Assembly (NCBI RefSeq): GCF_021390325.1 | Contig: NZ_JAJUWU010000015.1 | Location: 62,001 to 126,000, forward strand | DNA from: Jiella avicenniae | GTDB taxonomy: Bacteria > Pseudomonadota > Alphaproteobacteria > Rhizobiales > Rhizobiaceae | Length of the DNA stretch: 64,000 nucleotides | Direction of reading: 5' to 3' | Shown here: positions 1 to 64,000 of the stretch, piece after piece | Layout: each line of letters opens with the position of its first letter | How positions within the stretch are numbered: position 1 is the stretch's first letter | The notes under the pieces: model-generated | Told to the model about the DNA's origin: nothing | The model's input: the letters and a program-made list of their open reading frames with translations, nothing else | Databases searched by the model: none | Translations under genes and position numbers: made by a program

Positions 1-798
1 CTTGCGATCATGCTCTTCACGGCAGCTCTGGGGCTCCTGCCCGCCGCCGGCGTCGCCATCGGCACGCGGCCGACCCTGTTCGTCCCGGACATGCAACTGA
101 AGCTGTTCGCCCCGGCCTGGGGGCTTCTCGTTCCCGTCCAACTGGCGCTCGCCGCGATGCTCGTCACCGGGATCGGCACGCGGATCGCCGGGCTCGGCGT
201 CGCCTGCCTCGCCATTTTCGGCCTTCATCTCTTCGGCGAAACGTTTCTCGCCTATGCCGGGCACTTCGTCGTGCCGGGGCTCTATCTCCTCTTCGCCGGC
301 TCCGGGCGGTTGGCGTTGCGGCTGCCGCGGGCGCTCGCCGAGCGTCTGCCGAGGGCTCTGCCGTTCGACCGGCTCGAACTGACCCCGACTATCTATCGCG
401 GCCTGATGATCGTCTTCGGCGCGAACTTCGTCTATCTCGGCATCACCTACAAGCTCTTCCAGCCGACGCTTTTGATCGCCATCCTCGAACATGGCGGCTT
501 CCCGAACTTCGGCATCGACTACGGCGTCATCGCCTTCGTCATGACCTTCGTCGAGATCTCCGCCGGCCTGCTTCTCGTCGCCGGCATCCTGGTGCGGCCG
601 ATCGCGCTCTTCCTGATTTCGGCCTTCACCCTCTTCGCCCTGACGCTCGGCGAGACGGCGCTCTTCCATGCCAATCTCTACGCCATGGCCTTCGTCTTCC
701 TGATGGCCGGGGCAGGGGCGCGGCAGGTCGCGGTGGCCCGTCCGGGTCGGCGCTCCTCTGCTCCGCAGACCATCTCCCTTGCCGAGCAGGCGGCCTGA
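1..798 (+). CDS. DoxX-like multi-pass membrane protein (5' end beyond window)
   Basis: The reading frame is open from base 1, and the first ATG is at 10, so the true start may lie upstream of the window. The visible product is about 262 residues and very hydrophobic, with roughly seven membrane segments. The second half (about residues 125-240) resembles the DoxX/SURF4-like four-helix fold, with charged short loops such as ETALFHANLY between helices. DoxX proteins are inner membrane proteins linked to thiosulfate, quinone or thiol redox processes, but the substrate cannot be read from sequence. A small exported protein follows on the same strand after about 160 bp. The family call is by overall pattern only. 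Confidence 0.6.
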   Translation, partial: LAIMLFTAALGLLPAAGVAIGTRPTLFVPDMQLKLFAPAWGLLVPVQLALAAMLVTGIGTRIAGLGVACLAIFGLHLFGETFLAYAGHFVVPGLYLLFAGSGRLALRLPRALAERLPRALPFDRLELTPTIYRGLMIVFGANFVYLGITYKLFQPTLLIAILEHGGFPNFGIDYGVIAFVMTFVEISAGLLLVAGILVRPIALFLISAFTLFALTLGETALFHANLYAMAFVFLMAGAGARQVAVARPGRRSSAPQTISLAEQAA

Positions 799-956
799 AA
801 GGGCCGCCGGCAAGGCGGGACGGGGCGCCCCCGCCGCGGGCGCCCCGTCCTTGCGCTTCAAAGCGGGCAGCGGCGGAAATCGCGACCCTCGAAAGCCTTC
901 TCGCCCTTCCACTTCGGCAGGCGAGAAGGCTCTTTCACGTCTGGGAGATTTCCGCC

Positions 957-1403
957 ATGACCATCCCCGTCCCCTCGAACCGAACCCGGCTCGCTTTCCT
1001 CCTGTCGCTCGTCGTGGGAGGTCTCTTCGGCGCGACGTCGCTCCTCGCCGAAGCCCGCCAACCGCCGGCGGCGCTGTTCGTCACGTTCGCCGAGGACGTG
1101 CCAGTTCCGAAGATCGCCGCCCGGGCCGAACGCGATGCGACGGGGGGCTGGACGATCTCGATCGACGCCGAGAATTTCCGCTTCGTGGAAGTCTGCGACA
1201 CGGTCGAGATCGACCGGGCGGTCGGTCACGTCCACATCTTCGAAGGCGACCGCAAGCTCGCCTCCGCCTATGCGCCGGAAAAGACGATCGGCCGGTTGTC
1301 GCCCGGTCGTCACGAGCTGACGATCACGCTTCAGGCGACGGACCACCGGGCGTTTGCCACTAAAGACGGCATGATCACGGCAAGCCTGGTGATCGAGGCG
1401 TGA
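957..1403 (+). CDS. small exported protein of unknown function
   Basis: 148 residues with an N-terminal signal sequence (hydrophobic stretch about residues 11-31, ending LLAEA), so probably periplasmic. The mature part holds a compact beta-rich segment around residues 85-135 with the pattern GHVHIFEGDRKLASAYAP followed by LSPGRHELTITLQATDHRAF. This pattern recurs in periplasmic proteins that accompany copper or DoxX-type genes, but I cannot name the family with certainty. A GGGAG stretch lies about 8-12 bases before the ATG. It follows the DoxX-like gene on the same strand, so the two may work together. Function unknown. Confidence 0.7.
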   Translation: MTIPVPSNRTRLAFLLSLVVGGLFGATSLLAEARQPPAALFVTFAEDVPVPKIAARAERDATGGWTISIDAENFRFVEVCDTVEIDRAVGHVHIFEGDRKLASAYAPEKTIGRLSPGRHELTITLQATDHRAFATKDGMITASLVIEA

Positions 1404-1437
1404 CCGCGAGCACCGGGGTGGGACGCAGCCGCCGGTC

Positions 1438-2019
1438 TCAGTCGTCGATGTGCCGCAGTCCGGCGCGGAAATAGTCGTAGCCGGTGTAGAGCGTCACGAG
1501 GGCCGAGATCCACAAGAGGACGAGGCCGAGGACGGTGATCCCGGGCATGAACTCGTCGCCGGCGGGACCGGCGAGGAGGAAGGCGATGGCGACCATCTGG
1601 ATCGTCGTCTTCCATTTGGCGAGGCGGGTCACCGGGACGGAAACCTTGAGCCCGGCGAGATATTCGCGCAGGCCCGAGACGAGGATCTCGCGGCACAGGA
1701 TGATGATCGCCGCCCACAGGCTCCAGCCGGCGATGCTTCCCTCGGCCGCCAGCAGCAGCAGAACCGCTGCGACGAGCAGCTTGTCGGCGATCGGATCGAG
1801 CATCCGGCCGATGGTCGAGGTCTGCTTCCAGGCCCTCGCGAGATAGCCGTCGAAATAGTCGGTGATCGAGGCGGCGATGAAGATGCCCAGCGCCGTCCAG
1901 CGGGCGTAGTCGGGGCTGCGCAGCTGGCCTTCGAGGAAGAAGCACATGACGACGAGCGGAACACAGACGATCCGCGCATAGGTCAGGATATTGGGAAGGC
2001 TGAGGGCCCTGGACGCCAT
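1438..2019 (-). CDS. pgsA: CDP-diacylglycerol--glycerol-3-phosphate 3-phosphatidyltransferase
   Basis: 193 residues. This inner membrane enzyme joins CDP-diacylglycerol and glycerol-3-phosphate to make phosphatidylglycerophosphate, the committed step to phosphatidylglycerol and cardiolipin. The CDP-alcohol phosphatidyltransferase signature (DG, then AR, then G, D and D) is complete in the stretch DYFDGYLARAW through GRMLDPIADK, near residues 45-70. About five hydrophobic segments follow. The start MASRALSLPNILTYAR is the natural N-terminus of the family, although the frame stays open further upstream. It lies 113 bp downstream of uvrC on the same strand, a pairing common in alphaproteobacteria. 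The moaD/moaE genes that often follow in rhizobia are not here. Confidence 0.95.
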   Translation of the reverse strand: MASRALSLPNILTYARIVCVPLVVMCFFLEGQLRSPDYARWTALGIFIAASITDYFDGYLARAWKQTSTIGRMLDPIADKLLVAAVLLLLAAEGSIAGWSLWAAIIILCREILVSGLREYLAGLKVSVPVTRLAKWKTTIQMVAIAFLLAGPAGDEFMPGITVLGLVLLWISALVTLYTGYDYFRAGLRHIDD

Positions 2020-2132
2020 GGAACTGTAGCCTGCGGGAATTCTGTCGGGTCTCTCAAAGCGCGGCCGGGCGTGCCGCGTCAACCGCGCCCGCACCGGTTC
2101 GGGCACATTCGACCTGAAACGTGACGAATGTT

Positions 2133-4433
2133 TCACCCCCCGGCGTGGAAATGGTCGTAAATCGACCGGGCCATCGCCGCCGAAATGCCGTCGACCTCGG
2201 TCAGATCGCTGAGCGCCGCCCGCGACACGGCCTTGGCCGTGCCGAAGTGATGGAGGAGCGCGCGCTTGCGCGACGGCCCGATGCCGGCGATCTCGTCGAG
2301 CGGGTTCCTGACGAGTTCCTTCTTGCGCTTCGCCCGATGGGTGCCGATGGCGAAACGATGCGCCTCGTCGCGCATGCGCTGGACGAAGTAGAGCACCGGG
2401 TCGCGCGGCGGCAGCGAGAAGGGCTCGCGGCCTTCCATGACGAAGCGCTCGCGCCCGGCGTCGCGGTCGACGCCCTTGGCGATGCCGATGGCGGTGATCC
2501 TGTCGGCGATGCCGAGTTCGTCGAGGATGGCGCGCACCGCCGACATCTGGCCCTTGCCGCCGTCGATCAATACGAGGTCCGGCCAGGCCGGCATCGCCGC
2601 GTCGTCGGCCATGTCGTCGAGGGCCTCGCCGGGCGGGATCGCGTCGGCGGCATCTTTGGGCGTCGCCTCGGCCTCCTGCGCGATCGAAGCCGGCGCCGCG
2701 TCGGTCGCCCGCGCCGTGTCGGCCGTCGCCGGCATGGTCGCGGCGTGGTCCTTGATCAGCCGCGAGAAGCGCCGGCGGATCACCTCCTTCATCATGCCGA
2801 AGTCGTCGCCGGGGGTGATGTCTTCGCCCTTGATGTTGAACTTGCGATACTGGTTCTTGGCGAAACCTTCCGGCCCCGCGACGATCATCGCGCCGACGGC
2901 GGCCGTCCCCATGATGTGGGAGTTGTCGTAGACCTCGACGCGGCGCGGCGGGCGCGACAGGCCGAAGGTCTCCTTGAGGCCGTCGAGAAGCCGCGCCTGG
3001 GTCGAGGTTTCGGCCAGCCTCCGGCCGAGCGCTTCCTTGGCGTTGGAGGCGGCATGGTCGACGAGATCGCGTTTGGCGCCGCGGACCGGGACCTCGATGC
3101 GGACCTTGCGATCCGCCTTCAGCGACAGCGCTTCGGCAAGAAGCGCTTCGTCCTCGACCATCAGCGGCAGCAGGATGAGACGGGGCGCCGGCGTGTCGTC
3201 GTAGAACTGGCCGAGAAAGGCCGTGAGCACGGCTTCCGGCTCGAGCGACGGGTCGGCCTTGGGGAAATAGGCGCGGTTGCCCCAGTTCTGGCCGGTCCGG
3301 AAGAAGAACACCTGGATCGAGGTGAGCCCGCCCTCCTGATGGATGGCGAAGACGTCGGCCTCCTCGATGCCCTCGGGATTGATGCCCTGGTGACCCTGCA
3401 CGTGCGACAGCGCGGCCAACCTGTCGCGGTAGACGGCGGCGCGCTCGAAATCGAGATCGGTGGAGGCCGACTGCATGGAATGCGACAGCATGGTCTTCAC
3501 GTCGCTGGAGCGGCCTGAGAGGAAGGCCGTCGCCTCGTCGACGAGCTCGGCATATTCGGCCTCGCTGACTTCGCCGGTGCAGGGGCCGGAGCAGCGCTTG
3601 ATCTGGTAGAGCAGGCACGGCCGCGTGCGGCTGTCGTAGACGGAGTCCGAACAGGTGCGCAGCAGAAAGGCCCGCTGCAGCGCGTTGATCGTCCGCCCGA
3701 CCGCGCCGGCCGAGGCGAAAGGACCGAAATAGCGGCCCTTGCGCGATCTGGCCCCGCGATGCTTCAGGATCGCCGGCGCCGCGTGGTCCTGGCTGATCAG
3801 GATGTAGGGGAACGACTTGTCGTCCCGCATCAGGACGTTGAAGCGGGGGCGCAGCCGCTTGATCAGGTTCGCCTCGAGCAGCAGCGCCTCGGTCTCCGTG
3901 CGCGTCGTGACGAATTCCATCGCCTGGGTCTTGGCGATCATCCGGGCGATGCGCTGGGTGTGGCCGCCGGACCGCGAATAGCTGGAGACGCGCTTCTTCA
4001 GCGATCGCGCCTTGCCGACATAGAGGATCTCCCCGTCGGCCCCGAACATGCGGTAGACGCCGGGCGAGTTCGGCAGGCGCCTGACCAGCGCGGCGATCAG
4101 TTCGGCACCCTTGAGGTCGCCGGAGACCTTGTGGCCGGCATCGTCCCAGTCGATCGCCTCGATCAGTGCCGCGTTGGCGGGCGGCGCGGACGGAGCTACG
4201 GCGGCGAGGTCGTCCTCGTCCTCCTCGCCATCCTCGAACGCCTCGTCCGCGAGATCTGCAGTGTCGACGTCGTCGACGTCGTCGTCGTCGTCTTCGTCCC
4301 GACGAACGTCTTCCTCGCGGGCGCCGCCCTGCTCGCCAAGCGAAGCGTCGCCGGCGGAAAAGTCGATGTCTTCGCCCGGCTGCAAGGCCGAAGCGTCAGG
4401 GTTCGAATGTCGTTGCGGTCGCGAACGGCCCAA
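2133..4433 (-). CDS. uvrC: excinuclease ABC subunit C
   Basis: 766 residues from a TTG start at 4433, chosen because a strong GAGGAG ribosome site sits about six bases upstream. UvrC makes both incisions around a lesion in nucleotide excision repair. In order: an acidic extension (about residues 36-80, with a run of Asp), the GIY-YIG nuclease domain (about 122-200, GVYRM and ILYVGKA), a UVR helical hairpin ([17 protein letters not shown]), the RNase H-like nuclease half with YDNSHIMGT and LVLIDGGKG, and C-terminal helix-hairpin-helix repeats ([13 protein letters not shown]). A linker of about 53 Ala/Asp-rich residues interrupts the second nuclease half just before WPDLVLID. No LexA box was seen upstream. 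Confidence 0.96.
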
Positions 4434-4828
4434 CGTCTTCTCCTCGTCGTGTTTGCTCGTCCACGGGCCGGCGTTCGGCGATCGGCATCGCGAGACGGGT
4501 ATCCAAGATCGGGCGCCCCGTCCGACGACCCGTCATATATGACCGATGCCCGCGGATATGCAGGGGCGAACGGCTCTCGGCGGAAGCCGTTTCGACGCAC
4601 CACAGTTCGATCGGCTTGCAGGATCGTGGCTCAACGGCAACAGCTGCGAAAAAGATTCGGCGAATCGATCGCGCCGTCCTCACGGAGTCCTGTTTACGCC
4701 ATTCGCGGTCTCCACTTGTAGAGTGAAGCGACGTCGCCGAAGATGACGGCGCAATGGTTCGCGGCTTTCGGCGCCGGTTTCCGCCTTCCACGGGCGGCGG
4801 CGCAGTCTCGAAGGAATGGTGAGACCCG
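4434..4828. other. intergenic region between divergent uvrC and an outer membrane protein gene
   Basis: About 395 bp without a convincing gene; the short reading frames across it have no family features or ribosome sites. It must carry the promoters for uvrC (leftward) and the outer membrane protein (rightward). No inverted repeat, LexA box or obvious sigma-70 pair stood out on reading. Confidence 0.5.
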
Positions 4829-5506
4829 ATGATGAGGCCAGCTTCGGTCCGATCATTTGCGGTATTTCTGTTCGGCGCCCTGGCCCTGACGGCGGGGAGC
4901 GCGTCGGCGGCCGACGTCGTCTACGAGCAGCCGGTCACCGCGCCTTCGCCGGAAGCACCGTCTTCCCCGATCTACGTGTGGTCAGGGCCCTATGCGGGCG
5001 CCTTCGTGGGCTACAACTTCGCGCGGTTCGAGGATGCCGGCACCGCCTCCTTCGACGGCGACGGCCTCGTCGGCGGCGTCTATGTCGGCTACAATTTCGA
5101 AACTCCGGCGATCGTCTACGGCATCGAGGCCGACGTCGGCGGTTCGGCGGTCGACGGCTCGGCCTTCAGCCCCTCTCTCGGGGGCGACGTCGACGGCGAG
5201 CAGAACGTCTTCGGATCGCTGCGCGGCCGGGTCGGCGTCAAGGCCGATCCGTTCCTCGTCTTCGCGACGGGCGGCCTCGCGGCATCGCGGAACGAACTGT
5301 CTCTCGGCGGCAGTTCGGACAGCCAGACCAGCGTCGGGTACACCGTCGGCGCCGGCATCGAGGCGAAGTTCGACGACGATCTCACCGGCCGGCTCGAATA
5401 TCGCTATTCGAAATTCGGCAACGAGACCTACGATCTCGGCAATACCAGCGTCTCGTCCGGCTTCGACGAGCATTCGATCCGCGCCGGCATCGCGCTGAAG
5501 TTCTGA
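4829..5506 (+). CDS. Omp25/31-type outer membrane beta-barrel protein
   Basis: 225 residues. A signal peptide ends near residue 28 (ALTAGSASA/ADVV), followed by a Pro-rich linker and the motif WSGPYAGAFVGYNF that opens Omp25/31-family barrels of rhizobia and brucellae. Alternating beta strands follow (GGVYVGYNFE, GIEADVGG, GSLRGRVGVKADPFLVFATGGLA, GYTVGAGIEAKF, TGRLEYRYSKFG), and the protein ends in Phe as outer membrane barrels do (RAGIALKF). An eight-stranded barrel is expected. The ATG at 4829 starts MMRPASVRSF; the second Met at 4832 is an alternative. Such proteins act in outer membrane integrity and as surface antigens; the exact role here is unknown. Confidence 0.92.
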   Translation: MMRPASVRSFAVFLFGALALTAGSASAADVVYEQPVTAPSPEAPSSPIYVWSGPYAGAFVGYNFARFEDAGTASFDGDGLVGGVYVGYNFETPAIVYGIEADVGGSAVDGSAFSPSLGGDVDGEQNVFGSLRGRVGVKADPFLVFATGGLAASRNELSLGGSSDSQTSVGYTVGAGIEAKFDDDLTGRLEYRYSKFGNETYDLGNTSVSSGFDEHSIRAGIALKF

Positions 5507-5882
5507 ATTCCGCGCCGCGAGCCGACCGTTTCGTCGCGAATTCATCCCGACGCAGCAACTCCCGGCGAGCCGCGCCCTCGGAAGCGGACGGGCGGCCCTC
5601 GGCTGCAAGCCCGGCGAAAGCCGAGTGAGGCCGCCCTCCCAGCTTCAAGCGTAGTATGACGTCGTCTGCGTGCTGACCCTCATGCCGGGGACACCCGTAC
5701 GCTGGCCTTCGCATAACCGTCCGTGATCGTTTCCCGCGAAAAAATCAGAAACCAAAACAAAGCCTTGTGACGTGTTTCTGGGAAATTGTCGTTCATCGTC
5801 TCTTAAGCCCTTGGTTGCATTTCTACGAAAGCCCGCGGTGCCGTAGCAGCACTGCCCGGTGACGTTTCGAGGGGATGAGCAT
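5507..5882. other. intergenic region before the chemoreceptor gene
   Basis: About 375 bp without a gene. The first part holds a strong hairpin (5591-5635, listed separately). The second part, about 5730-5830, is clearly AT-richer than its surroundings and probably contains the promoter of the chemoreceptor, but I could not pick a convincing -35/-10 pair. Confidence 0.5.
5591..5635 (+). terminator. hairpin after the Omp25/31-like gene
   Basis: GGCGGCC-CTCGGCT pairs with AGCCGAG-TGA-GGCCGCC, giving two stacked 7-bp stems separated by a small bulge. It lies 85 bp after the stop codon and has no T-run, so it may be a transcript-stabilising hairpin rather than a classical intrinsic terminator. 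Confidence 0.45.
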
Positions 5883-8066
5883 ATGAGGTTGAACCGTTTT
5901 CCGATCGCCCAGCGCGTGGCCGCCGCCCTGGCGCTGCCGTTCGTTTTCATCGCCGCGCTCGGCGGACATGAAGTCGCGGAATTCCATCACCAATACGCGG
6001 CGATGAACGCGGTCAGAGAGAGCGGGGCGGATCTCGCTACGATCGGGACGCTGGTTCACTGGCTGCAGGTGGAGCGCGGCACGAGCTCAGGGTTTCTCGG
6101 CTCGCGCGGCACGAAGATGCAGGACAAGATGCTGGCCGCCCGGGGTAAGGTCGACGAAGCGCTCGCCGACTTCCGCGCCCACGAAAACAGTCTTGCGGCC
6201 ACGGGCGAGGAAGGGCGGATCTTCATCGACGAATCCGAGACGGCGCTCGGCCGTCTCTCATCCGTTCGCAAGGAGGTTTCCGCTCTTGCCATCCCCCGCG
6301 AAACGGCCTTCGACTACTACAACGCGACGATCGGCTCGCTGGCCGGCGTGATGGATGCCATGAGCAAGTCCGACACGGCGCGAGAGCTGGCCGACCATCT
6401 GTTCGCCTACAGCAATCTGGTCGCCGCCAAGAACGTCGCGGGACGGGAGCGGGGCGAGGGCGCCGGTATCATCGCTTCGGGACGTCTGTCGCAAGTCGGC
6501 TTCGAGCGGTTTCGCGAACTCTCCGGCGAGTTCAACGCCTATCTCCAGCGGTTCATCGCGCTCAAGCCGACGGGGCAGGAGAGCGCACTGAGGAAGCGCC
6601 TGGCCGATGCGGGCCTCGCCGAGGTCAGGGTGGTGAGTGCCAGGATTCTCGAAAACGGCGTCGGCGGCGACCTCTCCGGTCTCGATTCGGACAAATGGTT
6701 TGCGCTGACGACGGGCGTCATCGACGAACTGGCGAAGATCGAGAAAGAGACGATCGGTCGAATCCAGTCCCTGGCGGCGGAAGAGAGCAGCACGAAATGG
6801 ACGAACTTCGTGCTTTTGACGGCCCTCGTGGTCGGCGCGGCGCTGGTCGTCGTCCTCGGTTCCTCGATCATCGCCAGATCCGTGACGAAACCGCTCAATG
6901 CCCTGATCGTTTGCATGAAGCGCCTCGCCGAGGGCAAGGTCGAGATGGCCGGTGTCGATACGACGGGACAGGACGAGGTGGCCCAGATGGCCCGCGCCGT
7001 CGAGACGTTCGCCACCGTCACCGAGGCCAACGCCAGGAAGAAGCTCGAGGACGATCGCCGGCACGTCGAGGAGCGGGCGGCCGAGCAGCGTCAGGCGGAA
7101 GCCGAACGCGCCGTGAGGACCCGCGAAATGGAGACCGCGATGAGCGAGATCGGCGGCGCGCTGAAGCGCCTGTCGGGCGGCGACGTTTCCTATCGGATCG
7201 CAACGCCGCTTGCCGGGGCCTACGATTCCCTGCGCAGGGACTACAACGAATCCGTCGCCCTGCTCGAAGCGACGATCGTCAGCGTCAAGGCGGTCGCGGA
7301 CGGCATCGAGCAAGGCGTCGACGAACTGCGGATCGCATCCGACGATCTTGCCAGGCGGACGGAGCAGCAGGCGGCGTCGCTCGAAACGACGGCCGCGTCC
7401 ATGGCCGAGGTCTCGACCACCGTCAAATCGACGGCCCAGCGGGCGTCGAAGGCGGGCGGTCACGTCGATGAGGCGGCTGAATTCTCCCGCTCGTCGAGTC
7501 AGCTCGTGGAAGAGTCCGTCGCCGTCATCGGCAATATCGCGACATCGTCCCGGGAGGTGTCGCAGATCATCTCCGTCATCGACGAGATCGCCTTCCAGAC
7601 CAATCTTCTCGCGCTCAATGCCGGGGTCGAGGCGGCGCGCGCCGGCGAGGCGGGCAAGGGATTTGCGGTGGTCGCGCAGGAGGTGCGGGGTCTCGCCCAG
7701 CGCGCGACGGAGGCGGCGCGGGAGATCCGCGGCCTGATCGACCGCTCGGTCGCCTCGCTCGAAAGCGGCGTGTCGCTCTTCCAGCGAACGGGCGGCGCGC
7801 TCGGCGCCATTCGCGAACGGGTCGAGACGATCCGCGACGAGGTGAACGCCATCGTCGGCGCCTCGCGCGAGCAGGCCGACGCGGTCGGTCTCGTCAACGA
7901 AACCCTGTCGCAGATGGACACGACGACGCAGCAGAACGCCGCCCTGGTCGAACAGGCGACAGCGGCGACCCATGGTCTTGCCAACGAGGCAGCCAAACTG
8001 GCGGCGCAGATCGCCGCCTTCAAGCTCCGAGACGACGAGCCGGTGCACCTGTCTCGCGCCGCGTGA
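5883..8066 (+). CDS. methyl-accepting chemotaxis protein with NIT sensor domain
   Basis: 727 residues from the ATG at 5883, preferred over an in-frame ATG eight codons earlier because GAGGGG lies about seven bases upstream of it. Layout: membrane helix 1 (about 12-28); a periplasmic all-helical NIT-type sensor (about 45-255) beginning with [20 protein letters not shown], the hallmark of nitrate/nitrite-sensing domains; membrane helix 2 (about 309-331); a HAMP domain; a second HAMP-like segment (about 415-465); and a long MCP coiled coil with hairpin tip ([20 protein letters not shown]). It should pass ligand binding to a CheA/CheW complex. No che genes are nearby, so it is an orphan receptor. 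The ligand is inferred from the family only. Confidence 0.94.
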
Positions 8067-8072
8067 GGGCGA

Positions 8073-8130
8073 GAGGACGCGGCGCACCGGTCGCCGCGGC
8101 GCGTCCTCCGCAGGGCTGGCCAGCCTTCTT
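8073..8130. terminator. hairpins between convergent chemoreceptor and PBP genes
   Basis: GAGGACGCG at 8073-8081 pairs perfectly with CGCGTCCTC at 8100-8108. A second self-complementary element, GGCTGGCCAGCC (8114-8125), is followed by TTCTT. Together they fill the 87-bp gap between two convergent genes and probably end transcription from the left side, possibly from both. Confidence 0.55.
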
Positions 8131-8153
8131 CGCCGATGCTCGACGGCGATGCT

Positions 8154-10010
8154 CTAACGGCCGGCGACGGCCATGCCGGGGCCGCAGCCGAGCGGGCCGG
8201 GGTCCTTGCCGCCGTGGATGTTGGCATTGAGATTTCGGACCATCTTGACGAGGGCGTGGGACGAGAGATGCCGCTTCAGCCGGCCCGGATCGTCGGCCGC
8301 CGCCGAGACGAGCACGGTGTAGGCCTTGGTGAAGGTGATCAGCGTGATCTGGCGGTTGTCGTCGGAGGTGCCGGTCTTGGCCGCCACGTCGTTGACGAAG
8401 CGGCTGCCATTGGCGGTGCCGATCAGGCCGGTGGTCGCCTGCAGCATGGCGTGCAGCGCGTCGAAGGCGGTGGTCAGCCCGGCATTGCGCGGCAGGGCCT
8501 CGGCCTTTTCCGCCAACACGACCCGCTGGGTCTTCCGGTCGCGGGCTTCCTTGAGGATCAGCGGACCGTTCGACACGCGTCCGCAGGTGGCGACGGTGAC
8601 ATAGGCGTCGAGGAGGTCCATCAGTTTCACCGGCTCGGCGCCGAGCGCCAGCGAGCGGTCCTTTGCGCCGGAAAAGCGGAAGTCCGTGCCGATGCGCTTC
8701 AGAACGTCGTTCGCGCAGCCGCGCCCGAACGTCCGCATCATCCGCACGAAGGGCGGGTTGCGACTGGCGGCGAGTGCCCGTTCGAGGCTGATGCGGCCGA
8801 GATACCGGCGGTCGCCGTTCTGCACCGGCGGAATGCCGAAGGGCGAATCGTCGACCCGCGTCTGGGCGGTCCAGCCTTTCTCGACGAGGGCACAGAGGCT
8901 GAGCAGCGGCTTCACGGTCGAGCCGGGATAGAGGCTCGTGCCCGGCGGGGCGGCGATCGCCTCGATGCCGCCGGTGGCGTTGTCGACGACGACGGCGGTG
9001 AGGCGGTCGTAGCCGGCACGGCGGATCGGCGGGTAGTATTTCTCGATCGCCGTTTCGAGATAGAGCTGCGTTTCCGACGAATAGAAGGTCACGACGTCGA
9101 GGCTCGCCTGAGGGGCGTCCTCCCCGCTGAGCTTTTCGTCGAGGCGCTCGACGGCGAGGTCGCGCGCCGAGCCGAACTGGTCCGACAGCCGCCGGTCCTT
9201 GGCGAAGGCGTGGCGGGCGAAGCGGCGCGGCAGCCCGGCGTCGGCCACGGCCTTCTCGGTCACGACCTCTGGCTCGACGCCCATGACGAGGAGCAGCCGG
9301 CGTGCCTCGCCCATGTTGCGCGGCTTGGTCGGATTGCCGCTCGTCGGGTTCTTGATCGTCACGGCGAGGCTGGCCGCCATGTCCGGCGTGAAGGCGACGC
9401 TCTGGGCACGCTCGCGCTTGAAGGAATAGCCGAAATAGTAGCGCGCCGCCGCTTCCAGGCCCTTGGTGTTGTGGCCCATGAACGGCGTGTTGAAATAGAT
9501 TTCGAGGAGTTCCTTCTTGCTGAAATGCCATTCCAGCCAGAGCGCGATGGCGAGTTCGTCGAACTTGCGCTTGAAGTCGCGGCGGCTGCCGACATAGACC
9601 TGCTTGGCGATCTGCTGGGTGATGGTCGAGCCGCCGCGCGGGTCGTCGCCGAACTGGCTGGCGAGCGCCTTGCCGATGGCGATCGGGTTGAACCCCGGAT
9701 GGTAGAAGAACCAGGCATCCTCGCTGGTCAGAAGGGCTTCGCGCATCACCTCCGGCACGTCGTCGTAATCGACGTACATCGCCTCCTCGATCGGTGCGTT
9801 CCAGGGTTGGTCGCGGTGGCGCGGCAGGTCGACGATGAGGCGGTTCGCGTGAACGCGCTCGCGGGTCGTCTCGACCGAGGCGCCGTAGCGCTTCGCCACC
9901 TGGTCCACCCAGGCATGGACGCCGACGAGGGAGGAGCCGAAAATCATGATGGCAAAGGAAAGAACGAGCCAGATCGTCCGGTAACGGGGAGCCTGCTGGT
10001 CCTCTTCCAT
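8154..10010 (-). CDS. class A penicillin-binding protein (transglycosylase/transpeptidase)
   Basis: 618 residues from the ATG at 10010, which has a GAGGGG ribosome site; a longer in-frame start at 10076 lacks support. It is a bifunctional peptidoglycan synthase anchored by one N-terminal helix (about 11-31). The GT51 domain (about 70-250) carries SEDAWFF with the catalytic Glu98 and RGGSTITQQIAKQVY. The transpeptidase domain has S364-TVK, S416-RN and K545-TG, all three motifs intact. It is shorter than PBP1a/1b and lacks an OB-fold insertion, closer to the compact PBP1c/MtgA-fusion size range. The C-terminus is Gly/Pro-rich. It stands alone, between the chemoreceptor (convergent) and a DUF1275 gene. 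Confidence 0.93.
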   Translation of the reverse strand: MEEDQQAPRYRTIWLVLSFAIMIFGSSLVGVHAWVDQVAKRYGASVETTRERVHANRLIVDLPRHRDQPWNAPIEEAMYVDYDDVPEVMREALLTSEDAWFFYHPGFNPIAIGKALASQFGDDPRGGSTITQQIAKQVYVGSRRDFKRKFDELAIALWLEWHFSKKELLEIYFNTPFMGHNTKGLEAAARYYFGYSFKRERAQSVAFTPDMAASLAVTIKNPTSGNPTKPRNMGEARRLLLVMGVEPEVVTEKAVADAGLPRRFARHAFAKDRRLSDQFGSARDLAVERLDEKLSGEDAPQASLDVVTFYSSETQLYLETAIEKYYPPIRRAGYDRLTAVVVDNATGGIEAIAAPPGTSLYPGSTVKPLLSLCALVEKGWTAQTRVDDSPFGIPPVQNGDRRYLGRISLERALAASRNPPFVRMMRTFGRGCANDVLKRIGTDFRFSGAKDRSLALGAEPVKLMDLLDAYVTVATCGRVSNGPLILKEARDRKTQRVVLAEKAEALPRNAGLTTAFDALHAMLQATTGLIGTANGSRFVNDVAAKTGTSDDNRQITLITFTKAYTVLVSAAADDPGRLKRHLSSHALVKMVRNLNANIHGGKDPGPLGCGPGMAVAGR

Positions 10011-10202
10011 CTGCCGCCCCTCGTCGTTACGGTCCGTTAACCATCGCGATATGGGGGCGCCGAATGGCGGCCGCAACGAGGACCGCCGCGGTGGCGATCC
10101 CTCCCTCCCATGGGCGGATGGTCCGGTCTCTGCCGGTGTCGCAGCAGTGGAAAGACCAGAAGCGGAGGCGGGAGGGCGGGGACCCTGCGGCGGACGTCAG
10201 GG

Positions 10203-10958
10203 TCAGCCGAGGCCGAAGCTGTGTCGCATCCAGCTCCGCGGAACGGCCAGCGAGATCAGGGTGAGAATGACCGCGAGCCCTCCGATCGCCCAGATCGCAG
10301 CCTCCTGGAAGGCCTGTAGCAGGAAAACGCCGGTCACCGCGCCGGCCAGCATGCCGATCCAGGGAAACATCTGGGCGAGAAAGCCGAGCCGCAGATCGCC
10401 GCAGAGAAAGCGGCCGAGACCCTTGCCGAAGCGCGACAGCGCCCCGGTGACGTAAGTGAGGCCGATGGGATGGCCGGCGACGTTGTCGACCGCGGCGTTG
10501 AGCATGCCCATGGCGAAGACCAGCGGCAGATAGCTCCACGGGGAAGGGGCGGCGCCGACGAAGCCGGCGACGAGGCCGGTCACGATGGCCACCAGCATCA
10601 GCAGCGGCCATTGCCGCTCGCCGGTGCAACGCACGACGACGACGCCCACCGCATTGCCGGCGACGAAGATGGCGAGGATCGCGGCGAGGCGGCCGACGTC
10701 GCTGCCGTGGTCTTTCCCCACGGCGATGGCGAGCCGCGTCGTATTGCCGCTCATGAAGGACAGAAAGTCGCCGGCCCGCAAGAAGCCGATCGCGTCGGTC
10801 ATGCCGCCGAGGAACGACAGCAGCGCGACGAAGCCGAAGCCGAGCCACCGGTGCCGCCGCCGCGGCCCGTCCGCCACCACCCGGCCCGTGTCGGGGGCGT
10901 GTGCGACGCCGTGTGACGCCCGACCGGAACCGTCGAGGACGCGATCGCGCCCGACCAT
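10203..10958 (-). CDS. DUF1275 (YoaK-like) membrane protein
   Basis: 251 residues from the ATG at 10958. Six to seven hydrophobic helices, opening with FVALLSFLGGMTDAIGFL and then FLSFMSGNTTRLAIAVG, the typical DUF1275 signature (G-hydrophobic-DAI/VGFL, then SGNT). The family is widespread in bacteria; its transport or other role is not established. The N-terminal 40 residues are polar and Arg-rich and probably cytoplasmic. It lies seven bases downstream of bolA, on the same strand, so the two are likely co-transcribed. Confidence 0.9.
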   Translation of the reverse strand: MVGRDRVLDGSGRASHGVAHAPDTGRVVADGPRRRHRWLGFGFVALLSFLGGMTDAIGFLRAGDFLSFMSGNTTRLAIAVGKDHGSDVGRLAAILAIFVAGNAVGVVVVRCTGERQWPLLMLVAIVTGLVAGFVGAAPSPWSYLPLVFAMGMLNAAVDNVAGHPIGLTYVTGALSRFGKGLGRFLCGDLRLGFLAQMFPWIGMLAGAVTGVFLLQAFQEAAIWAIGGLAVILTLISLAVPRSWMRHSFGLG

Positions 10959-10965
10959 TGCCGCC

Positions 10966-11274
10966 TCAGCCCTTGATGCGTGTCGGCTCGCCCGGCGCGG
11001 CCGCCTCGATGGCGAGCGCATGGACGCCGGAGGAGAGTTCTTCCGCGAGCAGCGCGTTGACCGCCCGGTGGCGGGCGATCCGCGACAGTCCTGCGAAGGA
11101 TTCCGCGACGATGCGGACGCGAAAATGGGTTTCGCCGGAACCGTCGAACGCGGCATGGTGATCGCTGTCCGCGTGATGGTGGCCGGCGTGGAGGTGGCTC
11201 TCGTCGATGACCTGGAGAGCTTCCGGTCGAAACGCGTCGGTGAGCTTTTCTTCGATGCTCGTCTTGGTGCTCAT
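10966..11274 (-). CDS. bolA: BolA family protein
   Basis: 102 residues from the ATG at 11274 (MSTKTSIEEKL). The BolA fold is clear: N-terminal helix, HLHAGHHHADSDHH with metal-ligand histidines, FRVRIVAESFAGLSRIARHRAV (the class II helix-turn-helix-like segment with the conserved RH), then a C-terminal helix and strand (GVHALAIEA). BolA proteins bind [2Fe-2S] clusters with monothiol glutaredoxins and influence iron regulation and morphology. It is divergent from the J-domain gene by 147 bp, an arrangement conserved in Hyphomicrobiales together with cobS. Confidence 0.95.
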   Translation of the reverse strand: MSTKTSIEEKLTDAFRPEALQVIDESHLHAGHHHADSDHHAAFDGSGETHFRVRIVAESFAGLSRIARHRAVNALLAEELSSGVHALAIEAAAPGEPTRIKG

Positions 11275-11421
11275 GTCGCCTCTTTCGCCGATTTCGTCCG
11301 ATCCTCGCCCGGCCAACGTTGCGCCGGGCTTGCGGGCGTGTTCACGGGCCACGGAATTTCCGGCTTTTTCACGCCTGTCAATTCTTGTTCCCACCCGCGC
11401 CGAGCCCCATAATCGCCCCCG

Positions 11422-12024
11422 ATGAAGCTCGACTCCAAATATTTCGACGCGATCCGCGTCAAAGGCAAATCCTCGGCCAGAGCCAAGCCGAAGGCGCCCA
11501 CCTGCGCCTGGGAGGGCTGCGAGGAAGCCGGCATCTACAAGGCGCCGCTCGGCCGCGACTTCGAGGGTCAGTACCTCGAATTCTGCGTCGACCACGTGCG
11601 GCAGTACAACAAGTCGTACAACTACTTCTCCGGGCTGAACGACGACGCCATTCAGAAATATCTGAAGGACGCGATGACCGGCCATCGCCCGACATGGTCG
11701 ATGGGCCGCAACGGCGGAATGCCCAGCTCGGCCCGCAGCGGCCGGGCGGGAGCGGCGCGGCCCAGGGATCCGTTCGGCCTGTTCGGCGAGGACGGCGCGG
11801 CCCGCCCCGAAGTCCGCCGCCCGAAGGTCCGCCCGCTCGAGAAGAAGGCGTTCGAGAACCTCGGTCTCGAGCCCGGTTCCCCTGGCGAGGAGATCCGCCG
11901 CCGGTATAAGGAGCTGGTGAAGCAGCTCCACCCGGACGCCAACGGCGGCGATCGCAGCCAGGAGGACCGGCTGCGCGAGGTGATCCAGGCCTACAAGCTC
12001 CTCAAGCAGGCCGATCTCTGCTGA
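11422..12024 (+). CDS. J-domain (DnaJ-like) protein
   Basis: 200 residues. The C-terminal 65 residues form a J domain (EKKAFENLGLEPGSPGEEIRRRYKELV ... with HPD at 170-172), the element that stimulates the ATPase of DnaK. The N-terminal half is not the DnaJ Gly/Phe or zinc region. It carries a CAWEGCEEAG...YLEFCVDHVRQYN stretch whose three Cys and one His (about C28, C33, C55, H58) could bind zinc. The middle is low-complexity Arg/Gly/Ala. It belongs to a small alphaproteobacterial J-protein family located between bolA and cobS; the client is unknown. Confidence 0.93.
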   Translation: MKLDSKYFDAIRVKGKSSARAKPKAPTCAWEGCEEAGIYKAPLGRDFEGQYLEFCVDHVRQYNKSYNYFSGLNDDAIQKYLKDAMTGHRPTWSMGRNGGMPSSARSGRAGAARPRDPFGLFGEDGAARPEVRRPKVRPLEKKAFENLGLEPGSPGEEIRRRYKELVKQLHPDANGGDRSQEDRLREVIQAYKLLKQADLC

Positions 12025-12176
12025 ACGCCGGCGCGGTCATCACGTCCGCGTTGCGCTGCAGCGCGTGATGGGTCATCGTCCGTCGGATGCGTCTGCGTGA
12101 CGACGCCTCGGTCTTCGGTGCATGGCTGGGGTTCGTCCGTGGCGCCGTTCGTCGGGGGTGCGGCGGCGCAAAACGG

Positions 12177-12205
12177 TTGACCCGCCCGGCGGCGTTCCGA
12201 TTATT
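12177..12205 (+). promoter_or_regulatory. candidate sigma-70 promoter for cobS
   Basis: TTGACC at 12177-12182 and ATTATT at 12200-12205 are separated by exactly 17 bases and lie about 80 bp before the cobS start. No cobalamin riboswitch signature was recognised in the 260-bp gap around it. This is a sequence match only. Confidence 0.45.
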
Positions 12206-12285
12206 CGACACGCGGCCCGAAATGGGCGAATGGGAAGCATGACGGCGCAAGGCGGGGTTTCCGCCGGGCAAGCGCCCTTGGAGGT

Positions 12286-13275
12286 ATGATGAGTGCAGCG
12301 GAACAGGAAGTGGCCCCATTGCCGGATGCCACCGTCTCCGTCCGCGAAACCTTCGGTTTCGACAGCGATTTGAAGATCCCGGCCTATTCGACGCGCGATC
12401 CGCACGTGCCGGAGGTCGATCCGGACTACATCTTCGACCGGCCGACGACGCTGGCAATTCTCGCCGGCTTTGCGAAGAACCGCCGCGTCATGGTGTCGGG
12501 CTATCACGGCACCGGCAAGTCGACCCATATCGAGCAGGTGGCGGCGAGGCTCAACTGGCCCTGCGTGCGCGTCAATCTCGACAGCCACGTCTCCCGTATC
12601 GACCTCGTCGGCAAGGACGCGATCACCGTGCGCGACGGCATGCAGGTCACCGAGTTTCGGGACGGCATCCTGCCCTGGGCCTATCAGAACAACGTCGCGC
12701 TGGTCTTCGACGAGTACGACGCCGGGCGCCCCGACGTGATGTTCGTCATCCAGCGGGTGCTGGAATCCTCCGGACGGCTGACGCTGCTCGACCAGAGCCG
12801 GGTGATCCGCCCGCATCCGGCCTTCCGCCTGTTCGCCACCGCCAACACGGTCGGCCTCGGCGACACCACCGGGCTCTATCACGGCACCCAGCAGATCAAC
12901 CAGGCGCAGATGGACCGCTGGTCGATCGTCACGACGCTGAACTACCTGCCGCACGACACCGAGGTCGGCATCGTCCTCGCCAAGGCGAAGAGCTTCAAGA
13001 CCGACGAGGGCCGCAAGACCGTCTCGAAGATGGTCCGCGTCGCCGATCTCACCCGCTCGGCCTTCGTCAATGGCGACCTGTCGACGGTGATGAGCCCGCG
13101 CACCGTGATCACCTGGGCCGAGAACGCCGAGATCTTCGGCGACATCGGCTTTGCCTTCCGCCTGACCTTCCTCAACAAGTGCGACGACCTGGAACGGCCG
13201 CTGGTGGCGGAGTTCTATCAGCGGGCGTTCGGGGAAGAGCTGCCGGAAAGCGCGGCGAACCTGGTGCTGGATTGA
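12286..13275 (+). CDS. cobS: cobaltochelatase AAA+ subunit CobS
   Basis: 329 residues. CobS and CobT form the AAA+ chaperone-like motor that, with CobN, inserts cobalt into hydrogenobyrinic acid a,c-diamide in aerobic cobalamin synthesis. The conserved N-terminal region ([31 protein letters not shown]) is followed by Walker [10 protein letters not shown] (72-80), Walker B LVFDEYD (139-145), a sensor region ([14 protein letters not shown]) and an arginine-rich C-terminal lid. GGAGG lies a few bases upstream of the ATG pair, so either Met may be used. The usual partner cobT does not follow; the next 378 bp are non-coding. Confidence 0.96.
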
Positions 13276-13653
13276 CCGGACGGCGCCTCGGGCCGTGAGC
13301 GGGGCTCTTCGGCGGGAGGCGCGCCGATCCGAAGGCGGATCGGCGATCGACGGCGTCGAGCGGGACTGCCGGGAAGGAGCCTGGCCTGCATGACGCCCGC
13401 GGATGCCACATCGAGATCGGCGATCCGGCGGCGGTCGCCGTCATGCGATCGCGGCAGAGGTCTTGTCGCGATGGCACGAACATCAGGGTGACGTCTGTCG
13501 ATACCTCGAGCCTCCGCCGTCATATGCCGACCCTCTCCGGAGCTGCGATGGCGATCACTCGCGAAGTGATCCGGAACGTGTAGAGAGGGCCGGTGCGGGC
13601 CGCGTGCCCGCCTCTATCTTGGCAGACAGATCCACGCCCCGGAGACCCCACTC
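13276..13653. other. non-coding gap after cobS, where cobT would be expected
   Basis: 378 bp with no plausible gene. I looked for a CobT remnant (acidic linker or C-terminal VWA-like domain) in all frames and saw none. The end of the region must contain the opgH ribosome site; GGAGACCCC lies 9-17 bases before the ATG at 13654. Confidence 0.5.
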
Positions 13654-15642
13654 ATGTTCGGCCCGCCCTCCGACCCGATCATCCCGTATCGGGCGCCCGA
13701 CGTCGAGCGCGGCGCCGTCGCCGCCGGGACGGGCGAGGGCCACGGGAAGGTGCCGATCCGCCAGGAAGGGCTTTCGATCGGGCTGCGCCGCCTGATCGTC
13801 CTCGGTCTCAATCTCATCTCCATCGCCGGCCTCGCCGCCGCCCTCCTCGGCGTTCTCGGCGGCGACGGGCTCGGTCTCCTCGACGCGGTGATCTTTGCGG
13901 GCTTCCTGCTGGCGACGCCCTGGACGGTGCTCGGCTTCTGGAATGCGATGATCGGGCTTTGCGTCATCCATCTCGGCCGGCCGGAAAAAACCGTCTATCC
14001 CTATTTCGCCGCGCCAAACTGGAAATCCGACCGACGGAGCACCGACAAGGCCGCGTCGGACCGGCCGCTCGTGAGCCGCACCGACCTCTTGCTGTTTCTG
14101 CGCAACGAGGCGCCGGAGCCGATCTTCGCGCGTCTGGAGGCCATGCGGCGCAGTCTGGAGGCGACCGGCAGGGCCCGCCACTTCCGCTTCGCCCTTCTCT
14201 CCGACACCTCCGATCCGATGATCGCGGCCGCCGAGCGGCGGGAGTTCGATCGCTTCGCGCATTTTTTCGACCACGCGCCGGAAGACCAGCGGCCGATCTA
14301 TCGGCGGCGCGAGGAAAACAGCGGTTTCAAGGCCGGCAATCTGCGCGACTTTCTGACGTCCCGGGCCGGCGAATCCGACTTCTTCCTGCCGCTCGATTCC
14401 GACAGCGTCATGGCCGGTGCGGTGATCGTCCGCATGGCGATGGCGATGGAGGACGATCCCCACATCGGCATCCTGCAGAGCCTCGTCGTCGGCATGCCGG
14501 CCGAAAGCGGCTTCGCCCGGCTGTTCCAGTTCGGCATGCGCCACGGCATGCGCGCCTTCACCATGGGTTCGGCCTGGTGGAGCGCCGATTGCGGCCCCTA
14601 TTGGGGCCACAACGCGATGATCCGCACGCGCGCCTTCGTCGATCATTGCGAATTGCCGGTGCTGCCGGGCAGGGCGCCGCTGGGCGGGCCCGTCCTCTCC
14701 CACGATCAGCTCGAAGCCGTCTACATGCGCCGGGCGGGCTACGAGGTCCGGGTGGTCCCGGTGGAGACGCGAAGCTACGAGACCAATCCGCCGACGCTGC
14801 TCGAATTCGAAAAGCGGGATCTCAGATGGTGCCAGGGCAACATGCAGTACTGGCGCTTCCTCTTTGCGCCCGGCCTCCTGCCGGTCAGCCGCTTCCAGAT
14901 CCTGCAGGCGATCCTGATGTACGTCGCGCCGCTCGCCTGGATCGTCATGACCTGTGCTGCGACGGCGCAGGCGCTGACGGGCGGCTACGACGCGTCGATG
15001 CTCGTCCTCGGCATGGGGCTGTTCGTGACGCTGTTCTTCCTGTCGGTCGCGCCGAAGATCGCCGGCGTCCTCGACGTCCTCCTGACGCCGGGGGCGATGC
15101 GGGCCTATGGCGGCGCGCCGCGCTTTCTCGGCTCGGCGCTGATCGAACTTTTCGCCTCGATGCTGATGGCGCCGCTCGTCGCGGTCTACGTCTCGGTGTT
15201 CCTCGTCGGGCTGATCTTCGGCAAGACGGTGGTCTGGAACGGCCAGAACCGCGACCGGCTGGGCATCGCCTGGAGCACGGCGCTCCTGGCGCTGCTGCCG
15301 CAGACGCTGCTGGGCCTCGCGCTCGCCGCCGCGCTGCTCGTTGGCGCGAACGTCTCCGCCGTCTTCCTGGCGCTACCGTTTCTGGCCGGCCTCGTCCTTG
15401 CCGTGCCCTTCACGGTGGCGACCGCCGCCCCGGCCTTCGGCAGGCTGACGGCGCGGCTCGGTCTCTTCGCCATTCCGGAGGAGACGGTGATGCCGCCGGT
15501 GCTGCGCGCCGTGGTGAGCCCCGAGGCGCGCCGCTGGCGCCGGCCGGTCGCGCGGGGGCGCGTCGATGATCGACGGGCGAGAGACAGCGCGGCAGCCGGC
15601 TCCGCCGAGAACGGCTTCGCCGCCGAGGCCGAGCGGGCGTGA
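13654..15642 (+). CDS. opgH: glucans biosynthesis glucosyltransferase H
   Basis: 662 residues. OpgH/MdoH is a family 2 inner membrane glucosyltransferase that polymerises UDP-glucose into the beta-1,2 backbone of osmoregulated periplasmic glucans. Two membrane helices (about 45-100) precede the cytoplasmic catalytic domain, which shows LLSDTSD, LPLDSDSVM (D-x-D) and RDLRWCQGN (the R/Q-x-x-R-W motif). A cluster of about six C-terminal membrane helices follows from residue 415. The C-terminal 60 residues are Arg/Ala-rich and unconserved. OpgG, the usual periplasmic partner, is not adjacent. The last four bases overlap the next gene. Confidence 0.94.
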   Translation: MFGPPSDPIIPYRAPDVERGAVAAGTGEGHGKVPIRQEGLSIGLRRLIVLGLNLISIAGLAAALLGVLGGDGLGLLDAVIFAGFLLATPWTVLGFWNAMIGLCVIHLGRPEKTVYPYFAAPNWKSDRRSTDKAASDRPLVSRTDLLLFLRNEAPEPIFARLEAMRRSLEATGRARHFRFALLSDTSDPMIAAAERREFDRFAHFFDHAPEDQRPIYRRREENSGFKAGNLRDFLTSRAGESDFFLPLDSDSVMAGAVIVRMAMAMEDDPHIGILQSLVVGMPAESGFARLFQFGMRHGMRAFTMGSAWWSADCGPYWGHNAMIRTRAFVDHCELPVLPGRAPLGGPVLSHDQLEAVYMRRAGYEVRVVPVETRSYETNPPTLLEFEKRDLRWCQGNMQYWRFLFAPGLLPVSRFQILQAILMYVAPLAWIVMTCAATAQALTGGYDASMLVLGMGLFVTLFFLSVAPKIAGVLDVLLTPGAMRAYGGAPRFLGSALIELFASMLMAPLVAVYVSVFLVGLIFGKTVVWNGQNRDRLGIAWSTALLALLPQTLLGLALAAALLVGANVSAVFLALPFLAGLVLAVPFTVATAAPAFGRLTARLGLFAIPEETVMPPVLRAVVSPEARRWRRPVARGRVDDRRARDSAAAGSAENGFAAEAERA

Positions 15643-16415
15643 CCTCGTCCGGCCGGCTGGCCGCCTGGCGGGGCATCGCCCGCAGCCTCGCCGTCTACCG
15701 CCTCGACCGCCGCCACCGGGCGAGCCTTACGCGTTTCGCCGGCACCTTCGTCCGGCCCGGCGATCTCGTCTTCGACATCGGCGCCCATGTCGGCGACCGC
15801 ACCGCCGCCTTTGCCGGCATCGGCGCGAAAGTCGTCGCCGTGGAAGCGCAGCCGCGCCTCGCGCGCCTTCTGCGCTGGCAGTTCCGGCGCTCGCGGCGGG
15901 TGACGGTGGTCGGCGCGGCCGTCGGACGAACGGCAGGGACGCTGTCGCTCAGGCTGAACACGCGGAACCCGACCGTCGCTTCGGCCTCCGAGGGCTTCGT
16001 CGCGGCCGCCGGCGCCGGGGCCGCCGGCTGGGAAGGGCAGGTCTGGGACGCGACGATCACGGTCGACTGCACGACGCTCGACGAACTGATCGCCCGCTTC
16101 GGCCGGCCGGCCTTCGTCAAGATCGACGTCGAGGGCTTCGAGGCCGAGGTTCTGGCCGGGCTGTCACCCGAATACGCGCCCGAGGCCCTGTCCTTCGAAT
16201 TCGTCACCATGGACCGCGCCCCGGCCCTGCAAGCGCTGCAGGAGGCGGTGCGGCTCGGCTATGCCGGCTTCGACGTCTCGCTGGGCGAAAGCCACGAATG
16301 GGTGTTCGGCGAGAGGCAGACGGCGGAGGCGTTGGAGGCGTATCTGCAGGATCTGCCGGAGGCGGCGAATTCGGGAGATGTTTATGGCTGGCGTGGCGCA
16401 TCACGAAGGCTTTGA
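15639..16415 (+). CDS. FkbM-type SAM-dependent methyltransferase
   Basis: 258 residues from a GTG at 15639 that overlaps the opgH stop codon in the pattern GTGA, so translation is probably coupled. The SAM-binding motif is LVFDIGAHVGDRTAAFAGIG (about residues 46-65), with the acidic ribose-contacting residue in VVAVEAQP and the FkbM-type FVKIDVEGFEAEVLAGL near residue 160. FkbM enzymes O-methylate sugars or polyketides. The fusion-like arrangement with opgH suggests a modification of periplasmic glucan, which is inference only. Confidence 0.88.
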   Translation: MTSSGRLAAWRGIARSLAVYRLDRRHRASLTRFAGTFVRPGDLVFDIGAHVGDRTAAFAGIGAKVVAVEAQPRLARLLRWQFRRSRRVTVVGAAVGRTAGTLSLRLNTRNPTVASASEGFVAAAGAGAAGWEGQVWDATITVDCTTLDELIARFGRPAFVKIDVEGFEAEVLAGLSPEYAPEALSFEFVTMDRAPALQALQEAVRLGYAGFDVSLGESHEWVFGERQTAEALEAYLQDLPEAANSGDVYGWRGASRRL

Positions 16416-16550
16416 GATGGCGACGGGGTTTTTTGTTCGGTGAGTTCAGCTCTCCTGTGATCTCAGCTCTCGCGGGACGGCCGTGGGACCGTCGCCCATT
16501 TCCCATTCGCCTGCCGAGGATTGTCGCGCCGGGCGTTCACCCCGCCGCCT

Positions 16551-16680
16551 CGTCATCCTCGGGCTCGTCCCGAGGATCTACTGCCGTTTCATTGCGAGGC
16601 TCTTCGCAGGCGAAGGCAATTCGGCGCTGACTTTGATGGGGAGGCGTCAGTAGATCCTTGAGACAAGCCCGAGGATGACG
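16551..16680. repeat. nested inverted repeat element
   Basis: A 33-base left arm (16551-16583, starting CGTCATCCTCGGGCT) matches the reverse complement of the right arm (16648-16680) at 30 of 33 positions, around a 64-base centre. Each arm is also itself a hairpin (ATCCTCGGG...CCCGAGGAT). The centre contains a further CATTGCGAGG / CGAAGGCAAT pairing. It looks like a dispersed intergenic palindromic element of the kind common in alphaproteobacterial genomes. It lies between two convergent genes. Confidence 0.8.
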
Positions 16681-16757
16681 TCCTGTCGACGGCATGGGCT
16701 GATGACGGGACTGCGGAACGAAGGCCTTGCCAGAATGTCCATTGCCCCGCCCGTCCC

Positions 16758-19499
16758 TCACTCGACCTCCACCACGAACGCCCCATCCTCCCCCAGCCCG
16801 ACATGCGCCGTCTTCGCCACCTCGCCCGACACCATCCGGTCGAGGAATTTGCGCGAGAGGTCCGGCAAAAGGGTCTGGGTGACGATGCGGTCGATCATCC
16901 GGCCGCCGGACTGCGGGTCGCGGCAGCGGGCGACGATGGCGGCGACCACCGCGTCGTCGATGGTGAGGACGGCGCGCTGGCTTTCCTTGACGCGGGCGAC
17001 GATGCGGGTGAGCTGCAGGCGGACGATCGCCTCCAGCATCGCCGGCGACAGCGGCCGGTAGGGCACCGTCACCATGCGGCCGATGAGGGCCGGCGGGAAG
17101 ACGGCGAGGAGTTCGGGCCTGAGCATCCGGTCCAGTTCCTCGACGGAGACGTCCGTCAGGCCCTCGTCGCTGGCGGCCATGATCGCCTCGGTGCCGACAT
17201 TCGAGGTGAGGATGATCAGCGTGTTGCGGAAGTCGATGCGCCGGCCGGTGCCGTCCTCCATCCAGCCCTTGTCGAAGACCTGGAAGAACAGCTCGTGGAC
17301 GTCGGGATGGGCCTTTTCCACCTCGTCGAGAAGGACGACGGAGTAGGGCCGGCGGCGCACCGCCTCGGTCAGCCGGCCGCCCTCGCCATAGCCGACATAG
17401 CCCGGCGGCGCGCCCTTGAGGAGCGAGACGGTGTGGGCCTCCTGGAACTCCGACATGTTGATGGTGACGAGGTTCTGTTCGCCGCCATAGAGGGTTTCGG
17501 CGAGCGCCAGCGCCGTCTCCGTCTTGCCGACGCCGGAGGGGCCGCAGAGGAGGAAGACGCCGACCGGCTTGCCGGGATCGTCGAGGCCGGCGCGGCTCGT
17601 CTCGATCCGCCGGGCGATGGTTTCGAGGCCGTGATCCTGGCCGACGACGCGGCTCTTCAGAAGTTCGGCGAGCTTCAGGACGGTCGCGACCTCGTCGCGC
17701 ATCATCCGCCCGACCGGAATGCCGGTCCAGTCGGAGACGACCGAGGCGACCGCGTCGGCGTCGACATGGGCGTGGATCATCCGCCGGTCGGGATCGATGG
17801 CGGCGAGGGCGGCGAGCGCCGTCGCGAGGTCTTCGCGGGCGAGGTTTTCGCGGGAAGTGTCGTCGGGCCGGGAGGGATAGGCCGTCTCGGCGCCGCTTTG
17901 GAGCGCTTCGGCCGGATCGCGGCTGAGTGATTCGATGCCTTCCGCGTCGTCCGCCGGTGCGGCCGCCAGCGCGTCGATCCTCTTCACGAGGTCGGCCTCC
18001 GCTGCATGGGCGGCGACGAGGTCTTCGCGCAGCGCGGCCTTTTCGGCGATCGCCGCCGCGATCTCGGCGAGCCGCTCGTCGCTTTCCGCACGAAGGGCCG
18101 ACTCGCGGCCGAACGCGGCCTTCTCGACCTCCAGCGCAGCGATCGCGGCGGAAAGGTCGGCGATCGCGGCCGGCGTCGTCGTCCGGCTGATCGCGACGCG
18201 CGCGGCGGCGGTGTCGAGCAGGCTGACGGCCTTGTCGGGCAGCTGCCGGGCCGGGATGTAGCGGGCCGACAGCGAGACGGCGGCGGTGACGGCCTCGTCG
18301 AGGATGCGCACCTCGTGATGGCGCTCCATCGGCGCGGCGAGGCCGCGCAGCATGATCGCGGCGCGGGCGATGTCCGGCTCGCCGATCTCGATCGGCTGGA
18401 ACCTGCGGGTCAGCGCCGGGTCGCTCTCGATATGGGCGCGATATTCGGCGAAGGTCGTCGCGCCGATGGTGCGCAGCGTGCCTCTGGCGAGGGCGGGTTT
18501 CAGGAGATTCGCCGCATCGCCCGTTCCCTTGGCGCCGCCGGCCCCGACGAGGGTGTGGATCTCGTCGACGAAGAGGATGATCGGCTCGGAGGCGGCCTGC
18601 ACCTCGTCGACCAGCGCCCGCAGCCGCTGCTCGAACTCGCCCTTCACCGAGGCGCCCGCCTGCATCAGTCCGATGTCGAGGGCATGCAGCCTGACGCCGG
18701 CAAGGGCCGGCGGCACGTCGCCGCTCGCCAGCCGCTGGGCGAAGCCTTCGACGACGGCGGTCTTGCCGACGCCGGCCTCGCCGGTCAGCAGCGGGTTGTT
18801 CTGGCGCCGCCGCAGGAGGACGTCGACGATCTGGCGAATCTCGTGGTCGCGGCCGACCACGGGGTCCATGCGGCCGCTGGCCGCCTCGGCGGTGAGGTCG
18901 GTGGCGAAGCGGGCGAGGGGGGAGGCCGCCGGATCGCCCGGCGCGGCGCCTCGCCGTTCGCCTCGGCCGGCCTCGCCCGAAACCTGCGGAAGCTGCGAGC
19001 CGTCGACCGGCCGCTGGCCTTCCTCCGCCGAGCGGCCCCAGACGGCGCGGGCATCGTTTGCCACCTCATCCGGGTCGAGCCTCGAAAGACTGCGGGACGA
19101 GGCGGCGAGGACGCCTCGCAGGTTTTCGTCCCGCAGGGCGCCGAGCAGCACGTGGCCGCTGCGGATCGCCGCCGAGCCGAAAAGCAGCGAGGCGTAGAGC
19201 CAGCCGCGATCGAGGCTTTCGCCGAGAGGCCCGGCGATCGAAGGGATTTCGGTGACGTTGCGCTTCGCCCGGCCGATCGTCTCGGCGAGTTCTGCGAGCA
19301 CGGTGCCGGCCGGAACGTCGAGGCGATCCAGCGCGGCGACGATGTCCGAGCCGTCGGCCGAGACGAGCTGGAAGAGCCAGTGCGCGAGTTCGACGTTGCG
19401 GTTGCCGGCCTCCTTGGCCTGCCAGAACGCCTTGCGGAAGGCCTCGTGGGCGAGGGGCGTGAGCTTGCCCGTGAGGATCTCGTAGTTGATGTCGGTCAT
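16758..19499 (-). CDS. clpV: type VI secretion ATPase TssH/ClpV
   Basis: 913 residues from the ATG at 19499, which has a GGAGG ribosome site. ClpV is the Hsp100-class AAA+ ATPase that recycles contracted TssB/TssC sheaths. Order: Clp N-domain (about 10-150); first AAA+ with Walker A GEAGVGKT (240-247) and Walker B ILFVDEIH; a middle coiled-coil region (about 440-560); second AAA+ with GPSGVGKT (653-660) and VVLLDEVEKAHPDV; then a C-terminal lid. The linker around 515-560 is Ala/Asp-rich. The four-base ATGA overlap with tssG puts it last in the T6SS operon. The length and N-domain fit ClpV better than ClpB. Confidence 0.95.
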   Translation of the reverse strand: MTDINYEILTGKLTPLAHEAFRKAFWQAKEAGNRNVELAHWLFQLVSADGSDIVAALDRLDVPAGTVLAELAETIGRAKRNVTEIPSIAGPLGESLDRGWLYASLLFGSAAIRSGHVLLGALRDENLRGVLAASSRSLSRLDPDEVANDARAVWGRSAEEGQRPVDGSQLPQVSGEAGRGERRGAAPGDPAASPLARFATDLTAEAASGRMDPVVGRDHEIRQIVDVLLRRRQNNPLLTGEAGVGKTAVVEGFAQRLASGDVPPALAGVRLHALDIGLMQAGASVKGEFEQRLRALVDEVQAASEPIILFVDEIHTLVGAGGAKGTGDAANLLKPALARGTLRTIGATTFAEYRAHIESDPALTRRFQPIEIGEPDIARAAIMLRGLAAPMERHHEVRILDEAVTAAVSLSARYIPARQLPDKAVSLLDTAAARVAISRTTTPAAIADLSAAIAALEVEKAAFGRESALRAESDERLAEIAAAIAEKAALREDLVAAHAAEADLVKRIDALAAAPADDAEGIESLSRDPAEALQSGAETAYPSRPDDTSRENLAREDLATALAALAAIDPDRRMIHAHVDADAVASVVSDWTGIPVGRMMRDEVATVLKLAELLKSRVVGQDHGLETIARRIETSRAGLDDPGKPVGVFLLCGPSGVGKTETALALAETLYGGEQNLVTINMSEFQEAHTVSLLKGAPPGYVGYGEGGRLTEAVRRRPYSVVLLDEVEKAHPDVHELFFQVFDKGWMEDGTGRRIDFRNTLIILTSNVGTEAIMAASDEGLTDVSVEELDRMLRPELLAVFPPALIGRMVTVPYRPLSPAMLEAIVRLQLTRIVARVKESQRAVLTIDDAVVAAIVARCRDPQSGGRMIDRIVTQTLLPDLSRKFLDRMVSGEVAKTAHVGLGEDGAFVVEVE

Positions 19500-20605
19500 G
19501 GTCCAACCTCCGAAGGCTCGGCCTCGGCTTCTGGGGGCGTGCCGGGCGGCCGAGGGACGTAGCGGGCATCGAGGCGCCAAGTGGCGGCGCCGCCCGGGTC
19601 CCTTTGCGGCGGCGAGAGCCAGCCGGTGAGGCCGAGTTCGCCCGCCTTTCCGAGTTCGCCCGCCTTGCCGAGCCGGATCGCCGGCGCCAGATGGGCGGGA
19701 ATGCCGAGACGGACCTCGGCTTCGACGCGTCGTCCCAGCGCGAGAAAGACCAGTTCGCCCAACCGGGCGGCCCGCCTGCCGCCGGGCAGCAGCGTTAGGT
19801 ATTCGGCAAGGTCCCTGGCGCGGATCTCGATCGCCACCTTGTCGGCGAGGGAGAGCTCGCGGGCGCCGAGCGCCGTGTCCCGCCCGAGGGCGGAGCGCGC
19901 GGCGCCGAGCCGCGTCTGTTCGCTCGCCTCGAAGATCAGCCAGCTCGGCACCCGCTCGACGATCCGGACGTCGACGCCGAGCGCGCCGGAGATCAGCTGC
20001 GAAAGCTGTGCCGGGGTCTTCACTCGCGCCGAGAGGAGGCCCGCAAAGGCGGTGCCGATCGCCGCTCCCGGTGCCTCGCCGGCCCCCGGCCCCGGCAGAG
20101 GCAGGCCGGCGACGGCGGCGAGATGGCGGCGGAAGCGGTCGTCGTCCGGCCGATCGCTCTGGGCAATCGCGCGGGCGTCGGCGAAGGCCCGGAAGAACAG
20201 CTGCAGGAAGCGGTTCGAGAAGATCTCGGTGAAGCGCAGGAAGGCCGGGTCGCCCTTGTCCTGCCAGTCGATGGCATCCAGCGTGGTTGCGAGCGGCAGG
20301 GCGCCCTGGGGGCCGAACAGACCGAGAAAGCGGGTCGTCACGTGGAGGCGGCCGGCGCGCTCCGCCACCGCCGCGACGTTGCCGGCCGGGAAGGCGACAT
20401 GGGGCTCCTGGCCGAGCGTGACGCAGTCCTCGCGGGCCGTGCGGCTCTTGCCGATCCGCGGCTTGTCCGCCGAGCCGCGCTCGATCGCGCGCAGCAGGAG
20501 GATGAGGTCGACGGCTTCCGGATCGTCGGCTGCCTTCGCAGCGAGCGCCGCGCCGACGATCGGGGCGAGTCGCTCGCGCAGGGGATCGTTCGGGCGCGCG
20601 CTCAC
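19496..20605 (-). CDS. tssG: type VI secretion baseplate subunit TssG
   Basis: 369 residues. TssG (ImpH) forms the baseplate wedge with TssE, TssF and TssK. The N-terminal DPEAVDLILLLRAIER, the GRLHVTTRFLGLFGPQGALPLATT segment and the later FSNRFLQLFFRAFADARAIAQ are characteristic of the family. Near the C-terminus the sequence LGKAGELGKAGELGL comes from an 18-bp DNA direct repeat. The stop overlaps the clpV start, and the start overlaps the tssF stop, each by four bases, which fits tight translational coupling. Confidence 0.93.
   Translation of the reverse strand: MSARPNDPLRERLAPIVGAALAAKAADDPEAVDLILLLRAIERGSADKPRIGKSRTAREDCVTLGQEPHVAFPAGNVAAVAERAGRLHVTTRFLGLFGPQGALPLATTLDAIDWQDKGDPAFLRFTEIFSNRFLQLFFRAFADARAIAQSDRPDDDRFRRHLAAVAGLPLPGPGAGEAPGAAIGTAFAGLLSARVKTPAQLSQLISGALGVDVRIVERVPSWLIFEASEQTRLGAARSALGRDTALGARELSLADKVAIEIRARDLAEYLTLLPGGRRAARLGELVFLALGRRVEAEVRLGIPAHLAPAIRLGKAGELGKAGELGLTGWLSPPQRDPGGAATWRLDARYVPRPPGTPPEAEAEPSEVGP
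19637..19672. repeat. 18-bp tandem direct repeat inside tssG
   Basis: Two adjacent copies of TTCGCCCGCCTTTCCGAG differ at one position (T/G). They encode the doubled peptide KAGELG in a poorly conserved C-terminal region of TssG and keep the reading frame. It is a likely slippage-prone spot without obvious effect. Confidence 0.75.
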
Positions 20606-22548
20606 AGCACCGGCCCCGTCCCGGAGCGTGGCGGCCAGCGCTTGACCACACCGCGGGCCGGGGTCTCGATCACCGTCTCGGTGAAGGAATTGACGCTCGA
20701 CAGATCGGCGAGAAGACGTTCCAGCACCGCGCCGAGCAGCATGACGCCCGCCCCCTCGAAGGCGGCGTCGTCGAGCATGATCGTCACCTCGACGCCCCGT
20801 GCGCCGTAAAAGCCGTCGGGCCGTCCCAGCCGCCGCGTCACCGGCCGGCAGGCCAGCGCGAGGATGCCGCGCAGCCGCCGCTCCGTCGCGATGTCCGAAA
20901 GGTCGGCATAAAGGGACAGGACGGCGCGGAGCGCTTCGGCGCCGTCTTGCGGATCATGGCTGGCGAGGCCGGTGTGGTTGAAGGAGAGGAAGCCGATCAG
21001 CCGCCACAGGATCTCGCCGCGCTGCAGGTTTCCCGCAGTACCCTTTCGGGCGACGGCGGATTCGTGCGGTTCGCTCGGCCCGACGACGGTTTCGAGCTCC
21101 AGTTCGCCGTTGCCGGGCAGGCGCATCGTGCCCCCGCCGGGAAGGCGAGCGAGTTCGCCGGCGAGATGCCGGTTGGAGCAGAGCGCCGTGACGGCGAGTT
21201 CGCGCGGCACCGCATCGCCGCTTTCCGCCCCGGTCCCGCCGAGGCTGAGGAACAGATCCGTGCCGCGGTAGGCCGGGGCCGAACCGCGGCGGCGCTCGAG
21301 GTCGGTGGTGCGGCGGGGCAGGCGCCGGGCGGTGTAGGTGAGGGCGTTGCCACGGGCGCCGCCCGCCGCTGCGATCGCCGCGGCGGGAGCGTGCAGCGGC
21401 AGGACGGGCGCCCCCTCGGCGCGGCCCGAAAAGATTGCCGTGACGCCGAGGATCCGGTGCGGCTCGTATCCGAGGAGTGCGCTGCGATCGGGCACGACGT
21501 GATGCTCGTGACGGCCGGCGGCGAGGTGGATGCGGTCGCAACGCTTCTCGAACAGGTTGACGACGGGCGCAGCGAAAAGTCGGAAGCTCTTCGCCGAAAC
21601 CCGCGCGCCGAGCGTGGGAGCCGTGTCGGTGAACTCGAAGACGAGGTCGACCGCATCGGCCCGCAGACCGCCCAGCGCTGCGCGAAGGCCGGTGAGCCGG
21701 AAGCCGAGATACTTGTCCGGAAAGGCGAAGAACTCGCGCAGCAGCGCAAAGCCCGGCGATACCCGGTCGTCCGACGGAAACAGCGCCTCGGCCGGCGCAA
21801 AACCGATCTGCCCGATGGCCGAGGCGGGCAGCCGGGTGGCGCGCGGATCGCCGCTCTCGTTGAGATGCCGGACGGCGATCCCAGAGAGCCGGGCGAAGAG
21901 CTGTTCGTAGATCGCGTCCTGTTCGGCGCGTTGGCCGGCGAGGTGGACGACGAGGTCGTCGAGTTTCAGCTCGCCGATCGGGCGGCTCTTTCCCTCCGGG
22001 CCGCCGGTGGGTCCAAGACGCTTCACCGTGATCTTCAGTCCGGCGTCGACGTTCGGCCCGGCGCCGACGCGCAGGGCCTGCATCGCCGCGGCCGAGGGCA
22101 GGTATTCGGCGGCGGTGATCTCCAGCGGAAAGAGCGCGATGGGGCTCGTCAGGCGGAACTGGCAGGCGACGCCGCTGGCGGCGTCGCGATGGAGGCTCTC
22201 CACGATCGAGCCGGTCGGGACGAGGCGGACCGCCGTGTCCGCGTCGCTCCCCGCCGACGGCTTGGCGGCGATGAGGGCGATCGAGGGCACCGGCTCCAGA
22301 TGGCCGGGCAGGAGCTGGTCGAGGAATTCGGTGGTGAAGGTCGAGAACTCGGCATCGAGCTGCAGTTGCACCCGCGCCGCCATGAAGGCCGCGCCTTCGA
22401 GGAGGGCCTTGATTCCGGGATCGGCCATGTCGCGCTTCAGGCCGCCCAACCGCTCGGCGACGCCGGGAAAGTCGGCGGCGAACTCCTCGGCCCGCTCGTA
22501 GAGGATCGCCAGTTCTTCCTCGAAGGCGGCAAGCAGCGCGGGGTTCAT
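20602..22548 (-). CDS. tssF: type VI secretion baseplate subunit TssF
   Basis: 648 residues. TssF (ImpG/VasA) is the large baseplate wedge protein. It begins with the family's typical MNPALLAAFEEELAILYERAEEFAADFPGVAERLGG and continues with LLEGAAFMAARVQLQLDAEFSTFTTEFLDQLLPGHLEPVPS. The remainder fits the expected TssF length (about 580-650). The stop overlaps the tssG start by four bases, and an eight-base gap separates it from tssE upstream. Confidence 0.95.
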   Translation of the reverse strand: MNPALLAAFEEELAILYERAEEFAADFPGVAERLGGLKRDMADPGIKALLEGAAFMAARVQLQLDAEFSTFTTEFLDQLLPGHLEPVPSIALIAAKPSAGSDADTAVRLVPTGSIVESLHRDAASGVACQFRLTSPIALFPLEITAAEYLPSAAAMQALRVGAGPNVDAGLKITVKRLGPTGGPEGKSRPIGELKLDDLVVHLAGQRAEQDAIYEQLFARLSGIAVRHLNESGDPRATRLPASAIGQIGFAPAEALFPSDDRVSPGFALLREFFAFPDKYLGFRLTGLRAALGGLRADAVDLVFEFTDTAPTLGARVSAKSFRLFAAPVVNLFEKRCDRIHLAAGRHEHHVVPDRSALLGYEPHRILGVTAIFSGRAEGAPVLPLHAPAAAIAAAGGARGNALTYTARRLPRRTTDLERRRGSAPAYRGTDLFLSLGGTGAESGDAVPRELAVTALCSNRHLAGELARLPGGGTMRLPGNGELELETVVGPSEPHESAVARKGTAGNLQRGEILWRLIGFLSFNHTGLASHDPQDGAEALRAVLSLYADLSDIATERRLRGILALACRPVTRRLGRPDGFYGARGVEVTIMLDDAAFEGAGVMLLGAVLERLLADLSSVNSFTETVIETPARGVVKRWPPRSGTGPVL

Positions 22549-22556
22549 GGCGGCGG

Positions 22557-23129
22557 TCAGGACGGGCCGGCGACGTCGATCTCGAGCTTGCCGGCGGCAA
22601 CGTCGATTTCGGCGTGGAATTTGATGGGGATCGGCAGGGGCGCGAAGGCGAGATCGAGGGAAATCTCGAAGCGGAGTGACTGGCTCACCGCGTCGAAGCC
22701 GTGCCGATACGTCGCATCCTCGGCCGGGCCGATGGACAGGCTTCCCTCGACGATGCCGGGTTCGTGGCGCTCCAGGGCCCTGCGCAGAGCCGCGGGGAGA
22801 TTGCCGAGGCCGTTCGGGTCGGCGGTCATGCCGGTGACGTCCGGGCGGCCGTAGTTGAGGATAGAGGCGGCGACGCGCGGATGGGCGGAGAGGTCGCAGG
22901 CCGAGGCGAGATCGATCGAGGTCGAAAGCGCCTTCACCCGCTCTCTGAAGTCGTCCTCGATGGTCCTGCGCGTGCCGGCGCGGGCGGGAACGCTCACCTC
23001 ACGGACCTCTTCCACGGGCTTGCGGAGGCTCTGCCGCCTTCGCCGACGTTCGTCCTGTTCACGATGCGGCCCGGAAAAGGCGAGCATCAGCGGGGCCTCG
23101 AAACGATCGGGGACGGGACGCGGCGGCAT
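22557..23129 (-). CDS. tssE: type VI secretion baseplate subunit TssE (gp25-like)
   Basis: 190 residues, longer than most TssE (about 130-170) because of an Arg-rich N-terminal extension of about 45 residues. The gp25-like lysozyme-fold core follows: SILNYGRPDVTGMTADPNGLGNLPAALRRALERHEPGIVEGSLSI contains the conserved LNYG, and later EI strands. The ATG at 23129 has GGAG at the right spacing. A C9 tract (on the coding strand) lies 22-30 bases upstream of the start. Eight bases separate it from tssF. Confidence 0.93.
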   Translation of the reverse strand: MPPRPVPDRFEAPLMLAFSGPHREQDERRRRRQSLRKPVEEVREVSVPARAGTRRTIEDDFRERVKALSTSIDLASACDLSAHPRVAASILNYGRPDVTGMTADPNGLGNLPAALRRALERHEPGIVEGSLSIGPAEDATYRHGFDAVSQSLRFEISLDLAFAPLPIPIKFHAEIDVAAGKLEIDVAGPS

Positions 23130-23150
23130 GGGCTCGCTCCGAGGTCACGC

Positions 23151-23159
23151 GGGGGGGGG
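23151..23159 (-). repeat. homopolymer tract C9 before tssE
   Basis: Nine consecutive G on the plus strand (C9 on the coding strand) lie upstream of the tssE ribosome site, in the 112-bp gap between hcp and tssE. Length variation here would not shift the annotated tssE frame but could alter the leader. Confidence 0.7.
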
Positions 23160-23241
23160 AAGGACGGCCGGCCCTGCGGCCGAGCGAAGCGACGACACTT
23201 CGGGATGCGCGCCTTCGTGTCGCCGTGCATCCGACCCGGCT

Positions 23242-23730
23242 TCAGGAACCGACGTTGGCGGCGATGTCCCAGGTGGCCTCGGTCGCCGCGCCGGCCGTGC
23301 CCTGCTGGGTCTGCTCGGTGTAGGTGACGGTGAATTTGCGGAAGTTCAGCGTCACCGTTTCCTGCAGTCGGTCGAGCCCGTCGGCGGAGCCGCCGGTGGC
23401 ATAGGAGGAGACGATGAGGTCGTTCATGTCGAGCTTGAAGTACTCGACGGGCGTGTCCCCGCCGGCCTTGCGGATGGTCAGCCGCGCCTTGGCGATGTGC
23501 TTGCCGTTGGAGCAGTATTTCAGGATGTTGGTGGTCGCCTTGTCGCAGTATTTGGTGAAGGTGATGTCCTGCACCGCCACTTTGCCGGAGCCGGCGCCGG
23601 GGCCCATGTGGGTCGTGCCGCTCTGGGCGAGGCCCCAGCTCCAGGCGAGAACGTCGATCTCGCTGCGGTGCTTGTCGTCCTGGGACTCGCCGGTGATTCC
23701 CTCGATCTTCAGAAAGATGTCGACTGCCAT
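23242..23730 (-). CDS. hcp: type VI secretion tube protein Hcp (TssD)
   Basis: 162 residues. Hcp hexamers stack to form the T6SS inner tube and also escort small effectors. The start MAVDIFLKIEGITGESQDDKH and the core DVLAWSWGLAQSGTTHMG...VQDITFTKYCDKATTNILKYCSNGKH and EYFKLDMNDLIVSSY are textbook Hcp. Gaps of 112-126 bp flank the gene on both sides, whereas the other tss genes mostly overlap; this may allow separate expression of the abundant tube protein. No effector gene is adjacent. Confidence 0.97.
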   Translation of the reverse strand: MAVDIFLKIEGITGESQDDKHRSEIDVLAWSWGLAQSGTTHMGPGAGSGKVAVQDITFTKYCDKATTNILKYCSNGKHIAKARLTIRKAGGDTPVEYFKLDMNDLIVSSYATGGSADGLDRLQETVTLNFRKFTVTYTEQTQQGTAGAATEATWDIAANVGS

Positions 23731-23855
23731 CTTGGCTCTCCGATGCTGCCGGGCGGCCGTTCCACCCGAGAAAAGGCGTCATGTCGTGAAGGGGCCGGGA
23801 GCGATCCCGGCAAAGGGCGTGACGTGCGAAGGCCCGCCGTCGGCCCGGTGCCGCG

Positions 23856-25385
23856 TCAGGCCGCCTCGCTCTTGGGCAGCTTGGAAACGAGGCTGAGGCC
23901 GATATCCATGCCTTCGAGCTGGAAATGCGGGCGCAGATGGAACCGGGCGCCGTAATAGCCGGGGTTCTCCTCGTCGGGGAAAACCTCGACGCGGGCCTCG
24001 GCGAGCGGTCGCTTGGCCTTGGCCTCGTCGGTCGAGTTGTGCGGATCGCCGTCGACGTAGTTGTAGATCCAGGTCTGCAGCCAGTTCTGCAGCTTTTCCT
24101 GCTCCTTGTATGTGCCGATGTGGTCGCGGACCATCTGCTTGAGGTAATGGGCGAAGCGCGAGACCGCGAACATGTAGGTGAGACGCGAGGAGAGGTTGTC
24201 GGAGGCCGTCGCCTCGGCGTCGTCGTAGGCCTTCGGGCGATAGAGCGACTGGGCGCCGATGAAAGCCGCCTTGTCGGTGTTCTTGCGATGAATCAGCGGC
24301 AACAGGCCGGCCTTCGACAGCTCCGCCTCGCGCCGATCGGAGATGGCGATCTCGGTCGGACATTTGAGGTCGATCATCTTGCCGTCGACGGCATCGGGCT
24401 CGCTGGTCGAAAAGGCATGGGTCGGAAGGTCGGAGACCTCGCCGCCGGAGTTGACGCCACGGATGCGCACCGTCCAGCCATAGTCCTTGAACGCCCGGTT
24501 GATGTTCGCCGCATAGGTATAGGCGGCGTTCATCCAGGCGTATTTCTGCCCGGCATGGCCGTCGGTCTCCTCCTCGAAGCCGAACTCCTCGACGGGCACC
24601 GACTTCGCCCCGTAGGGCTCGCGGGAGAGGACGCGCGGCATGCAGAGGCCGAGATAGCGGGAGTTCTCCGAATCCCGCAGCGCGTTCCAGGCGGCGAAAT
24701 CGGGGGTGTCCAGCAGGGTCGAGATGTCGCGCGGTTTGGAGAGTTCGGTCCAGCTTTCCATGTCGAGGAGAGCCGGGCCGGCGGAGGCGACGAAGGGGCA
24801 GTGGGAGGCCGCGGCGATCTTGCCGAGATTGCGCAGCAGCGCGATGTCGGTCGGGGACTTCTCGAAGGCGTAGTCGCCGATCAGCGCGCCATAGGGCTGG
24901 CCGCCGAGCTGGCCGAACTCGGCCTCGTAGATTTCCTTGAACAGCGGGCTCTGGTCCCATCGGGCGCCGCGATAGCTGTCCAGCTCGCGATAGAGTTCCG
25001 TCTTGCCGACGTTCATCACCTTCAGCTTGAGATTGGCGTCGGTCTCGGAATGGGTGACGAGATATTCGAGGCCGCGCCACGCACTCTCGATTTCCTGGAA
25101 CGTCGGATGATGGATGATCGCATTGACCTGGGCAGAGAGCGCGTCGTCGATCCGGCCGATCAGCGATCCGAGCGTCTCGTAGACGTCGCTCGATATGAGA
25201 TCGCGATTCTCCAGCGCCTCGGCGATCAGCGTGTCGAAAGCGCGATCGACTTCGTCCGACCGCGCCTCCGACTTCGTCGGATTGATGCTCTGCTTCAGCG
25301 CCGCGGCGAAGGCGTCCGCCTGGTTTTCCTCGGCATGGACCGGCTCCGGCTGGAGCTCTGCGGCGGTCGACTGCGTCTCGCTCAT
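23856..25385 (-). CDS. tssC: type VI secretion sheath large subunit TssC
   Basis: 509 residues. TssC (VipB) forms the contractile sheath with TssB. Recognisable stretches are FQEIESAWRGLEYLV, KLKVMNVGKTELYRELDSY, LGGQPYGALIGDYAFEKSP, YKEQEKLQNWLQTWI and the C-terminal NPGYYGARFHLRPHFQLEGMDIGLSLVSKLP. The length is usual for the family. The gene follows tssB after 27 bases on the minus strand and precedes hcp. Confidence 0.97.
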   Translation of the reverse strand: MSETQSTAAELQPEPVHAEENQADAFAAALKQSINPTKSEARSDEVDRAFDTLIAEALENRDLISSDVYETLGSLIGRIDDALSAQVNAIIHHPTFQEIESAWRGLEYLVTHSETDANLKLKVMNVGKTELYRELDSYRGARWDQSPLFKEIYEAEFGQLGGQPYGALIGDYAFEKSPTDIALLRNLGKIAAASHCPFVASAGPALLDMESWTELSKPRDISTLLDTPDFAAWNALRDSENSRYLGLCMPRVLSREPYGAKSVPVEEFGFEEETDGHAGQKYAWMNAAYTYAANINRAFKDYGWTVRIRGVNSGGEVSDLPTHAFSTSEPDAVDGKMIDLKCPTEIAISDRREAELSKAGLLPLIHRKNTDKAAFIGAQSLYRPKAYDDAEATASDNLSSRLTYMFAVSRFAHYLKQMVRDHIGTYKEQEKLQNWLQTWIYNYVDGDPHNSTDEAKAKRPLAEARVEVFPDEENPGYYGARFHLRPHFQLEGMDIGLSLVSKLPKSEAA

Positions 25386-25412
25386 CGGGCGGTCTTTCCT
25401 CTCGTCGTCTCG

Positions 25413-25970
25413 TCAGGCGTCGTCGCCCGGCTCTCGCGAGCCGGACGGACTCGTGGCCTCGGCAACGGGCTGGACGGCGGCGCGCTCCTTGAGCGTCGCC
25501 ATCAGAGTCGTGTCGTTCAGAAGCCTGCGCAGCATGTCTTCCGCTTCGACGCGGCCGGTCATGTAGCTGCGAAGGTTCGAAAGCTGCTTGCGGGCTTCGA
25601 GCAGCCGATTGAGCGCCGGCACGTTTTTGGCGACGGCGGCCGGACCGAAGTCGTCCATCGACTTGAAGCCGAGTTCGACCGACAGCCTGTCGCTGCTCCC
25701 CTCCTTCAGCTTGTCTTCGACGGCGAAGCGAACGGCGGGTTTCACCTTGCCGATGAACTCGTCGAACGTGTCCATGTCCACGTGTTCGAAGGACCGCTCG
25801 CCGACCGGCGGCTTTTCCCTCGGGGAGGCGTTGCCGGAGAGGTCGGCCATCACGCCCATGACGAACGGCAGTTCGATCCGGCGGTTGGAATCGTGCGGAT
25901 CCTCGTAGGAGATCTGCACCCGGGGCGGCCGGTTGCGTTTGAGAAAGCGCTGACCGGAATCGGAGGCCAT
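25413..25970 (-). CDS. tssB: type VI secretion sheath small subunit TssB
   Basis: 185 residues. TssB (VipA) pairs with TssC in the sheath. It shows VQISYEDPHDSNRRIELPFVMGVMADLSGN near the N-terminus, the typical RSFEHVDMDTFDEFIGKVKP, and the ClpV-contacting C-terminal helical region. The final 20 residues are Pro/Ser-rich. A 106-bp gap, unusually AT-rich for this window, separates it from tssA. Confidence 0.96.
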   Translation of the reverse strand: MASDSGQRFLKRNRPPRVQISYEDPHDSNRRIELPFVMGVMADLSGNASPREKPPVGERSFEHVDMDTFDEFIGKVKPAVRFAVEDKLKEGSSDRLSVELGFKSMDDFGPAAVAKNVPALNRLLEARKQLSNLRSYMTGRVEAEDMLRRLLNDTTLMATLKERAAVQPVAEATSPSGSREPGDDA

Positions 25971-26076
25971 GGCTCGATGCTCCCTGGCGTTGCGTCACGT
26001 AAGCAAGCCAGAGTTGAAAAAGAAAGTCAAACAAAACCTATGCAAGAAAATACGGTTGCGGCGCACCGGCGCGTGG

Positions 26077-27405
26077 TCAGCTCTCGACCGGGCGGAGCGT
26101 GGGAAAGAGCTCCGGCAGAAGCGCCAGAAAATCTCGCCCGATGAGCGCGCGAGCCCGCGCCAGAAGCACCGGCACGGGGCTTGATGGCTCGACAAGCCGG
26201 AAATGGGCTTCGACGCTGGCGATCAGCACGACCGCCGCCTCCCGGTTGGGGGCCTCGAACGCCCGTCGTGGCGGGACGCGCGAGCCTGCCCCGGCGCCGG
26301 GATCGATGCCGGCGCCATGGGCGGTCTCACTGAGCGCCGTCAGCCGTTCCAGATCGAGCGCGAACCCGGCGGGGCTGTCGAGGCCGAGCGAGGCGGAGGC
26401 GATCATACCGGGGGCGAGAAGTTGCAAAGCCTCGATCAGTGGCCGGCCGATCAGCCTGCGCGCCTGATGCGTCAGGAGCAGCGCCGGCGAGGAGGGTTCG
26501 GCCCGCGCGAAATAGGTCTCGGCCGCAAGCAGCGCCGCGGATGCCTCGCCGTGATCGCCGATGGGAACGGTGGCGAGTGCCTGAACGGGACGGGGCGTCG
26601 CGGGCGCGTGCGCCGCTTCGCCGGGTGTCGCCGCGCCGGGCGTGCCACGATCCGGCGCCTTTCCGCTCGCCTCGTCGAGAAGGGCGGCGATCCGCGCGAC
26701 GACGGCGAGGAACGCCTTCATCTGCGGCGCAGATCCGCCATGGCCATGGGCTCCGAAACTCGCCCCGACCGCGTCGAAACTCTCGCGGACGCAAGCGAGT
26801 GCGCCCCGCGTCGTCGCCACCGCCGCTTCGTTCGCGGGATCGGCGATGGCAGCCCGGATCGTCGCCTCGTCCGGCGTCGTCTCGTTCTCCGGCCCCCTGG
26901 CTTCGCCGATGGCGAAGACGAAATGACGAAAGCGGACGACGTCGGCACGCCGATCACGCAGGAGCGGGACGAATTGCAGCGGGATCGGACCGGAGATCGG
27001 CGGTTCGAAGCTCTCGAATTCCACGCGGCGCTGCGCGACGGAGCGTGGGTGGACGTCTTCCCACCGGGCATCCAGCAGCTTGGCTGCGAGGGCGATCTCC
27101 TCTGCGAAGCCGCGAAGGTCACCGGCAAGGAGGCGGAGCCTGGCCTGAACAAGCAGGAAACGAAGGTCGCGGGAGCGCGCGAGCAGCGCCGCGATGACCG
27201 TCTCCTCCTCGCGGAGCTTGATGTCCCGAGGCTCGAAGGGCAGGCCATCCTCGCGGATCAGCCGCCCGCCGGACAGTCGCGCCGGCGACAAGACGTCGAT
27301 CCGGTCGCGAAAGGTCAGGAATTGCGGATCGCCCGCCTCGACGAGGTCCGGGCCGCAGGGCGACTCGTTCGAGAGGGGCGCGAGAATCGCGATCGGCTCC
27401 GGCAT
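26077..27405 (-). CDS. tssA: type VI secretion TssA (ImpA domain)
   Basis: 442 residues. TssA caps and guides assembly of baseplate, tube and sheath. The ImpA N-terminal domain spans about residues 8-150 (SPCGPDLVE, LREEETVIAALLARSRDLRFLLVQARLRLL, RWEDVHP). The C-terminal region holds the helical motif E-x-x-[YF]-F-x-x-x-EPSSP-x-x-x-LL-x-x-A-x-x-LIGR twice, with EPSSP at 303-307 and at 406-410. The two copies flank a Gly/Ala-rich linker. It follows the OmpA-like gene after 19 bases and is the first tss gene of the operon. Confidence 0.93.
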   Translation of the reverse strand: MPEPIAILAPLSNESPCGPDLVEAGDPQFLTFRDRIDVLSPARLSGGRLIREDGLPFEPRDIKLREEETVIAALLARSRDLRFLLVQARLRLLAGDLRGFAEEIALAAKLLDARWEDVHPRSVAQRRVEFESFEPPISGPIPLQFVPLLRDRRADVVRFRHFVFAIGEARGPENETTPDEATIRAAIADPANEAAVATTRGALACVRESFDAVGASFGAHGHGGSAPQMKAFLAVVARIAALLDEASGKAPDRGTPGAATPGEAAHAPATPRPVQALATVPIGDHGEASAALLAAETYFARAEPSSPALLLTHQARRLIGRPLIEALQLLAPGMIASASLGLDSPAGFALDLERLTALSETAHGAGIDPGAGAGSRVPPRRAFEAPNREAAVVLIASVEAHFRLVEPSSPVPVLLARARALIGRDFLALLPELFPTLRPVES

Positions 27406-27424
27406 CGCTCGCCGCTCTCCGCCG

Positions 27425-27994
27425 CTAGCGCACGCTCACCCGCATCTCCACCCGGCGATTGACGGGATCGTAGGGATCGGAAACCCGCGGCACGCGTTCG
27501 CCGAGGCCGACCGCTTCGATCTTCTCGGGCGCGATGCCGCGGGCGAGAAGATAGCTTCGGACGGAAGCGGCTCGCCGTCGCGACAGCTCTTCGTTGTACC
27601 AGTCCTCCCCCCTGGCATCGGTATGGCCCTCGATGACGAATCCCACGGCACTGAGGCGCCGATCGGCGAGCGCGGCGGCCATTTCGTCGAGGTTCTCCCG
27701 AGCGGTATAGGTGAGGGCGGCCGAATCGAGGTCAAAATTGATCAGCATGTCGAAGCCCTTCGGGCGCGCTTTCGCCCGGCATTCGGATTCGAGCCCGACG
27801 CAGATCCCGCGGGTGCCGGCGAGCCGCATCGAGCGGGACTTGCCGAGCCCCTGCACTTCGTCGGCGGATTTCGCCAGGAAGTCGGCGACCTGGCGGCGGT
27901 CGTAGGCCGGATCCGCGCCGGCCGGATCGACGATCCAGAACGGCGCCGCAGCCACTGACGCCAGGCAGATCGACACGATCGATCCTCTCCCCAT
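27425..27994 (-). CDS. OmpA-family periplasmic protein, first gene of the T6SS operon
   Basis: 189 residues from the ATG at 27994 (MGRGSIVSICLAS), preferred because GAGGA lies upstream and a signal peptide follows (hydrophobic to about residue 27, ending in AGADPA). The C-terminal 105 residues form an OmpA-like peptidoglycan-binding domain: INFDLDSAALT, VIEGHTDARGEDWYNEELSRRRAASVRSYLLARGI and GLGERVPRVSDPYDPVNRRVEMRV, with the peptidoglycan-contacting Asp and Arg present. In other T6SS such a domain (TagL, or fused to TssL) anchors the apparatus to the cell wall. Its position 19 bases before tssA supports the same role here. Confidence 0.9.
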   Translation of the reverse strand: MGRGSIVSICLASVAAAPFWIVDPAGADPAYDRRQVADFLAKSADEVQGLGKSRSMRLAGTRGICVGLESECRAKARPKGFDMLINFDLDSAALTYTARENLDEMAAALADRRLSAVGFVIEGHTDARGEDWYNEELSRRRAASVRSYLLARGIAPEKIEAVGLGERVPRVSDPYDPVNRRVEMRVSVR

Positions 27995-28023
27995 GATGAT
28001 CCTCGTCGCCTGTCTCTCTCGTA

Positions 28024-28064
28024 TTGATTGCAGTAATTTACGTCCATGCAATCAAAAGTGTCAA
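28024..28064 (-). promoter_or_regulatory. promoter and operator-like inverted repeat of the T6SS operon
   Basis: On the minus strand TTGACA (28059-28064) and TAAATT (28035-28040) are separated by 18 bases, a good sigma-70 match in a GC-rich genome. A perfect inverted repeat, TTGATTGCA at 28024-28032 and TGCAATCAA at 28047-28055, brackets the -10 box with a 14-base centre. A bound regulator would block RNA polymerase. The distance to the OmpA-like start is about 40 bases. No regulator gene is adjacent. Confidence 0.65.
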
Positions 28065-28279
28065 CGACGGGCTCGGCGCGCGGTCACGCCGCACCGGCTC
28101 CGCCGGCGCGGAGAAACGAAGGCGATGGGAGATGCTGCGTTCGGTGCGCGAGTGGCACAGCCGACAAGGCGCCGGCGCGGTCGTGCGATCGAGCGCGAAG
28201 GCCGGCCCGTCGGCGCGGACGAAGCCGGTGAGGGCGAGGTTGCCGAACCGCGCGGCCGAGCCGGGCGGGTGACCTCGTG

Positions 28280-28879
28280 TCAGGCCGGACGGGGCCCGAG
28301 TTCGGCGAAGGCCGGAAAGCGGTCCGGAAAGGCCGCGAGCCAGGTCGCCAGGGCGGGGCGTTCGGCTTCGAGCTTGCCCTTGAAGCGGAAGGACATCCAT
28401 CCGAGCAGGCCGGCGACCGCGAAATCCGCCGTCGTCAAGCGCTCGGGCAGGTCGGCCAGGAGGGTTTCGAGCGCCGCAAGACCGCGATCGGCCTTGCGCA
28501 TCTGCAGATCGACCCAAGGTTTGTGACGCCTGTCTTCAGGCCGGTAGCGCTCCTCGTAGACGGTGAGGATCAGCGCATCGCCGATGCCGTCGGCGGTCGC
28601 CTCGATCAGCTTCACCTTGGTCCAAGCGTCGAGGGTCGCGGGCAGGAGCTGACCGCCGGTCGCCTTGTCGAAATAGTCGCAGATCGCCCGCGAATCGTAG
28701 AGGGTGGTGCCGTCGTCGAGGACGAGGGCGGGAATCTTGCCGAGCGGATTGGCGGCGATCAGATCGGCGGGCTCGGCCGTCGTGTCCACGGCGATGCTCT
28801 CGATCTCGAGGTCGCAGTGGCTGGCCGCCATGCGCACCTTGGCCGCGAAAGGGGAAGAGGAGGAATAATAGACGCGCAT
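28280..28879 (-). CDS. glutathione S-transferase family protein
   Basis: 199 residues from the ATG at 28879 (MRVYYSSSSPFAAKVRMAA). Thioredoxin-like N-terminal domain with SSSPFAAKVR at the position of the catalytic Ser/Cys, then NPLGKIPALVLDDGTTLYDSRAICDYFD, including the cis-Pro and the ES/DS glutathione-binding motif. An all-helical C-terminal domain follows (TTADFAVAGLLGWMSFR). Substrate unknown. It is preceded on the same strand by the gene for an exported protein, 22 bases upstream. Confidence 0.92.
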   Translation of the reverse strand: MRVYYSSSSPFAAKVRMAASHCDLEIESIAVDTTAEPADLIAANPLGKIPALVLDDGTTLYDSRAICDYFDKATGGQLLPATLDAWTKVKLIEATADGIGDALILTVYEERYRPEDRRHKPWVDLQMRKADRGLAALETLLADLPERLTTADFAVAGLLGWMSFRFKGKLEAERPALATWLAAFPDRFPAFAELGPRPA

Positions 28880-28901
28880 CGGCTGCAATCCGGATCGTGG
28901 T

Positions 28902-29447
28902 TCAGTATTTCGAGACGAAGCCCGGATAGTCGGCGACCGCGGCGTCCGGCGGATAGCGGCGAAGCGACTGGCAGTTGGCGCCGTAGACGTGCCACTCGTC
29001 GAGACCGAGCACGCAGCCCTCCGCCTTCCAGCCGCGAACCGGCGAGAACAGGCCGAGATAGTCGCCGGCGGCGGCAAAGCCCATCGGATATTCGACGACG
29101 TAATAGACCGTGCGCCACCTGTTGTCCGAAATCAGGGCCTTCGCCTGACAGTAGCGCCGCTCGATCGGATTGGCATCCGGATAGGGATCGCTCTTGACCT
29201 GCGGCTGGTAGGCCTTCTCGAACATCCCTTGGAACTCGAGGATTTCCAGCTTGGCTTCGAGCATGCGCGGCGCGCCGTATTCGAACTGATCCTCGACTTC
29301 GCCGAGGACCGCGGCGTCGTCGCAGGCCGGAACGTTCGAGACGACCGCTTCGCTCCGATAGGTGGACATCACGTCCGCGGCGACGGCGGGAGAGGACGCG
29401 GCGGACAGAGCGCCGAGTGTCAGGACGAAGGCCGAAAGCCGGTTCAT
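28902..29447 (-). CDS. exported protein of unknown function
   Basis: 181 residues from the ATG at 29447 (MNRLSAFVLTLGALSAASS), which gives a clear signal peptide cleaved near AVAADV. The mature protein has a conserved-looking pair of cysteines (ACDDAAVLGEVEDQFEY; RRYCQAKALI) plus two more (EGCVLGL, ANCQSL), and an aromatic middle (RTVYYVVEYPMGFAAAGDY). I do not recognise the family with certainty; similar small exported proteins are found in Hyphomicrobiales. The context with a GST-like gene gives little hint. Function unknown. Confidence 0.75.
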   Translation of the reverse strand: MNRLSAFVLTLGALSAASSPAVAADVMSTYRSEAVVSNVPACDDAAVLGEVEDQFEYGAPRMLEAKLEILEFQGMFEKAYQPQVKSDPYPDANPIERRYCQAKALISDNRWRTVYYVVEYPMGFAAAGDYLGLFSPVRGWKAEGCVLGLDEWHVYGANCQSLRRYPPDAAVADYPGFVSKY

Positions 29448-29518
29448 GGTGGCAAAACTCCTGCACAACCAGATCACTTTGGCCACGAGGCTTAGCACCA
29501 TTTGCCGCTCTTTGCGTG

Positions 29519-30364
29519 TCACGACGGCCGGGGAGGGCAATCTTTGACCGAATATGTTGCCTTGCTGCCGCGCTCCAGCACCGGAGCGAGCAGGTCGAAC
29601 AGCGTCTCGGCCTCCGCGGCGAAGACGAAAGGCGGATTGATCACGGCAAGACCCGTGCCGACGAAACGCTCCTCCCGGGCGGGCGACTCGCGGCAGAATT
29701 CGGCAAAGACGATCTCGGCCGGAGCGACGGCCGCGAGGGCTTCCTTGAGCCTTTCCACCATCGCCGGCTTCTTGATCGGATACCAGACGGCGTAGACGCC
29801 GCCACGCCAGCGCGCCAACGCCTTCTGCAGAGCCGCCGCGATGTCCTCGACCTCGCTGACCTTTTCGAAGGGCGGGTCGACGAGCACGATTCCGCGCTTT
29901 TCCTTCGGCGGCACGTGGGCGCCGAGCGCCAGCCAGCCGTCGAGGGCGATCGCCTTCACAGCGGTGTCGCCGGCAAACAGCGATCGAAGCTTCGGGCCGT
30001 CCTGCGGGTGCAATTCATAGGCCGACAGCCGGTCCTGCGGGCGTAAAAGCCGCCGGGCGATCAGGGGCGACCCGGGATAGCGGCGCATTGCGAAATCCGG
30101 CGCCACGATCGACCAGTAGTCGGCCAGAAGCGGGTGTGCGCGGATTGCGGGATCGGCGTCGGCCAGGGCGGCGATCCCGGATTCATGCTCCAGCGTCCGC
30201 GCCGCCTCGTCGCCGTCGAGATCGTAGAGCCCCGGCCCGGCATGGGTGTCGTAGATCCGGATCGCCCCGTCCTTGCGCTGCAGATAGCGCACCAGCCGGC
30301 AGAACAGCGCATGCTTGACGACGTCGGCAAAATTGCCGGCATGGAAGGCGTGTCGATAGTTCAA
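29519..30364 (-). CDS. rlmJ: 23S rRNA (adenine-2030-N6)-methyltransferase
   Basis: 281 residues. RlmJ methylates A2030 of 23S rRNA with SAM. It opens with the family's diagnostic MNYRHAFHAGNFADVVKHALF, and has IRIYDTHAGPGLYDL as the SAM-binding site, the catalytic GIVLVDPPFEKVSE (D-P-P-F) and VYAVWYPIK. The length matches the E. coli enzyme (280). It is divergent from the reductase gene, with 186 bp between them. Confidence 0.96.
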   Translation of the reverse strand: MNYRHAFHAGNFADVVKHALFCRLVRYLQRKDGAIRIYDTHAGPGLYDLDGDEAARTLEHESGIAALADADPAIRAHPLLADYWSIVAPDFAMRRYPGSPLIARRLLRPQDRLSAYELHPQDGPKLRSLFAGDTAVKAIALDGWLALGAHVPPKEKRGIVLVDPPFEKVSEVEDIAAALQKALARWRGGVYAVWYPIKKPAMVERLKEALAAVAPAEIVFAEFCRESPAREERFVGTGLAVINPPFVFAAEAETLFDLLAPVLERGSKATYSVKDCPPRPS

Positions 30365-30550
30365 GGTTCAGATCCGCTCGATCCGCTTCGACCCTTCGTC
30401 GCCCGACCGTCCGTGCCACGCGAACACAACGTTCATCGCGCTTCTCGTTCTGTTGCGACGCACCAAATGGAGGGCGAACGACCGATCGCACACCCTCGTG
30501 CGATCTCCCTTTCCAGCTCGCGACGAGCCCAGCGAAGGACTTCCGCTATC

Positions 30551-31663
30551 ATGAAATACGACCGTCTCCTACAGCCTTACGATCTCGGACCGATAGGCCT
30601 GAAGAACCGTGTCGTCATGGCGCCGCTCACCCGCAGCCGCGCGACCAGCGACGGTGTGCCGAAGGACATGCATGTCGACTATTATCGCCAGCGCGCGAGC
30701 GCCGGACTGATCATCACGGAGGCCACCAACATCTCGCCCGAAGGCCGCGGCTATGCCTGGACCCCGGGCATCTTCAACGACGAGCAGGTCGCCGCCTGGA
30801 AGACGGTGACCGACGCCGTGCATGAAGAAGGCGGCAAGATCGTGCTGCAGCTCTGGCATGTTGGCCGCGTCTCCCATCCCGACCTGCAGCCGGGTGGCGC
30901 TCTGCCCGTCGCCCCCTCGGCCATCGCACCGAAGATGCAGGCTTTCACCGAAAGCGGAATGAAGGACGCGGTGACGCCGCGAGCGCTCGAAGCGAGCGAA
31001 TTGCCACGCGTCGTCGAGGACTTCGTCAAGGCGACGGAGAATTCCAAGGCGGCCGGCTTCGACGGCGTCGAGATCCACTCGGCCAACGGCTATCTGCTCG
31101 ACCAGTTCCTGCGCGACGGCGCCAACCGGCGCGACGACGACTATGGCGGCTCGATCGAGAACCGGCTGCGCTTCCCGCTGATGGTCGTCGACGCGGTGAC
31201 GGAGGTCTTCGGACCGGAGCGCACCGGCATCCGCATCTCGCCGGTCTCGCCCGCCAACGATTTGAAGGATTCCGATCCCGAAGCGGTGTTCACCGCCTAT
31301 GTGAAGGCGCTTTCGGCGCGCCGCCTCGCCTATCTCCACGTGATCGAAGGCGCCACCCGCGGCGACCGCGACCCGCATGCCTTCAAGGCCTGGTCGCTGC
31401 GCCGGCATTTCGACGGCACCTACATGGGCAACAACAACTACACGCCGGAGCTTGCCGAAGAGCGCCTGGAGAAGGGGGAAATCGACCTCGCCTGCTTCGG
31501 CCGGCCGTTCATCTCCAATCCCGATCTGGTCGAGCGCATCCGCCTCGGCGCGCCGCTCGCCGGCTGGAACGAGAAGACCTTCTACGGCGGCGACGAGACC
31601 GGCTACACCGATTACCCGGCGCTGACGGACGAGGAAAAGCAGCGGTACGCCAGCGCTGGCTGA
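30551..31663 (+). CDS. nemA: Old Yellow Enzyme family alkene reductase (NemA-like)
   Basis: 370 residues from the ATG at 30551 (MKYDRLLQPYDLGPIGLKNRVVMAPLTRSRA). The family is FMN-dependent and reduces activated C=C bonds and nitro compounds with NAD(P)H. Visible features: TRSRA near the flavin, QLWHVGRVSHP, the catalytic region EIHSANGYLLDQFLRDGANRRDDDYGGSIENR, and the C-terminal CFGRPFISNPDLVERI. The substrate is not known. The frame extends upstream without a good ribosome site, so the shorter start is preferred. Confidence 0.94.
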   Translation: MKYDRLLQPYDLGPIGLKNRVVMAPLTRSRATSDGVPKDMHVDYYRQRASAGLIITEATNISPEGRGYAWTPGIFNDEQVAAWKTVTDAVHEEGGKIVLQLWHVGRVSHPDLQPGGALPVAPSAIAPKMQAFTESGMKDAVTPRALEASELPRVVEDFVKATENSKAAGFDGVEIHSANGYLLDQFLRDGANRRDDDYGGSIENRLRFPLMVVDAVTEVFGPERTGIRISPVSPANDLKDSDPEAVFTAYVKALSARRLAYLHVIEGATRGDRDPHAFKAWSLRRHFDGTYMGNNNYTPELAEERLEKGEIDLACFGRPFISNPDLVERIRLGAPLAGWNEKTFYGGDETGYTDYPALTDEEKQRYASAG

Positions 31664-31700
31664 TTGAGAAGCGGCCCTTCCAAACTGCGGACTGTAACGG

Positions 31701-31741
31701 ACCCATAACGCATTGCGTTATGGGTCCCGATGCGTCATGCT
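31701..31741 (+). promoter_or_regulatory. higBA promoter with palindromic operator
   Basis: ACCCATAACGCA at 31701-31712 pairs perfectly with 31714-31725 around a single central T. TTGCGT (31713-31718) and CATGCT (31736-31741), 17 bases apart, form a plausible promoter whose -35 box lies inside the palindrome. This fits autorepression by the HigA antitoxin. The predicted transcript would start almost at the higB ATG (31748), suggesting a leaderless message; no ribosome site is visible there. Confidence 0.65.
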
Positions 31742-31747
31742 AGACCA

Positions 31748-32032
31748 ATGATCCGGAGCTTTGCCGATTCCGAAACGCAACTGGTCTGGGCAGGCAGGCG
31801 AAGCCGCAAGCTTCCGCCAGACATACAGTCGGTGGCCCTGCGCAAGCTGCGTATGATCAATCAAGCACAGTCTCTGCACGATCTGCGGGTGCCTCCGGGG
31901 AACCATTTGGAAGCGCTCAAAGGCCGTCGAAAGGGCCAGCACAGTATCCGGGTTAATCAGCAGTGGCGGATCTGCTTTAATTGGGAGGATGGAGGACCGA
32001 GTAATGTCGGAATTGTCGACTATCATGACTGA
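31748..32032 (+). CDS. higB: HigB-type RelE-family toxin
   Basis: 94 residues from the ATG at 31748 (MIRSFADSETQLVWAGR). RelE-superfamily ribosome-dependent mRNA interferase. Typical HigB pattern: FADSETQLVW, RKLRMINQAQSLHDLRVPPGNHLEALKGRRKGQHSIRVNQQWRICFNW, and the C-terminal GIVDYHD with its conserved YH. An in-frame ATG six codons earlier is possible, but it would overlap the predicted promoter. It overlaps higA by 29 bases, in the toxin-first order usual for higBA. Confidence 0.93.
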   Translation: MIRSFADSETQLVWAGRRSRKLPPDIQSVALRKLRMINQAQSLHDLRVPPGNHLEALKGRRKGQHSIRVNQQWRICFNWEDGGPSNVGIVDYHD

Positions 32033-32318
32033 ACTTCTGCCGAACCCGCACCCCGGGGAGATCCTGCTGGAAGAATTTTTGCGGCCGATGGGCGTCAGTC
32101 AGAATGCCTTGGCGCGCGCGGTGCACGTCCCGCCGCGGCGGATCAACGAGATCGTCTTGGGCAAGCGATCGATGAGCGCAGACACCGACTTACGTCTTGC
32201 GAAGTACTTCGGCATGTCCGAAGGGTTCTTCCTCGGTCTGCAGGCGGACTACGACCTGATGGAACGCCGGCGAGAGATCGAGGCTGATCTCGAGTCGATC
32301 GAGCCCCGGGCGGCCTGA
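32004..32318 (+). CDS. higA: HigA-type antitoxin
   Basis: 104 residues from the ATG at 32004, selected because GGAGGA sits seven bases before it; an internal ATG at 32025 lacks a ribosome site. XRE-type helix-turn-helix: HPGEILLEEFLRPMGVSQNALARAVHVPPRRINEIVLGKRSMSADTDLRLAKYFGMSEGFFLGLQ is the standard HigA sequence. It neutralises HigB and should bind the palindrome upstream of higB. The C-terminal helical tail is acidic. Confidence 0.95.
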   Translation: MSELSTIMTELLPNPHPGEILLEEFLRPMGVSQNALARAVHVPPRRINEIVLGKRSMSADTDLRLAKYFGMSEGFFLGLQADYDLMERRREIEADLESIEPRAA

Positions 32319-32382
32319 CCGACAAGAGGCGCCGCATCTTACGCCACGTGGGCCGCTGACACCGACAGGCTCCCGCGCCCCC

Positions 32383-33927
32383 TCACAAGGCCAGCGCTGC
32401 CCGCTCTTCCGTGTCCTCGCTGCCCGGCCTTGCCGTCTCCGCCGCCTCTCCGAAGACGTGGCCGACGCCGATGAGGATCGGCCGGTCGAGGCCGATGGCG
32501 GCGACGATGTCTGCGAGATCGGCGAGGCGTCCCGCCGCGCGGGTCTCGTCCTCGCGCGACAGGTTGGCGGCGACGCCGACCGGCGTTTGCGGCGAAAGGC
32601 CGTCGGCGATGAGGCGCGCGGCGATCCGGCCGGCCATGCGGCCGCCCATGTAGAAGATCGTCGTCGCATTGGGCTTGGCGAGCGCCGGCCAGTCGACGTC
32701 CTCCGGCAGGCCGCCTTTCTTCGAATGACCGGTGACGAAGCGCAGCTCCTGGGCATGGTCGCGATGGGTGAGCGAGACGTTGAAGCTCGCCGCCAGCGCC
32801 GAGGCGGCGGTGATGCCCGGCACGATCGAGACGGGAATGCCCTCGGCCTTCAGCTCCTTCAACTCCTCGCCGGCCCGGCCGAACACCGAGACGTCGCCCG
32901 ACTTCAGTCGCACCACCGACTTGCCGGCCTTGGCGAACTGCACCATCAGCGCGTTGATGTCCTCCTGCCGGCAGCTCTCGCGGCTTGCCCGCTTGCCAAC
33001 CAGCATGCGCTTGGCCTCGCGGCGGGCGAGTTCGAGGACCCCGTCGGAGACGAGATCGTCGAACAGGATGACGTCGGCCGCCTGTAGCGCGCGCACGGCC
33101 TTCAGCGTCAGAAGCTCGGCCTCACCGGGGCCGGCCCCGACCAGCGTGACCTTGCCGACCTTCGGCCCGGAGGCGCCCTCGGGCGCCGCGGCGATGGCCT
33201 CGATCAACCGGCCGGCCTCGGCCTCGTCGCCGGCTTCCGGCGCGCGGGTCAGGAAGGCCTTGTCGGTGAAGCGTTCCCAGAAGGCCCGGCGTTCGAGACC
33301 GGGGGCGAGCCGATCCATCGTGGCGTCGCGCAGCTTGGCGGCAAGTCCCGCCCAGCCGGACAGGGCAGGGGGCAGCAGGGTCTCGATCCGGCGGCGGATG
33401 GCCTGGCCGAGGATCGGCGCCGCGCCGAAGGTCGAGATGCCGACGACGACCGGCGAGCGGTTGACGATCGAGCCGAAGGCGAAGTCGCAAAAGGCCGGCT
33501 TGTCGACGACGTTGACGGGGATCGAGGCGGCCCGCGCCGCGCAGGCGAAGGCCTGGCCCTCGGCCTCCTCCTCGGTGTCGAGGATGGCGAGGGCGAAACG
33601 CTCCGCGCGCAGGGTGAAGACGTCCAGCGCCCAGGGGCGGTGGTGATGCCGGATGCGCCCGGATTGCGGCTCGTCCCCGGTGCCGATTTCGGCGAGCAGC
33701 CCCGCCATCTCCGCGTCGAGGTCTTCGGCCGGGGCATAGAGTTCCACGCGGGCGCCGGAGGCCGCCAGCACTTCCGCCTTCCAGGCGGCCGCCGCGGAAC
33801 CGCCCGCCATCAGGACGCTGCGTCCCTTCAGCGAGAAGAACACCGGCAGCGTCGCCAGCGCGCCCATGCGCTTGGGGCGGGCAGGCGTCGGGTCCTTTCT
33901 CGGGGGCGCGATCGGCGTCAGAGACAT
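32383..33927 (-). CDS. cysG: siroheme synthase CysG
   Basis: 514 residues from the ATG at 33927 (MSLTPIAPP); an ATG four codons upstream is an alternative. The protein converts uroporphyrinogen III to siroheme, the cofactor of sulfite and nitrite reductases. N-terminal precorrin-2 dehydrogenase/ferrochelatase half (about 20-230): the dinucleotide loop is [22 protein letters not shown], and [40 protein letters not shown] is well conserved. C-terminal SUMT half (about 255-495): [54 protein letters not shown]. No cysI or cysH lies next to it, although they often do in rhizobia. It is divergent from rppH. Confidence 0.95.
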
Positions 33928-33992
33928 GGCGGGTTCCATCTTCCTCGATGCCGACGAAGATAGGTCGGCGGCGTCGGTGTTGGCGAGGGTGC

Positions 33993-34021
33993 ATTTTTCG
34001 CAATTGCGAAGGAAATGGCAA
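33993..34021 (-). promoter_or_regulatory. cysG promoter region with 14-bp palindrome
   Basis: TTCGCAATTGCGAA (33997-34010) is a perfect 14-bp palindrome. On the minus strand TTGCCA (34016-34021) and AAAAAT (33993-33998) are 17 bases apart, so the palindrome occupies the spacer of a weak promoter about 65 bases before cysG. This is the position expected of a repressor operator; the regulator is unknown. Confidence 0.5.
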
Positions 34022-34153
34022 GTTCATGCTCGCGATCGCCCCGGCTCCTTCCCGGGCGGTCCGCCTTCCGCCCTTGCGCCGCGGGACCGCCCGGCGATAG
34101 AGGTCGGCAATCTTTCAGGCCGCAACCATCGAGGCCGAGACGGGAGCCCGCTC

Positions 34154-34666
34154 ATGCCGAACGTCGATCCGCAAACGCTGCCCTATCGCCCCTGCGTCGG
34201 CATCATGGTGCTCAACGTGTCGGGATTGGCATGGGCCGGGCGCCGGCTGGTCGAGGACGAGGGGGAGATGACCGGGGCCGAGAAGCTCTGGCAGATGCCG
34301 CAAGGCGGCATCGACGCGGGCGAGGACGCGCTGGAGGCGGCGCGGCGCGAACTCTACGAGGAGACCGGCATGAAGACCGTCTCCTATCTCGCCGAGACCG
34401 ACGGCTGGATCACCTATGATCTGCCGGCCGACCTCGTCGGCGTCGCCTTCAAGGGCAAGTATCGCGGCCAGAAACAGCGCTGGTTCGCCTTCAGATTCGA
34501 AGGCGATGAATCAGAGATTGCGATCAACCCGCCGCCGGGCGGCCACGACGCCGAGTTCGATCGCTGGGGCTGGAAGACGATGGACGAACTGCTCGACGAG
34601 ATCGTGCCGTTCAAGCGGGAAGTTTACGAACGGGTCGTTGCAGCGTTCCGGCATCTCGGCCGATAA
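34154..34666 (+). CDS. rppH: RNA pyrophosphohydrolase
   Basis: 170 residues from the ATG at 34154 ([21 protein letters not shown]). RppH removes pyrophosphate from 5' triphosphate RNA ends and so starts mRNA decay; in alphaproteobacteria related enzymes also hydrolyse dinucleoside polyphosphates. The Nudix box [20 protein letters not shown] (continuing TG) is complete, preceded by KLWQMPQ and followed by [13 protein letters not shown] and [24 protein letters not shown], all typical of RppH. The frame is open further upstream, but the start chosen matches the family N-terminus. Confidence 0.94.
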
Positions 34667-34730
34667 GCGGCCCCGCCCCGTCGCACCGGAGCGGAAGACG
34701 TCCCCACATGCGGCGACGGCGGCAACGCAA

Positions 34731-34758
34731 AAGCCCGGCGCGCTGTCCGCCCGGGCTT
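34731..34758 (-). terminator. intrinsic terminator of the atp operon
   Basis: AAGCCCGG (34731-34738) pairs with CCGGGCTT (34751-34758) around a 12-base loop that can pair further (CG/CG). On the minus strand the stem is followed by TTTTGC. It lies in the gap between convergent rppH and atpC and may act on both. Confidence 0.7.
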
Positions 34759-34800
34759 CGGTTGTCATGGATCGGGAATGGTCGGGCGCGGCGCCCGGCG

Positions 34801-35205
34801 TCAGCCCGCCAGGCCGGCGCGCGCTTCACGCAGCTGGTCGAGCGCGTGCTGAGCCTTGGCCTTGGCCTCCACGCCTTCCGCATCGGCGACGTCTTCCTCG
34901 GCATCCTTGATGCTCTGGTCGAGCGCGGCCATGTCGACCTCGTCGGCCGGCTCGGCATGCTCGGCCAGCAGCGTCAGGCCATTCTCGTTGACGTCGGCGA
35001 AGCCGCCGCGCACGAAGATGCGCTGCTCGGCCCCGCTCTCCGGCGTGACCAGCACGATGCCGGGCTTGATCGTCGTCATCACCGGAGCGTGTTTCGCCAT
35101 CACCGTGAAGAAGCCCTCGGAGCCCGGAACCGACACCGCCGTCACGGTCTCCGACATCAGGAGCTTTTCCGGGGAGACGAGTTCAAACTGGAAGCTGTCG
35201 GCCAT
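34801..35205 (-). CDS. atpC: ATP synthase F1 subunit epsilon
   Basis: 134 residues. The epsilon subunit sits on the central stalk and can inhibit ATP hydrolysis. The N-terminal beta sandwich is clear (FELVSPEKLLMSETVTAVSVPGSEGFFTVMAKHAPVMTTIKPG, RIFVRGGFADVNENGLTLLAEHAE), and the C-terminal two-helix arm follows (ALDQSIKDAEEDVADAEG). It overlaps the upstream small gene by 23 bases, so its translation is likely coupled to it. Last gene of atpHAGDC. Confidence 0.97.
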   Translation of the reverse strand: MADSFQFELVSPEKLLMSETVTAVSVPGSEGFFTVMAKHAPVMTTIKPGIVLVTPESGAEQRIFVRGGFADVNENGLTLLAEHAEPADEVDMAALDQSIKDAEEDVADAEGVEAKAKAQHALDQLREARAGLAG

Positions 35206-35394
35206 CTTGCGTCTCTTTCATGGCGGCATCGAAGTGGCGCGTCGCCGTCTCGAACTTGTCGCGGCAGCCGGGATTGCAGAAGCCGACGACCGCGCCGTTG
35301 TAAATCGTCAGAGAATCGCCCGCGATCGGCTTTCCCGACCACGGGCAGGTCTCGTTGATCGCGTCCTCCATGCGAAGGGCGCGATCGTCGCTCA

Positions 35395-35395
<1 letters not shown>
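35183..35395 (-). CDS. 70-residue Cys-containing (TRASH/YHS-like) protein inside the atp operon
   Basis: 70 residues. The pattern CPWSGKPIAGDSLTIYNG followed by VVGFCNPGCRDKFETA is that of a small treble-clef metal-binding fold of the TRASH/YHS kind; Cys17, Cys40 and Cys44 are the likely ligands, and only three Cys are present. Its ATG shares one base with the atpD stop codon (TGATG), and its own end overlaps atpC by 23 bases. It is therefore translated as part of the operon. No role in ATP synthase is established; metal handling or redox sensing is a guess. Confidence 0.8.
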
Positions 35396-37739
<2,344 letters not shown>

Positions 37740-37812
37740 GGTCTGGCGCAGTCTCCCGCTGGCGCGGCCTTGCCCGGATCGCCGGACAAGGCCTCATGCC
37801 TCGTTTTCCGGA

Positions 37813-39342
37813 TCAGGCGAAGGTCTTGGCGAAGGAATCGATCGCGGACTTCAACTTTCCGCGCAGATCGTCCGACAGCGCCTTTTCCTTGGCGATCTGA
37901 TCGAGCACGTCCTTGTGCTCGCTGCGCATCGCACCGAGAAGTCCCTGCTCGAACTCGCCGACCTGCGAGATCTTCAGCTTGTCGAGATAGCCCTGCGTGC
38001 CGGCGAAGATCACCACCACCTGCTCTTCGGTCTTCAGCGGCGAGAACTGCGGCTGCTTGAGCAGCTCCGTCAGGCGGGCGCCTCGGTTGAGCAGCCGCTG
38101 GGTCGCCGCGTCGAGGTCGGAGCCGAACTGCGCGAAGGCGGCCATCTCGCGATACTGGGCGAGCTCGCCCTTGATCGAGCCGGCAACCTGCTTCATCGCC
38201 TTGACCTGAGCGGCCGAGCCGACGCGCGAGACCGACAGGCCGACGTTCACCGCCGGACGGATGCCCTGGTAGAACAGGGTGGTCTCGAGGAAGATCTGGC
38301 CGTCGGTGATCGAGATCACGTTGGTCGGGATGTAGGCCGAGACGTCGCCCGCCTGGGTCTCGATGACCGGCAGCGCGGTGAGCGAGCCGGCCCCGTGGTC
38401 GTCGCCCATCTTGGCGGCGCGCTCGAGCAGGCGCGAATGCAGGTAGAAGACGTCGCCCGGATAGGCTTCGCGGCCCGGCGGACGGCGCAGGAGCAGCGAC
38501 ATCTGGCGATAGGACACGGCCTGCTTGGACAGATCGTCGTAGCCGATCACGGCATGCATGCCGTTGTCGCGGAAGTACTCGCCCATCGCGCAGCCGGTGA
38601 AGGGCGCGATGTACTGCATCGGCGCGGGATCGGAAGCGGTGGCGGCGATCACGATGGAATAGGCCATCGCACCGCGCTCTTCGAGCGTCCGGACGAACTG
38701 GGCGACGGTGGAGCGCTTCTGGCCGACGGCGACGTAGATGCAGAAGAGCTTGTCGTTCTCGCGGTTCTCGTCGTGCGCCGGCTTCTGGTTGAGGAAGGTG
38801 TCGAGCAGGATCGCGGTCTTGCCGGTCTGGCGGTCGCCGATGACCAGCTCGCGCTGGCCGCGGCCGATCGGGATCAGCGCGTCGATGGCCTTCAGGCCGG
38901 TCGACATCGGCTCGTGCACCGACTTGCGCGGGATGATGCCCGGCGCCTTGACGTCGACGCGGCGGCGGTCGGCGCCCTCGATCGGGCCCTTGCCGTCGAT
39001 CGGGTTGCCGAGACCGTCGACGACGCGGCCGAGCAGGCCCTTGCCGACCGGCACTTCCACGATCGCGCCGGTGCGCTTGACCGTGTCGCCTTCCTTGATC
39101 TCGCGGTCGGAGCCGAAGATCACGACGCCGACGTTGTCGGCTTCGAGGTTCAGCGCCATGCCCTGGATGCCGCCGGGGAATTCGACCATCTCGCCGGCCT
39201 GGCAGTTGTCGAGGCCGTAGACGCGGGCGATGCCGTCACCGACCGACAGAACCTGGCCGACTTCCGAGACTTCCGCCTCGTTGCCGAAGTTCTTGATCTG
39301 GTTCTTCAGAATCGCGGAAATTTCCGCGGCGCGGATGTCCAT
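37813..39342 (-). CDS. atpA: ATP synthase F1 subunit alpha
   Basis: 509 residues. Non-catalytic nucleotide-binding subunit of F1. It has the start [20 protein letters not shown], the P-loop [24 protein letters not shown] and the signature [14 protein letters not shown]. Its ATG shares one base with the atpH stop codon. Confidence 0.99.
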
Positions 39343-39902
39343 CAGCCGACCTCTTTCAGTGCAAGCTTGAGCGAATTGAGTTTGGAGCGGAGCGAGGTGT
39401 CGATCTGGCGCGAGCCGATCTTGACGATCAGCCCGCCGAGGATCCCGGGATCGACCGTCTCGCGCATCGTCACCGTCTTTCCGGCATAGGAGCCGAGCGC
39501 TTCGGCGAGGGCGCTGCGCTGTCCGTCGTCGAGCGGATGGGCGCTTGTCACCTCGGCCTCGACCTCGCCGCGATGCGTGGCGCAGAGCTCACGGAAGCGG
39601 CGGATCATGCCGGGAAGGACGAACAGACGCCGGTTGCCGGCCACCACCTTGAGGAAATTGCCGGTCAGCGCGCTCGGGCCGGTCTCGGCGACGATCGCCT
39701 CGATGGCACGAAGCTGCTCGTCCGACGAGAAGGCCGGGCTTTCCACCAGACGGCGGAAATCGGCGTTTTCCTGGATCAGGGCGTCGAAGGACTGAAGCTC
39801 GGATTCGACCGTCGCGAGCGCGTTCTCTTCGAGTGCGAGTTCGAACAGGGACTGGGCGTAGCGGTCTGCGACCCCCGAAACGGGAGAGGATGATTGTGCC
39901 AC
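39342..39902 (-). CDS. atpH: ATP synthase F1 subunit delta
   Basis: 186 residues. Peripheral stalk subunit linking F1 to the b/b' dimer. The N-terminal helical domain is typical ([36 protein letters not shown]), and the C-terminal part shows [19 protein letters not shown] and [33 protein letters not shown]. First gene of the atp operon. priA, often upstream in rhizobia, is not here; a DUF4345 gene lies 270 bp upstream on the same strand. Confidence 0.97.
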
Positions 39903-40172
39903 GGACGACCGTTTCTCTTTCGCGTTTCCTCAACACCCGCTGCGCGTGACTTGCGATACGCTTTAAGGCGTTGAAACCGTTGGTTGGATGCTAGCGGACT
40001 GCCAACGTTGCGCCGGCCCTCCCCCTTGAGACAGGGTCCGTCTAGCATAGGGATTTCACCGCGACAACACGCTTGAGCAAGCTTCATCGCCGTGTTTTGC
40101 GAGTTATTCACGGGGCTTTCGGAGATACGGGTCCCCGGTCGGCGACAAGTTCCGCGCGCGCCGGAAGAGGCG

Positions 40173-40565
40173 TCAGGAGGAGATGAAGCCGAGGGCGGGG
40201 GCGAGAGCGGCGCAGGCAAGTGCAAGTTCGACGAGGAGGTAGAAGACTGCGCGGAAGCTCGCGCCGTCGGTCAGCAGCGAGACGAGCCGGCCGAAAGCGG
40301 AAAAAAGCCAGCCGGCCCCCAGCGCGAGCTGGATGAAGGGCTGGTCGAAAAGCGCCGCGCCGACGAGCCCGACGCCGAGCCAGAAGCCGGCGAGGCTCGC
40401 CCTCGCGCCGCCCAGGGCGTCGACGCTGCCGGCGCGCGGGGCGAGACCGATGGCGGACAGAATCAGCCTCGGCGCGAACAGGGCGGCGAGGCCGAGCAGA
40501 ATCGCCACGACGGCGGCCGTGAAGGGGAGCCAGCCAGCGAGGGTCGTCGGAAGGGTGAAGTCCAT
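40173..40565 (-). CDS. DUF4345-like small membrane protein
   Basis: 130 residues from the ATG at 40565 (MDFTLPTTLAGWLPFTAAVV). Four hydrophobic helices with the pattern GLAALFAPRLILSAIGL, LGGARASLAGFWLGVGL and LGAGWLFSAFGRLVSLLTDG, which matches DUF4345 proteins. Longer in-frame starts exist, but the extra residues are basic low-complexity sequence with no family match. Function unknown; probably an inner membrane protein. Confidence 0.78.
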   Translation of the reverse strand: MDFTLPTTLAGWLPFTAAVVAILLGLAALFAPRLILSAIGLAPRAGSVDALGGARASLAGFWLGVGLVGAALFDQPFIQLALGAGWLFSAFGRLVSLLTDGASFRAVFYLLVELALACAALAPALGFISS

Positions 40566-41088
40566 CGGTCTTTCTCTATCGTGTTGCAGGCCGCACGGTC
40601 TTGCCGGAAAGTCGGGGCGGGGCTCGCCCGGGCGCATGCTGAAGACACCCTGCCGGGCCTTCGCGTCAAGCGATCCCGCCCGGTTCGGCTCTCTGGTACA
40701 AGGAACGGGGCCTTGGAAGGCGAGCGTCCGGCGGAGCCGTGAGGGAGAAAGGCGATGAGACGGATCGGTTGTGGACGAAACGATCGGGTCGTCCAGATAT
40801 GGAGCGCGCGGAGGAGCGGAGACGGTTCGCCGCGCGCCTTCTCGCGTCGCTGCGGCCGCATCTCCTCCGATCGTCCGCCGCCGATCCCCCGAACGATCCG
40901 ATCCACCCTCGGACATCCGCTCGACGAATGAACGTCTCCGAAATCCCCGACTTGGTCATCGTTCACCGCGCCGGCCACCCTGTCGCCGCGCCCTGGCCCG
41001 CCGTTCTTGCGCGCGGCTCCGGAGCCGAGGTCGTTGTGTCGGGCAGGGTCGATCGCGGGCGGGGTGCGGTTTGAGTGCTTCGCCGGAA
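40566..41088. other. gap between divergent DUF4345-like gene and the MoxR operon
   Basis: About 520 bp. Open frames cross it on both strands, but all give Arg/Pro/Ser-rich products without recognisable domains, start signals or homologous feel. I regard it as non-coding, holding the promoters for both directions. The exact promoters were not identified. Confidence 0.4.
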
Positions 41089-41811
41089 ATGCCGCGTCTT
41101 CACCTGCTGGCGGTGCCACTGGCCGCGGTCGCGCTCGTCGTTCTCGGGGCCGGCGGCGAGGCTTCCGGGCAGACGCGCCCGCCGGCGGAAAGGTCGGCGG
41201 CCTCCGGCCCTTCCGAAGCCGGCAAGGCTTATCTCGAATCGGTCGAGCGGATGCGGCTGCAGAGCGAGATCCAGTACCTTTCGCCCGACGGCAGCCTCGA
41301 CGAAGCGCCAGCAGCCGAGGAGGCGCTTCCCGACATCCGACCGTCTGCGCCGCTCGAATGGGGCGCAACCACCCTGCTCGTCGTCTGCGGTCTGTTCCTC
41401 GCCGTGCTGCTCTGGCTCGGTCGCGGTCAGCTCGCCGACCTCAAGGGTCCCCGCAATCGGAAACTCGCCCACGGGTCCCCCGCCGCTGCGGGCGGGCCGG
41501 AAAGGCCGGATCTCGACCGTGATCTCATCGCCAGGCTGCGACAGGAGCGCGATCCGCGCAGCGGCCTGCGGCAGGTGCTCGAACGCTTTCTGAAGCTCGC
41601 GGCGGAAGACAACGCCATCGTCCTGAAGCGGTCGCTGACGACCCGCGAGCTGATGCAGCGCCTGCCGGGCAGTTGGGCGCATCGCGGCGAACTCGAAGTC
41701 CTGGCCGAAAACACCGAGCTGGTGCTGTTCGGCGGCCGCGACATCGGCGCCGCCGAATATCAGCGCTGCCTCGACCTCGCCGAACCGTTTCTGCGGAGGA
41801 CGCGCCGATGA
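41089..41811 (+). CDS. DUF4129-type exported/membrane protein, first gene of the MoxR operon
   Basis: 240 residues from the ATG at 41089; a TTG at 41071 is an alternative start. A signal-like helix at the N-terminus, a periplasmic stretch of about 90 residues, a membrane helix near 105-125 (TTLLVVCGLFLAVLLWLG), and then a cytoplasmic part with RLRQERDPRSGLRQVLERFLKLAAEDNAIVLKRSLTTRELMQRLP, the DUF4129-like core. DUF4129 proteins regularly accompany MoxR and DUF58 genes. The stop overlaps the next start as ATGA. Confidence 0.8.
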   Translation: MPRLHLLAVPLAAVALVVLGAGGEASGQTRPPAERSAASGPSEAGKAYLESVERMRLQSEIQYLSPDGSLDEAPAAEEALPDIRPSAPLEWGATTLLVVCGLFLAVLLWLGRGQLADLKGPRNRKLAHGSPAAAGGPERPDLDRDLIARLRQERDPRSGLRQVLERFLKLAAEDNAIVLKRSLTTRELMQRLPGSWAHRGELEVLAENTELVLFGGRDIGAAEYQRCLDLAEPFLRRTRR

Positions 41812-43202
41812 GCGTCGGGGCGTCCGTCCGGCCTCCGGCGAGGGGAGCGGGCCTCGGCGAAAACGCCAAGGGCGCGGGGATCCTCGCGGCCGTCGTCCTG
41901 GTCGTCGTCCTTCTCGTCGTCCTCGGAGGGCGCCGCTCGCTCGAAGACAGCGCCATCGGCTTTGCCGGGCTGGAGCACTGGCTGGCGGTGAAGGGCGTCG
42001 CGACGGTGCCCGCCATCGACGCGGCCACGGCCACGGCGACGATCCGCATCCTGCCGGTCTACGACCCCAGGCTCGCGGGCGAGGGGGCGCGGCAGGAAGA
42101 CGGGGCGGAAAACGAACGCGGAGCGCTGGCGCCGCGGCCGCTTTCGAGGGCGGAGTTCGTCGAGCGGGCGAATGCGGGGCCGATGCTGGCGGTGCTGCCG
42201 AAATGGCGCGGCGGTATCGTCACCCGCGCCGCGGCGCATCCCGACCTTCTCGTGCCGGACCATGCGATGGATTTCTTCGGCGAGCGGCCGGTGGCGCGGC
42301 TGCCGCAGCGGGGCCTTGCCACCTTCGAAGTCTACGATGCCGACTACGACCAGCTCCTCGCCGAAGCGGCGACGCTCTATTCCGCGCAGGTGCTGAGCCC
42401 GGCGCTCGACGAAAGGTGCCGTCCGATCCTCGTCCTGCGGGACGAGGGCAGCCAGGACCTCGGAACGCTCCTCGCCGATTGCACCGGCACCCTCTTCGAG
42501 GGCGCGGAAAACGCGCTCTTCGTCCTGTCGGACCCGGACGTCCTCGACAATGCCGGGCTCGCCGCCGGCGACAACGCCGCGCTGGCGGTTTCCCTCGTCG
42601 AGGGGTTCGCCGGGAACGCCAAGGTCTTCGTCGAGACCGATTCGACCAGCGGGCCGGCCACGGCTGCGGCCCGGTCGGCGTTCGGCGGAGAGGATCCGCG
42701 CGAGCGCACGATCGGCGATCTCGACCGCTTCTTCGCCTATCCCTTCTCGCTGTTCTGGATCGGCGTCGTCCTCGTCACGGGCCTCGCGCTGTGGCGCGGC
42801 AGCCGGCGGTTCGGCCGCCCGCAGGAGGACGTCGAACCGGCCGAGGCCTCCAAGCGCCGGACCATCGACGCCTCGCGGCGCATCCTCATGCTTGCGAAAG
42901 CAGACGACGCGCTGGTCGAACGGCACGTCGTCGACCGCGTCGAGGCGCTCGCCAGCGCGCTTATCGGCACGGGCCGCAGGACCCACGGTCCCGGCGACGA
43001 CGCCGCGGCGATCCGCCGATTCCTCTCGCGCCGGGCCCCGGAACTCGGCGAGAAATTCGCCGCGGCTCATGCTGCGGTAACGGCCTTGCGGCCCGGCGAA
43101 GGCTCCCGCTTCGACGCGCTGGCCAAATTCGAATCCGTCATTCAGGAGACATGGCATGACTTTGGACGAGCTGCGGGCCCTGCGCGACAGGATCGCCGCT
43201 GA
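41808..43202 (+). CDS. DUF4350-like membrane protein
   Basis: 464 residues from the ATG at 41808. An N-terminal membrane helix (ILAAVVLVVVLLVVLGG) leads into a large periplasmic domain with a class I glutamine amidotransferase-like Rossmann pattern as in DUF4350 (AMDFFGERPVARLPQRG..., TLFEGAENALFVLSDPDVLDN). A second membrane helix lies near 330-350 (FSLFWIGVVLVTGLALWRG), followed by a helical cytoplasmic tail. Its last 47 bases overlap the moxR-like gene. The role in the operon is unknown; membrane scaffold or substrate-binding are possibilities. Confidence 0.78.
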   Translation: MSVGASVRPPARGAGLGENAKGAGILAAVVLVVVLLVVLGGRRSLEDSAIGFAGLEHWLAVKGVATVPAIDAATATATIRILPVYDPRLAGEGARQEDGAENERGALAPRPLSRAEFVERANAGPMLAVLPKWRGGIVTRAAAHPDLLVPDHAMDFFGERPVARLPQRGLATFEVYDADYDQLLAEAATLYSAQVLSPALDERCRPILVLRDEGSQDLGTLLADCTGTLFEGAENALFVLSDPDVLDNAGLAAGDNAALAVSLVEGFAGNAKVFVETDSTSGPATAAARSAFGGEDPRERTIGDLDRFFAYPFSLFWIGVVLVTGLALWRGSRRFGRPQEDVEPAEASKRRTIDASRRILMLAKADDALVERHVVDRVEALASALIGTGRRTHGPGDDAAAIRRFLSRRAPELGEKFAAAHAAVTALRPGEGSRFDALAKFESVIQETWHDFGRAAGPARQDRR

Positions 43203-44112
43203 GATCGAAAAGGCGGTGCAGGGGCAGGCCGCGGTCGTCGAGCTTCTGCTCGTCTCCCTGTTCGCGCGGGGGCACTGCCTGATCGAGGGTCCGCCGGGAA
43301 CGGCGAAGACGCTGCTCGCCCAGAGCCTCGCCGCGGCGCTGTCGCTCCAGTTCAAGCGCATCCAGTTCACGCCGGATCTGATGCCCGGCGACGTCATCGG
43401 CTCGAACATCTACGATTTCGGTTCGCGGCAGTTCGAACTGGTCAAGGGACCGATCTTCACCGACATCCTCTTGTCCGACGAGATCAACCGCGCCCCGCCG
43501 AAGACCCAGGCCGCGCTTTTGCAGGTGATGAACGAGCGGCGGGTGACCATCGACGGCACCGACCATTCGGTGGGCGAGGTGTTCTTCGTCGTCGCGACGC
43601 AGAACCCGATCGAGCAGCAGGGCACCTATCCGCTGCCGGAGGCCCAGCTCGACCGGTTTCTCTTCAAGCTCGAAATCGACTTTCCGCAGGAGGAGGCGGA
43701 GCTTTCGATCCTGAGGCGCCATGCCGGCCAGCCGCTCGATCACGACGCGCGCAAGGCGGCGATCATGCCGACCGCCGGCCTCGACGACATCCGCAAAGGG
43801 CAGGAACTCGTCGACGCCATCCGCCTCGACGACGAGATCCTGCGCTATGTCCTCGCTCTCGCGCGAGCGACCCGCTCGGACGTCGACATCGCCTACGGCG
43901 TCTCGACCCGTGCGGCCGACGGGCTGTGCGGCGCCGTCCGGGCGCGGGCGGCGCTCGACGGCCGGGACTATGCGATCCCCGACGACGTCAAGCTGCTGTT
44001 CCAGCCGACGATGCGCCACCGCATCGTCCTGTCGCCGACCGCCGAGATCGAAGGCCGCAGCCCCGATTCGGTGCTTTCGGCGATCATCGAGCAGATCCCG
44101 GCGCCGCGCTGA
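43156..44112 (+). CDS. MoxR-family AAA+ ATPase
   Basis: 318 residues. Walker A is IEGPPGTAKTLLAQ (near residue 45), Walker B ILLSDEINRAPPKTQAALLQVMNE, then FFVVATQNPIEQQGTYPLPEAQLDRFLFKLEIDFP, all diagnostic of MoxR. MoxR ATPases act as chaperones for neighbouring VWA/DUF58 proteins. The gene starts inside the preceding one and ends in TGATG with DUF58, so the four genes are translationally linked. Confidence 0.96.
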   Translation: MTLDELRALRDRIAAEIEKAVQGQAAVVELLLVSLFARGHCLIEGPPGTAKTLLAQSLAAALSLQFKRIQFTPDLMPGDVIGSNIYDFGSRQFELVKGPIFTDILLSDEINRAPPKTQAALLQVMNERRVTIDGTDHSVGEVFFVVATQNPIEQQGTYPLPEAQLDRFLFKLEIDFPQEEAELSILRRHAGQPLDHDARKAAIMPTAGLDDIRKGQELVDAIRLDDEILRYVLALARATRSDVDIAYGVSTRAADGLCGAVRARAALDGRDYAIPDDVKLLFQPTMRHRIVLSPTAEIEGRSPDSVLSAIIEQIPAPR

Positions 44113-45428
44113 TGCGGCCCTCGCGTCGCCTGCTCGTGATTGCCAGCCTGATCGCGCTGGCATCGCTCGGCCTCGTCGTCTTCGCGGACGCCCCGGCCGT
44201 GCCGATCCAGGCGATGTGGGGCCTCGTCGCGGTTTTCGTCGCCGCCGACCTCGTGCTGACGCCCGGCCGGAAGCGCTTCGTCCTCGATTCGCCGCCGACG
44301 CGGGAGATGTTCGTCGGTGAAGCCGCCGACCTTAAATTCCGCCTGCGCCCGGCAAGCGGAGAGCGCGGGCCGCACCCGGGCTCGGCGATGGCGCGCATCG
44401 CCTGGCCGCCCGGCCTCGACGGGCCGGCGCAATTCCTGCTGGCTCCGGCGGAACGCGATTCATTGGCGACGGTGACCGTCAAGGCGGGGCGCCGCGGCCA
44501 TTTCCCGATCGGCGAAGTCGCCGTCCTGCGCTCGAGCCGCTTCCGGCTGGTCGACGTCGTCGCGACCTATCCTTGCGAGACCCGGCTCGTCGTGGTGCCG
44601 AACGTCCGGGCGATCACCTCGGGCGAGATCGACGTGCAGATCGCCACCGAGACCTTCGGCAGCCGTGCGTCGCTGATGCGGGGCGAAGGCTCGGAGTTCC
44701 ATCAGCTTCGCGACTTCGTCGCCGGCATGGACAGCCGCACCATCGACTACAAGCGATCGGCCCGCCACGGTGCGCTCGTCGCCCGCGAGATGCGGGCGGA
44801 GAAGAACCACAACGTCGTCCTCGCCCTCGACAACGGCCATCTGATGCGTGAGGAGATCGCCGGACTGCCGAAGATCGACCACATGATCAACGCCGCTCTG
44901 GCGCTCGGCTGGGCCGGCATCCAGGGCGGCGATCTCGTCGGGCTCTACGCCTTCGATGCCCGGCCGCGGCTCTACCTGCCGCCGCGCGGCGGGCGACACG
45001 CCTTCGCCCAGCTGCGCTCCAAGGCGGCGGAACTGTCCTATCGCTCGATCGAGACCAACCACACCCTCGCCATGACCCATCTCGGCCAGCGCCTGACGCG
45101 GCGCTGCCTCGTCGTGGTGTTTTCCGACTTCGTCGACACCACCACCGCCGAGCTTCTGGTCGAGAACGTCGAGGTATTGAACCGGCACCACGTCGTCGCC
45201 TTCGTCTCGACCCGCGATCCGATGCTTCAGGCCTATGGGCGCCGGGCCGCCACCGATCTCGGCGAAGTCGCCGCAGCCGTCGCGGCGGCGGGGCTGGAGC
45301 GCGAGCGCCGGCTGGTGCTCGACAGGCTGGCCCGGCTCGGCGTCTTCGTCGTCGACGCGGAGCCTGGCGGCATCACCGCGCGGCTCGTCTCGACCTATCT
45401 CAACATCAAGGCGCGGGAGCTGATATGA
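44112..45428 (+). CDS. DUF58 domain protein
   Basis: 438 residues. Two membrane helices at the N-terminus (about 8-55), a beta-rich region, then the DUF58 motif GSEFHQLRDFVAGMDSRTIDYKRSARHGALVAREMRAEKNHNVVLALDNGHLM. The VWA-like domain has LALDNG in place of the classical DxSxS, so the metal site looks degenerate. It is the expected client of the MoxR ATPase upstream. The stop overlaps the next start as ATGA. Confidence 0.94.
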   Translation: MRPSRRLLVIASLIALASLGLVVFADAPAVPIQAMWGLVAVFVAADLVLTPGRKRFVLDSPPTREMFVGEAADLKFRLRPASGERGPHPGSAMARIAWPPGLDGPAQFLLAPAERDSLATVTVKAGRRGHFPIGEVAVLRSSRFRLVDVVATYPCETRLVVVPNVRAITSGEIDVQIATETFGSRASLMRGEGSEFHQLRDFVAGMDSRTIDYKRSARHGALVAREMRAEKNHNVVLALDNGHLMREEIAGLPKIDHMINAALALGWAGIQGGDLVGLYAFDARPRLYLPPRGGRHAFAQLRSKAAELSYRSIETNHTLAMTHLGQRLTRRCLVVVFSDFVDTTTAELLVENVEVLNRHHVVAFVSTRDPMLQAYGRRAATDLGEVAAAVAAAGLERERRLVLDRLARLGVFVVDAEPGGITARLVSTYLNIKARELI

Positions 45429-46450
45429 GTGCCCCCATCCGCTCGACGCGGTTTCGCGACGAACGCGAGGCCGACTGGAAACGCCTTTCGGCCATCGTCG
45501 AAGCGGCGGAAAAGCGCGGGCTGTCGCGGCTCACCTTCGACGACGCCCGGGATCTCGTGCTGCTCTACCGCCAGGCGACGAACTCGCTGTCGGTCGCCCG
45601 CGAGATCTCGCTCGACCTCGCCGTCGTGCGCTATCTCGAAAGCCTCTGCGCCCGCGCCTATCTCGTCGTCTACGCCCCGCGCGAAAGCCTGACGGGCCTC
45701 GTCTCGCGCTTCTTCGCCCGCTCCGCGCCGCAGGCGGTCCGCCGGTCGCTGCCGCCGATCGCCGCGGCCTTCGTCCTGACCGCTTTCGGCGCCGTCGCCG
45801 CCTATGTCCTGACGTCCGACGATTCCAGCTGGTTCTACGCCTTCGTGCCGGGCGATCTCGCCTCGGGGCGCGGGCCGGGCGCCAGCGCCGAGGCGCTTCG
45901 CCGGGTGATCTACGGCGAAGACGTCCAGCCGCTGGGCGAGCTCGGCGCCTTCGCCACCTATCTCTTCTCCCACAACACCAAGGTGGCGCTGTTCGCCTTC
46001 GCGCTCGGCATCGTCTTCTGCATTCCGAGCGTCATCCTCCTCCTTTACAACGGCGCGATGCTCGGCGCCTTCGTGGCCATTCACGTCGACAAGCAACTCG
46101 GGCTCGACTTCATGGGCTGGCTGACCATCCACGGCGTCACCGAGCTTTCGGCGATCATCATCGCCAGTGCCGGCGGCCTGTCGCTCGGCTACGCCATGCT
46201 GTTTCCCGGCCTGAGGAGCCGCGCGGCGGCGCTGCGCCATGCCGGACGCGATGCCGTCAAACTCGCCGTCGTCGCGGCCTTCATGCTCGTCGTCGCCGGG
46301 GCGCTCGAAGGGATCGGCCGGCAACTCGTCACCGACTTCTGGGCGCGGCTGGCGATCGGCTGGGGCGCCGGGCTCTGCTGGCTCGCCTGGTTCGCCCTCG
46401 CCGGGCGCGGCGAAGGCACGGCGTCGGCCGCCGAAGCGGAGCCGGTCTGA
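45425..46450 (+). CDS. SpoIIM-like (stage II sporulation protein M family) membrane protein
   Basis: 341 residues. The cytoplasmic N-terminal domain (about 1-95) includes LTFDDARDLVLLYRQATNSLSVAREI; five to six membrane helices follow. The core TYLFSHNTKVALFAFALGIVFCIPSVILLLYNGAMLGAF and LTIHGVTELSAIIIASAGGLSLGYAML is the SpoIIM-family signature. No sporulation is implied; in Gram-negative bacteria the family comes with MoxR/DUF58/RDD genes. Function unknown. It shares one base with the next gene. Confidence 0.92.
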   Translation: MSAPIRSTRFRDEREADWKRLSAIVEAAEKRGLSRLTFDDARDLVLLYRQATNSLSVAREISLDLAVVRYLESLCARAYLVVYAPRESLTGLVSRFFARSAPQAVRRSLPPIAAAFVLTAFGAVAAYVLTSDDSSWFYAFVPGDLASGRGPGASAEALRRVIYGEDVQPLGELGAFATYLFSHNTKVALFAFALGIVFCIPSVILLLYNGAMLGAFVAIHVDKQLGLDFMGWLTIHGVTELSAIIIASAGGLSLGYAMLFPGLRSRAAALRHAGRDAVKLAVVAAFMLVVAGALEGIGRQLVTDFWARLAIGWGAGLCWLAWFALAGRGEGTASAAEAEPV

Positions 46451-47400
46451 TGGCGAGATGGCGCCGCGGCGAGCGATCGAAACCGGGCACCAAACCGCTC
46501 CGCCGGCCGGCCGAGACGAGCGTCAAGCGCCTGACGCTGTCGCCGCCCGAGGGCGTTCCCCTTCACCTCGACGTCGCCGGCCTTGCAGCGCGTTTCGGCG
46601 CCCAGTTCGTCGACTTCGTCATCACCACCGTGGCGATGATCGCCATCATCCTCGCCCTGCTCTTCGCCAATCTGGTCGGCGGCGCCGCCTTCATGGCCCT
46701 CGCGACGCTTCTCGCCCTCATCTTCGGCACGCCCTATTACGTCGTCAGCGAGCTGTTGATGAACGGCCGCACGCCCGGCAAGAAGATGCTCGGCCTGCGG
46801 GTGGTCTCGAAAGACGGCTCTGGCCTTTCCACCCATCAGATCGTCGTGCGCAATCTCACCAAGGAGGTCGAGGTGTTCCTGCCGGTCGCCTTCCTTCTCG
46901 GCGGCGGAGAGGGCTCGCTCTGGTTCGACGGCTTCATGCTCGTCTGGCTTCTCGTCGTCGTCGCGGTTCCCATCCGCAGCAAGGCCAACCAGCGGATCGG
47001 CGACCTCATCGCCGACACGGCGGTCGTCAACGAGCCGCGGCCGCTGCTTTTGCCGGACGTCGCCGAAGCGGTCGGCCGGACGGCGCGCGAGCGTTTCGTC
47101 TTTTCCACCGCCCAGCTCGAACTCTACGGTGCCTACGAGCTGCAGGTGCTCGAACGCCTCCTGCGCGGCGGCGAGGAGGGGCGGGACGGGCGCGAGAGAC
47201 AGAAGGGGCTCGTGCGGATCGGCGAGCGCATCCGCGCCAAGATCGGCTACGAGGAGACGCCGCCGCCGGCCGAAGAGGAGGCCTTCCTGAAGAGCTTCTA
47301 CGTCGCCCAGCGGGCCTTTCTCGAACAGAAGAAGCTGATGGGCGACGCGAGGGCGGACAAGTTCCACCGCGAAGCGGAACCCGAACCGGAGCCCCGATGA
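46450..47400 (+). CDS. RDD family membrane protein
   Basis: 316 residues. The RDD domain is visible as LAARFGAQFVDFVITTVAMIAIILALLFA, then YVVSELLMNGRTPGKKMLGLRVVSKDGSGLSTHQIVVRNLTKEVE and ANQRIGDLIADTAVV; this is the family with conserved Arg and Asp residues in the membrane helices. A long soluble C-terminal tail (about 200-316) is charged. Probably an inner membrane protein working with the SpoIIM-like protein. The start overlaps the preceding stop by one base. Confidence 0.92.
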   Translation: MARWRRGERSKPGTKPLRRPAETSVKRLTLSPPEGVPLHLDVAGLAARFGAQFVDFVITTVAMIAIILALLFANLVGGAAFMALATLLALIFGTPYYVVSELLMNGRTPGKKMLGLRVVSKDGSGLSTHQIVVRNLTKEVEVFLPVAFLLGGGEGSLWFDGFMLVWLLVVVAVPIRSKANQRIGDLIADTAVVNEPRPLLLPDVAEAVGRTARERFVFSTAQLELYGAYELQVLERLLRGGEEGRDGRERQKGLVRIGERIRAKIGYEETPPPAEEEAFLKSFYVAQRAFLEQKKLMGDARADKFHREAEPEPEPR

Positions 47401-47473
47401 AGACGAGGACGATCGTGGCGGCGAGACGATCGCCATCCATCCCTACCGAAGAACCGAGCTGAAAGGACATCAG

Positions 47474-48262
47474 ATGACGGCCACGGACATCGCCACCACC
47501 TTGCCGAAACCGCGCTTCGGCGTCGGCGCCAGACTGGGCGACGCGCTTCAGATCTTCTCCAGCCGCTTCGCCCTGTTCGGCCTGATCGGCGTGGTCGCCG
47601 GTCTCCTGATGCAGCTGCCGAGCTACCTCGCCGTCGGCGCCGTCACCTTCGAAACCCAGTCGCAGCAGGAGACGCAGGCCTTCATCGCGGAAAATCCGCT
47701 GCTCTATGTCGGCGCCGTCGTGGTCGCGCCGATCCTGATCTATTCGTTGCTGACGGCCGTTCTCGTCCTCGCCGCCTATGACGCGAAGGCGGGACGGGAG
47801 GCGGCCGTCGGCGCCTATGTGGGCACCGCGCTCAGACAGATCCTGCCGCTCGTTCTCCTGTCCATCGCGGCCTGGCTGCTCATCGGCCTCGGCTTCGCGC
47901 TTCTGATCGTTCCGGGGCTCTGGCTGCTCGGCGTCCTCGCGGTCTACGTCCCGGCGATCGTCGTCGAGGGCGCCGGGTTCAGCGCGCTCGCCCGCAGCGC
48001 GCGCCTGACCAAGGGCTATCGCTGGCCGCTCGTCGGCTTCATGATCCTCGTCTACGTCGTGTTCTATGTGGTCGGATTCGCCATCGGCATCGTCGGCGGG
48101 TTCCTCGTCGGCATCTCGCCGATCCTGTTCCTCGCCCTGCAGGGGATCGTCACCGGCCTTGCCGCCGCCTTCGCCTCGATCGCCGTGGCCGTCGCCTATG
48201 CGAGGCTCCGCGAGATGAAGGACGGCGTCGGCATCTCCGATCTCGCCGACGTCTTCGCATGA
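47474..48262 (+). CDS. multi-pass membrane protein (GPDPase membrane-domain/YciC-like)
   Basis: 262 residues, about six membrane helices. The layout (short N-terminus FGVGARLGDALQIFSSRFALFGLIGVV, Gly-rich helices, WLLIGLGFALLIVPGLWLLGVLAVYVPAIVVEGAGFSALARSARLTKGYRWPLVGFMIL) resembles the membrane domain found in bacterial glycerophosphodiester phosphodiesterases and in YciC-type proteins; the SARLTKG-[FYR]-W motif is characteristic. It follows the RDD gene by 73 bp with a ribosome site GAAAGGA, so it may be the seventh gene of the operon or a separate unit. Confidence 0.82.
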   Translation: MTATDIATTLPKPRFGVGARLGDALQIFSSRFALFGLIGVVAGLLMQLPSYLAVGAVTFETQSQQETQAFIAENPLLYVGAVVVAPILIYSLLTAVLVLAAYDAKAGREAAVGAYVGTALRQILPLVLLSIAAWLLIGLGFALLIVPGLWLLGVLAVYVPAIVVEGAGFSALARSARLTKGYRWPLVGFMILVYVVFYVVGFAIGIVGGFLVGISPILFLALQGIVTGLAAAFASIAVAVAYARLREMKDGVGISDLADVFA

Positions 48263-48357
48263 GGCGCGCGATCCCGGAGGGCCCGATGCGGCGGGCGAGC
48301 CCGTGCCCGCCGCACGGGACCCTCCGGGCGACCGGCCTTCGGCCTCGTCCCGTCGCT

Positions 48358-49176
48358 TCACAGCAGCAGCAGGCGATCCTTCAGAGGGCTGAACGTCATG
48401 CGATGGAGCGGCGAGGGGCCGTGGACCTCGATGGCGGCGAGATGGGCCGCCGTGCCGTATCCCATATGCCGGGAAAAGCCGTAGCCGGGAAACGCCAGAC
48501 AAGCCCGGCGCATCATCCGGTCGCGCACCACTTTGGCGACGATCGAGGCGGCGGCGATCGACAGGCAGGTAGCGTCCCCGCCGACCACCGCCGCGGCCTG
48601 GCAGGCGCAGCCGGGCGGCACGTCGCGGCCGTCGACCAGCACGTATTGCGGCGAAACGCCGAGGGCGGCGACCGCCCGGCGCATGGCGATCAGCGTCGCG
48701 CCGCGAATGTTGAAGCGGTCGATCTCGGCGGCGCTGGCCGAGGCTGAGGCAACGATCGCCCTCGCGACGATCTCGGCGAACAGCTCTTCCCTTCGTTCGG
48801 CGGTGAGCGCCTTCGAATCGTCGAGGCCGTCGGGGATGTCCTCGGGGTCGAGGATGACGGCGGCGGCCGTCACCGGCCCCGCGAGCGGTCCGCGCCCCGC
48901 CTCGTCGACGCCGGCGACGAAGCGCCGGCCGAGTGCGATGAGCTGGCGCTCGCGGGAAAAGTCCGGGCCGGGCCGGGGTACGGAGCCCTTGTCGCCGGGC
49001 GCCCGACCTGCCGGCTTCCTGGCCGTCCGGGGCCTTTCGGTGCCGGACTTCGCGGCGGCGGGCTTTGCTGCGCGGGTCTTGGCGGCGGTTCGCGTGTTCG
49101 CGCCGCGCCGGCCCGTCGCCCGCTGGGCGTCCGCATCGTCGGTGAGGGCAGGAGAATCGGAGGAATGCGCGGTCAT
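48358..49176 (-). CDS. rnhB: ribonuclease HII
   Basis: 272 residues from the ATG at 49176 ([14 protein letters not shown]); a start 13 codons upstream is possible. RNase HII cuts at ribonucleotides in DNA. The catalytic core begins at about residue 85 with [23 protein letters not shown] and continues with [23 protein letters not shown] and [17 protein letters not shown]. The first 80 residues are a low-complexity Ala/Arg/Lys/Thr-rich extension, basic and probably disordered, which may bind nucleic acid. The C-terminus ends in [15 protein letters not shown]. Confidence 0.96.
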
Positions 49177-49345
49177 CGTGCGGCGGAGACTCGCGCATCC
49201 TCCGATCCCATGCAAGGTCCACTTTCGCGCGCCGGGCGCCTCGGGGGAAGCGCCGGGTTCGGGTGGACCCGTCGGCGGCTGGAACGCCGCCGGTCCGCCG
49301 GCCGGGGATGATGCGGCAGCCCCTGCCGGCTTGACTTGACGTCTT

Positions 49346-50503
49346 CTACAACAGCGCGAGCTGGACGCCGGCGCTCTTCGGCGGCGTGAAGAGGTCGGTC
49401 CTCAGCTTGACCCGGTCGGCGTTGAGATCGAGGCGCCGTGCGGCCATCTCGAAGCGACGGCGGATCTGGAAGGCGTAAGGCCCCGAGCCGCGCATCCGCT
49501 TGCCCCATTCGGCGTCGTAGTCCTTGCCGTCGCGCATCGAGCGCAGGAGCGAGAGGACGTGGCGATAGCGGTCCGGGTAATGGCGCAGCAGCCAGTCCTT
49601 GAAGAGCGGTGCCACCTCCAGCGGCAGGCGAAGCAGCACGTAGCCGGCCTCCTTCGCACCCGCCGTGACGCCGGCTTCGAGCAGGCGCTCGATCTCGCTG
49701 TCGTTGAGCCCCGGAATGATCGGCGCCGTCATGATCATCGCCGGAATGCCGGCTTCGGCGAGAGCCCTGATGGCTTCGAGACGCCGCGGCGGCGTCGCCG
49801 CCCGCGGCTCCATCGCCCTCGCCAGCGTCCGGTCGAGGGTGGTGACCGACAGCGCCACCTTGGCGAGGCCCTTCGCCGCCATGCGCGACAGAATGTCGAT
49901 GTCGCGCATGACCAGCGCCGATTTCGTCACGATCCCGACGGGATGGTTCGCCGCCTCCAGGACCTCGAGGATCTCGCGCATGATGCGCCGATCCTTCTCG
50001 ATCGGCTGATAGGGATCGGTGTTGGTGCCGATGGCGATCGACTTCACCTCGTAGCCGGGCTTCGCCAGCTCGCGCTCCAGAAGCTCGGCGGCATTCGGCT
50101 TGGCGAAGAGCCGCGTCTCGAAGTCGAGGCCGGGCGACATCCCCATATAGGCGTGGGTCGGCCGGGCGAAGCAGTAGACGCAGCCGTGCTCGCAGCCGCG
50201 ATAGGGATTGATCGAGCGGTCGAAGGAAATGTCCGGCGACGAATTGCGGGTGATGATCGTCTTCGGCTTTTCCACCTGCACCTCGGTCTTCAGCGCCGGC
50301 AGGCCTTCGAGCGTGTCCCAGCCGTCGTCGAAGCTCGATCGGGCGAAGGGCTCGTAGCGGCCGGACGGATTGACCCCGGCGCCGCGCCCCCGCCGGAGTT
50401 CGGCCGGCAGCCGGAGATTGGCGCCGTCGACGATGTGGTTGGCGACTTCGACGCCGTTCGCGCCGGCAAACGCCGCGCGGTCGGCCGCGATGATCTGCTG
50501 CAT
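49346..50503 (-). CDS. PA0069-family radical SAM protein
   Basis: 385 residues from the ATG at 50503, which has AGGAGG at good spacing. The radical SAM cluster motif is C104-x3-C108-x2-C111 in [20 protein letters not shown]. Other family stretches are [82 protein letters not shown]. It belongs to the family of PA0069 and mycobacterial Rv2578c, related to spore photoproduct lyase; the substrate is unknown. A LexA box lies 60 bp upstream, which suggests control by the SOS response. Confidence 0.93.
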
Positions 50504-50562
50504 GTTTCCGCCTCCTGGCACGAGCCTCGGATACCGTGAACAAACAGCTAACGCCAAAGCGC

Positions 50563-50577
50563 GAACAATACAAGAAC
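50563..50577. promoter_or_regulatory. alphaproteobacterial LexA (SOS) box
   Basis: GAAC (50563-50566), seven bases, GAAC (50574-50577): an exact match to the direct-repeat LexA operator of alphaproteobacteria. It lies between divergent genes, 60 bp before the radical SAM start and 52 bp before the glycosyltransferase-like start, so it could control one or both. Confidence 0.75.
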
Positions 50578-50628
50578 AAAATGCGATCGGGGTTGGCGAG
50601 ACCGCGCGATTGCGGTTATGCGAGAGGA

Positions 50629-51162
50629 ATGCTGAGCGTTTTCATCGACTGCGGGCCGGACGACCACAAGCTGGCCTCGACACTGGGAAGTCTCGTGCCG
50701 GGGGCGGTCGAGGGGATCGTCCGCGAGGTCGTGCTGGTCGACCGCGGCATGGGGGCGGATGCGCGCAAGGTCGCCGAGCACACCGGCTGCCGGGTCATCG
50801 CGCCGGAGGCGTTGCGCGACGCGATCCGGACGGCCAAGGGCGACTGGCTGCTGCTGCTCGAGCCCGGCGCCCGGCTCGTTTCCGGATGGATCCCGGCGGT
50901 GGTCGAGCATGTCGAGCGGGTCCAGGAGGGGCGGGCGAAGATGCCATCGGCCCGGTTTCGCCGGGCGGCGATCGACCGGCCGCGTTTCCTGCAGCGCCTT
51001 CGCGAAATCAGGACGGCGCTGGCGGAAGGGTTCCTGGTCGCGAAGACCCAGGCGATCGGCCTGGCGGGGCTTGGCGCCTCGGTGCCGACGCTCGAGGGCA
51101 TGGCGAGGGGCGTCGCGGTGACGCGGCTCGACGCCGAGATCCGGCCGACCCATCGCGGCTGA
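50629..51162 (+). CDS. glycosyltransferase-like protein
   Basis: 177 residues from the ATG at 50629 (MLSVFIDCGPDDHKLASTLGSLVPGAVEGIVREVVLVDRG). The fold pattern is that of a truncated family 2 glycosyltransferase N-terminal half: a nucleotide-binding start, VVLVDRGMGADARKVAEHTGCRVI and then KGDWLLLLEPGARLVSGW, where the usual DxD is replaced by EPGA. It may therefore be inactive or bind rather than transfer. Longer in-frame starts at 50536 or 50581 exist without ribosome sites. It is divergent from the radical SAM gene across a LexA box. Function unknown. Confidence 0.72.
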   Translation: MLSVFIDCGPDDHKLASTLGSLVPGAVEGIVREVVLVDRGMGADARKVAEHTGCRVIAPEALRDAIRTAKGDWLLLLEPGARLVSGWIPAVVEHVERVQEGRAKMPSARFRRAAIDRPRFLQRLREIRTALAEGFLVAKTQAIGLAGLGASVPTLEGMARGVAVTRLDAEIRPTHRG

Positions 51163-51194
51163 GCCGCCGAGCGTCCGTCCGGCGCGCGGTTTCC

Positions 51195-51728
51195 TCAGTT
51201 GCGGCCTTTCGCGGCCACGAGACAGGCGCCCAGCCGCTTGGCCGCCCGCAGCGCTTCGTCGCCGTTCAGCGTCCAGCTTTGGGTGAGCCCCTCGAGGATG
51301 AGGGTCAACTCGGCCTCGCATCCGCGAAGATCGGCCGCCGCGGCCGTGCGCCGGGCGACCTCCTCCTTGTGACGTTCCAGAAGCTCCCGGAGTGCGGCGC
51401 TGTCCGGCACGGCCGCGACGGCGCCGTGGAAGAGGCAGCCATGGCTCGCTTCCGTCCGCATCCAGCCCGCGACCCGTTCGAAGACCGCGTCCAGCGCCTC
51501 GCGCGGATCGGCGGGCAGCCCGTCGAGGAGACGCTGCACATAGCGGCGGTGGCGATGCTCCAGCGCGCCGAGGATCATCGCTTCGCGCGACGGGTAATAT
51601 TTGTAGAGGGTCCGCAGACTGACGCCGGCGGCGGCGCGCAGATCGTCGACGCCCGGCCTGGCAAAGCCCTGGCATACGAAAGCCCGTTCGAGGCCGGTGA
51701 CGATGGCAGTCCTGGTCGAATCGCTCAT
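51195..51728 (-). CDS. TetR family transcriptional regulator
   Basis: 177 residues. The N-terminal helix-turn-helix is FARPGVDDLRAAAGVSLRTLYKYYPSREAMILGALEHR, a classic TetR DNA-binding domain (residues about 5-55). The ligand domain is short. It is divergent from the quinone-oxidoreductase-like gene, and the 69-bp gap holds two matching palindromes, so it most likely represses that gene and itself. The ligand is unknown. Confidence 0.94.
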   Translation of the reverse strand: MSDSTRTAIVTGLERAFVCQGFARPGVDDLRAAAGVSLRTLYKYYPSREAMILGALEHRHRRYVQRLLDGLPADPREALDAVFERVAGWMRTEASHGCLFHGAVAAVPDSAALRELLERHKEEVARRTAAAADLRGCEAELTLILEGLTQSWTLNGDEALRAAKRLGACLVAAKGRN

Positions 51729-51738
51729 GGTTGACGAA

Positions 51739-51782
51739 GTAGAACGCTCGCTTTACCTGTTCAAGTAGAGCGATCGTTTTAC
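51739..51782. promoter_or_regulatory. paired 18-bp operators for the TetR regulator
   Basis: GTAGAACGCTCGCTTTAC (51739-51756) and GTAGAGCGATCGTTTTAC (51765-51782) are two copies of one imperfect palindrome (GTA-R-A-R-CG...CG-Y-T-Y-TAC), 26 bp centre to centre. They fill the space between the divergent regulator and its presumed target. Confidence 0.75.
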
Positions 51783-51797
51783 AAGAGGAGCGTCACG

Positions 51798-52877
51798 ATG
51801 ATCGAACGACCCGGCACCATGAGCGGCGTGGTCTTGACCGGCCATGGCGGCCTCGACCGTCTCGAATGGCGCGACGACCTGCCGAAACCGATCCCGGGGC
51901 GGGGCGAGGTGCTGATCCGGGTGCTGGCCTCGGCGGTCAACAACACCGACATCAACACCCGGATCGGCTGGTATTCCAAGGCGGTCCGCGGCGACACCGA
52001 GGCGGCGGTCGCGTCGGCCGGCGAGGACGGGGCGGCAAGCGGCAGTTGGACGGGCGCGCCGCTGGCCTTTCCGCTCGTCCAGGGTGCCGACTGCTGCGGC
52101 GAGATCGTCCAAGTGGGCGAGGGGGTCGATCGAACCCGGCTCGGCGAGCGCGTCCTCGTGCGGGCGCTGCAGTCCGTGGTCGGAGACGACGGACGCCCGC
52201 GCACGATCACCTTCGGCTCGGAACATGACGGGGCGTTCGCGCAATTCACGCTCGCCGCGTCGAGCGACGCGGTCGCCGTTTCGTCGGATCTTTCGGACGT
52301 CGAGCTGGCGAGCTTCCCCTGCGCCTTCTCGACGGCGGAGGGCATGGTCCAGCGGTCGCGGCTCGGTGCCGAGCGCGTCCTCGTGACCGGCGCGTCGGGC
52401 GGCGTCGGCTCGGCGGCGATCCAGCTCGCCAAGCGCCGCGGTGCCCATGTCACCGCGCTGACGAGTGCGGACAAGGCCGAGGAGCTGCGCCGGATCGGAG
52501 CGGACGACATCCTGAATCGCCACGAGCCCTTCCCGGACGATGCCTTCGACGTGGTGCTCGATCTCGTCGGTGGGCCGCGCTGGCCGGAACTTCTCGGCAG
52601 CCTCGAGTCCTTCGGCCGCTACGTCGCCGCCGGGGCGATCGCCGGCCCGATCGTCGAACTCGACCTGCGCACGCTCTATCTCAAGGACCTGTCGCTTCTC
52701 GGAAGCACGAACCAGCCGGAGAACGTCTTCACCGATCTCGTCCGATACATCGAGGCGGGCGAGATCCGGCCGACCGTGGCGAAGTCCTACCCGCTGCGCG
52801 ACATACGGGCGGCGCAGACGGCCTTTTTGGAGAAGCGCCACGTCGGCAAGATCGGCCTCGTCGTCGCGGACGGATAG
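51798..52877 (+). CDS. zinc-type alcohol dehydrogenase/quinone oxidoreductase-like protein
   Basis: 359 residues. Medium-chain dehydrogenase fold: GroES-like N-terminal domain (PIPGRGEVLIRVLASAVNNTDINTR, PLVQGADCCGEIVQVGEGVDR), then a Rossmann domain with VLVTGASGGVGSAAIQLAKRRGAHVTALTSADKAEELR for NADPH binding. The structural-zinc cysteines are absent, which fits the quinone oxidoreductase branch. An in-frame ATG at 51831 (MSGVVLTGHGG) is an alternative start, but GAGGAG before 51798 favours the longer form. It is under the divergent TetR regulator; probably induced by an electrophile or solvent. Confidence 0.92.
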   Translation: MIERPGTMSGVVLTGHGGLDRLEWRDDLPKPIPGRGEVLIRVLASAVNNTDINTRIGWYSKAVRGDTEAAVASAGEDGAASGSWTGAPLAFPLVQGADCCGEIVQVGEGVDRTRLGERVLVRALQSVVGDDGRPRTITFGSEHDGAFAQFTLAASSDAVAVSSDLSDVELASFPCAFSTAEGMVQRSRLGAERVLVTGASGGVGSAAIQLAKRRGAHVTALTSADKAEELRRIGADDILNRHEPFPDDAFDVVLDLVGGPRWPELLGSLESFGRYVAAGAIAGPIVELDLRTLYLKDLSLLGSTNQPENVFTDLVRYIEAGEIRPTVAKSYPLRDIRAAQTAFLEKRHVGKIGLVVADG

Positions 52878-52899
52878 GGTAGCCTCTCCCGTCGCAACG

Positions 52900-52926
52900 A
52901 AAAGCCCGCGGCGATCGCTCGCCGCG
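52900..52926 (-). terminator. intrinsic terminator of rpsA
   Basis: CGCGGCG (52907-52913) pairs with CGCCGCG (52920-52926) around a six-base loop; on the minus strand the stem is followed by GGCTTTTCG. It lies 58 bases after the rpsA stop and also faces the end of the convergent oxidoreductase gene. Confidence 0.75.
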
Positions 52927-52984
52927 AGCTCGTTCATGTCCGGTCGGCTGCCGGCGGAGCGGTGCCCGCCGGCGGGCCGAGATC

Positions 52985-54688
52985 TTACTCGTCGTCGCCG
53001 CGGTTCTTCAGAGCGGCGCCGAGAATGTCGCCGAGCGAAGCGCCCGAGTCCTGCGACCCGTACTGCTGCACGGCTTCCTTCTCTTCGGCGATCTGCAGCG
53101 CCTTGATCGACACGCCGACCTTGCGGGCCTTCTTGTCGAACTGGGTGACGCGGGCATCGACCTTCTGGCCGACCTGGAAGCGCTCGGGACGCTGCTCGTC
53201 GCGGTCGCGGGCGAGATCGGAGCGGCGGATGAAGGCGGTGAGGTCGGTATCGACCAGCTTCACCTCGATGCCGCCGTCCTTGATCTCGGTGACCTCGCAG
53301 GTGACCACCGAGCCGCGGCGGATTTCGCCGGCCTCGGCCGCGTCGACGAAGGGATCGCCGGCGACCTGCTTCATGCCGAGCGAGATGCGCTCCTTGTCGA
53401 CGTCGATGTCGAGAACCTGGGCCTTGACCATGTCGCCCTTGTTGAATTCCTCGATCACCTGCTCGCCCGGACGGTTCCAGTCGAGGTCGGAAAGGTGGAC
53501 CATGCCGTCCACGTCGCCTTCCAGGCCGATGAACAGGCCGAACTCGGTCTTGTTCTTGACCTCGCCCTCGACCTGGGTGCCGATCGGGAACTTGTCGCGG
53601 AAGGCTTCCCACGGATTCTGCAGGGTCTGCTTGAGACCGAGCGAGATGCGCCGCTTGTTCGGGTCGACCTCGAGAACCACGACCTCGACCTCCTGGGAGG
53701 TGGCGAGGATCTTGCCCGGATGGACGTTCTTCTTCGTCCAGGACATTTCCGAAACGTGGATGAGGCCCTCGATCCCCGGCTCCAGCTCGACGAAGGCGCC
53801 GTAGTCGGTGATGTTGGTGACGCGGCCGGTGACCTTGACGCCCATCGGGTACTTGACGCCGATGCCGTCCCAGGGATCCGCCTCGAGCTGCTTCATGCCG
53901 AGCGAGATGCGGTGGGTTTCCTGGTTGATCCGGATGATCTGGACCTTCACGGTCTGGCCGATCTGCAGGATCTCGGTCGGGTGGTTGACGCGGCGCCAGG
54001 CCATGTCGGTGACGTGCAGCAGGCCGTCGATGCCACCGAGGTCGACGAAGGCGCCGTAGTCGGTGATGTTCTTGACGATACCCTCGACGACCTGACCCTC
54101 TTCGAGGTTCTGGACGATCTCGGAGCGCTGCTCGGCACGGCTCTCTTCGAGGACGGTGCGGCGCGAAACGACGATGTTGCCGCGGCGCTTGTCCATCTTG
54201 AGGATCTGGAAGGGCTGCGGCGTGTTCATCAGCGGCGTGACGTCGCGGATCGGCCGGATGTCGACCTGCGAACGCGGCAGGAAGGCGACGGCGCCGTCGA
54301 GATCGACGGTGAAGCCGCCCTTGACCTGGTTGAAGATCTGGCCTTCGACCTTCTCGCCGGCCTCGAACTGCTTCTCGAGCTTGACCCAGCTCTCTTCGCG
54401 GCGCGCCTTGTCGCGCGACAGGACGGCTTCGCCCAGCGCGTTCTCGATGCGCTCGACATAGATCTCGACGGTATCGCCGATCTTCAGCTCGCCGTCCTTG
54501 CCCTTGGCGCCGAATTCCTTCAGCGGCACGCGGCCTTCGACCTTCAGGCCGGCATCGATGACGGCCATGTCCTTTTCGATCGCGACGACGGTGCCCTTGA
54601 CCACCATGCCTTCGGCAACGTCCTGCTCGTGAAAGGAGGCTTCGAGCAGCGAAGCGAAGTCTTCGCGCGAGGGATTGAGGTTAGACAT
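52985..54688 (-). CDS. rpsA: 30S ribosomal protein S1
   Basis: 567 residues from the ATG at 54688 (MSNLNPSREDFASLLEASF), with AAGGAGA upstream; the frame stays open for another 27 codons, but without a site. Six S1/OB-fold repeats can be followed from about residue 30 to 530, e.g. GTVVAIEKDMAVIDAGLKVEGRVPLKEF, GFTVDLDGAVAFLPRSQVD, VKNITDYGAFVDLGGIDGLLHVTDMAW, VTNITDYGAFVELEPGIEGLIHVSEMSW and VKNKTEFGLFIGLEGDVDGMVHLSDLDW. S1 loads structured mRNAs on the ribosome. It lies downstream of cmk in the aroA-cmk-rpsA order. Confidence 0.98.
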   Translation of the reverse strand: MSNLNPSREDFASLLEASFHEQDVAEGMVVKGTVVAIEKDMAVIDAGLKVEGRVPLKEFGAKGKDGELKIGDTVEIYVERIENALGEAVLSRDKARREESWVKLEKQFEAGEKVEGQIFNQVKGGFTVDLDGAVAFLPRSQVDIRPIRDVTPLMNTPQPFQILKMDKRRGNIVVSRRTVLEESRAEQRSEIVQNLEEGQVVEGIVKNITDYGAFVDLGGIDGLLHVTDMAWRRVNHPTEILQIGQTVKVQIIRINQETHRISLGMKQLEADPWDGIGVKYPMGVKVTGRVTNITDYGAFVELEPGIEGLIHVSEMSWTKKNVHPGKILATSQEVEVVVLEVDPNKRRISLGLKQTLQNPWEAFRDKFPIGTQVEGEVKNKTEFGLFIGLEGDVDGMVHLSDLDWNRPGEQVIEEFNKGDMVKAQVLDIDVDKERISLGMKQVAGDPFVDAAEAGEIRRGSVVTCEVTEIKDGGIEVKLVDTDLTAFIRRSDLARDRDEQRPERFQVGQKVDARVTQFDKKARKVGVSIKALQIAEEKEAVQQYGSQDSGASLGDILGAALKNRGDDE

Positions 54689-54984
54689 TCGTTCTCCTTG
54701 GGGACCCTTCCTCACGCGTCTCGTCGGGAAGGGCATGCGCCTCGGGGTATCCGCCCCGCGCGGGTTCATCGTTGACGGATCGTCCCTTCCAGGCTCACGG
54801 TTTCGACGACCGATCGTCTGAAACCCCCAGGGTGGCCCGGCCGCGACTGCGTGGCGGTGGGCGCAAAGCTGGCCGGCGCTCGAAAAGCCTGGACCGGACG
54901 AATTTTTTCAGCCCGGCCGCGTCGGGCGGGATAGCCCACCCTGCATAGCCGAAAAGGGCACGCCTCCCTATAGGATGCGGCCCC

Positions 54985-55638
54985 TCAATGCTGGTCCAGC
55001 GTCGCCAGTGCGCGATCGACGACCTCGCAGGCGGCACGGAATGCGCCATCTATATCCAAATGGCTGGTATCCAGCAAGTGGGCGTCGACGGCCGGCTTGA
55101 GCGGCGCGACGTTGCGGCCGGAATCACGCTCGTCGCGGGCGCGGACTTCGGCGAGGATCCGGTCGTAGTCGACGTCCTTGCGACCATGGGCGAGAAGTTC
55201 GTCGGTGCGGCGGCGGGCCCGGACTTCCGCCGAGGCGGTGACGAAGATCTTCACCCGGGCGTTCGGACAGATCACCGTCCCGATGTCACGCCCGTCGAGG
55301 ACGGCGCCTTCCGGGCGGGCCGCGAAGCCGCGCTGGAAGGCGACGAGCGCCTCGCGGACCGGCGCATGCACGGCGACGCGGGAGGCGATCTCGCCGGCTT
55401 CGTGGCCGCGCAGCGTCGGATCGTTCAGATGGGAGACGTCGAGCTGGCGGGCGAACAGGCCGGCCGCATCCGCATCGTCCGGATCGGCGCCGGCATCGGC
55501 GATCTGGCGGCCGACGGCCCGGTAGATCAGCCCGGTGTCGAGATAGGGCAGGCGGTAGTGCTCCGCCACGCGCTTTGCCAGCGTTCCCTTGCCGGCGGCC
55601 GCCGGCCCGTCGATGGCGATGGTCAGCGGCGGGGTCAT
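54985..55638 (-). CDS. cmk: cytidylate kinase
   Basis: 217 residues. Phosphorylates CMP and dCMP with ATP. P-loop IDGPAAAGKGTLAKRVAEHY at residues 9-28, then LPYLDTGLIYRAVGR, the nucleotide-contacting VLDGRDIGTVICPNARVKIFVTAS and RRTDELLAHG, YDRILAEVRARDERDSGRNVAPLKPA. The start overlaps the stop of the upstream membrane protein gene as ATGA. rpsA follows after 296 bp. Confidence 0.97.
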   Translation of the reverse strand: MTPPLTIAIDGPAAAGKGTLAKRVAEHYRLPYLDTGLIYRAVGRQIADAGADPDDADAAGLFARQLDVSHLNDPTLRGHEAGEIASRVAVHAPVREALVAFQRGFAARPEGAVLDGRDIGTVICPNARVKIFVTASAEVRARRRTDELLAHGRKDVDYDRILAEVRARDERDSGRNVAPLKPAVDAHLLDTSHLDIDGAFRAACEVVDRALATLDQH

Positions 55639-56087
55639 GAGACGGGCTCTACGGTTTGTTCCTGCGGCGGTTCAATCCTGATTCTGCCCAAGCCATTCAG
55701 AATGAGAAGGGCAGCTGCGTAGACGCTGCCGAGAACATAGGGAATAGCGACGAAAAACAGGACGATCGAACTAACGCCGATCCATGCCAGAATCGAAATC
55801 ACGAGTTCGGCTACCCCGCCATGATCGCTTGCCGCGATGGCATCTCCGCCCGCTATATCGGCTCCCGTAACGAAATTCGCTTCCGCTCGGCTGCCGGCCG
55901 CATAGCCCTGGACGAATTCGAAGACTGCAATCGGCATCGAAACGGCGACAACCGCGGGTACCACCAACAGCCTCAGCAGCTTCTGCGACAGCCTGCCCGT
56001 CCGCGTCGAGATGACATAGGCTCGGCGCCTGCCGTAGATGACCGCCATCGGCGCGAAAAAGCACAGCAGGACGACGATCAACGACAT
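55635..56087 (-). CDS. small membrane protein inserted between aroA and cmk
   Basis: 150 residues. Three hydrophobic segments: LIVVLLCFFAPMAVIYG at the start, LVVPAVVAVSMPIAVFEFV near residue 40, and ELVISILAWIGVSSIVLFFVAIPYVLGSVYAAALLILNGL at about 93-132. The middle loop is Ala/Gly/Asp-rich. I do not recognise a family. It sits in a spot where aroA and cmk are normally adjacent, 21 bases after aroA and overlapping cmk by four bases. Its codon use is visibly less GC-biased than its neighbours', which suggests a recent arrival. Confidence 0.75.
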   Translation of the reverse strand: MSLIVVLLCFFAPMAVIYGRRRAYVISTRTGRLSQKLLRLLVVPAVVAVSMPIAVFEFVQGYAAGSRAEANFVTGADIAGGDAIAASDHGGVAELVISILAWIGVSSIVLFFVAIPYVLGSVYAAALLILNGLGRIRIEPPQEQTVEPVS

Positions 56088-56108
56088 CGAAGTGGCTCCG
56101 TCCAGACC

Positions 56109-58146
<2,038 letters not shown>

Positions 58147-58218
58147 GATCGTCCGATCCGCCGTGTCCGGCGGGTCGGCGTTCGACGGGGTCCCCGACGA
58201 TGGAGGGCCTCGAAACTC

Positions 58219-58257
58219 GAAAGCCGGCGGAGCCCGACGGTCCCCCGGCTTTCTTTA
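58219..58257 (+). terminator. intrinsic terminator after the TIGR02300 gene
   Basis: GAAAGCCGG (58219-58227) pairs perfectly with CCGGCTTTC (58245-58253), followed by TTTA. The stem lies 73 bp after the stop codon. Confidence 0.75.
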
Positions 58258-58463
58258 TGTCTGCGGGTCGCAACGGCTTTCACCCCGAGCCGACGTCGCG
58301 CGGAGGCATGCGGCGATGCAGCGATGCGGCCGGGCGTCCGGCCACGACGCTGACGGGCCGGACGCGGGGGCGCCGGCTTTCGAGCGCTCGCTCCCCTTCG
58401 TGCCGAGCCGGGTGCCCGAACTTTCCGCCAGTGGGCGAGGCGCTGCCATCGCGCCTCGTCGGA

Positions 58464-58865
58464 TCAGCCGTCCTCGCCGAAGCGGTTTGCCACCAGCTCC
58501 TGCAGCGCGTCGAGCACGGCGACCGCCTCGGGGCCGCTGGCGCTGACGTCGATCGTCGTGCCCTGGCTGGCGGCGAGCATCAGCAGGCCCATGATCGACA
58601 GGCCGCCGACGCTCATGCCGTCGCGGGTGATCGTCACCTCGGCCTCGAAATTCTCGACCGTCTCGACGAAGCGGGCGGAGGCCCGCGCATGCAGCCCGCG
58701 CTTGTTGACGATCGGGAATGTCCGGCGGGTCTCTCCGCCCTTTCGCGGCCCTTCGCCCTCGTTCGATGGGGGGGCGGCCGGTTCGGACCCGGAGGAGGAC
58801 GCGGCACCGCAGGGAGGCGTTTCGGATCGACCCTCGTGGCCGCTCTTGTGCTCGAAGTTTCGCAC
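58464..58865 (-). CDS. ptsH: HPr family phosphocarrier with N-terminal extension
   Basis: 133 residues from a GTG at 58865; no other start codon exists in frame before the core. The first 47 residues are a polar Gly/Ser/Pro/Glu-rich extension absent from usual HPr (about 88-95 residues). The core has NKRGLHARASARFV with the phospho-acceptor His59 and VGGLSIMGLLML with Ser90, the same 31-residue distance as His15-Ser46 in standard HPr. It receives phosphate from PtsP/PtsI and gives it to the EIIA protein encoded upstream, and is the target of HprK. It begins seven bases after the EIIA gene. Confidence 0.93.
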   Translation of the reverse strand: MRNFEHKSGHEGRSETPPCGAASSSGSEPAAPPSNEGEGPRKGGETRRTFPIVNKRGLHARASARFVETVENFEAEVTITRDGMSVGGLSIMGLLMLAASQGTTIDVSASGPEAVAVLDALQELVANRFGEDG

Positions 58866-58872
58866 GGTTCGT

Positions 58873-59274
58873 TCAGTTCCCGCTGAGCACTCGGCTGGCG
58901 ACGTTGATGTACTTCCGGCCGGCCTCCTGGGCGGCGAGAAGCGCTTCGGACATCGGCTTTTCCTCGCGCACGCTGGCGAGCTTGATCAGCATCGGCAGAT
59001 TGACGCCGGCGAGGACGTCGATGCGGCTGCCTTCCATCACCGAGATCGCGAGGTTCGACGGCGTGCCGCCGAACATGTCGGTGAGAATGATGACGCCCGA
59101 CCCGCGCTCGGCGCGCGCCACCGCCTCGACGATGTCGATCCGCCGCTGCTCCATGTCGTCCTCGGGGCCGATCGAAATCGTCTCGAAAGCGTCTTGCGGC
59201 CCCACGACGTGCTCGACGGCGTTGAGGAACTCGTCGGCCAGCCGGCCGTGGGTGACGAGGACCAGTCCGATCAT
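58873..59274 (-). CDS. PTS EIIA (mannose-type) domain protein
   Basis: 133 residues from the ATG at 59274 (MIGLVLVTHGRLADEFLNAVEHVVG). EIIA-Man fold with the phosphorylated His9 in VTHG and the conserved GVIILTDMFGGTPSNLAISVME. It is not linked to any EIIB/EIIC permease, so it serves regulation: in alphaproteobacteria the HPr/EIIA/HprK set connects phosphotransfer to ChvG/ChvI and PHB metabolism. It lies between hprK and ptsH. Confidence 0.95.
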   Translation of the reverse strand: MIGLVLVTHGRLADEFLNAVEHVVGPQDAFETISIGPEDDMEQRRIDIVEAVARAERGSGVIILTDMFGGTPSNLAISVMEGSRIDVLAGVNLPMLIKLASVREEKPMSEALLAAQEAGRKYINVASRVLSGN

Positions 59275-59540
59275 CGAGGCGCCGTCTCGCAAATCCGTTT
59301 TCGACCGGAACTTGCCATGCACGATTTCTCCGTTCTCCGACGATGGCCCCCGAAAGTCGGGCGGCAGCTTCGCCCCACCCGGCTTTCCGCGCAGACGGCT
59401 CCGCTCTCGAGCGGAAGCGCCATGCCTGCGCCAGTCGGTCGGCATCTTGGCAGCCTTGTGTGAATGCGCAAGCGAAATGATTGCCGGCTAGGCTCCCCTG
59501 ATGCTTTTGCGAGCATTCAGGGTGGCGCCTGTTGCAAGCT

Positions 59541-59987
59541 TCAATCAGGCAGCCGACCCGAAATCGCCAGCGTGGTCAGAATGTCGGTGGAAAGCGCGGC
59601 ATCGCGCTGTGGCAGGCTGAGCAGCGGCGCGAGGTGGCCGAGGATTTCGGCCGTGCGCGGCGGCGGATGGCGGATGATCGCCGCGGGCGGCACGAGATCG
59701 ACGACCAGCCAGAGCGGTACGCTCGGCCGAAAGGGTTCGCGGACGATGCCGAGACCGGCGATCTCGAGCAGACCCGCGATCTCGGCGGGTGCCGAAAGTT
59801 TGATCGCTCCCTCGCATGGCTCGGCGATCACCCGGTCGTCGGCGACGAATTCGGCTTCGACGCCGGCGCCGCGCCGCAACAGCGCCAGGACGAGGGCCGA
59901 CTTGCCGCTGCCTGCCGGCCCGCGGATCAGCACGCCGCGGCCGGCGAGCGCGACGGCACAGGCGTGGAGGTTGACGGCGGCGGTCAT
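59541..59987 (-). CDS. hprK: HPr kinase/phosphorylase, short alphaproteobacterial type
   Basis: 148 residues, about half the length of Gram-positive HprK because the N-terminal domain is missing, as is usual in alphaproteobacteria. Walker A is IRGPAGSGKSALVLALLRRG (residues 21-40). The acidic FVADDRVIAEP and the LAPAEIAGLLEIAGLGIV-like segment (here LSAPAEIAGLLEIAGLGI) follow. It phosphorylates HPr on Ser90. It overlaps chvG by four bases at its start, so it is read through from chvG. Confidence 0.93.
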   Translation of the reverse strand: MTAAVNLHACAVALAGRGVLIRGPAGSGKSALVLALLRRGAGVEAEFVADDRVIAEPCEGAIKLSAPAEIAGLLEIAGLGIVREPFRPSVPLWLVVDLVPPAAIIRHPPPRTAEILGHLAPLLSLPQRDAALSTDILTTLAISGRLPD

Positions 59988-61804
59988 CCGGCCGGCAGCG
60001 AGACGACGAAACGGGCGCCGCGGACCCCGCCGGGCGCCGCCGGATCGACGATGTTTTCCGCCCTGAGCGTTCCTTCGTGGGCCTCGACGATCTGGCGCGA
60101 GATCGACAGGCCGAGGCCGGAATTCTGGCCGAAGGCCTCGCCCGCGGGACGGTCGGTGTAGAAACGTTCGAAGATGCGGTCGATCACTTCGGCCTGGATG
60201 CCGGGGCCGTTGTCCTCGATCGAGACGACGACCCGCGGACCGCGACGACGGATCAGGACGTCGATGCGGCCGCCGTCGGCCGGCACGAAGGAGCGGGCAT
60301 TCTCGATCAGATTGGTGAACACCTGGCTCAGTCGCAGGTCGTGTCCGGACACGACGTAGCCCTGCTTCTGGGTCGCCGGCAGCTTCTGCGCCTCGAAATT
60401 GATGGTCAGTTTGCGGCCCGTCGTCGTATGGCCCCGCGCGCCGTCGACGACCGAGCGCAGGAGCGCGGCGAGATCGACCTTGTCGGCGACGTTTCGCGCC
60501 AGTTCCGCGTCGAGGCGCGAGGCATCCGAAATGTCGGTGATCAGCCGGTCGAGACGCCTCACGTCATGCTGGATGATCTCCATCAGCCGGCTCTTGGAGG
60601 TCTCGTTCTTGGCCAGCGGCAACGTCTCGACGGCACTGCGCAGGGAGGTGAGGGGGTTCTTCAGCTCGTGGGAAACGTCGGCGGCGAAGGATTCGATCGC
60701 GTCGATCCGGGCATAGAGGGAGCGCGTCATCTCGCTCAGGGCGCGGGCGAGATTGCCGATCTCGTCGGTGCGGTCGCCGAAGTCGGGGATCGCGGCCCGG
60801 TCCTTGACGCCGCGGCGCACCCGGATGGCGGCGGCTGACAGCCGGCGGAGGGGCGTCGCGATGGTCGAGGCGAGCAGCGTCGACAGGACGATGACGACAA
60901 GGGCGGCGACGCCGAAGACGCGCACGATCGCCATGCGCTCGGCCTGGACGATCTTGTCGATGTCGCCGCCCTGGGTCGACAGCAGGAGCACGCCGAGGAC
61001 GGCGCGGAAGCGCTGGATCGGCACGGCGACGGAGACGATCAGTTCGCCGTTCTCGGTCGCCCGCACGACGGTGGCCGGTCCGCCGGTCAGGGCGTTCATC
61101 ACCTCGGGATAGGAGGTGCCGGAGCCGCCGGGCGCCTCGTGATAGATCGGCAGGTCGCTGCCGGTGAAGATGCTGCGCAGGTAGTCGAGGAACCGGCCGG
61201 CGGGATCGGGCTCGTCCTGGGCGACCGGCGGCAGGTCGTAGCGCAGGATCTGGCCACGGGAATAGAGGTGGCGGGAATCGAGGATGAGATTGGCGTCCCG
61301 GTCGTAGAGCCGCGCGCGCGTGCGGGTCGGGGAGATCAGCCGCCTTAGGAGCGGCGCGACCCGTTCGGGATTGATCGGAAAGTCGAGGCTTTCCGTCGCC
61401 TCGGCCGAGGGCGCGAGCGTGTCCCCGGCCTGCAGTTCGAGCAGCTTTTCCGGGTCGAGGGTGATCGAATTGGTCTCGACCGTCGCCGAGGAGGCGATCG
61501 CCGCGGCGATGATTTCACCCTGGGTCAGCAGGCTCTCGACGCGGGCGTCGATCAGCCCGGCGCGGAACTGGTTCAGATAGAGGATGCCGGTGACGAGGAC
61601 GATCAGCGCCACGAGGTTGAGAAAGACGATGCGCCGGGTCAGCGACGAGAAGATCGAGTGGCCGAGCAGCCACCGCACCCGATAGAGCACGCGGCGGATG
61701 AACGGCAGCCGGCGCAGGCGCTTGCGCAACGCCGCGTCGCGGCGCTGGCGCCTGTCGCGCGCCTCCTGATCCTGCTTCTCTTCGCCTTCCAAAACCGAAA
61801 CCAT
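59984..61804 (-). CDS. chvG: sensor histidine kinase ChvG (ExoS)
   Basis: 606 residues. A basic N-terminus, membrane helix 1 (about 55-78), a periplasmic sensor of about 210 residues (LYDRDANLILDSRHLYSRGQILRYDLPP is strongly conserved), membrane helix 2 (about 296-318), HAMP, then the kinase: H-box FAADVSHELKNPLTSLRSAVE, N-box NLIENARSFV, G-boxes DNGPGI and NSGLGLSISRQIVEAHEG. With ChvI it responds to acidity and envelope stress and is held off by ExoR in rhizobia. It lies about 190 bp after chvI. Confidence 0.97.
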   Translation of the reverse strand: MVSVLEGEEKQDQEARDRRQRRDAALRKRLRRLPFIRRVLYRVRWLLGHSIFSSLTRRIVFLNLVALIVLVTGILYLNQFRAGLIDARVESLLTQGEIIAAAIASSATVETNSITLDPEKLLELQAGDTLAPSAEATESLDFPINPERVAPLLRRLISPTRTRARLYDRDANLILDSRHLYSRGQILRYDLPPVAQDEPDPAGRFLDYLRSIFTGSDLPIYHEAPGGSGTSYPEVMNALTGGPATVVRATENGELIVSVAVPIQRFRAVLGVLLLSTQGGDIDKIVQAERMAIVRVFGVAALVVIVLSTLLASTIATPLRRLSAAAIRVRRGVKDRAAIPDFGDRTDEIGNLARALSEMTRSLYARIDAIESFAADVSHELKNPLTSLRSAVETLPLAKNETSKSRLMEIIQHDVRRLDRLITDISDASRLDAELARNVADKVDLAALLRSVVDGARGHTTTGRKLTINFEAQKLPATQKQGYVVSGHDLRLSQVFTNLIENARSFVPADGGRIDVLIRRRGPRVVVSIEDNGPGIQAEVIDRIFERFYTDRPAGEAFGQNSGLGLSISRQIVEAHEGTLRAENIVDPAAPGGVRGARFVVSLPAG

Positions 61805-61997
61805 GAACCTTCATGTCTCGCGAGGGGGATCTCGGGGCGCCTCCGGCGCTGCCGGGCGCTGATCGCTTGCGGGGCGCGTTCAGCCGGGGTTGTCGCGCCG
61901 TCGCCCCGCATCGTCGCGGTTTCCGGCTCCGTCGGCGGCCGGGCTTCGGCCACCCGCGATCCTGCGCATGACCGCGAAGTTCGGCGAGTACGACCGG

Positions 61998-62705
61998 TTA
62001 CGCCTCGCGGAAGCGGTAGCCCACCCCGTAGAGGGTTTCGATCATGTCGAAATCGTCGTCGATCGCCTTGAACTTCTTGCGCAGTCGCTTGATGTGGCTG
62101 TCGATGGTGCGGTCGTCGACATAGACCTGTTCGTCATAGGCGGCGTCCATCAGGGCGTCGCGGCTCTTCACCACGCCCGGCCGCATCGCCAGCGAGTGCA
62201 AAATGAGAAATTCGGTGACCGTCAGGGTCACGGGCTTACTCTTCCAGGTGCAGGTGTGGCGCTCCTGGTCCATCACCAACTGGCCGCGCTCCAGGGAGGA
62301 TTCCGGGGCTGCCGTCGCGCCGGGCTTGGCCGTGACGTCCCGCGGCGCGCCGCGCCTCAGGATCGCACGGACGCGTTCGACCAGGAGCCTTTGCGAGAAC
62401 GGTTTGCGGATATAGTCGTCCGCGCCCATCTTCAGCCCGAAGAGCTCGTCGATCTCCTCGTCCTTGGAGGTGAGGAAGATCACCGGCAGGTCGGACTTCT
62501 GGCGCAGGCGGCGCAAGAGTTCCATCCCGTCCATGCGCGGCATCTTGATGTCGAAGATGGCGAGATGCGGCGGGCTCGATTGCAGCCCCTCCAGCGCGGA
62601 TGCGCCGTCGGTGTAGGTCTCGACCCGATAACCCTCGTTTTCCAAAGCAATCGAGACGGACGTCAGAATGTTTCGGTCGTCGTCCACGAGGGCGATTGTC
62701 GGCAT
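61998..62705 (-). CDS. chvI: response regulator ChvI
   Basis: 235 residues from the ATG at 62705 ([26 protein letters not shown]). Receiver domain with phospho-acceptor Asp52 in [17 protein letters not shown], the Thr of [10 protein letters not shown] and the Lys of [11 protein letters not shown]. An OmpR/PhoB winged-helix domain follows ([53 protein letters not shown]). An insertion of about 25 residues rich in Ala/Gly/Pro separates the two domains. Partner of ChvG. Confidence 0.98.
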
Positions 62706-63343
62706 TTCAAACTTCTCCAGTCTTCGATCCGGCTGCAGTTCGCAATGCGTGCCGCACGGTGAAGGCCGCCGGATCTGGCGTGGCGGAGGCGCGACCGGCC
62801 GGCGCTGCAGGCTCGCCTGCCTCCGCCGATTTCGAACCATGCCATCGCATGAGATAAGCCCCTTACTCGACATCAATCCGCATAAAAATGTGGCACGCCG
62901 CGAAATCGGCAACGGGGCCCGATGTTATGGCCTCGATGCGTCTGCCGGGCGGCTCGATCCGGCTCGTCCCGAAGCTTCGGCCGCGCCATCTCGGCGTCGC
63001 GACCCATCTTTTCGCTGACGCTCACGAGGCGCGTCGCCGAGGCTGATCGACGCGCATTATAACAGAAGACGGCGGGAATACAGCCCGGGGGGTGGGGTGG
63101 CGGCCCACGTCGCCTGCCACGCTCGAACGTCCGAGGGCGCCCCGAGGGGGCGATCGTTTCTGGAATGAAGTATCGGTGCGGATTTAAGCATCGAAACGAT
63201 TAGATCACCAGCAAACCCGACTTAATCGATTAAATTACTGATATCGTTAAGTTTTAATGGTGAAAGTGCTTGCGGCTGACTGGGCTGTCGTCTATCTGTC
63301 GTGAAATCCAGGGTGGGTCGAGCGAGTTTTCAGGAGGCGAGTG
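62706..63343. other. divergent regulatory region between chvI and pckA
   Basis: About 640 bp without a gene; frames over it lack family features. The chvI-side half is ordinary GC-rich sequence. The pckA-side part, about 63170-63270, is strikingly AT-rich and holds the perfect palindrome TTAATCGATTAA (listed separately), a likely operator. Confidence 0.6.
63222..63233. promoter_or_regulatory. palindrome upstream of pckA, likely LacI-type operator
   Basis: TTAATCGATTAA is a perfect 12-bp palindrome with a central CG, the hallmark of LacI/GalR-family operators. It lies 110 bp before the pckA start in AT-rich sequence. In Sinorhizobium the LacI-type regulator PckR controls pckA; that this is its site is inference. 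Confidence 0.6.
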
Positions 63344-64000
63344 GTGGATCAGATCGGGACGCGAAATCCGCAAGTCGGGATCGAATCGACGGGGCTGGAG
63401 GGGCTCTCCTCCGTTCGCTGGAACCTGCCGGAAGCCGAGCTCGTCGAGATCGCCGTCAAGCGCGGCGAGGCACGGCTGAGCGCCCATGGCGCCCTCGTCG
63501 CCACCACCGGCAAGCATACCGGCCGCTCGGCCAAGGACAAGTTCGTCGTTCGCGACGAAAATACTGAGCCGGCGGTATGGTGGGACAACAATGCCGCGAT
63601 GGAGCCGGAAGCCTTCGAGCGGCTTTACGAGGACTTCAAGCAGGCGGCGAAGGGGCGCGACCTCTTCGTGCAGGATCTGATCGGCGGCGCCGATCCCGAA
63701 AACGCCATCAAGGTCCGTGTCGTCACCGAATATGCCTGGCACTCGCTGTTCATCCGCAATCTTCTGATCCGTCCCTCCACCGAAGCGTTGAAGAGCTTCG
63801 TGCCGGACATGACGATCATCGACCTGCCGTCCTTCACCGCCGATCCGGAGCGCCACGGCTGCCGCTCCGAGACGGTCATCGCCTGCGACCTCACCCGCAA
63901 CATCGTCCTCATCGGCGGCACTTCCTATGCCGGCGAGATGAAGAAGTCGGTGTTCACGGCGCTCAACTGGCGTCTGCCGGCGAACGGCGTCATGCCGATG
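63344..64000 (+). CDS. pckA: phosphoenolpyruvate carboxykinase (ATP), 5' part
   Basis: 219 residues visible; the gene runs past the right edge (full length is about 535). The start is a GTG at 63344 with AGGAGG seven bases upstream, giving [20 protein letters not shown]. The enzyme converts oxaloacetate to PEP for gluconeogenesis. Conserved parts: [40 protein letters not shown] and [22 protein letters not shown], where the last contains the kinase-type substrate loop. pckA next to chvI is a classical rhizobial arrangement. Confidence 0.97.

Follow-up and report, generated by a model that had tools for sequence, protein, structure and literature searches.

A conserved LexA-type box upstream of the PA0069-family radical SAM gene of Jiella avicenniae

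The locus and its promoter region

We have studied a region of Jiella avicenniae in which a radical SAM gene and a divergent gene flank a predicted LexA box. The window, which is the whole stretch of DNA analysed, has 64,000 nucleotides. The features of the locus, ordered by coordinate, are the following:

48358–49215, minus strand: rnhB (RNase HII), the next gene downstream; coordinates of the ORF as listed, with a likelier ATG at 49176; NF000595, 238 bits
49346–50503, minus strand: PA0069-family radical SAM gene, 385 aa, with CX3CX2C at residues 104–111; NF033668 (570.1 bits) and PF04055
50537, minus strand: probable transcription start, the A of TTCAC (TTCAT in the family), from the column profile
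50545–50550, minus strand: putative -10 element TAGCTG, degenerate, 17 bp from the -35 element; consensus TAGGAAT in the family column profile
50563–50577, minus strand: predicted LexA operator GTTC-N7-GTTC, exact motif, oriented like the radical SAM gene
50568–50573, minus strand: putative -35 element TTGTAT, inside the operator; consensus TTGCTT in the family column profile
50629–51162, plus strand: divergent glycosyltransferase-like gene, 177 aa, named from the annotation of its S. meliloti counterpart; a neighbour, unlikely to be what the box mainly controls

The plus strand at 50563–50577 reads GAACAATACAAGAAC and the minus strand, directed toward the radical SAM gene, reads GTTCTTGTATTGTTC. 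It is a direct repeat GTTC-N7-GTTC, an exact match to the alphaproteobacterial LexA motif as it is given in passages of PMC3323433. The earlier note had placed an exact LexA box at 52–60 bp from two divergent starts. This agrees within a base with our count of 59 bases to the ATG of the radical SAM gene (50503, minus strand) and 51 bases to the divergent ATG (50629, plus strand). The former is the likeliest start of the radical SAM gene, with AGGAGG seven bases ahead of it.

Taken by itself the box is not significant, since the bare motif GAACN7GAAC is found three times in the 64-kb window and 2.22 occurrences (sd 1.57) are expected from shuffled sequences. Its significance is due to its position and conservation. 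The other two exact matches, at 2304–2318 and 32031–32045, have GC-richer spacers and probably arose by chance. A tandem operator that takes in two more GAAC half-sites, at 50538 and 50574, was also considered. Each of them pairs only with one mismatch, and the half-site at 50538 lies 25 bp from the box, unlike the 11-bp repeat, so that we take this arrangement as a coincidence.

When the promoters of the taxonomic family are aligned on the box, a regular architecture is apparent. TTG follows right after the first GTTC (0.99–1.00) and a T precedes the second GTTC (0.97); TAGGAAT starts 27 bases past the beginning of the box (0.77–0.95 per column) and is followed by TTCAT (0.58–0.88). These columns suggest a -35 element TTGCTT placed in the operator, a 17-bp spacer, a -10 element TAGGAA and a transcription start at the A of TTCAT; the leader would then have 34 bases in the window. 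The composite pattern GTTCTTGN3TGTTCN12TAGGAAT occurs once per genome in 52 of the 101 family genomes, and the reversed control has no occurrence among the genomes listed. An exact search does not find this composite of operator and -10 in the genome of the window itself, and a sigma-70 scan of the window calls no promoter at this site.

LexA-type boxes ahead of the gene in different bacterial groups

Of 101 genomes from the taxonomic family to which the window belongs, 95 have the radical SAM gene above the NF033668 cut-off, and 91 of these 95 loci were examined. In 88 of them the 400 bp ahead of the model start contain an exact GTTCN7GTTC, in all cases with a copy oriented as the gene. The farther-upstream DNA of the family loci (130,057 bp) has a single exact box. 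Each of the three loci without an exact box has a site with one mismatch, which is also the case for 17 of 90 family control windows.

In a wider sample of the class, with 142 genomes, almost every genome represents a different family. The gene passes the NF033668 cut-off in 68 of them, and all 68 loci were examined. The exact box appears in 57 of these loci, which stand for approximately one genome per family. Among the 11 loci which lack it, ten have a one-mismatch site, versus 6 of 66 class control windows. These control windows, taken at positions -900 to -500, have no exact box at all, either in the 90 of the family or in the 66 of the class. One class locus (L112) is peculiar, since it is the only one with its single exact box reversed: GAACACAACAAGAAC. 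Among the loci of the same order or family given by a phylum search, 27 of the 28 with the best scores have the box; some of these genomes are shared with the other samples. Named records with GTTCN7GTTC include Paracoccus, Azospirillum, Sphingomonas, Methylobacterium and S. meliloti.

Outside the class other LexA-type motifs replace this box. The phylum sample has 299 genomes, and 39 genomes outside the class, several of them congeners, pass the NF033668 cut-off. The palindrome CTGTN8ACAG is found within 400 bp upstream in 29 of these 39 loci and is absent from the farther upstream DNA of the same loci. The remaining ten consist of one with TTAGN6TACTA and nine with neither motif; one locus has only 196 bp upstream. 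Aeromonas caviae, a gammaproteobacterium and a named record outside the class, also has CTGTN8ACAG. The named records agree in six of seven cases; at the plasmid locus of Legionella adelaidensis the expected box is absent. One locus outside the class (L198) has a box of the form TTAGTAATAATACTA, whose shape is presumably that of the xanthomonad LexA motif; three loci from the same family group (L190, L199 and L222) have none of the boxes sought.

In Actinomycetota we have analysed loci of the Rv2578c family in named species, taking from 590 confirmed matches the 80 best, with no Mycobacterium among them. The motif CGAACN4GTTCG is present with no mismatch in 29 of these best 80 of 590 loci, with one in 29, with two in 14 and with three in 8. 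The 160 control windows have none without mismatches, one with a single mismatch, 22 with two and 137 with three or more. Thus zero or one mismatch is found in 58 of the best 80 of 590 loci and in 1 of 160 control windows. Of these 58 boxes, 53 begin 22–24 bp ahead of the match start. The earlier note had suggested checking whether the box is conserved upstream of PA0069 homologues in Hyphomicrobiales, and had considered that SOS control would extend across phyla if Rv2578c has a LexA site. Conservation of the box and SOS-type boxes in two phyla are borne out by the counts given above for the family, order and class, for the loci outside the class and for the actinobacterial set. Three different LexA-type box sequences ahead of one gene family probably indicate selection for a response to DNA damage. 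Nine phage records have distant matches, none of which covers 80%.

It might be thought that the box arose by chance in an intergenic stretch richer in A/T. The number of exact matches in the window would agree with such an origin, and when the near windows are shuffled once by mononucleotides, exact boxes still appear in 5 of 91 family loci (0 of 68 in the class). Against this stand the regular place and orientation of the box in the family and class loci, its absence from the control windows and the presence of different LexA-type boxes at the same place in other clades. At the level of sequence, conservation thus rules out a chance match, which we consider extremely improbable. Another question is which gene the operator serves, since it might act on the divergent glycosyltransferase-like gene, or on the two genes to the same extent. 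The box is placed 51 bp ahead of the divergent start, and in loci which have this neighbour the distance is often 45–60 bp. However, among the loci without a detected neighbour in the upstream stretch (tblastn, 1e-3), 17 of 17 in the family and 43 of 50 in the class still have the box; with a detected neighbour the figures are 71 of 74 and 14 of 18. The box is therefore associated with the radical SAM gene. Furthermore its orientation is fixed with respect to this gene, and the 30 bp profiled on the side of the neighbour have no strongly conserved element. Control of the divergent gene is disfavoured by these observations, in particular by the loci without neighbour, and appears quite unlikely. 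The divergent protein itself gives no match to NCBIfam (at 0.001) or to Pfam (up to E 1); its positional counterpart on S. meliloti pSymB carries the annotation glycosyltransferase.

The radical SAM enzyme and its likely role

The earlier note had read the protein as a PA0069-type radical SAM enzyme related to spore photoproduct lyase (SPL), and both points hold. It belongs to the curated family NF033668, with 570.1 bits for a cut-off of 360. It falls outside the Rv2578c family (NF038135), where it has 224 bits, under the cut-off of 430. The AlphaFold2 model of the enzyme has a mean pLDDT of 89.3 and a pTM of 0.88, and its best Foldseek match is spore photoproduct lyase (E 7.7e-9). VIA-align comparison with the structures of this enzyme (PDB 4fhc and mutants) gives Z 18.5–19.1 and rmsd 3.2–3.6 over 261–275 residues, with 15–17% identity; the next-best fold is NifB, with Z 14.8. 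The enzyme is thus SPL-like in the fold of its model, and presumably also in having damaged DNA as its target.

Although the fold is similar, the window protein differs from spore photoproduct lyase by its low identity, by its separate curated family and by its cysteines. The cluster cysteines C104, C108 and C111 (CX3CX2C) are present in all 78 aligned sequences, 46 of the PA0069 and 32 of the Rv2578c family. Beyond this triad no cysteine column is fully conserved in these sequences. The fullest other cysteine columns are three different ones: one with 21 of 32 Rv2578c sequences and two with 15 and 11 of 46 PA0069 sequences. In B. subtilis SPL, Cys141 has been proposed as the hydrogen donor, according to passages of PMC9850924. 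For the placement of Cys141 on the model, the profile alignment covers only profile positions 197–235. The absence of a further conserved cysteine suggests that the substrate may differ from that of SPL.

We think it very probable that the box is a functional LexA operator lying over the -35 element ahead of the radical SAM gene, that the gene is induced by damage, and that its SPL-like enzyme acts on DNA lesions, which are probably different from the spore photoproduct. For LexA binding and induction at this locus, as for the promoter elements, we infer from sequence. In the undamaged cell LexA would sit on the box over the -35 and block RNA polymerase. Upon DNA damage, RecA filaments would promote the self-cleavage of LexA and the radical SAM gene would be turned on; the enzyme would then work on damaged DNA, the lesion probably not being the spore photoproduct. 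The regulation and the fold together point to a role in damage, and the enzyme is most likely a damage-induced DNA repair enzyme acting on a lesion without assignment.

A true spore photoproduct lyase, repairing spore photoproduct outside spores, would also have this fold, which is the nearest one solved. The SPL family TIGR03886 is indeed touched weakly by an Rv2578c-type protein (P0001, 20.4 bits) and by the PA0069-type gene of one class genome (about 20 bits), for a cut-off of 437.55. However the window protein has no match to TIGR03886 at E 0.001, and only the triad cysteines are kept throughout the 46 and 32 sequences of the two families, in contrast with the donor proposed for B. subtilis. 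None of the 142 class genomes has a TIGR03886 match over the cut-off, and four have weak matches. Since the B. subtilis control also fails this cut-off, the membership test is a narrow one. On balance we find a true SPL rather unlikely and prefer an SPL-like enzyme for another lesion.

The Rv2578c family is a sister of the PA0069 family: many residues are invariant in both, and it also has SOS-type boxes. It differs in that the loci found are actinobacterial and have their own box, CGAACN4GTTCG, with the placement described above for the best 80 of 590 matches. A literature search, which takes in few subscription journals, gave no paper with both Rv2578c and LexA and none joining PA0069 with radical SAM; neither did it give an assigned reaction for a PA0069-family enzyme. 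We assume that Rv2578c is named in lists of LexA targets in Mycobacterium.

The core idea of LexA control for this kind of gene is already predicted in print. In 2012 passages of PMC3323433 (Sanchez-Alberola) predicted it for splB in alpha- and betaproteobacteria, with a LexA site GTTC-N7-GTTC upstream of an SplB-like gene in the former. These passages name photolyase/SplB and no finer family; the gene studied here is in NF033668 and is probably the same as their splB. They report that this control was not observed in gammaproteobacteria, whereas we have found CTGTN8ACAG in Aeromonas caviae. The prediction is extended to Bacteroidetes in excerpts of PMC8565304, and in excerpts of PMC3765255 gene neighbourhoods of the SOS type are linked with radical SAM proteins similar to SplB. 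A gene of the Streptomyces venezuelae LexA regulon, vnz_31145, is similar to ours in being a radical SAM gene with a LexA ChIP peak and induction by mitomycin C (fold change 19.97), as given in part of PMC9380542. It differs by its phylum and its LexA motif, and it would be a member of the Rv2578c family. The excerpts of a survey of DNA repair in Caulobacter (PMC1839093) mention neither splB nor spore photoproduct, and those of a Paracoccus genome paper (PMC3925955), an SOS review (PMC9578287) and a Pseudomonas transcriptome (PMC5435343) have no decisive statement on the control of this gene by the SOS system. New in the present work are the NF033668 assignment, the promoter architecture, the counts and the other LexA-type boxes in further lineages. 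The label photolyase/SplB may be misleading for a PA0069-family gene. A repair role of this family is directly testable, and a biochemical question lies behind its predicted regulation.

The rnhB gene downstream and other SOS boxes of the genome

The rnhB gene shares the strand of the radical SAM gene and is located downstream of it in 29 of 30 family loci, 25 of 28 loci of the order sample and 14 of 30 class loci looked at. It is the next gene in the family, and in some other loci it lies 500–1,400 bp away. An SOS operon including rnhB was considered for this genome and rejected: the conserved rnhB start is usually 100–200 bp past the stop of the radical SAM gene, behind a conserved, promoter-like block. 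Because rnhB has such a block of its own we do not claim an operon here. In six alphaproteobacterial loci (L097, L099, L109, L114, L115 and L116) the first ATG is found 0–27 bp past the radical SAM stop, so that RNase HII could be SOS-induced in them. A broader proposal, which we offer tentatively and which is possible rather than probable, is that the PA0069 and Rv2578c families form one widespread SOS-controlled SPL-like branch. It would reverse an unassigned lesion by a route of hydrogen transfer different from the cysteine of SPL, and rnhB would be co-induced in the alphaproteobacterial lineages where it is less than 30 bp away.

The beginning of rnhB has a conserved inverted repeat GGAGAATC...GATTCTCC with GANTC in each arm, located at about 49148–49217 of the window. 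It spans the presumed rnhB promoter and the first codons, and a loose pattern of it fits 24 of 30 family loci (L001–L030); in the window copy the first arm is degenerate. We take these GANTC sites to be of the CcrM type. They gave the idea that ccrM might follow rnhB, which was rejected, as no ORF of at least 150 aa with DPPY appears in six downstream stretches. Five of these six stretches past rnhB have ORFs facing the opposite way, which read as ATP synthase b subunits by ORF reading alone.

In the whole genome the bare pattern is found 151 times, versus 51 in the reversed control. With an A/T-rich spacer end, GTTCN4WWTGTTC, there are 12 sites in 5.17 Mb, versus 2 in the reversed control. 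Near these 12 sites we find the radical SAM gene, ORF pieces of uvrA and dnaE, and an imuA-like gene. The starts of the last three are 121, 252 and 28 bp from their sites, respectively; they are called from partial or short ORFs under the curated cut-offs (50.8 bits for the imuA-like gene, versus 150). The genome has its own lexA (TIGR00498, 188 bits for two pieces in one frame, cut-off 110.95), and a matching box, GAACACAACTAGAAC, lies upstream of it. An exact N7 repeat is missing at the recA locus.

Two further observations concern other contigs. At 83451–83465 of contig C46 (L235) the box GTTCTTGAAATGTTC is placed 25 bp ahead of a DUF3072 gene (PF11272), which is a possible further LexA target. 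Contig C23, of 26 kb (L230, L231 and L245), has T-rich boxes GTTCTCATTTTGTTC and GTTCTTTTTTTGTTC about 1.5 kb apart. It also has a second, weak lexA-like match of 64 bits, below the cut-off; perhaps these boxes and the lexA-like match belong to a mobile element that has an SOS control of its own.
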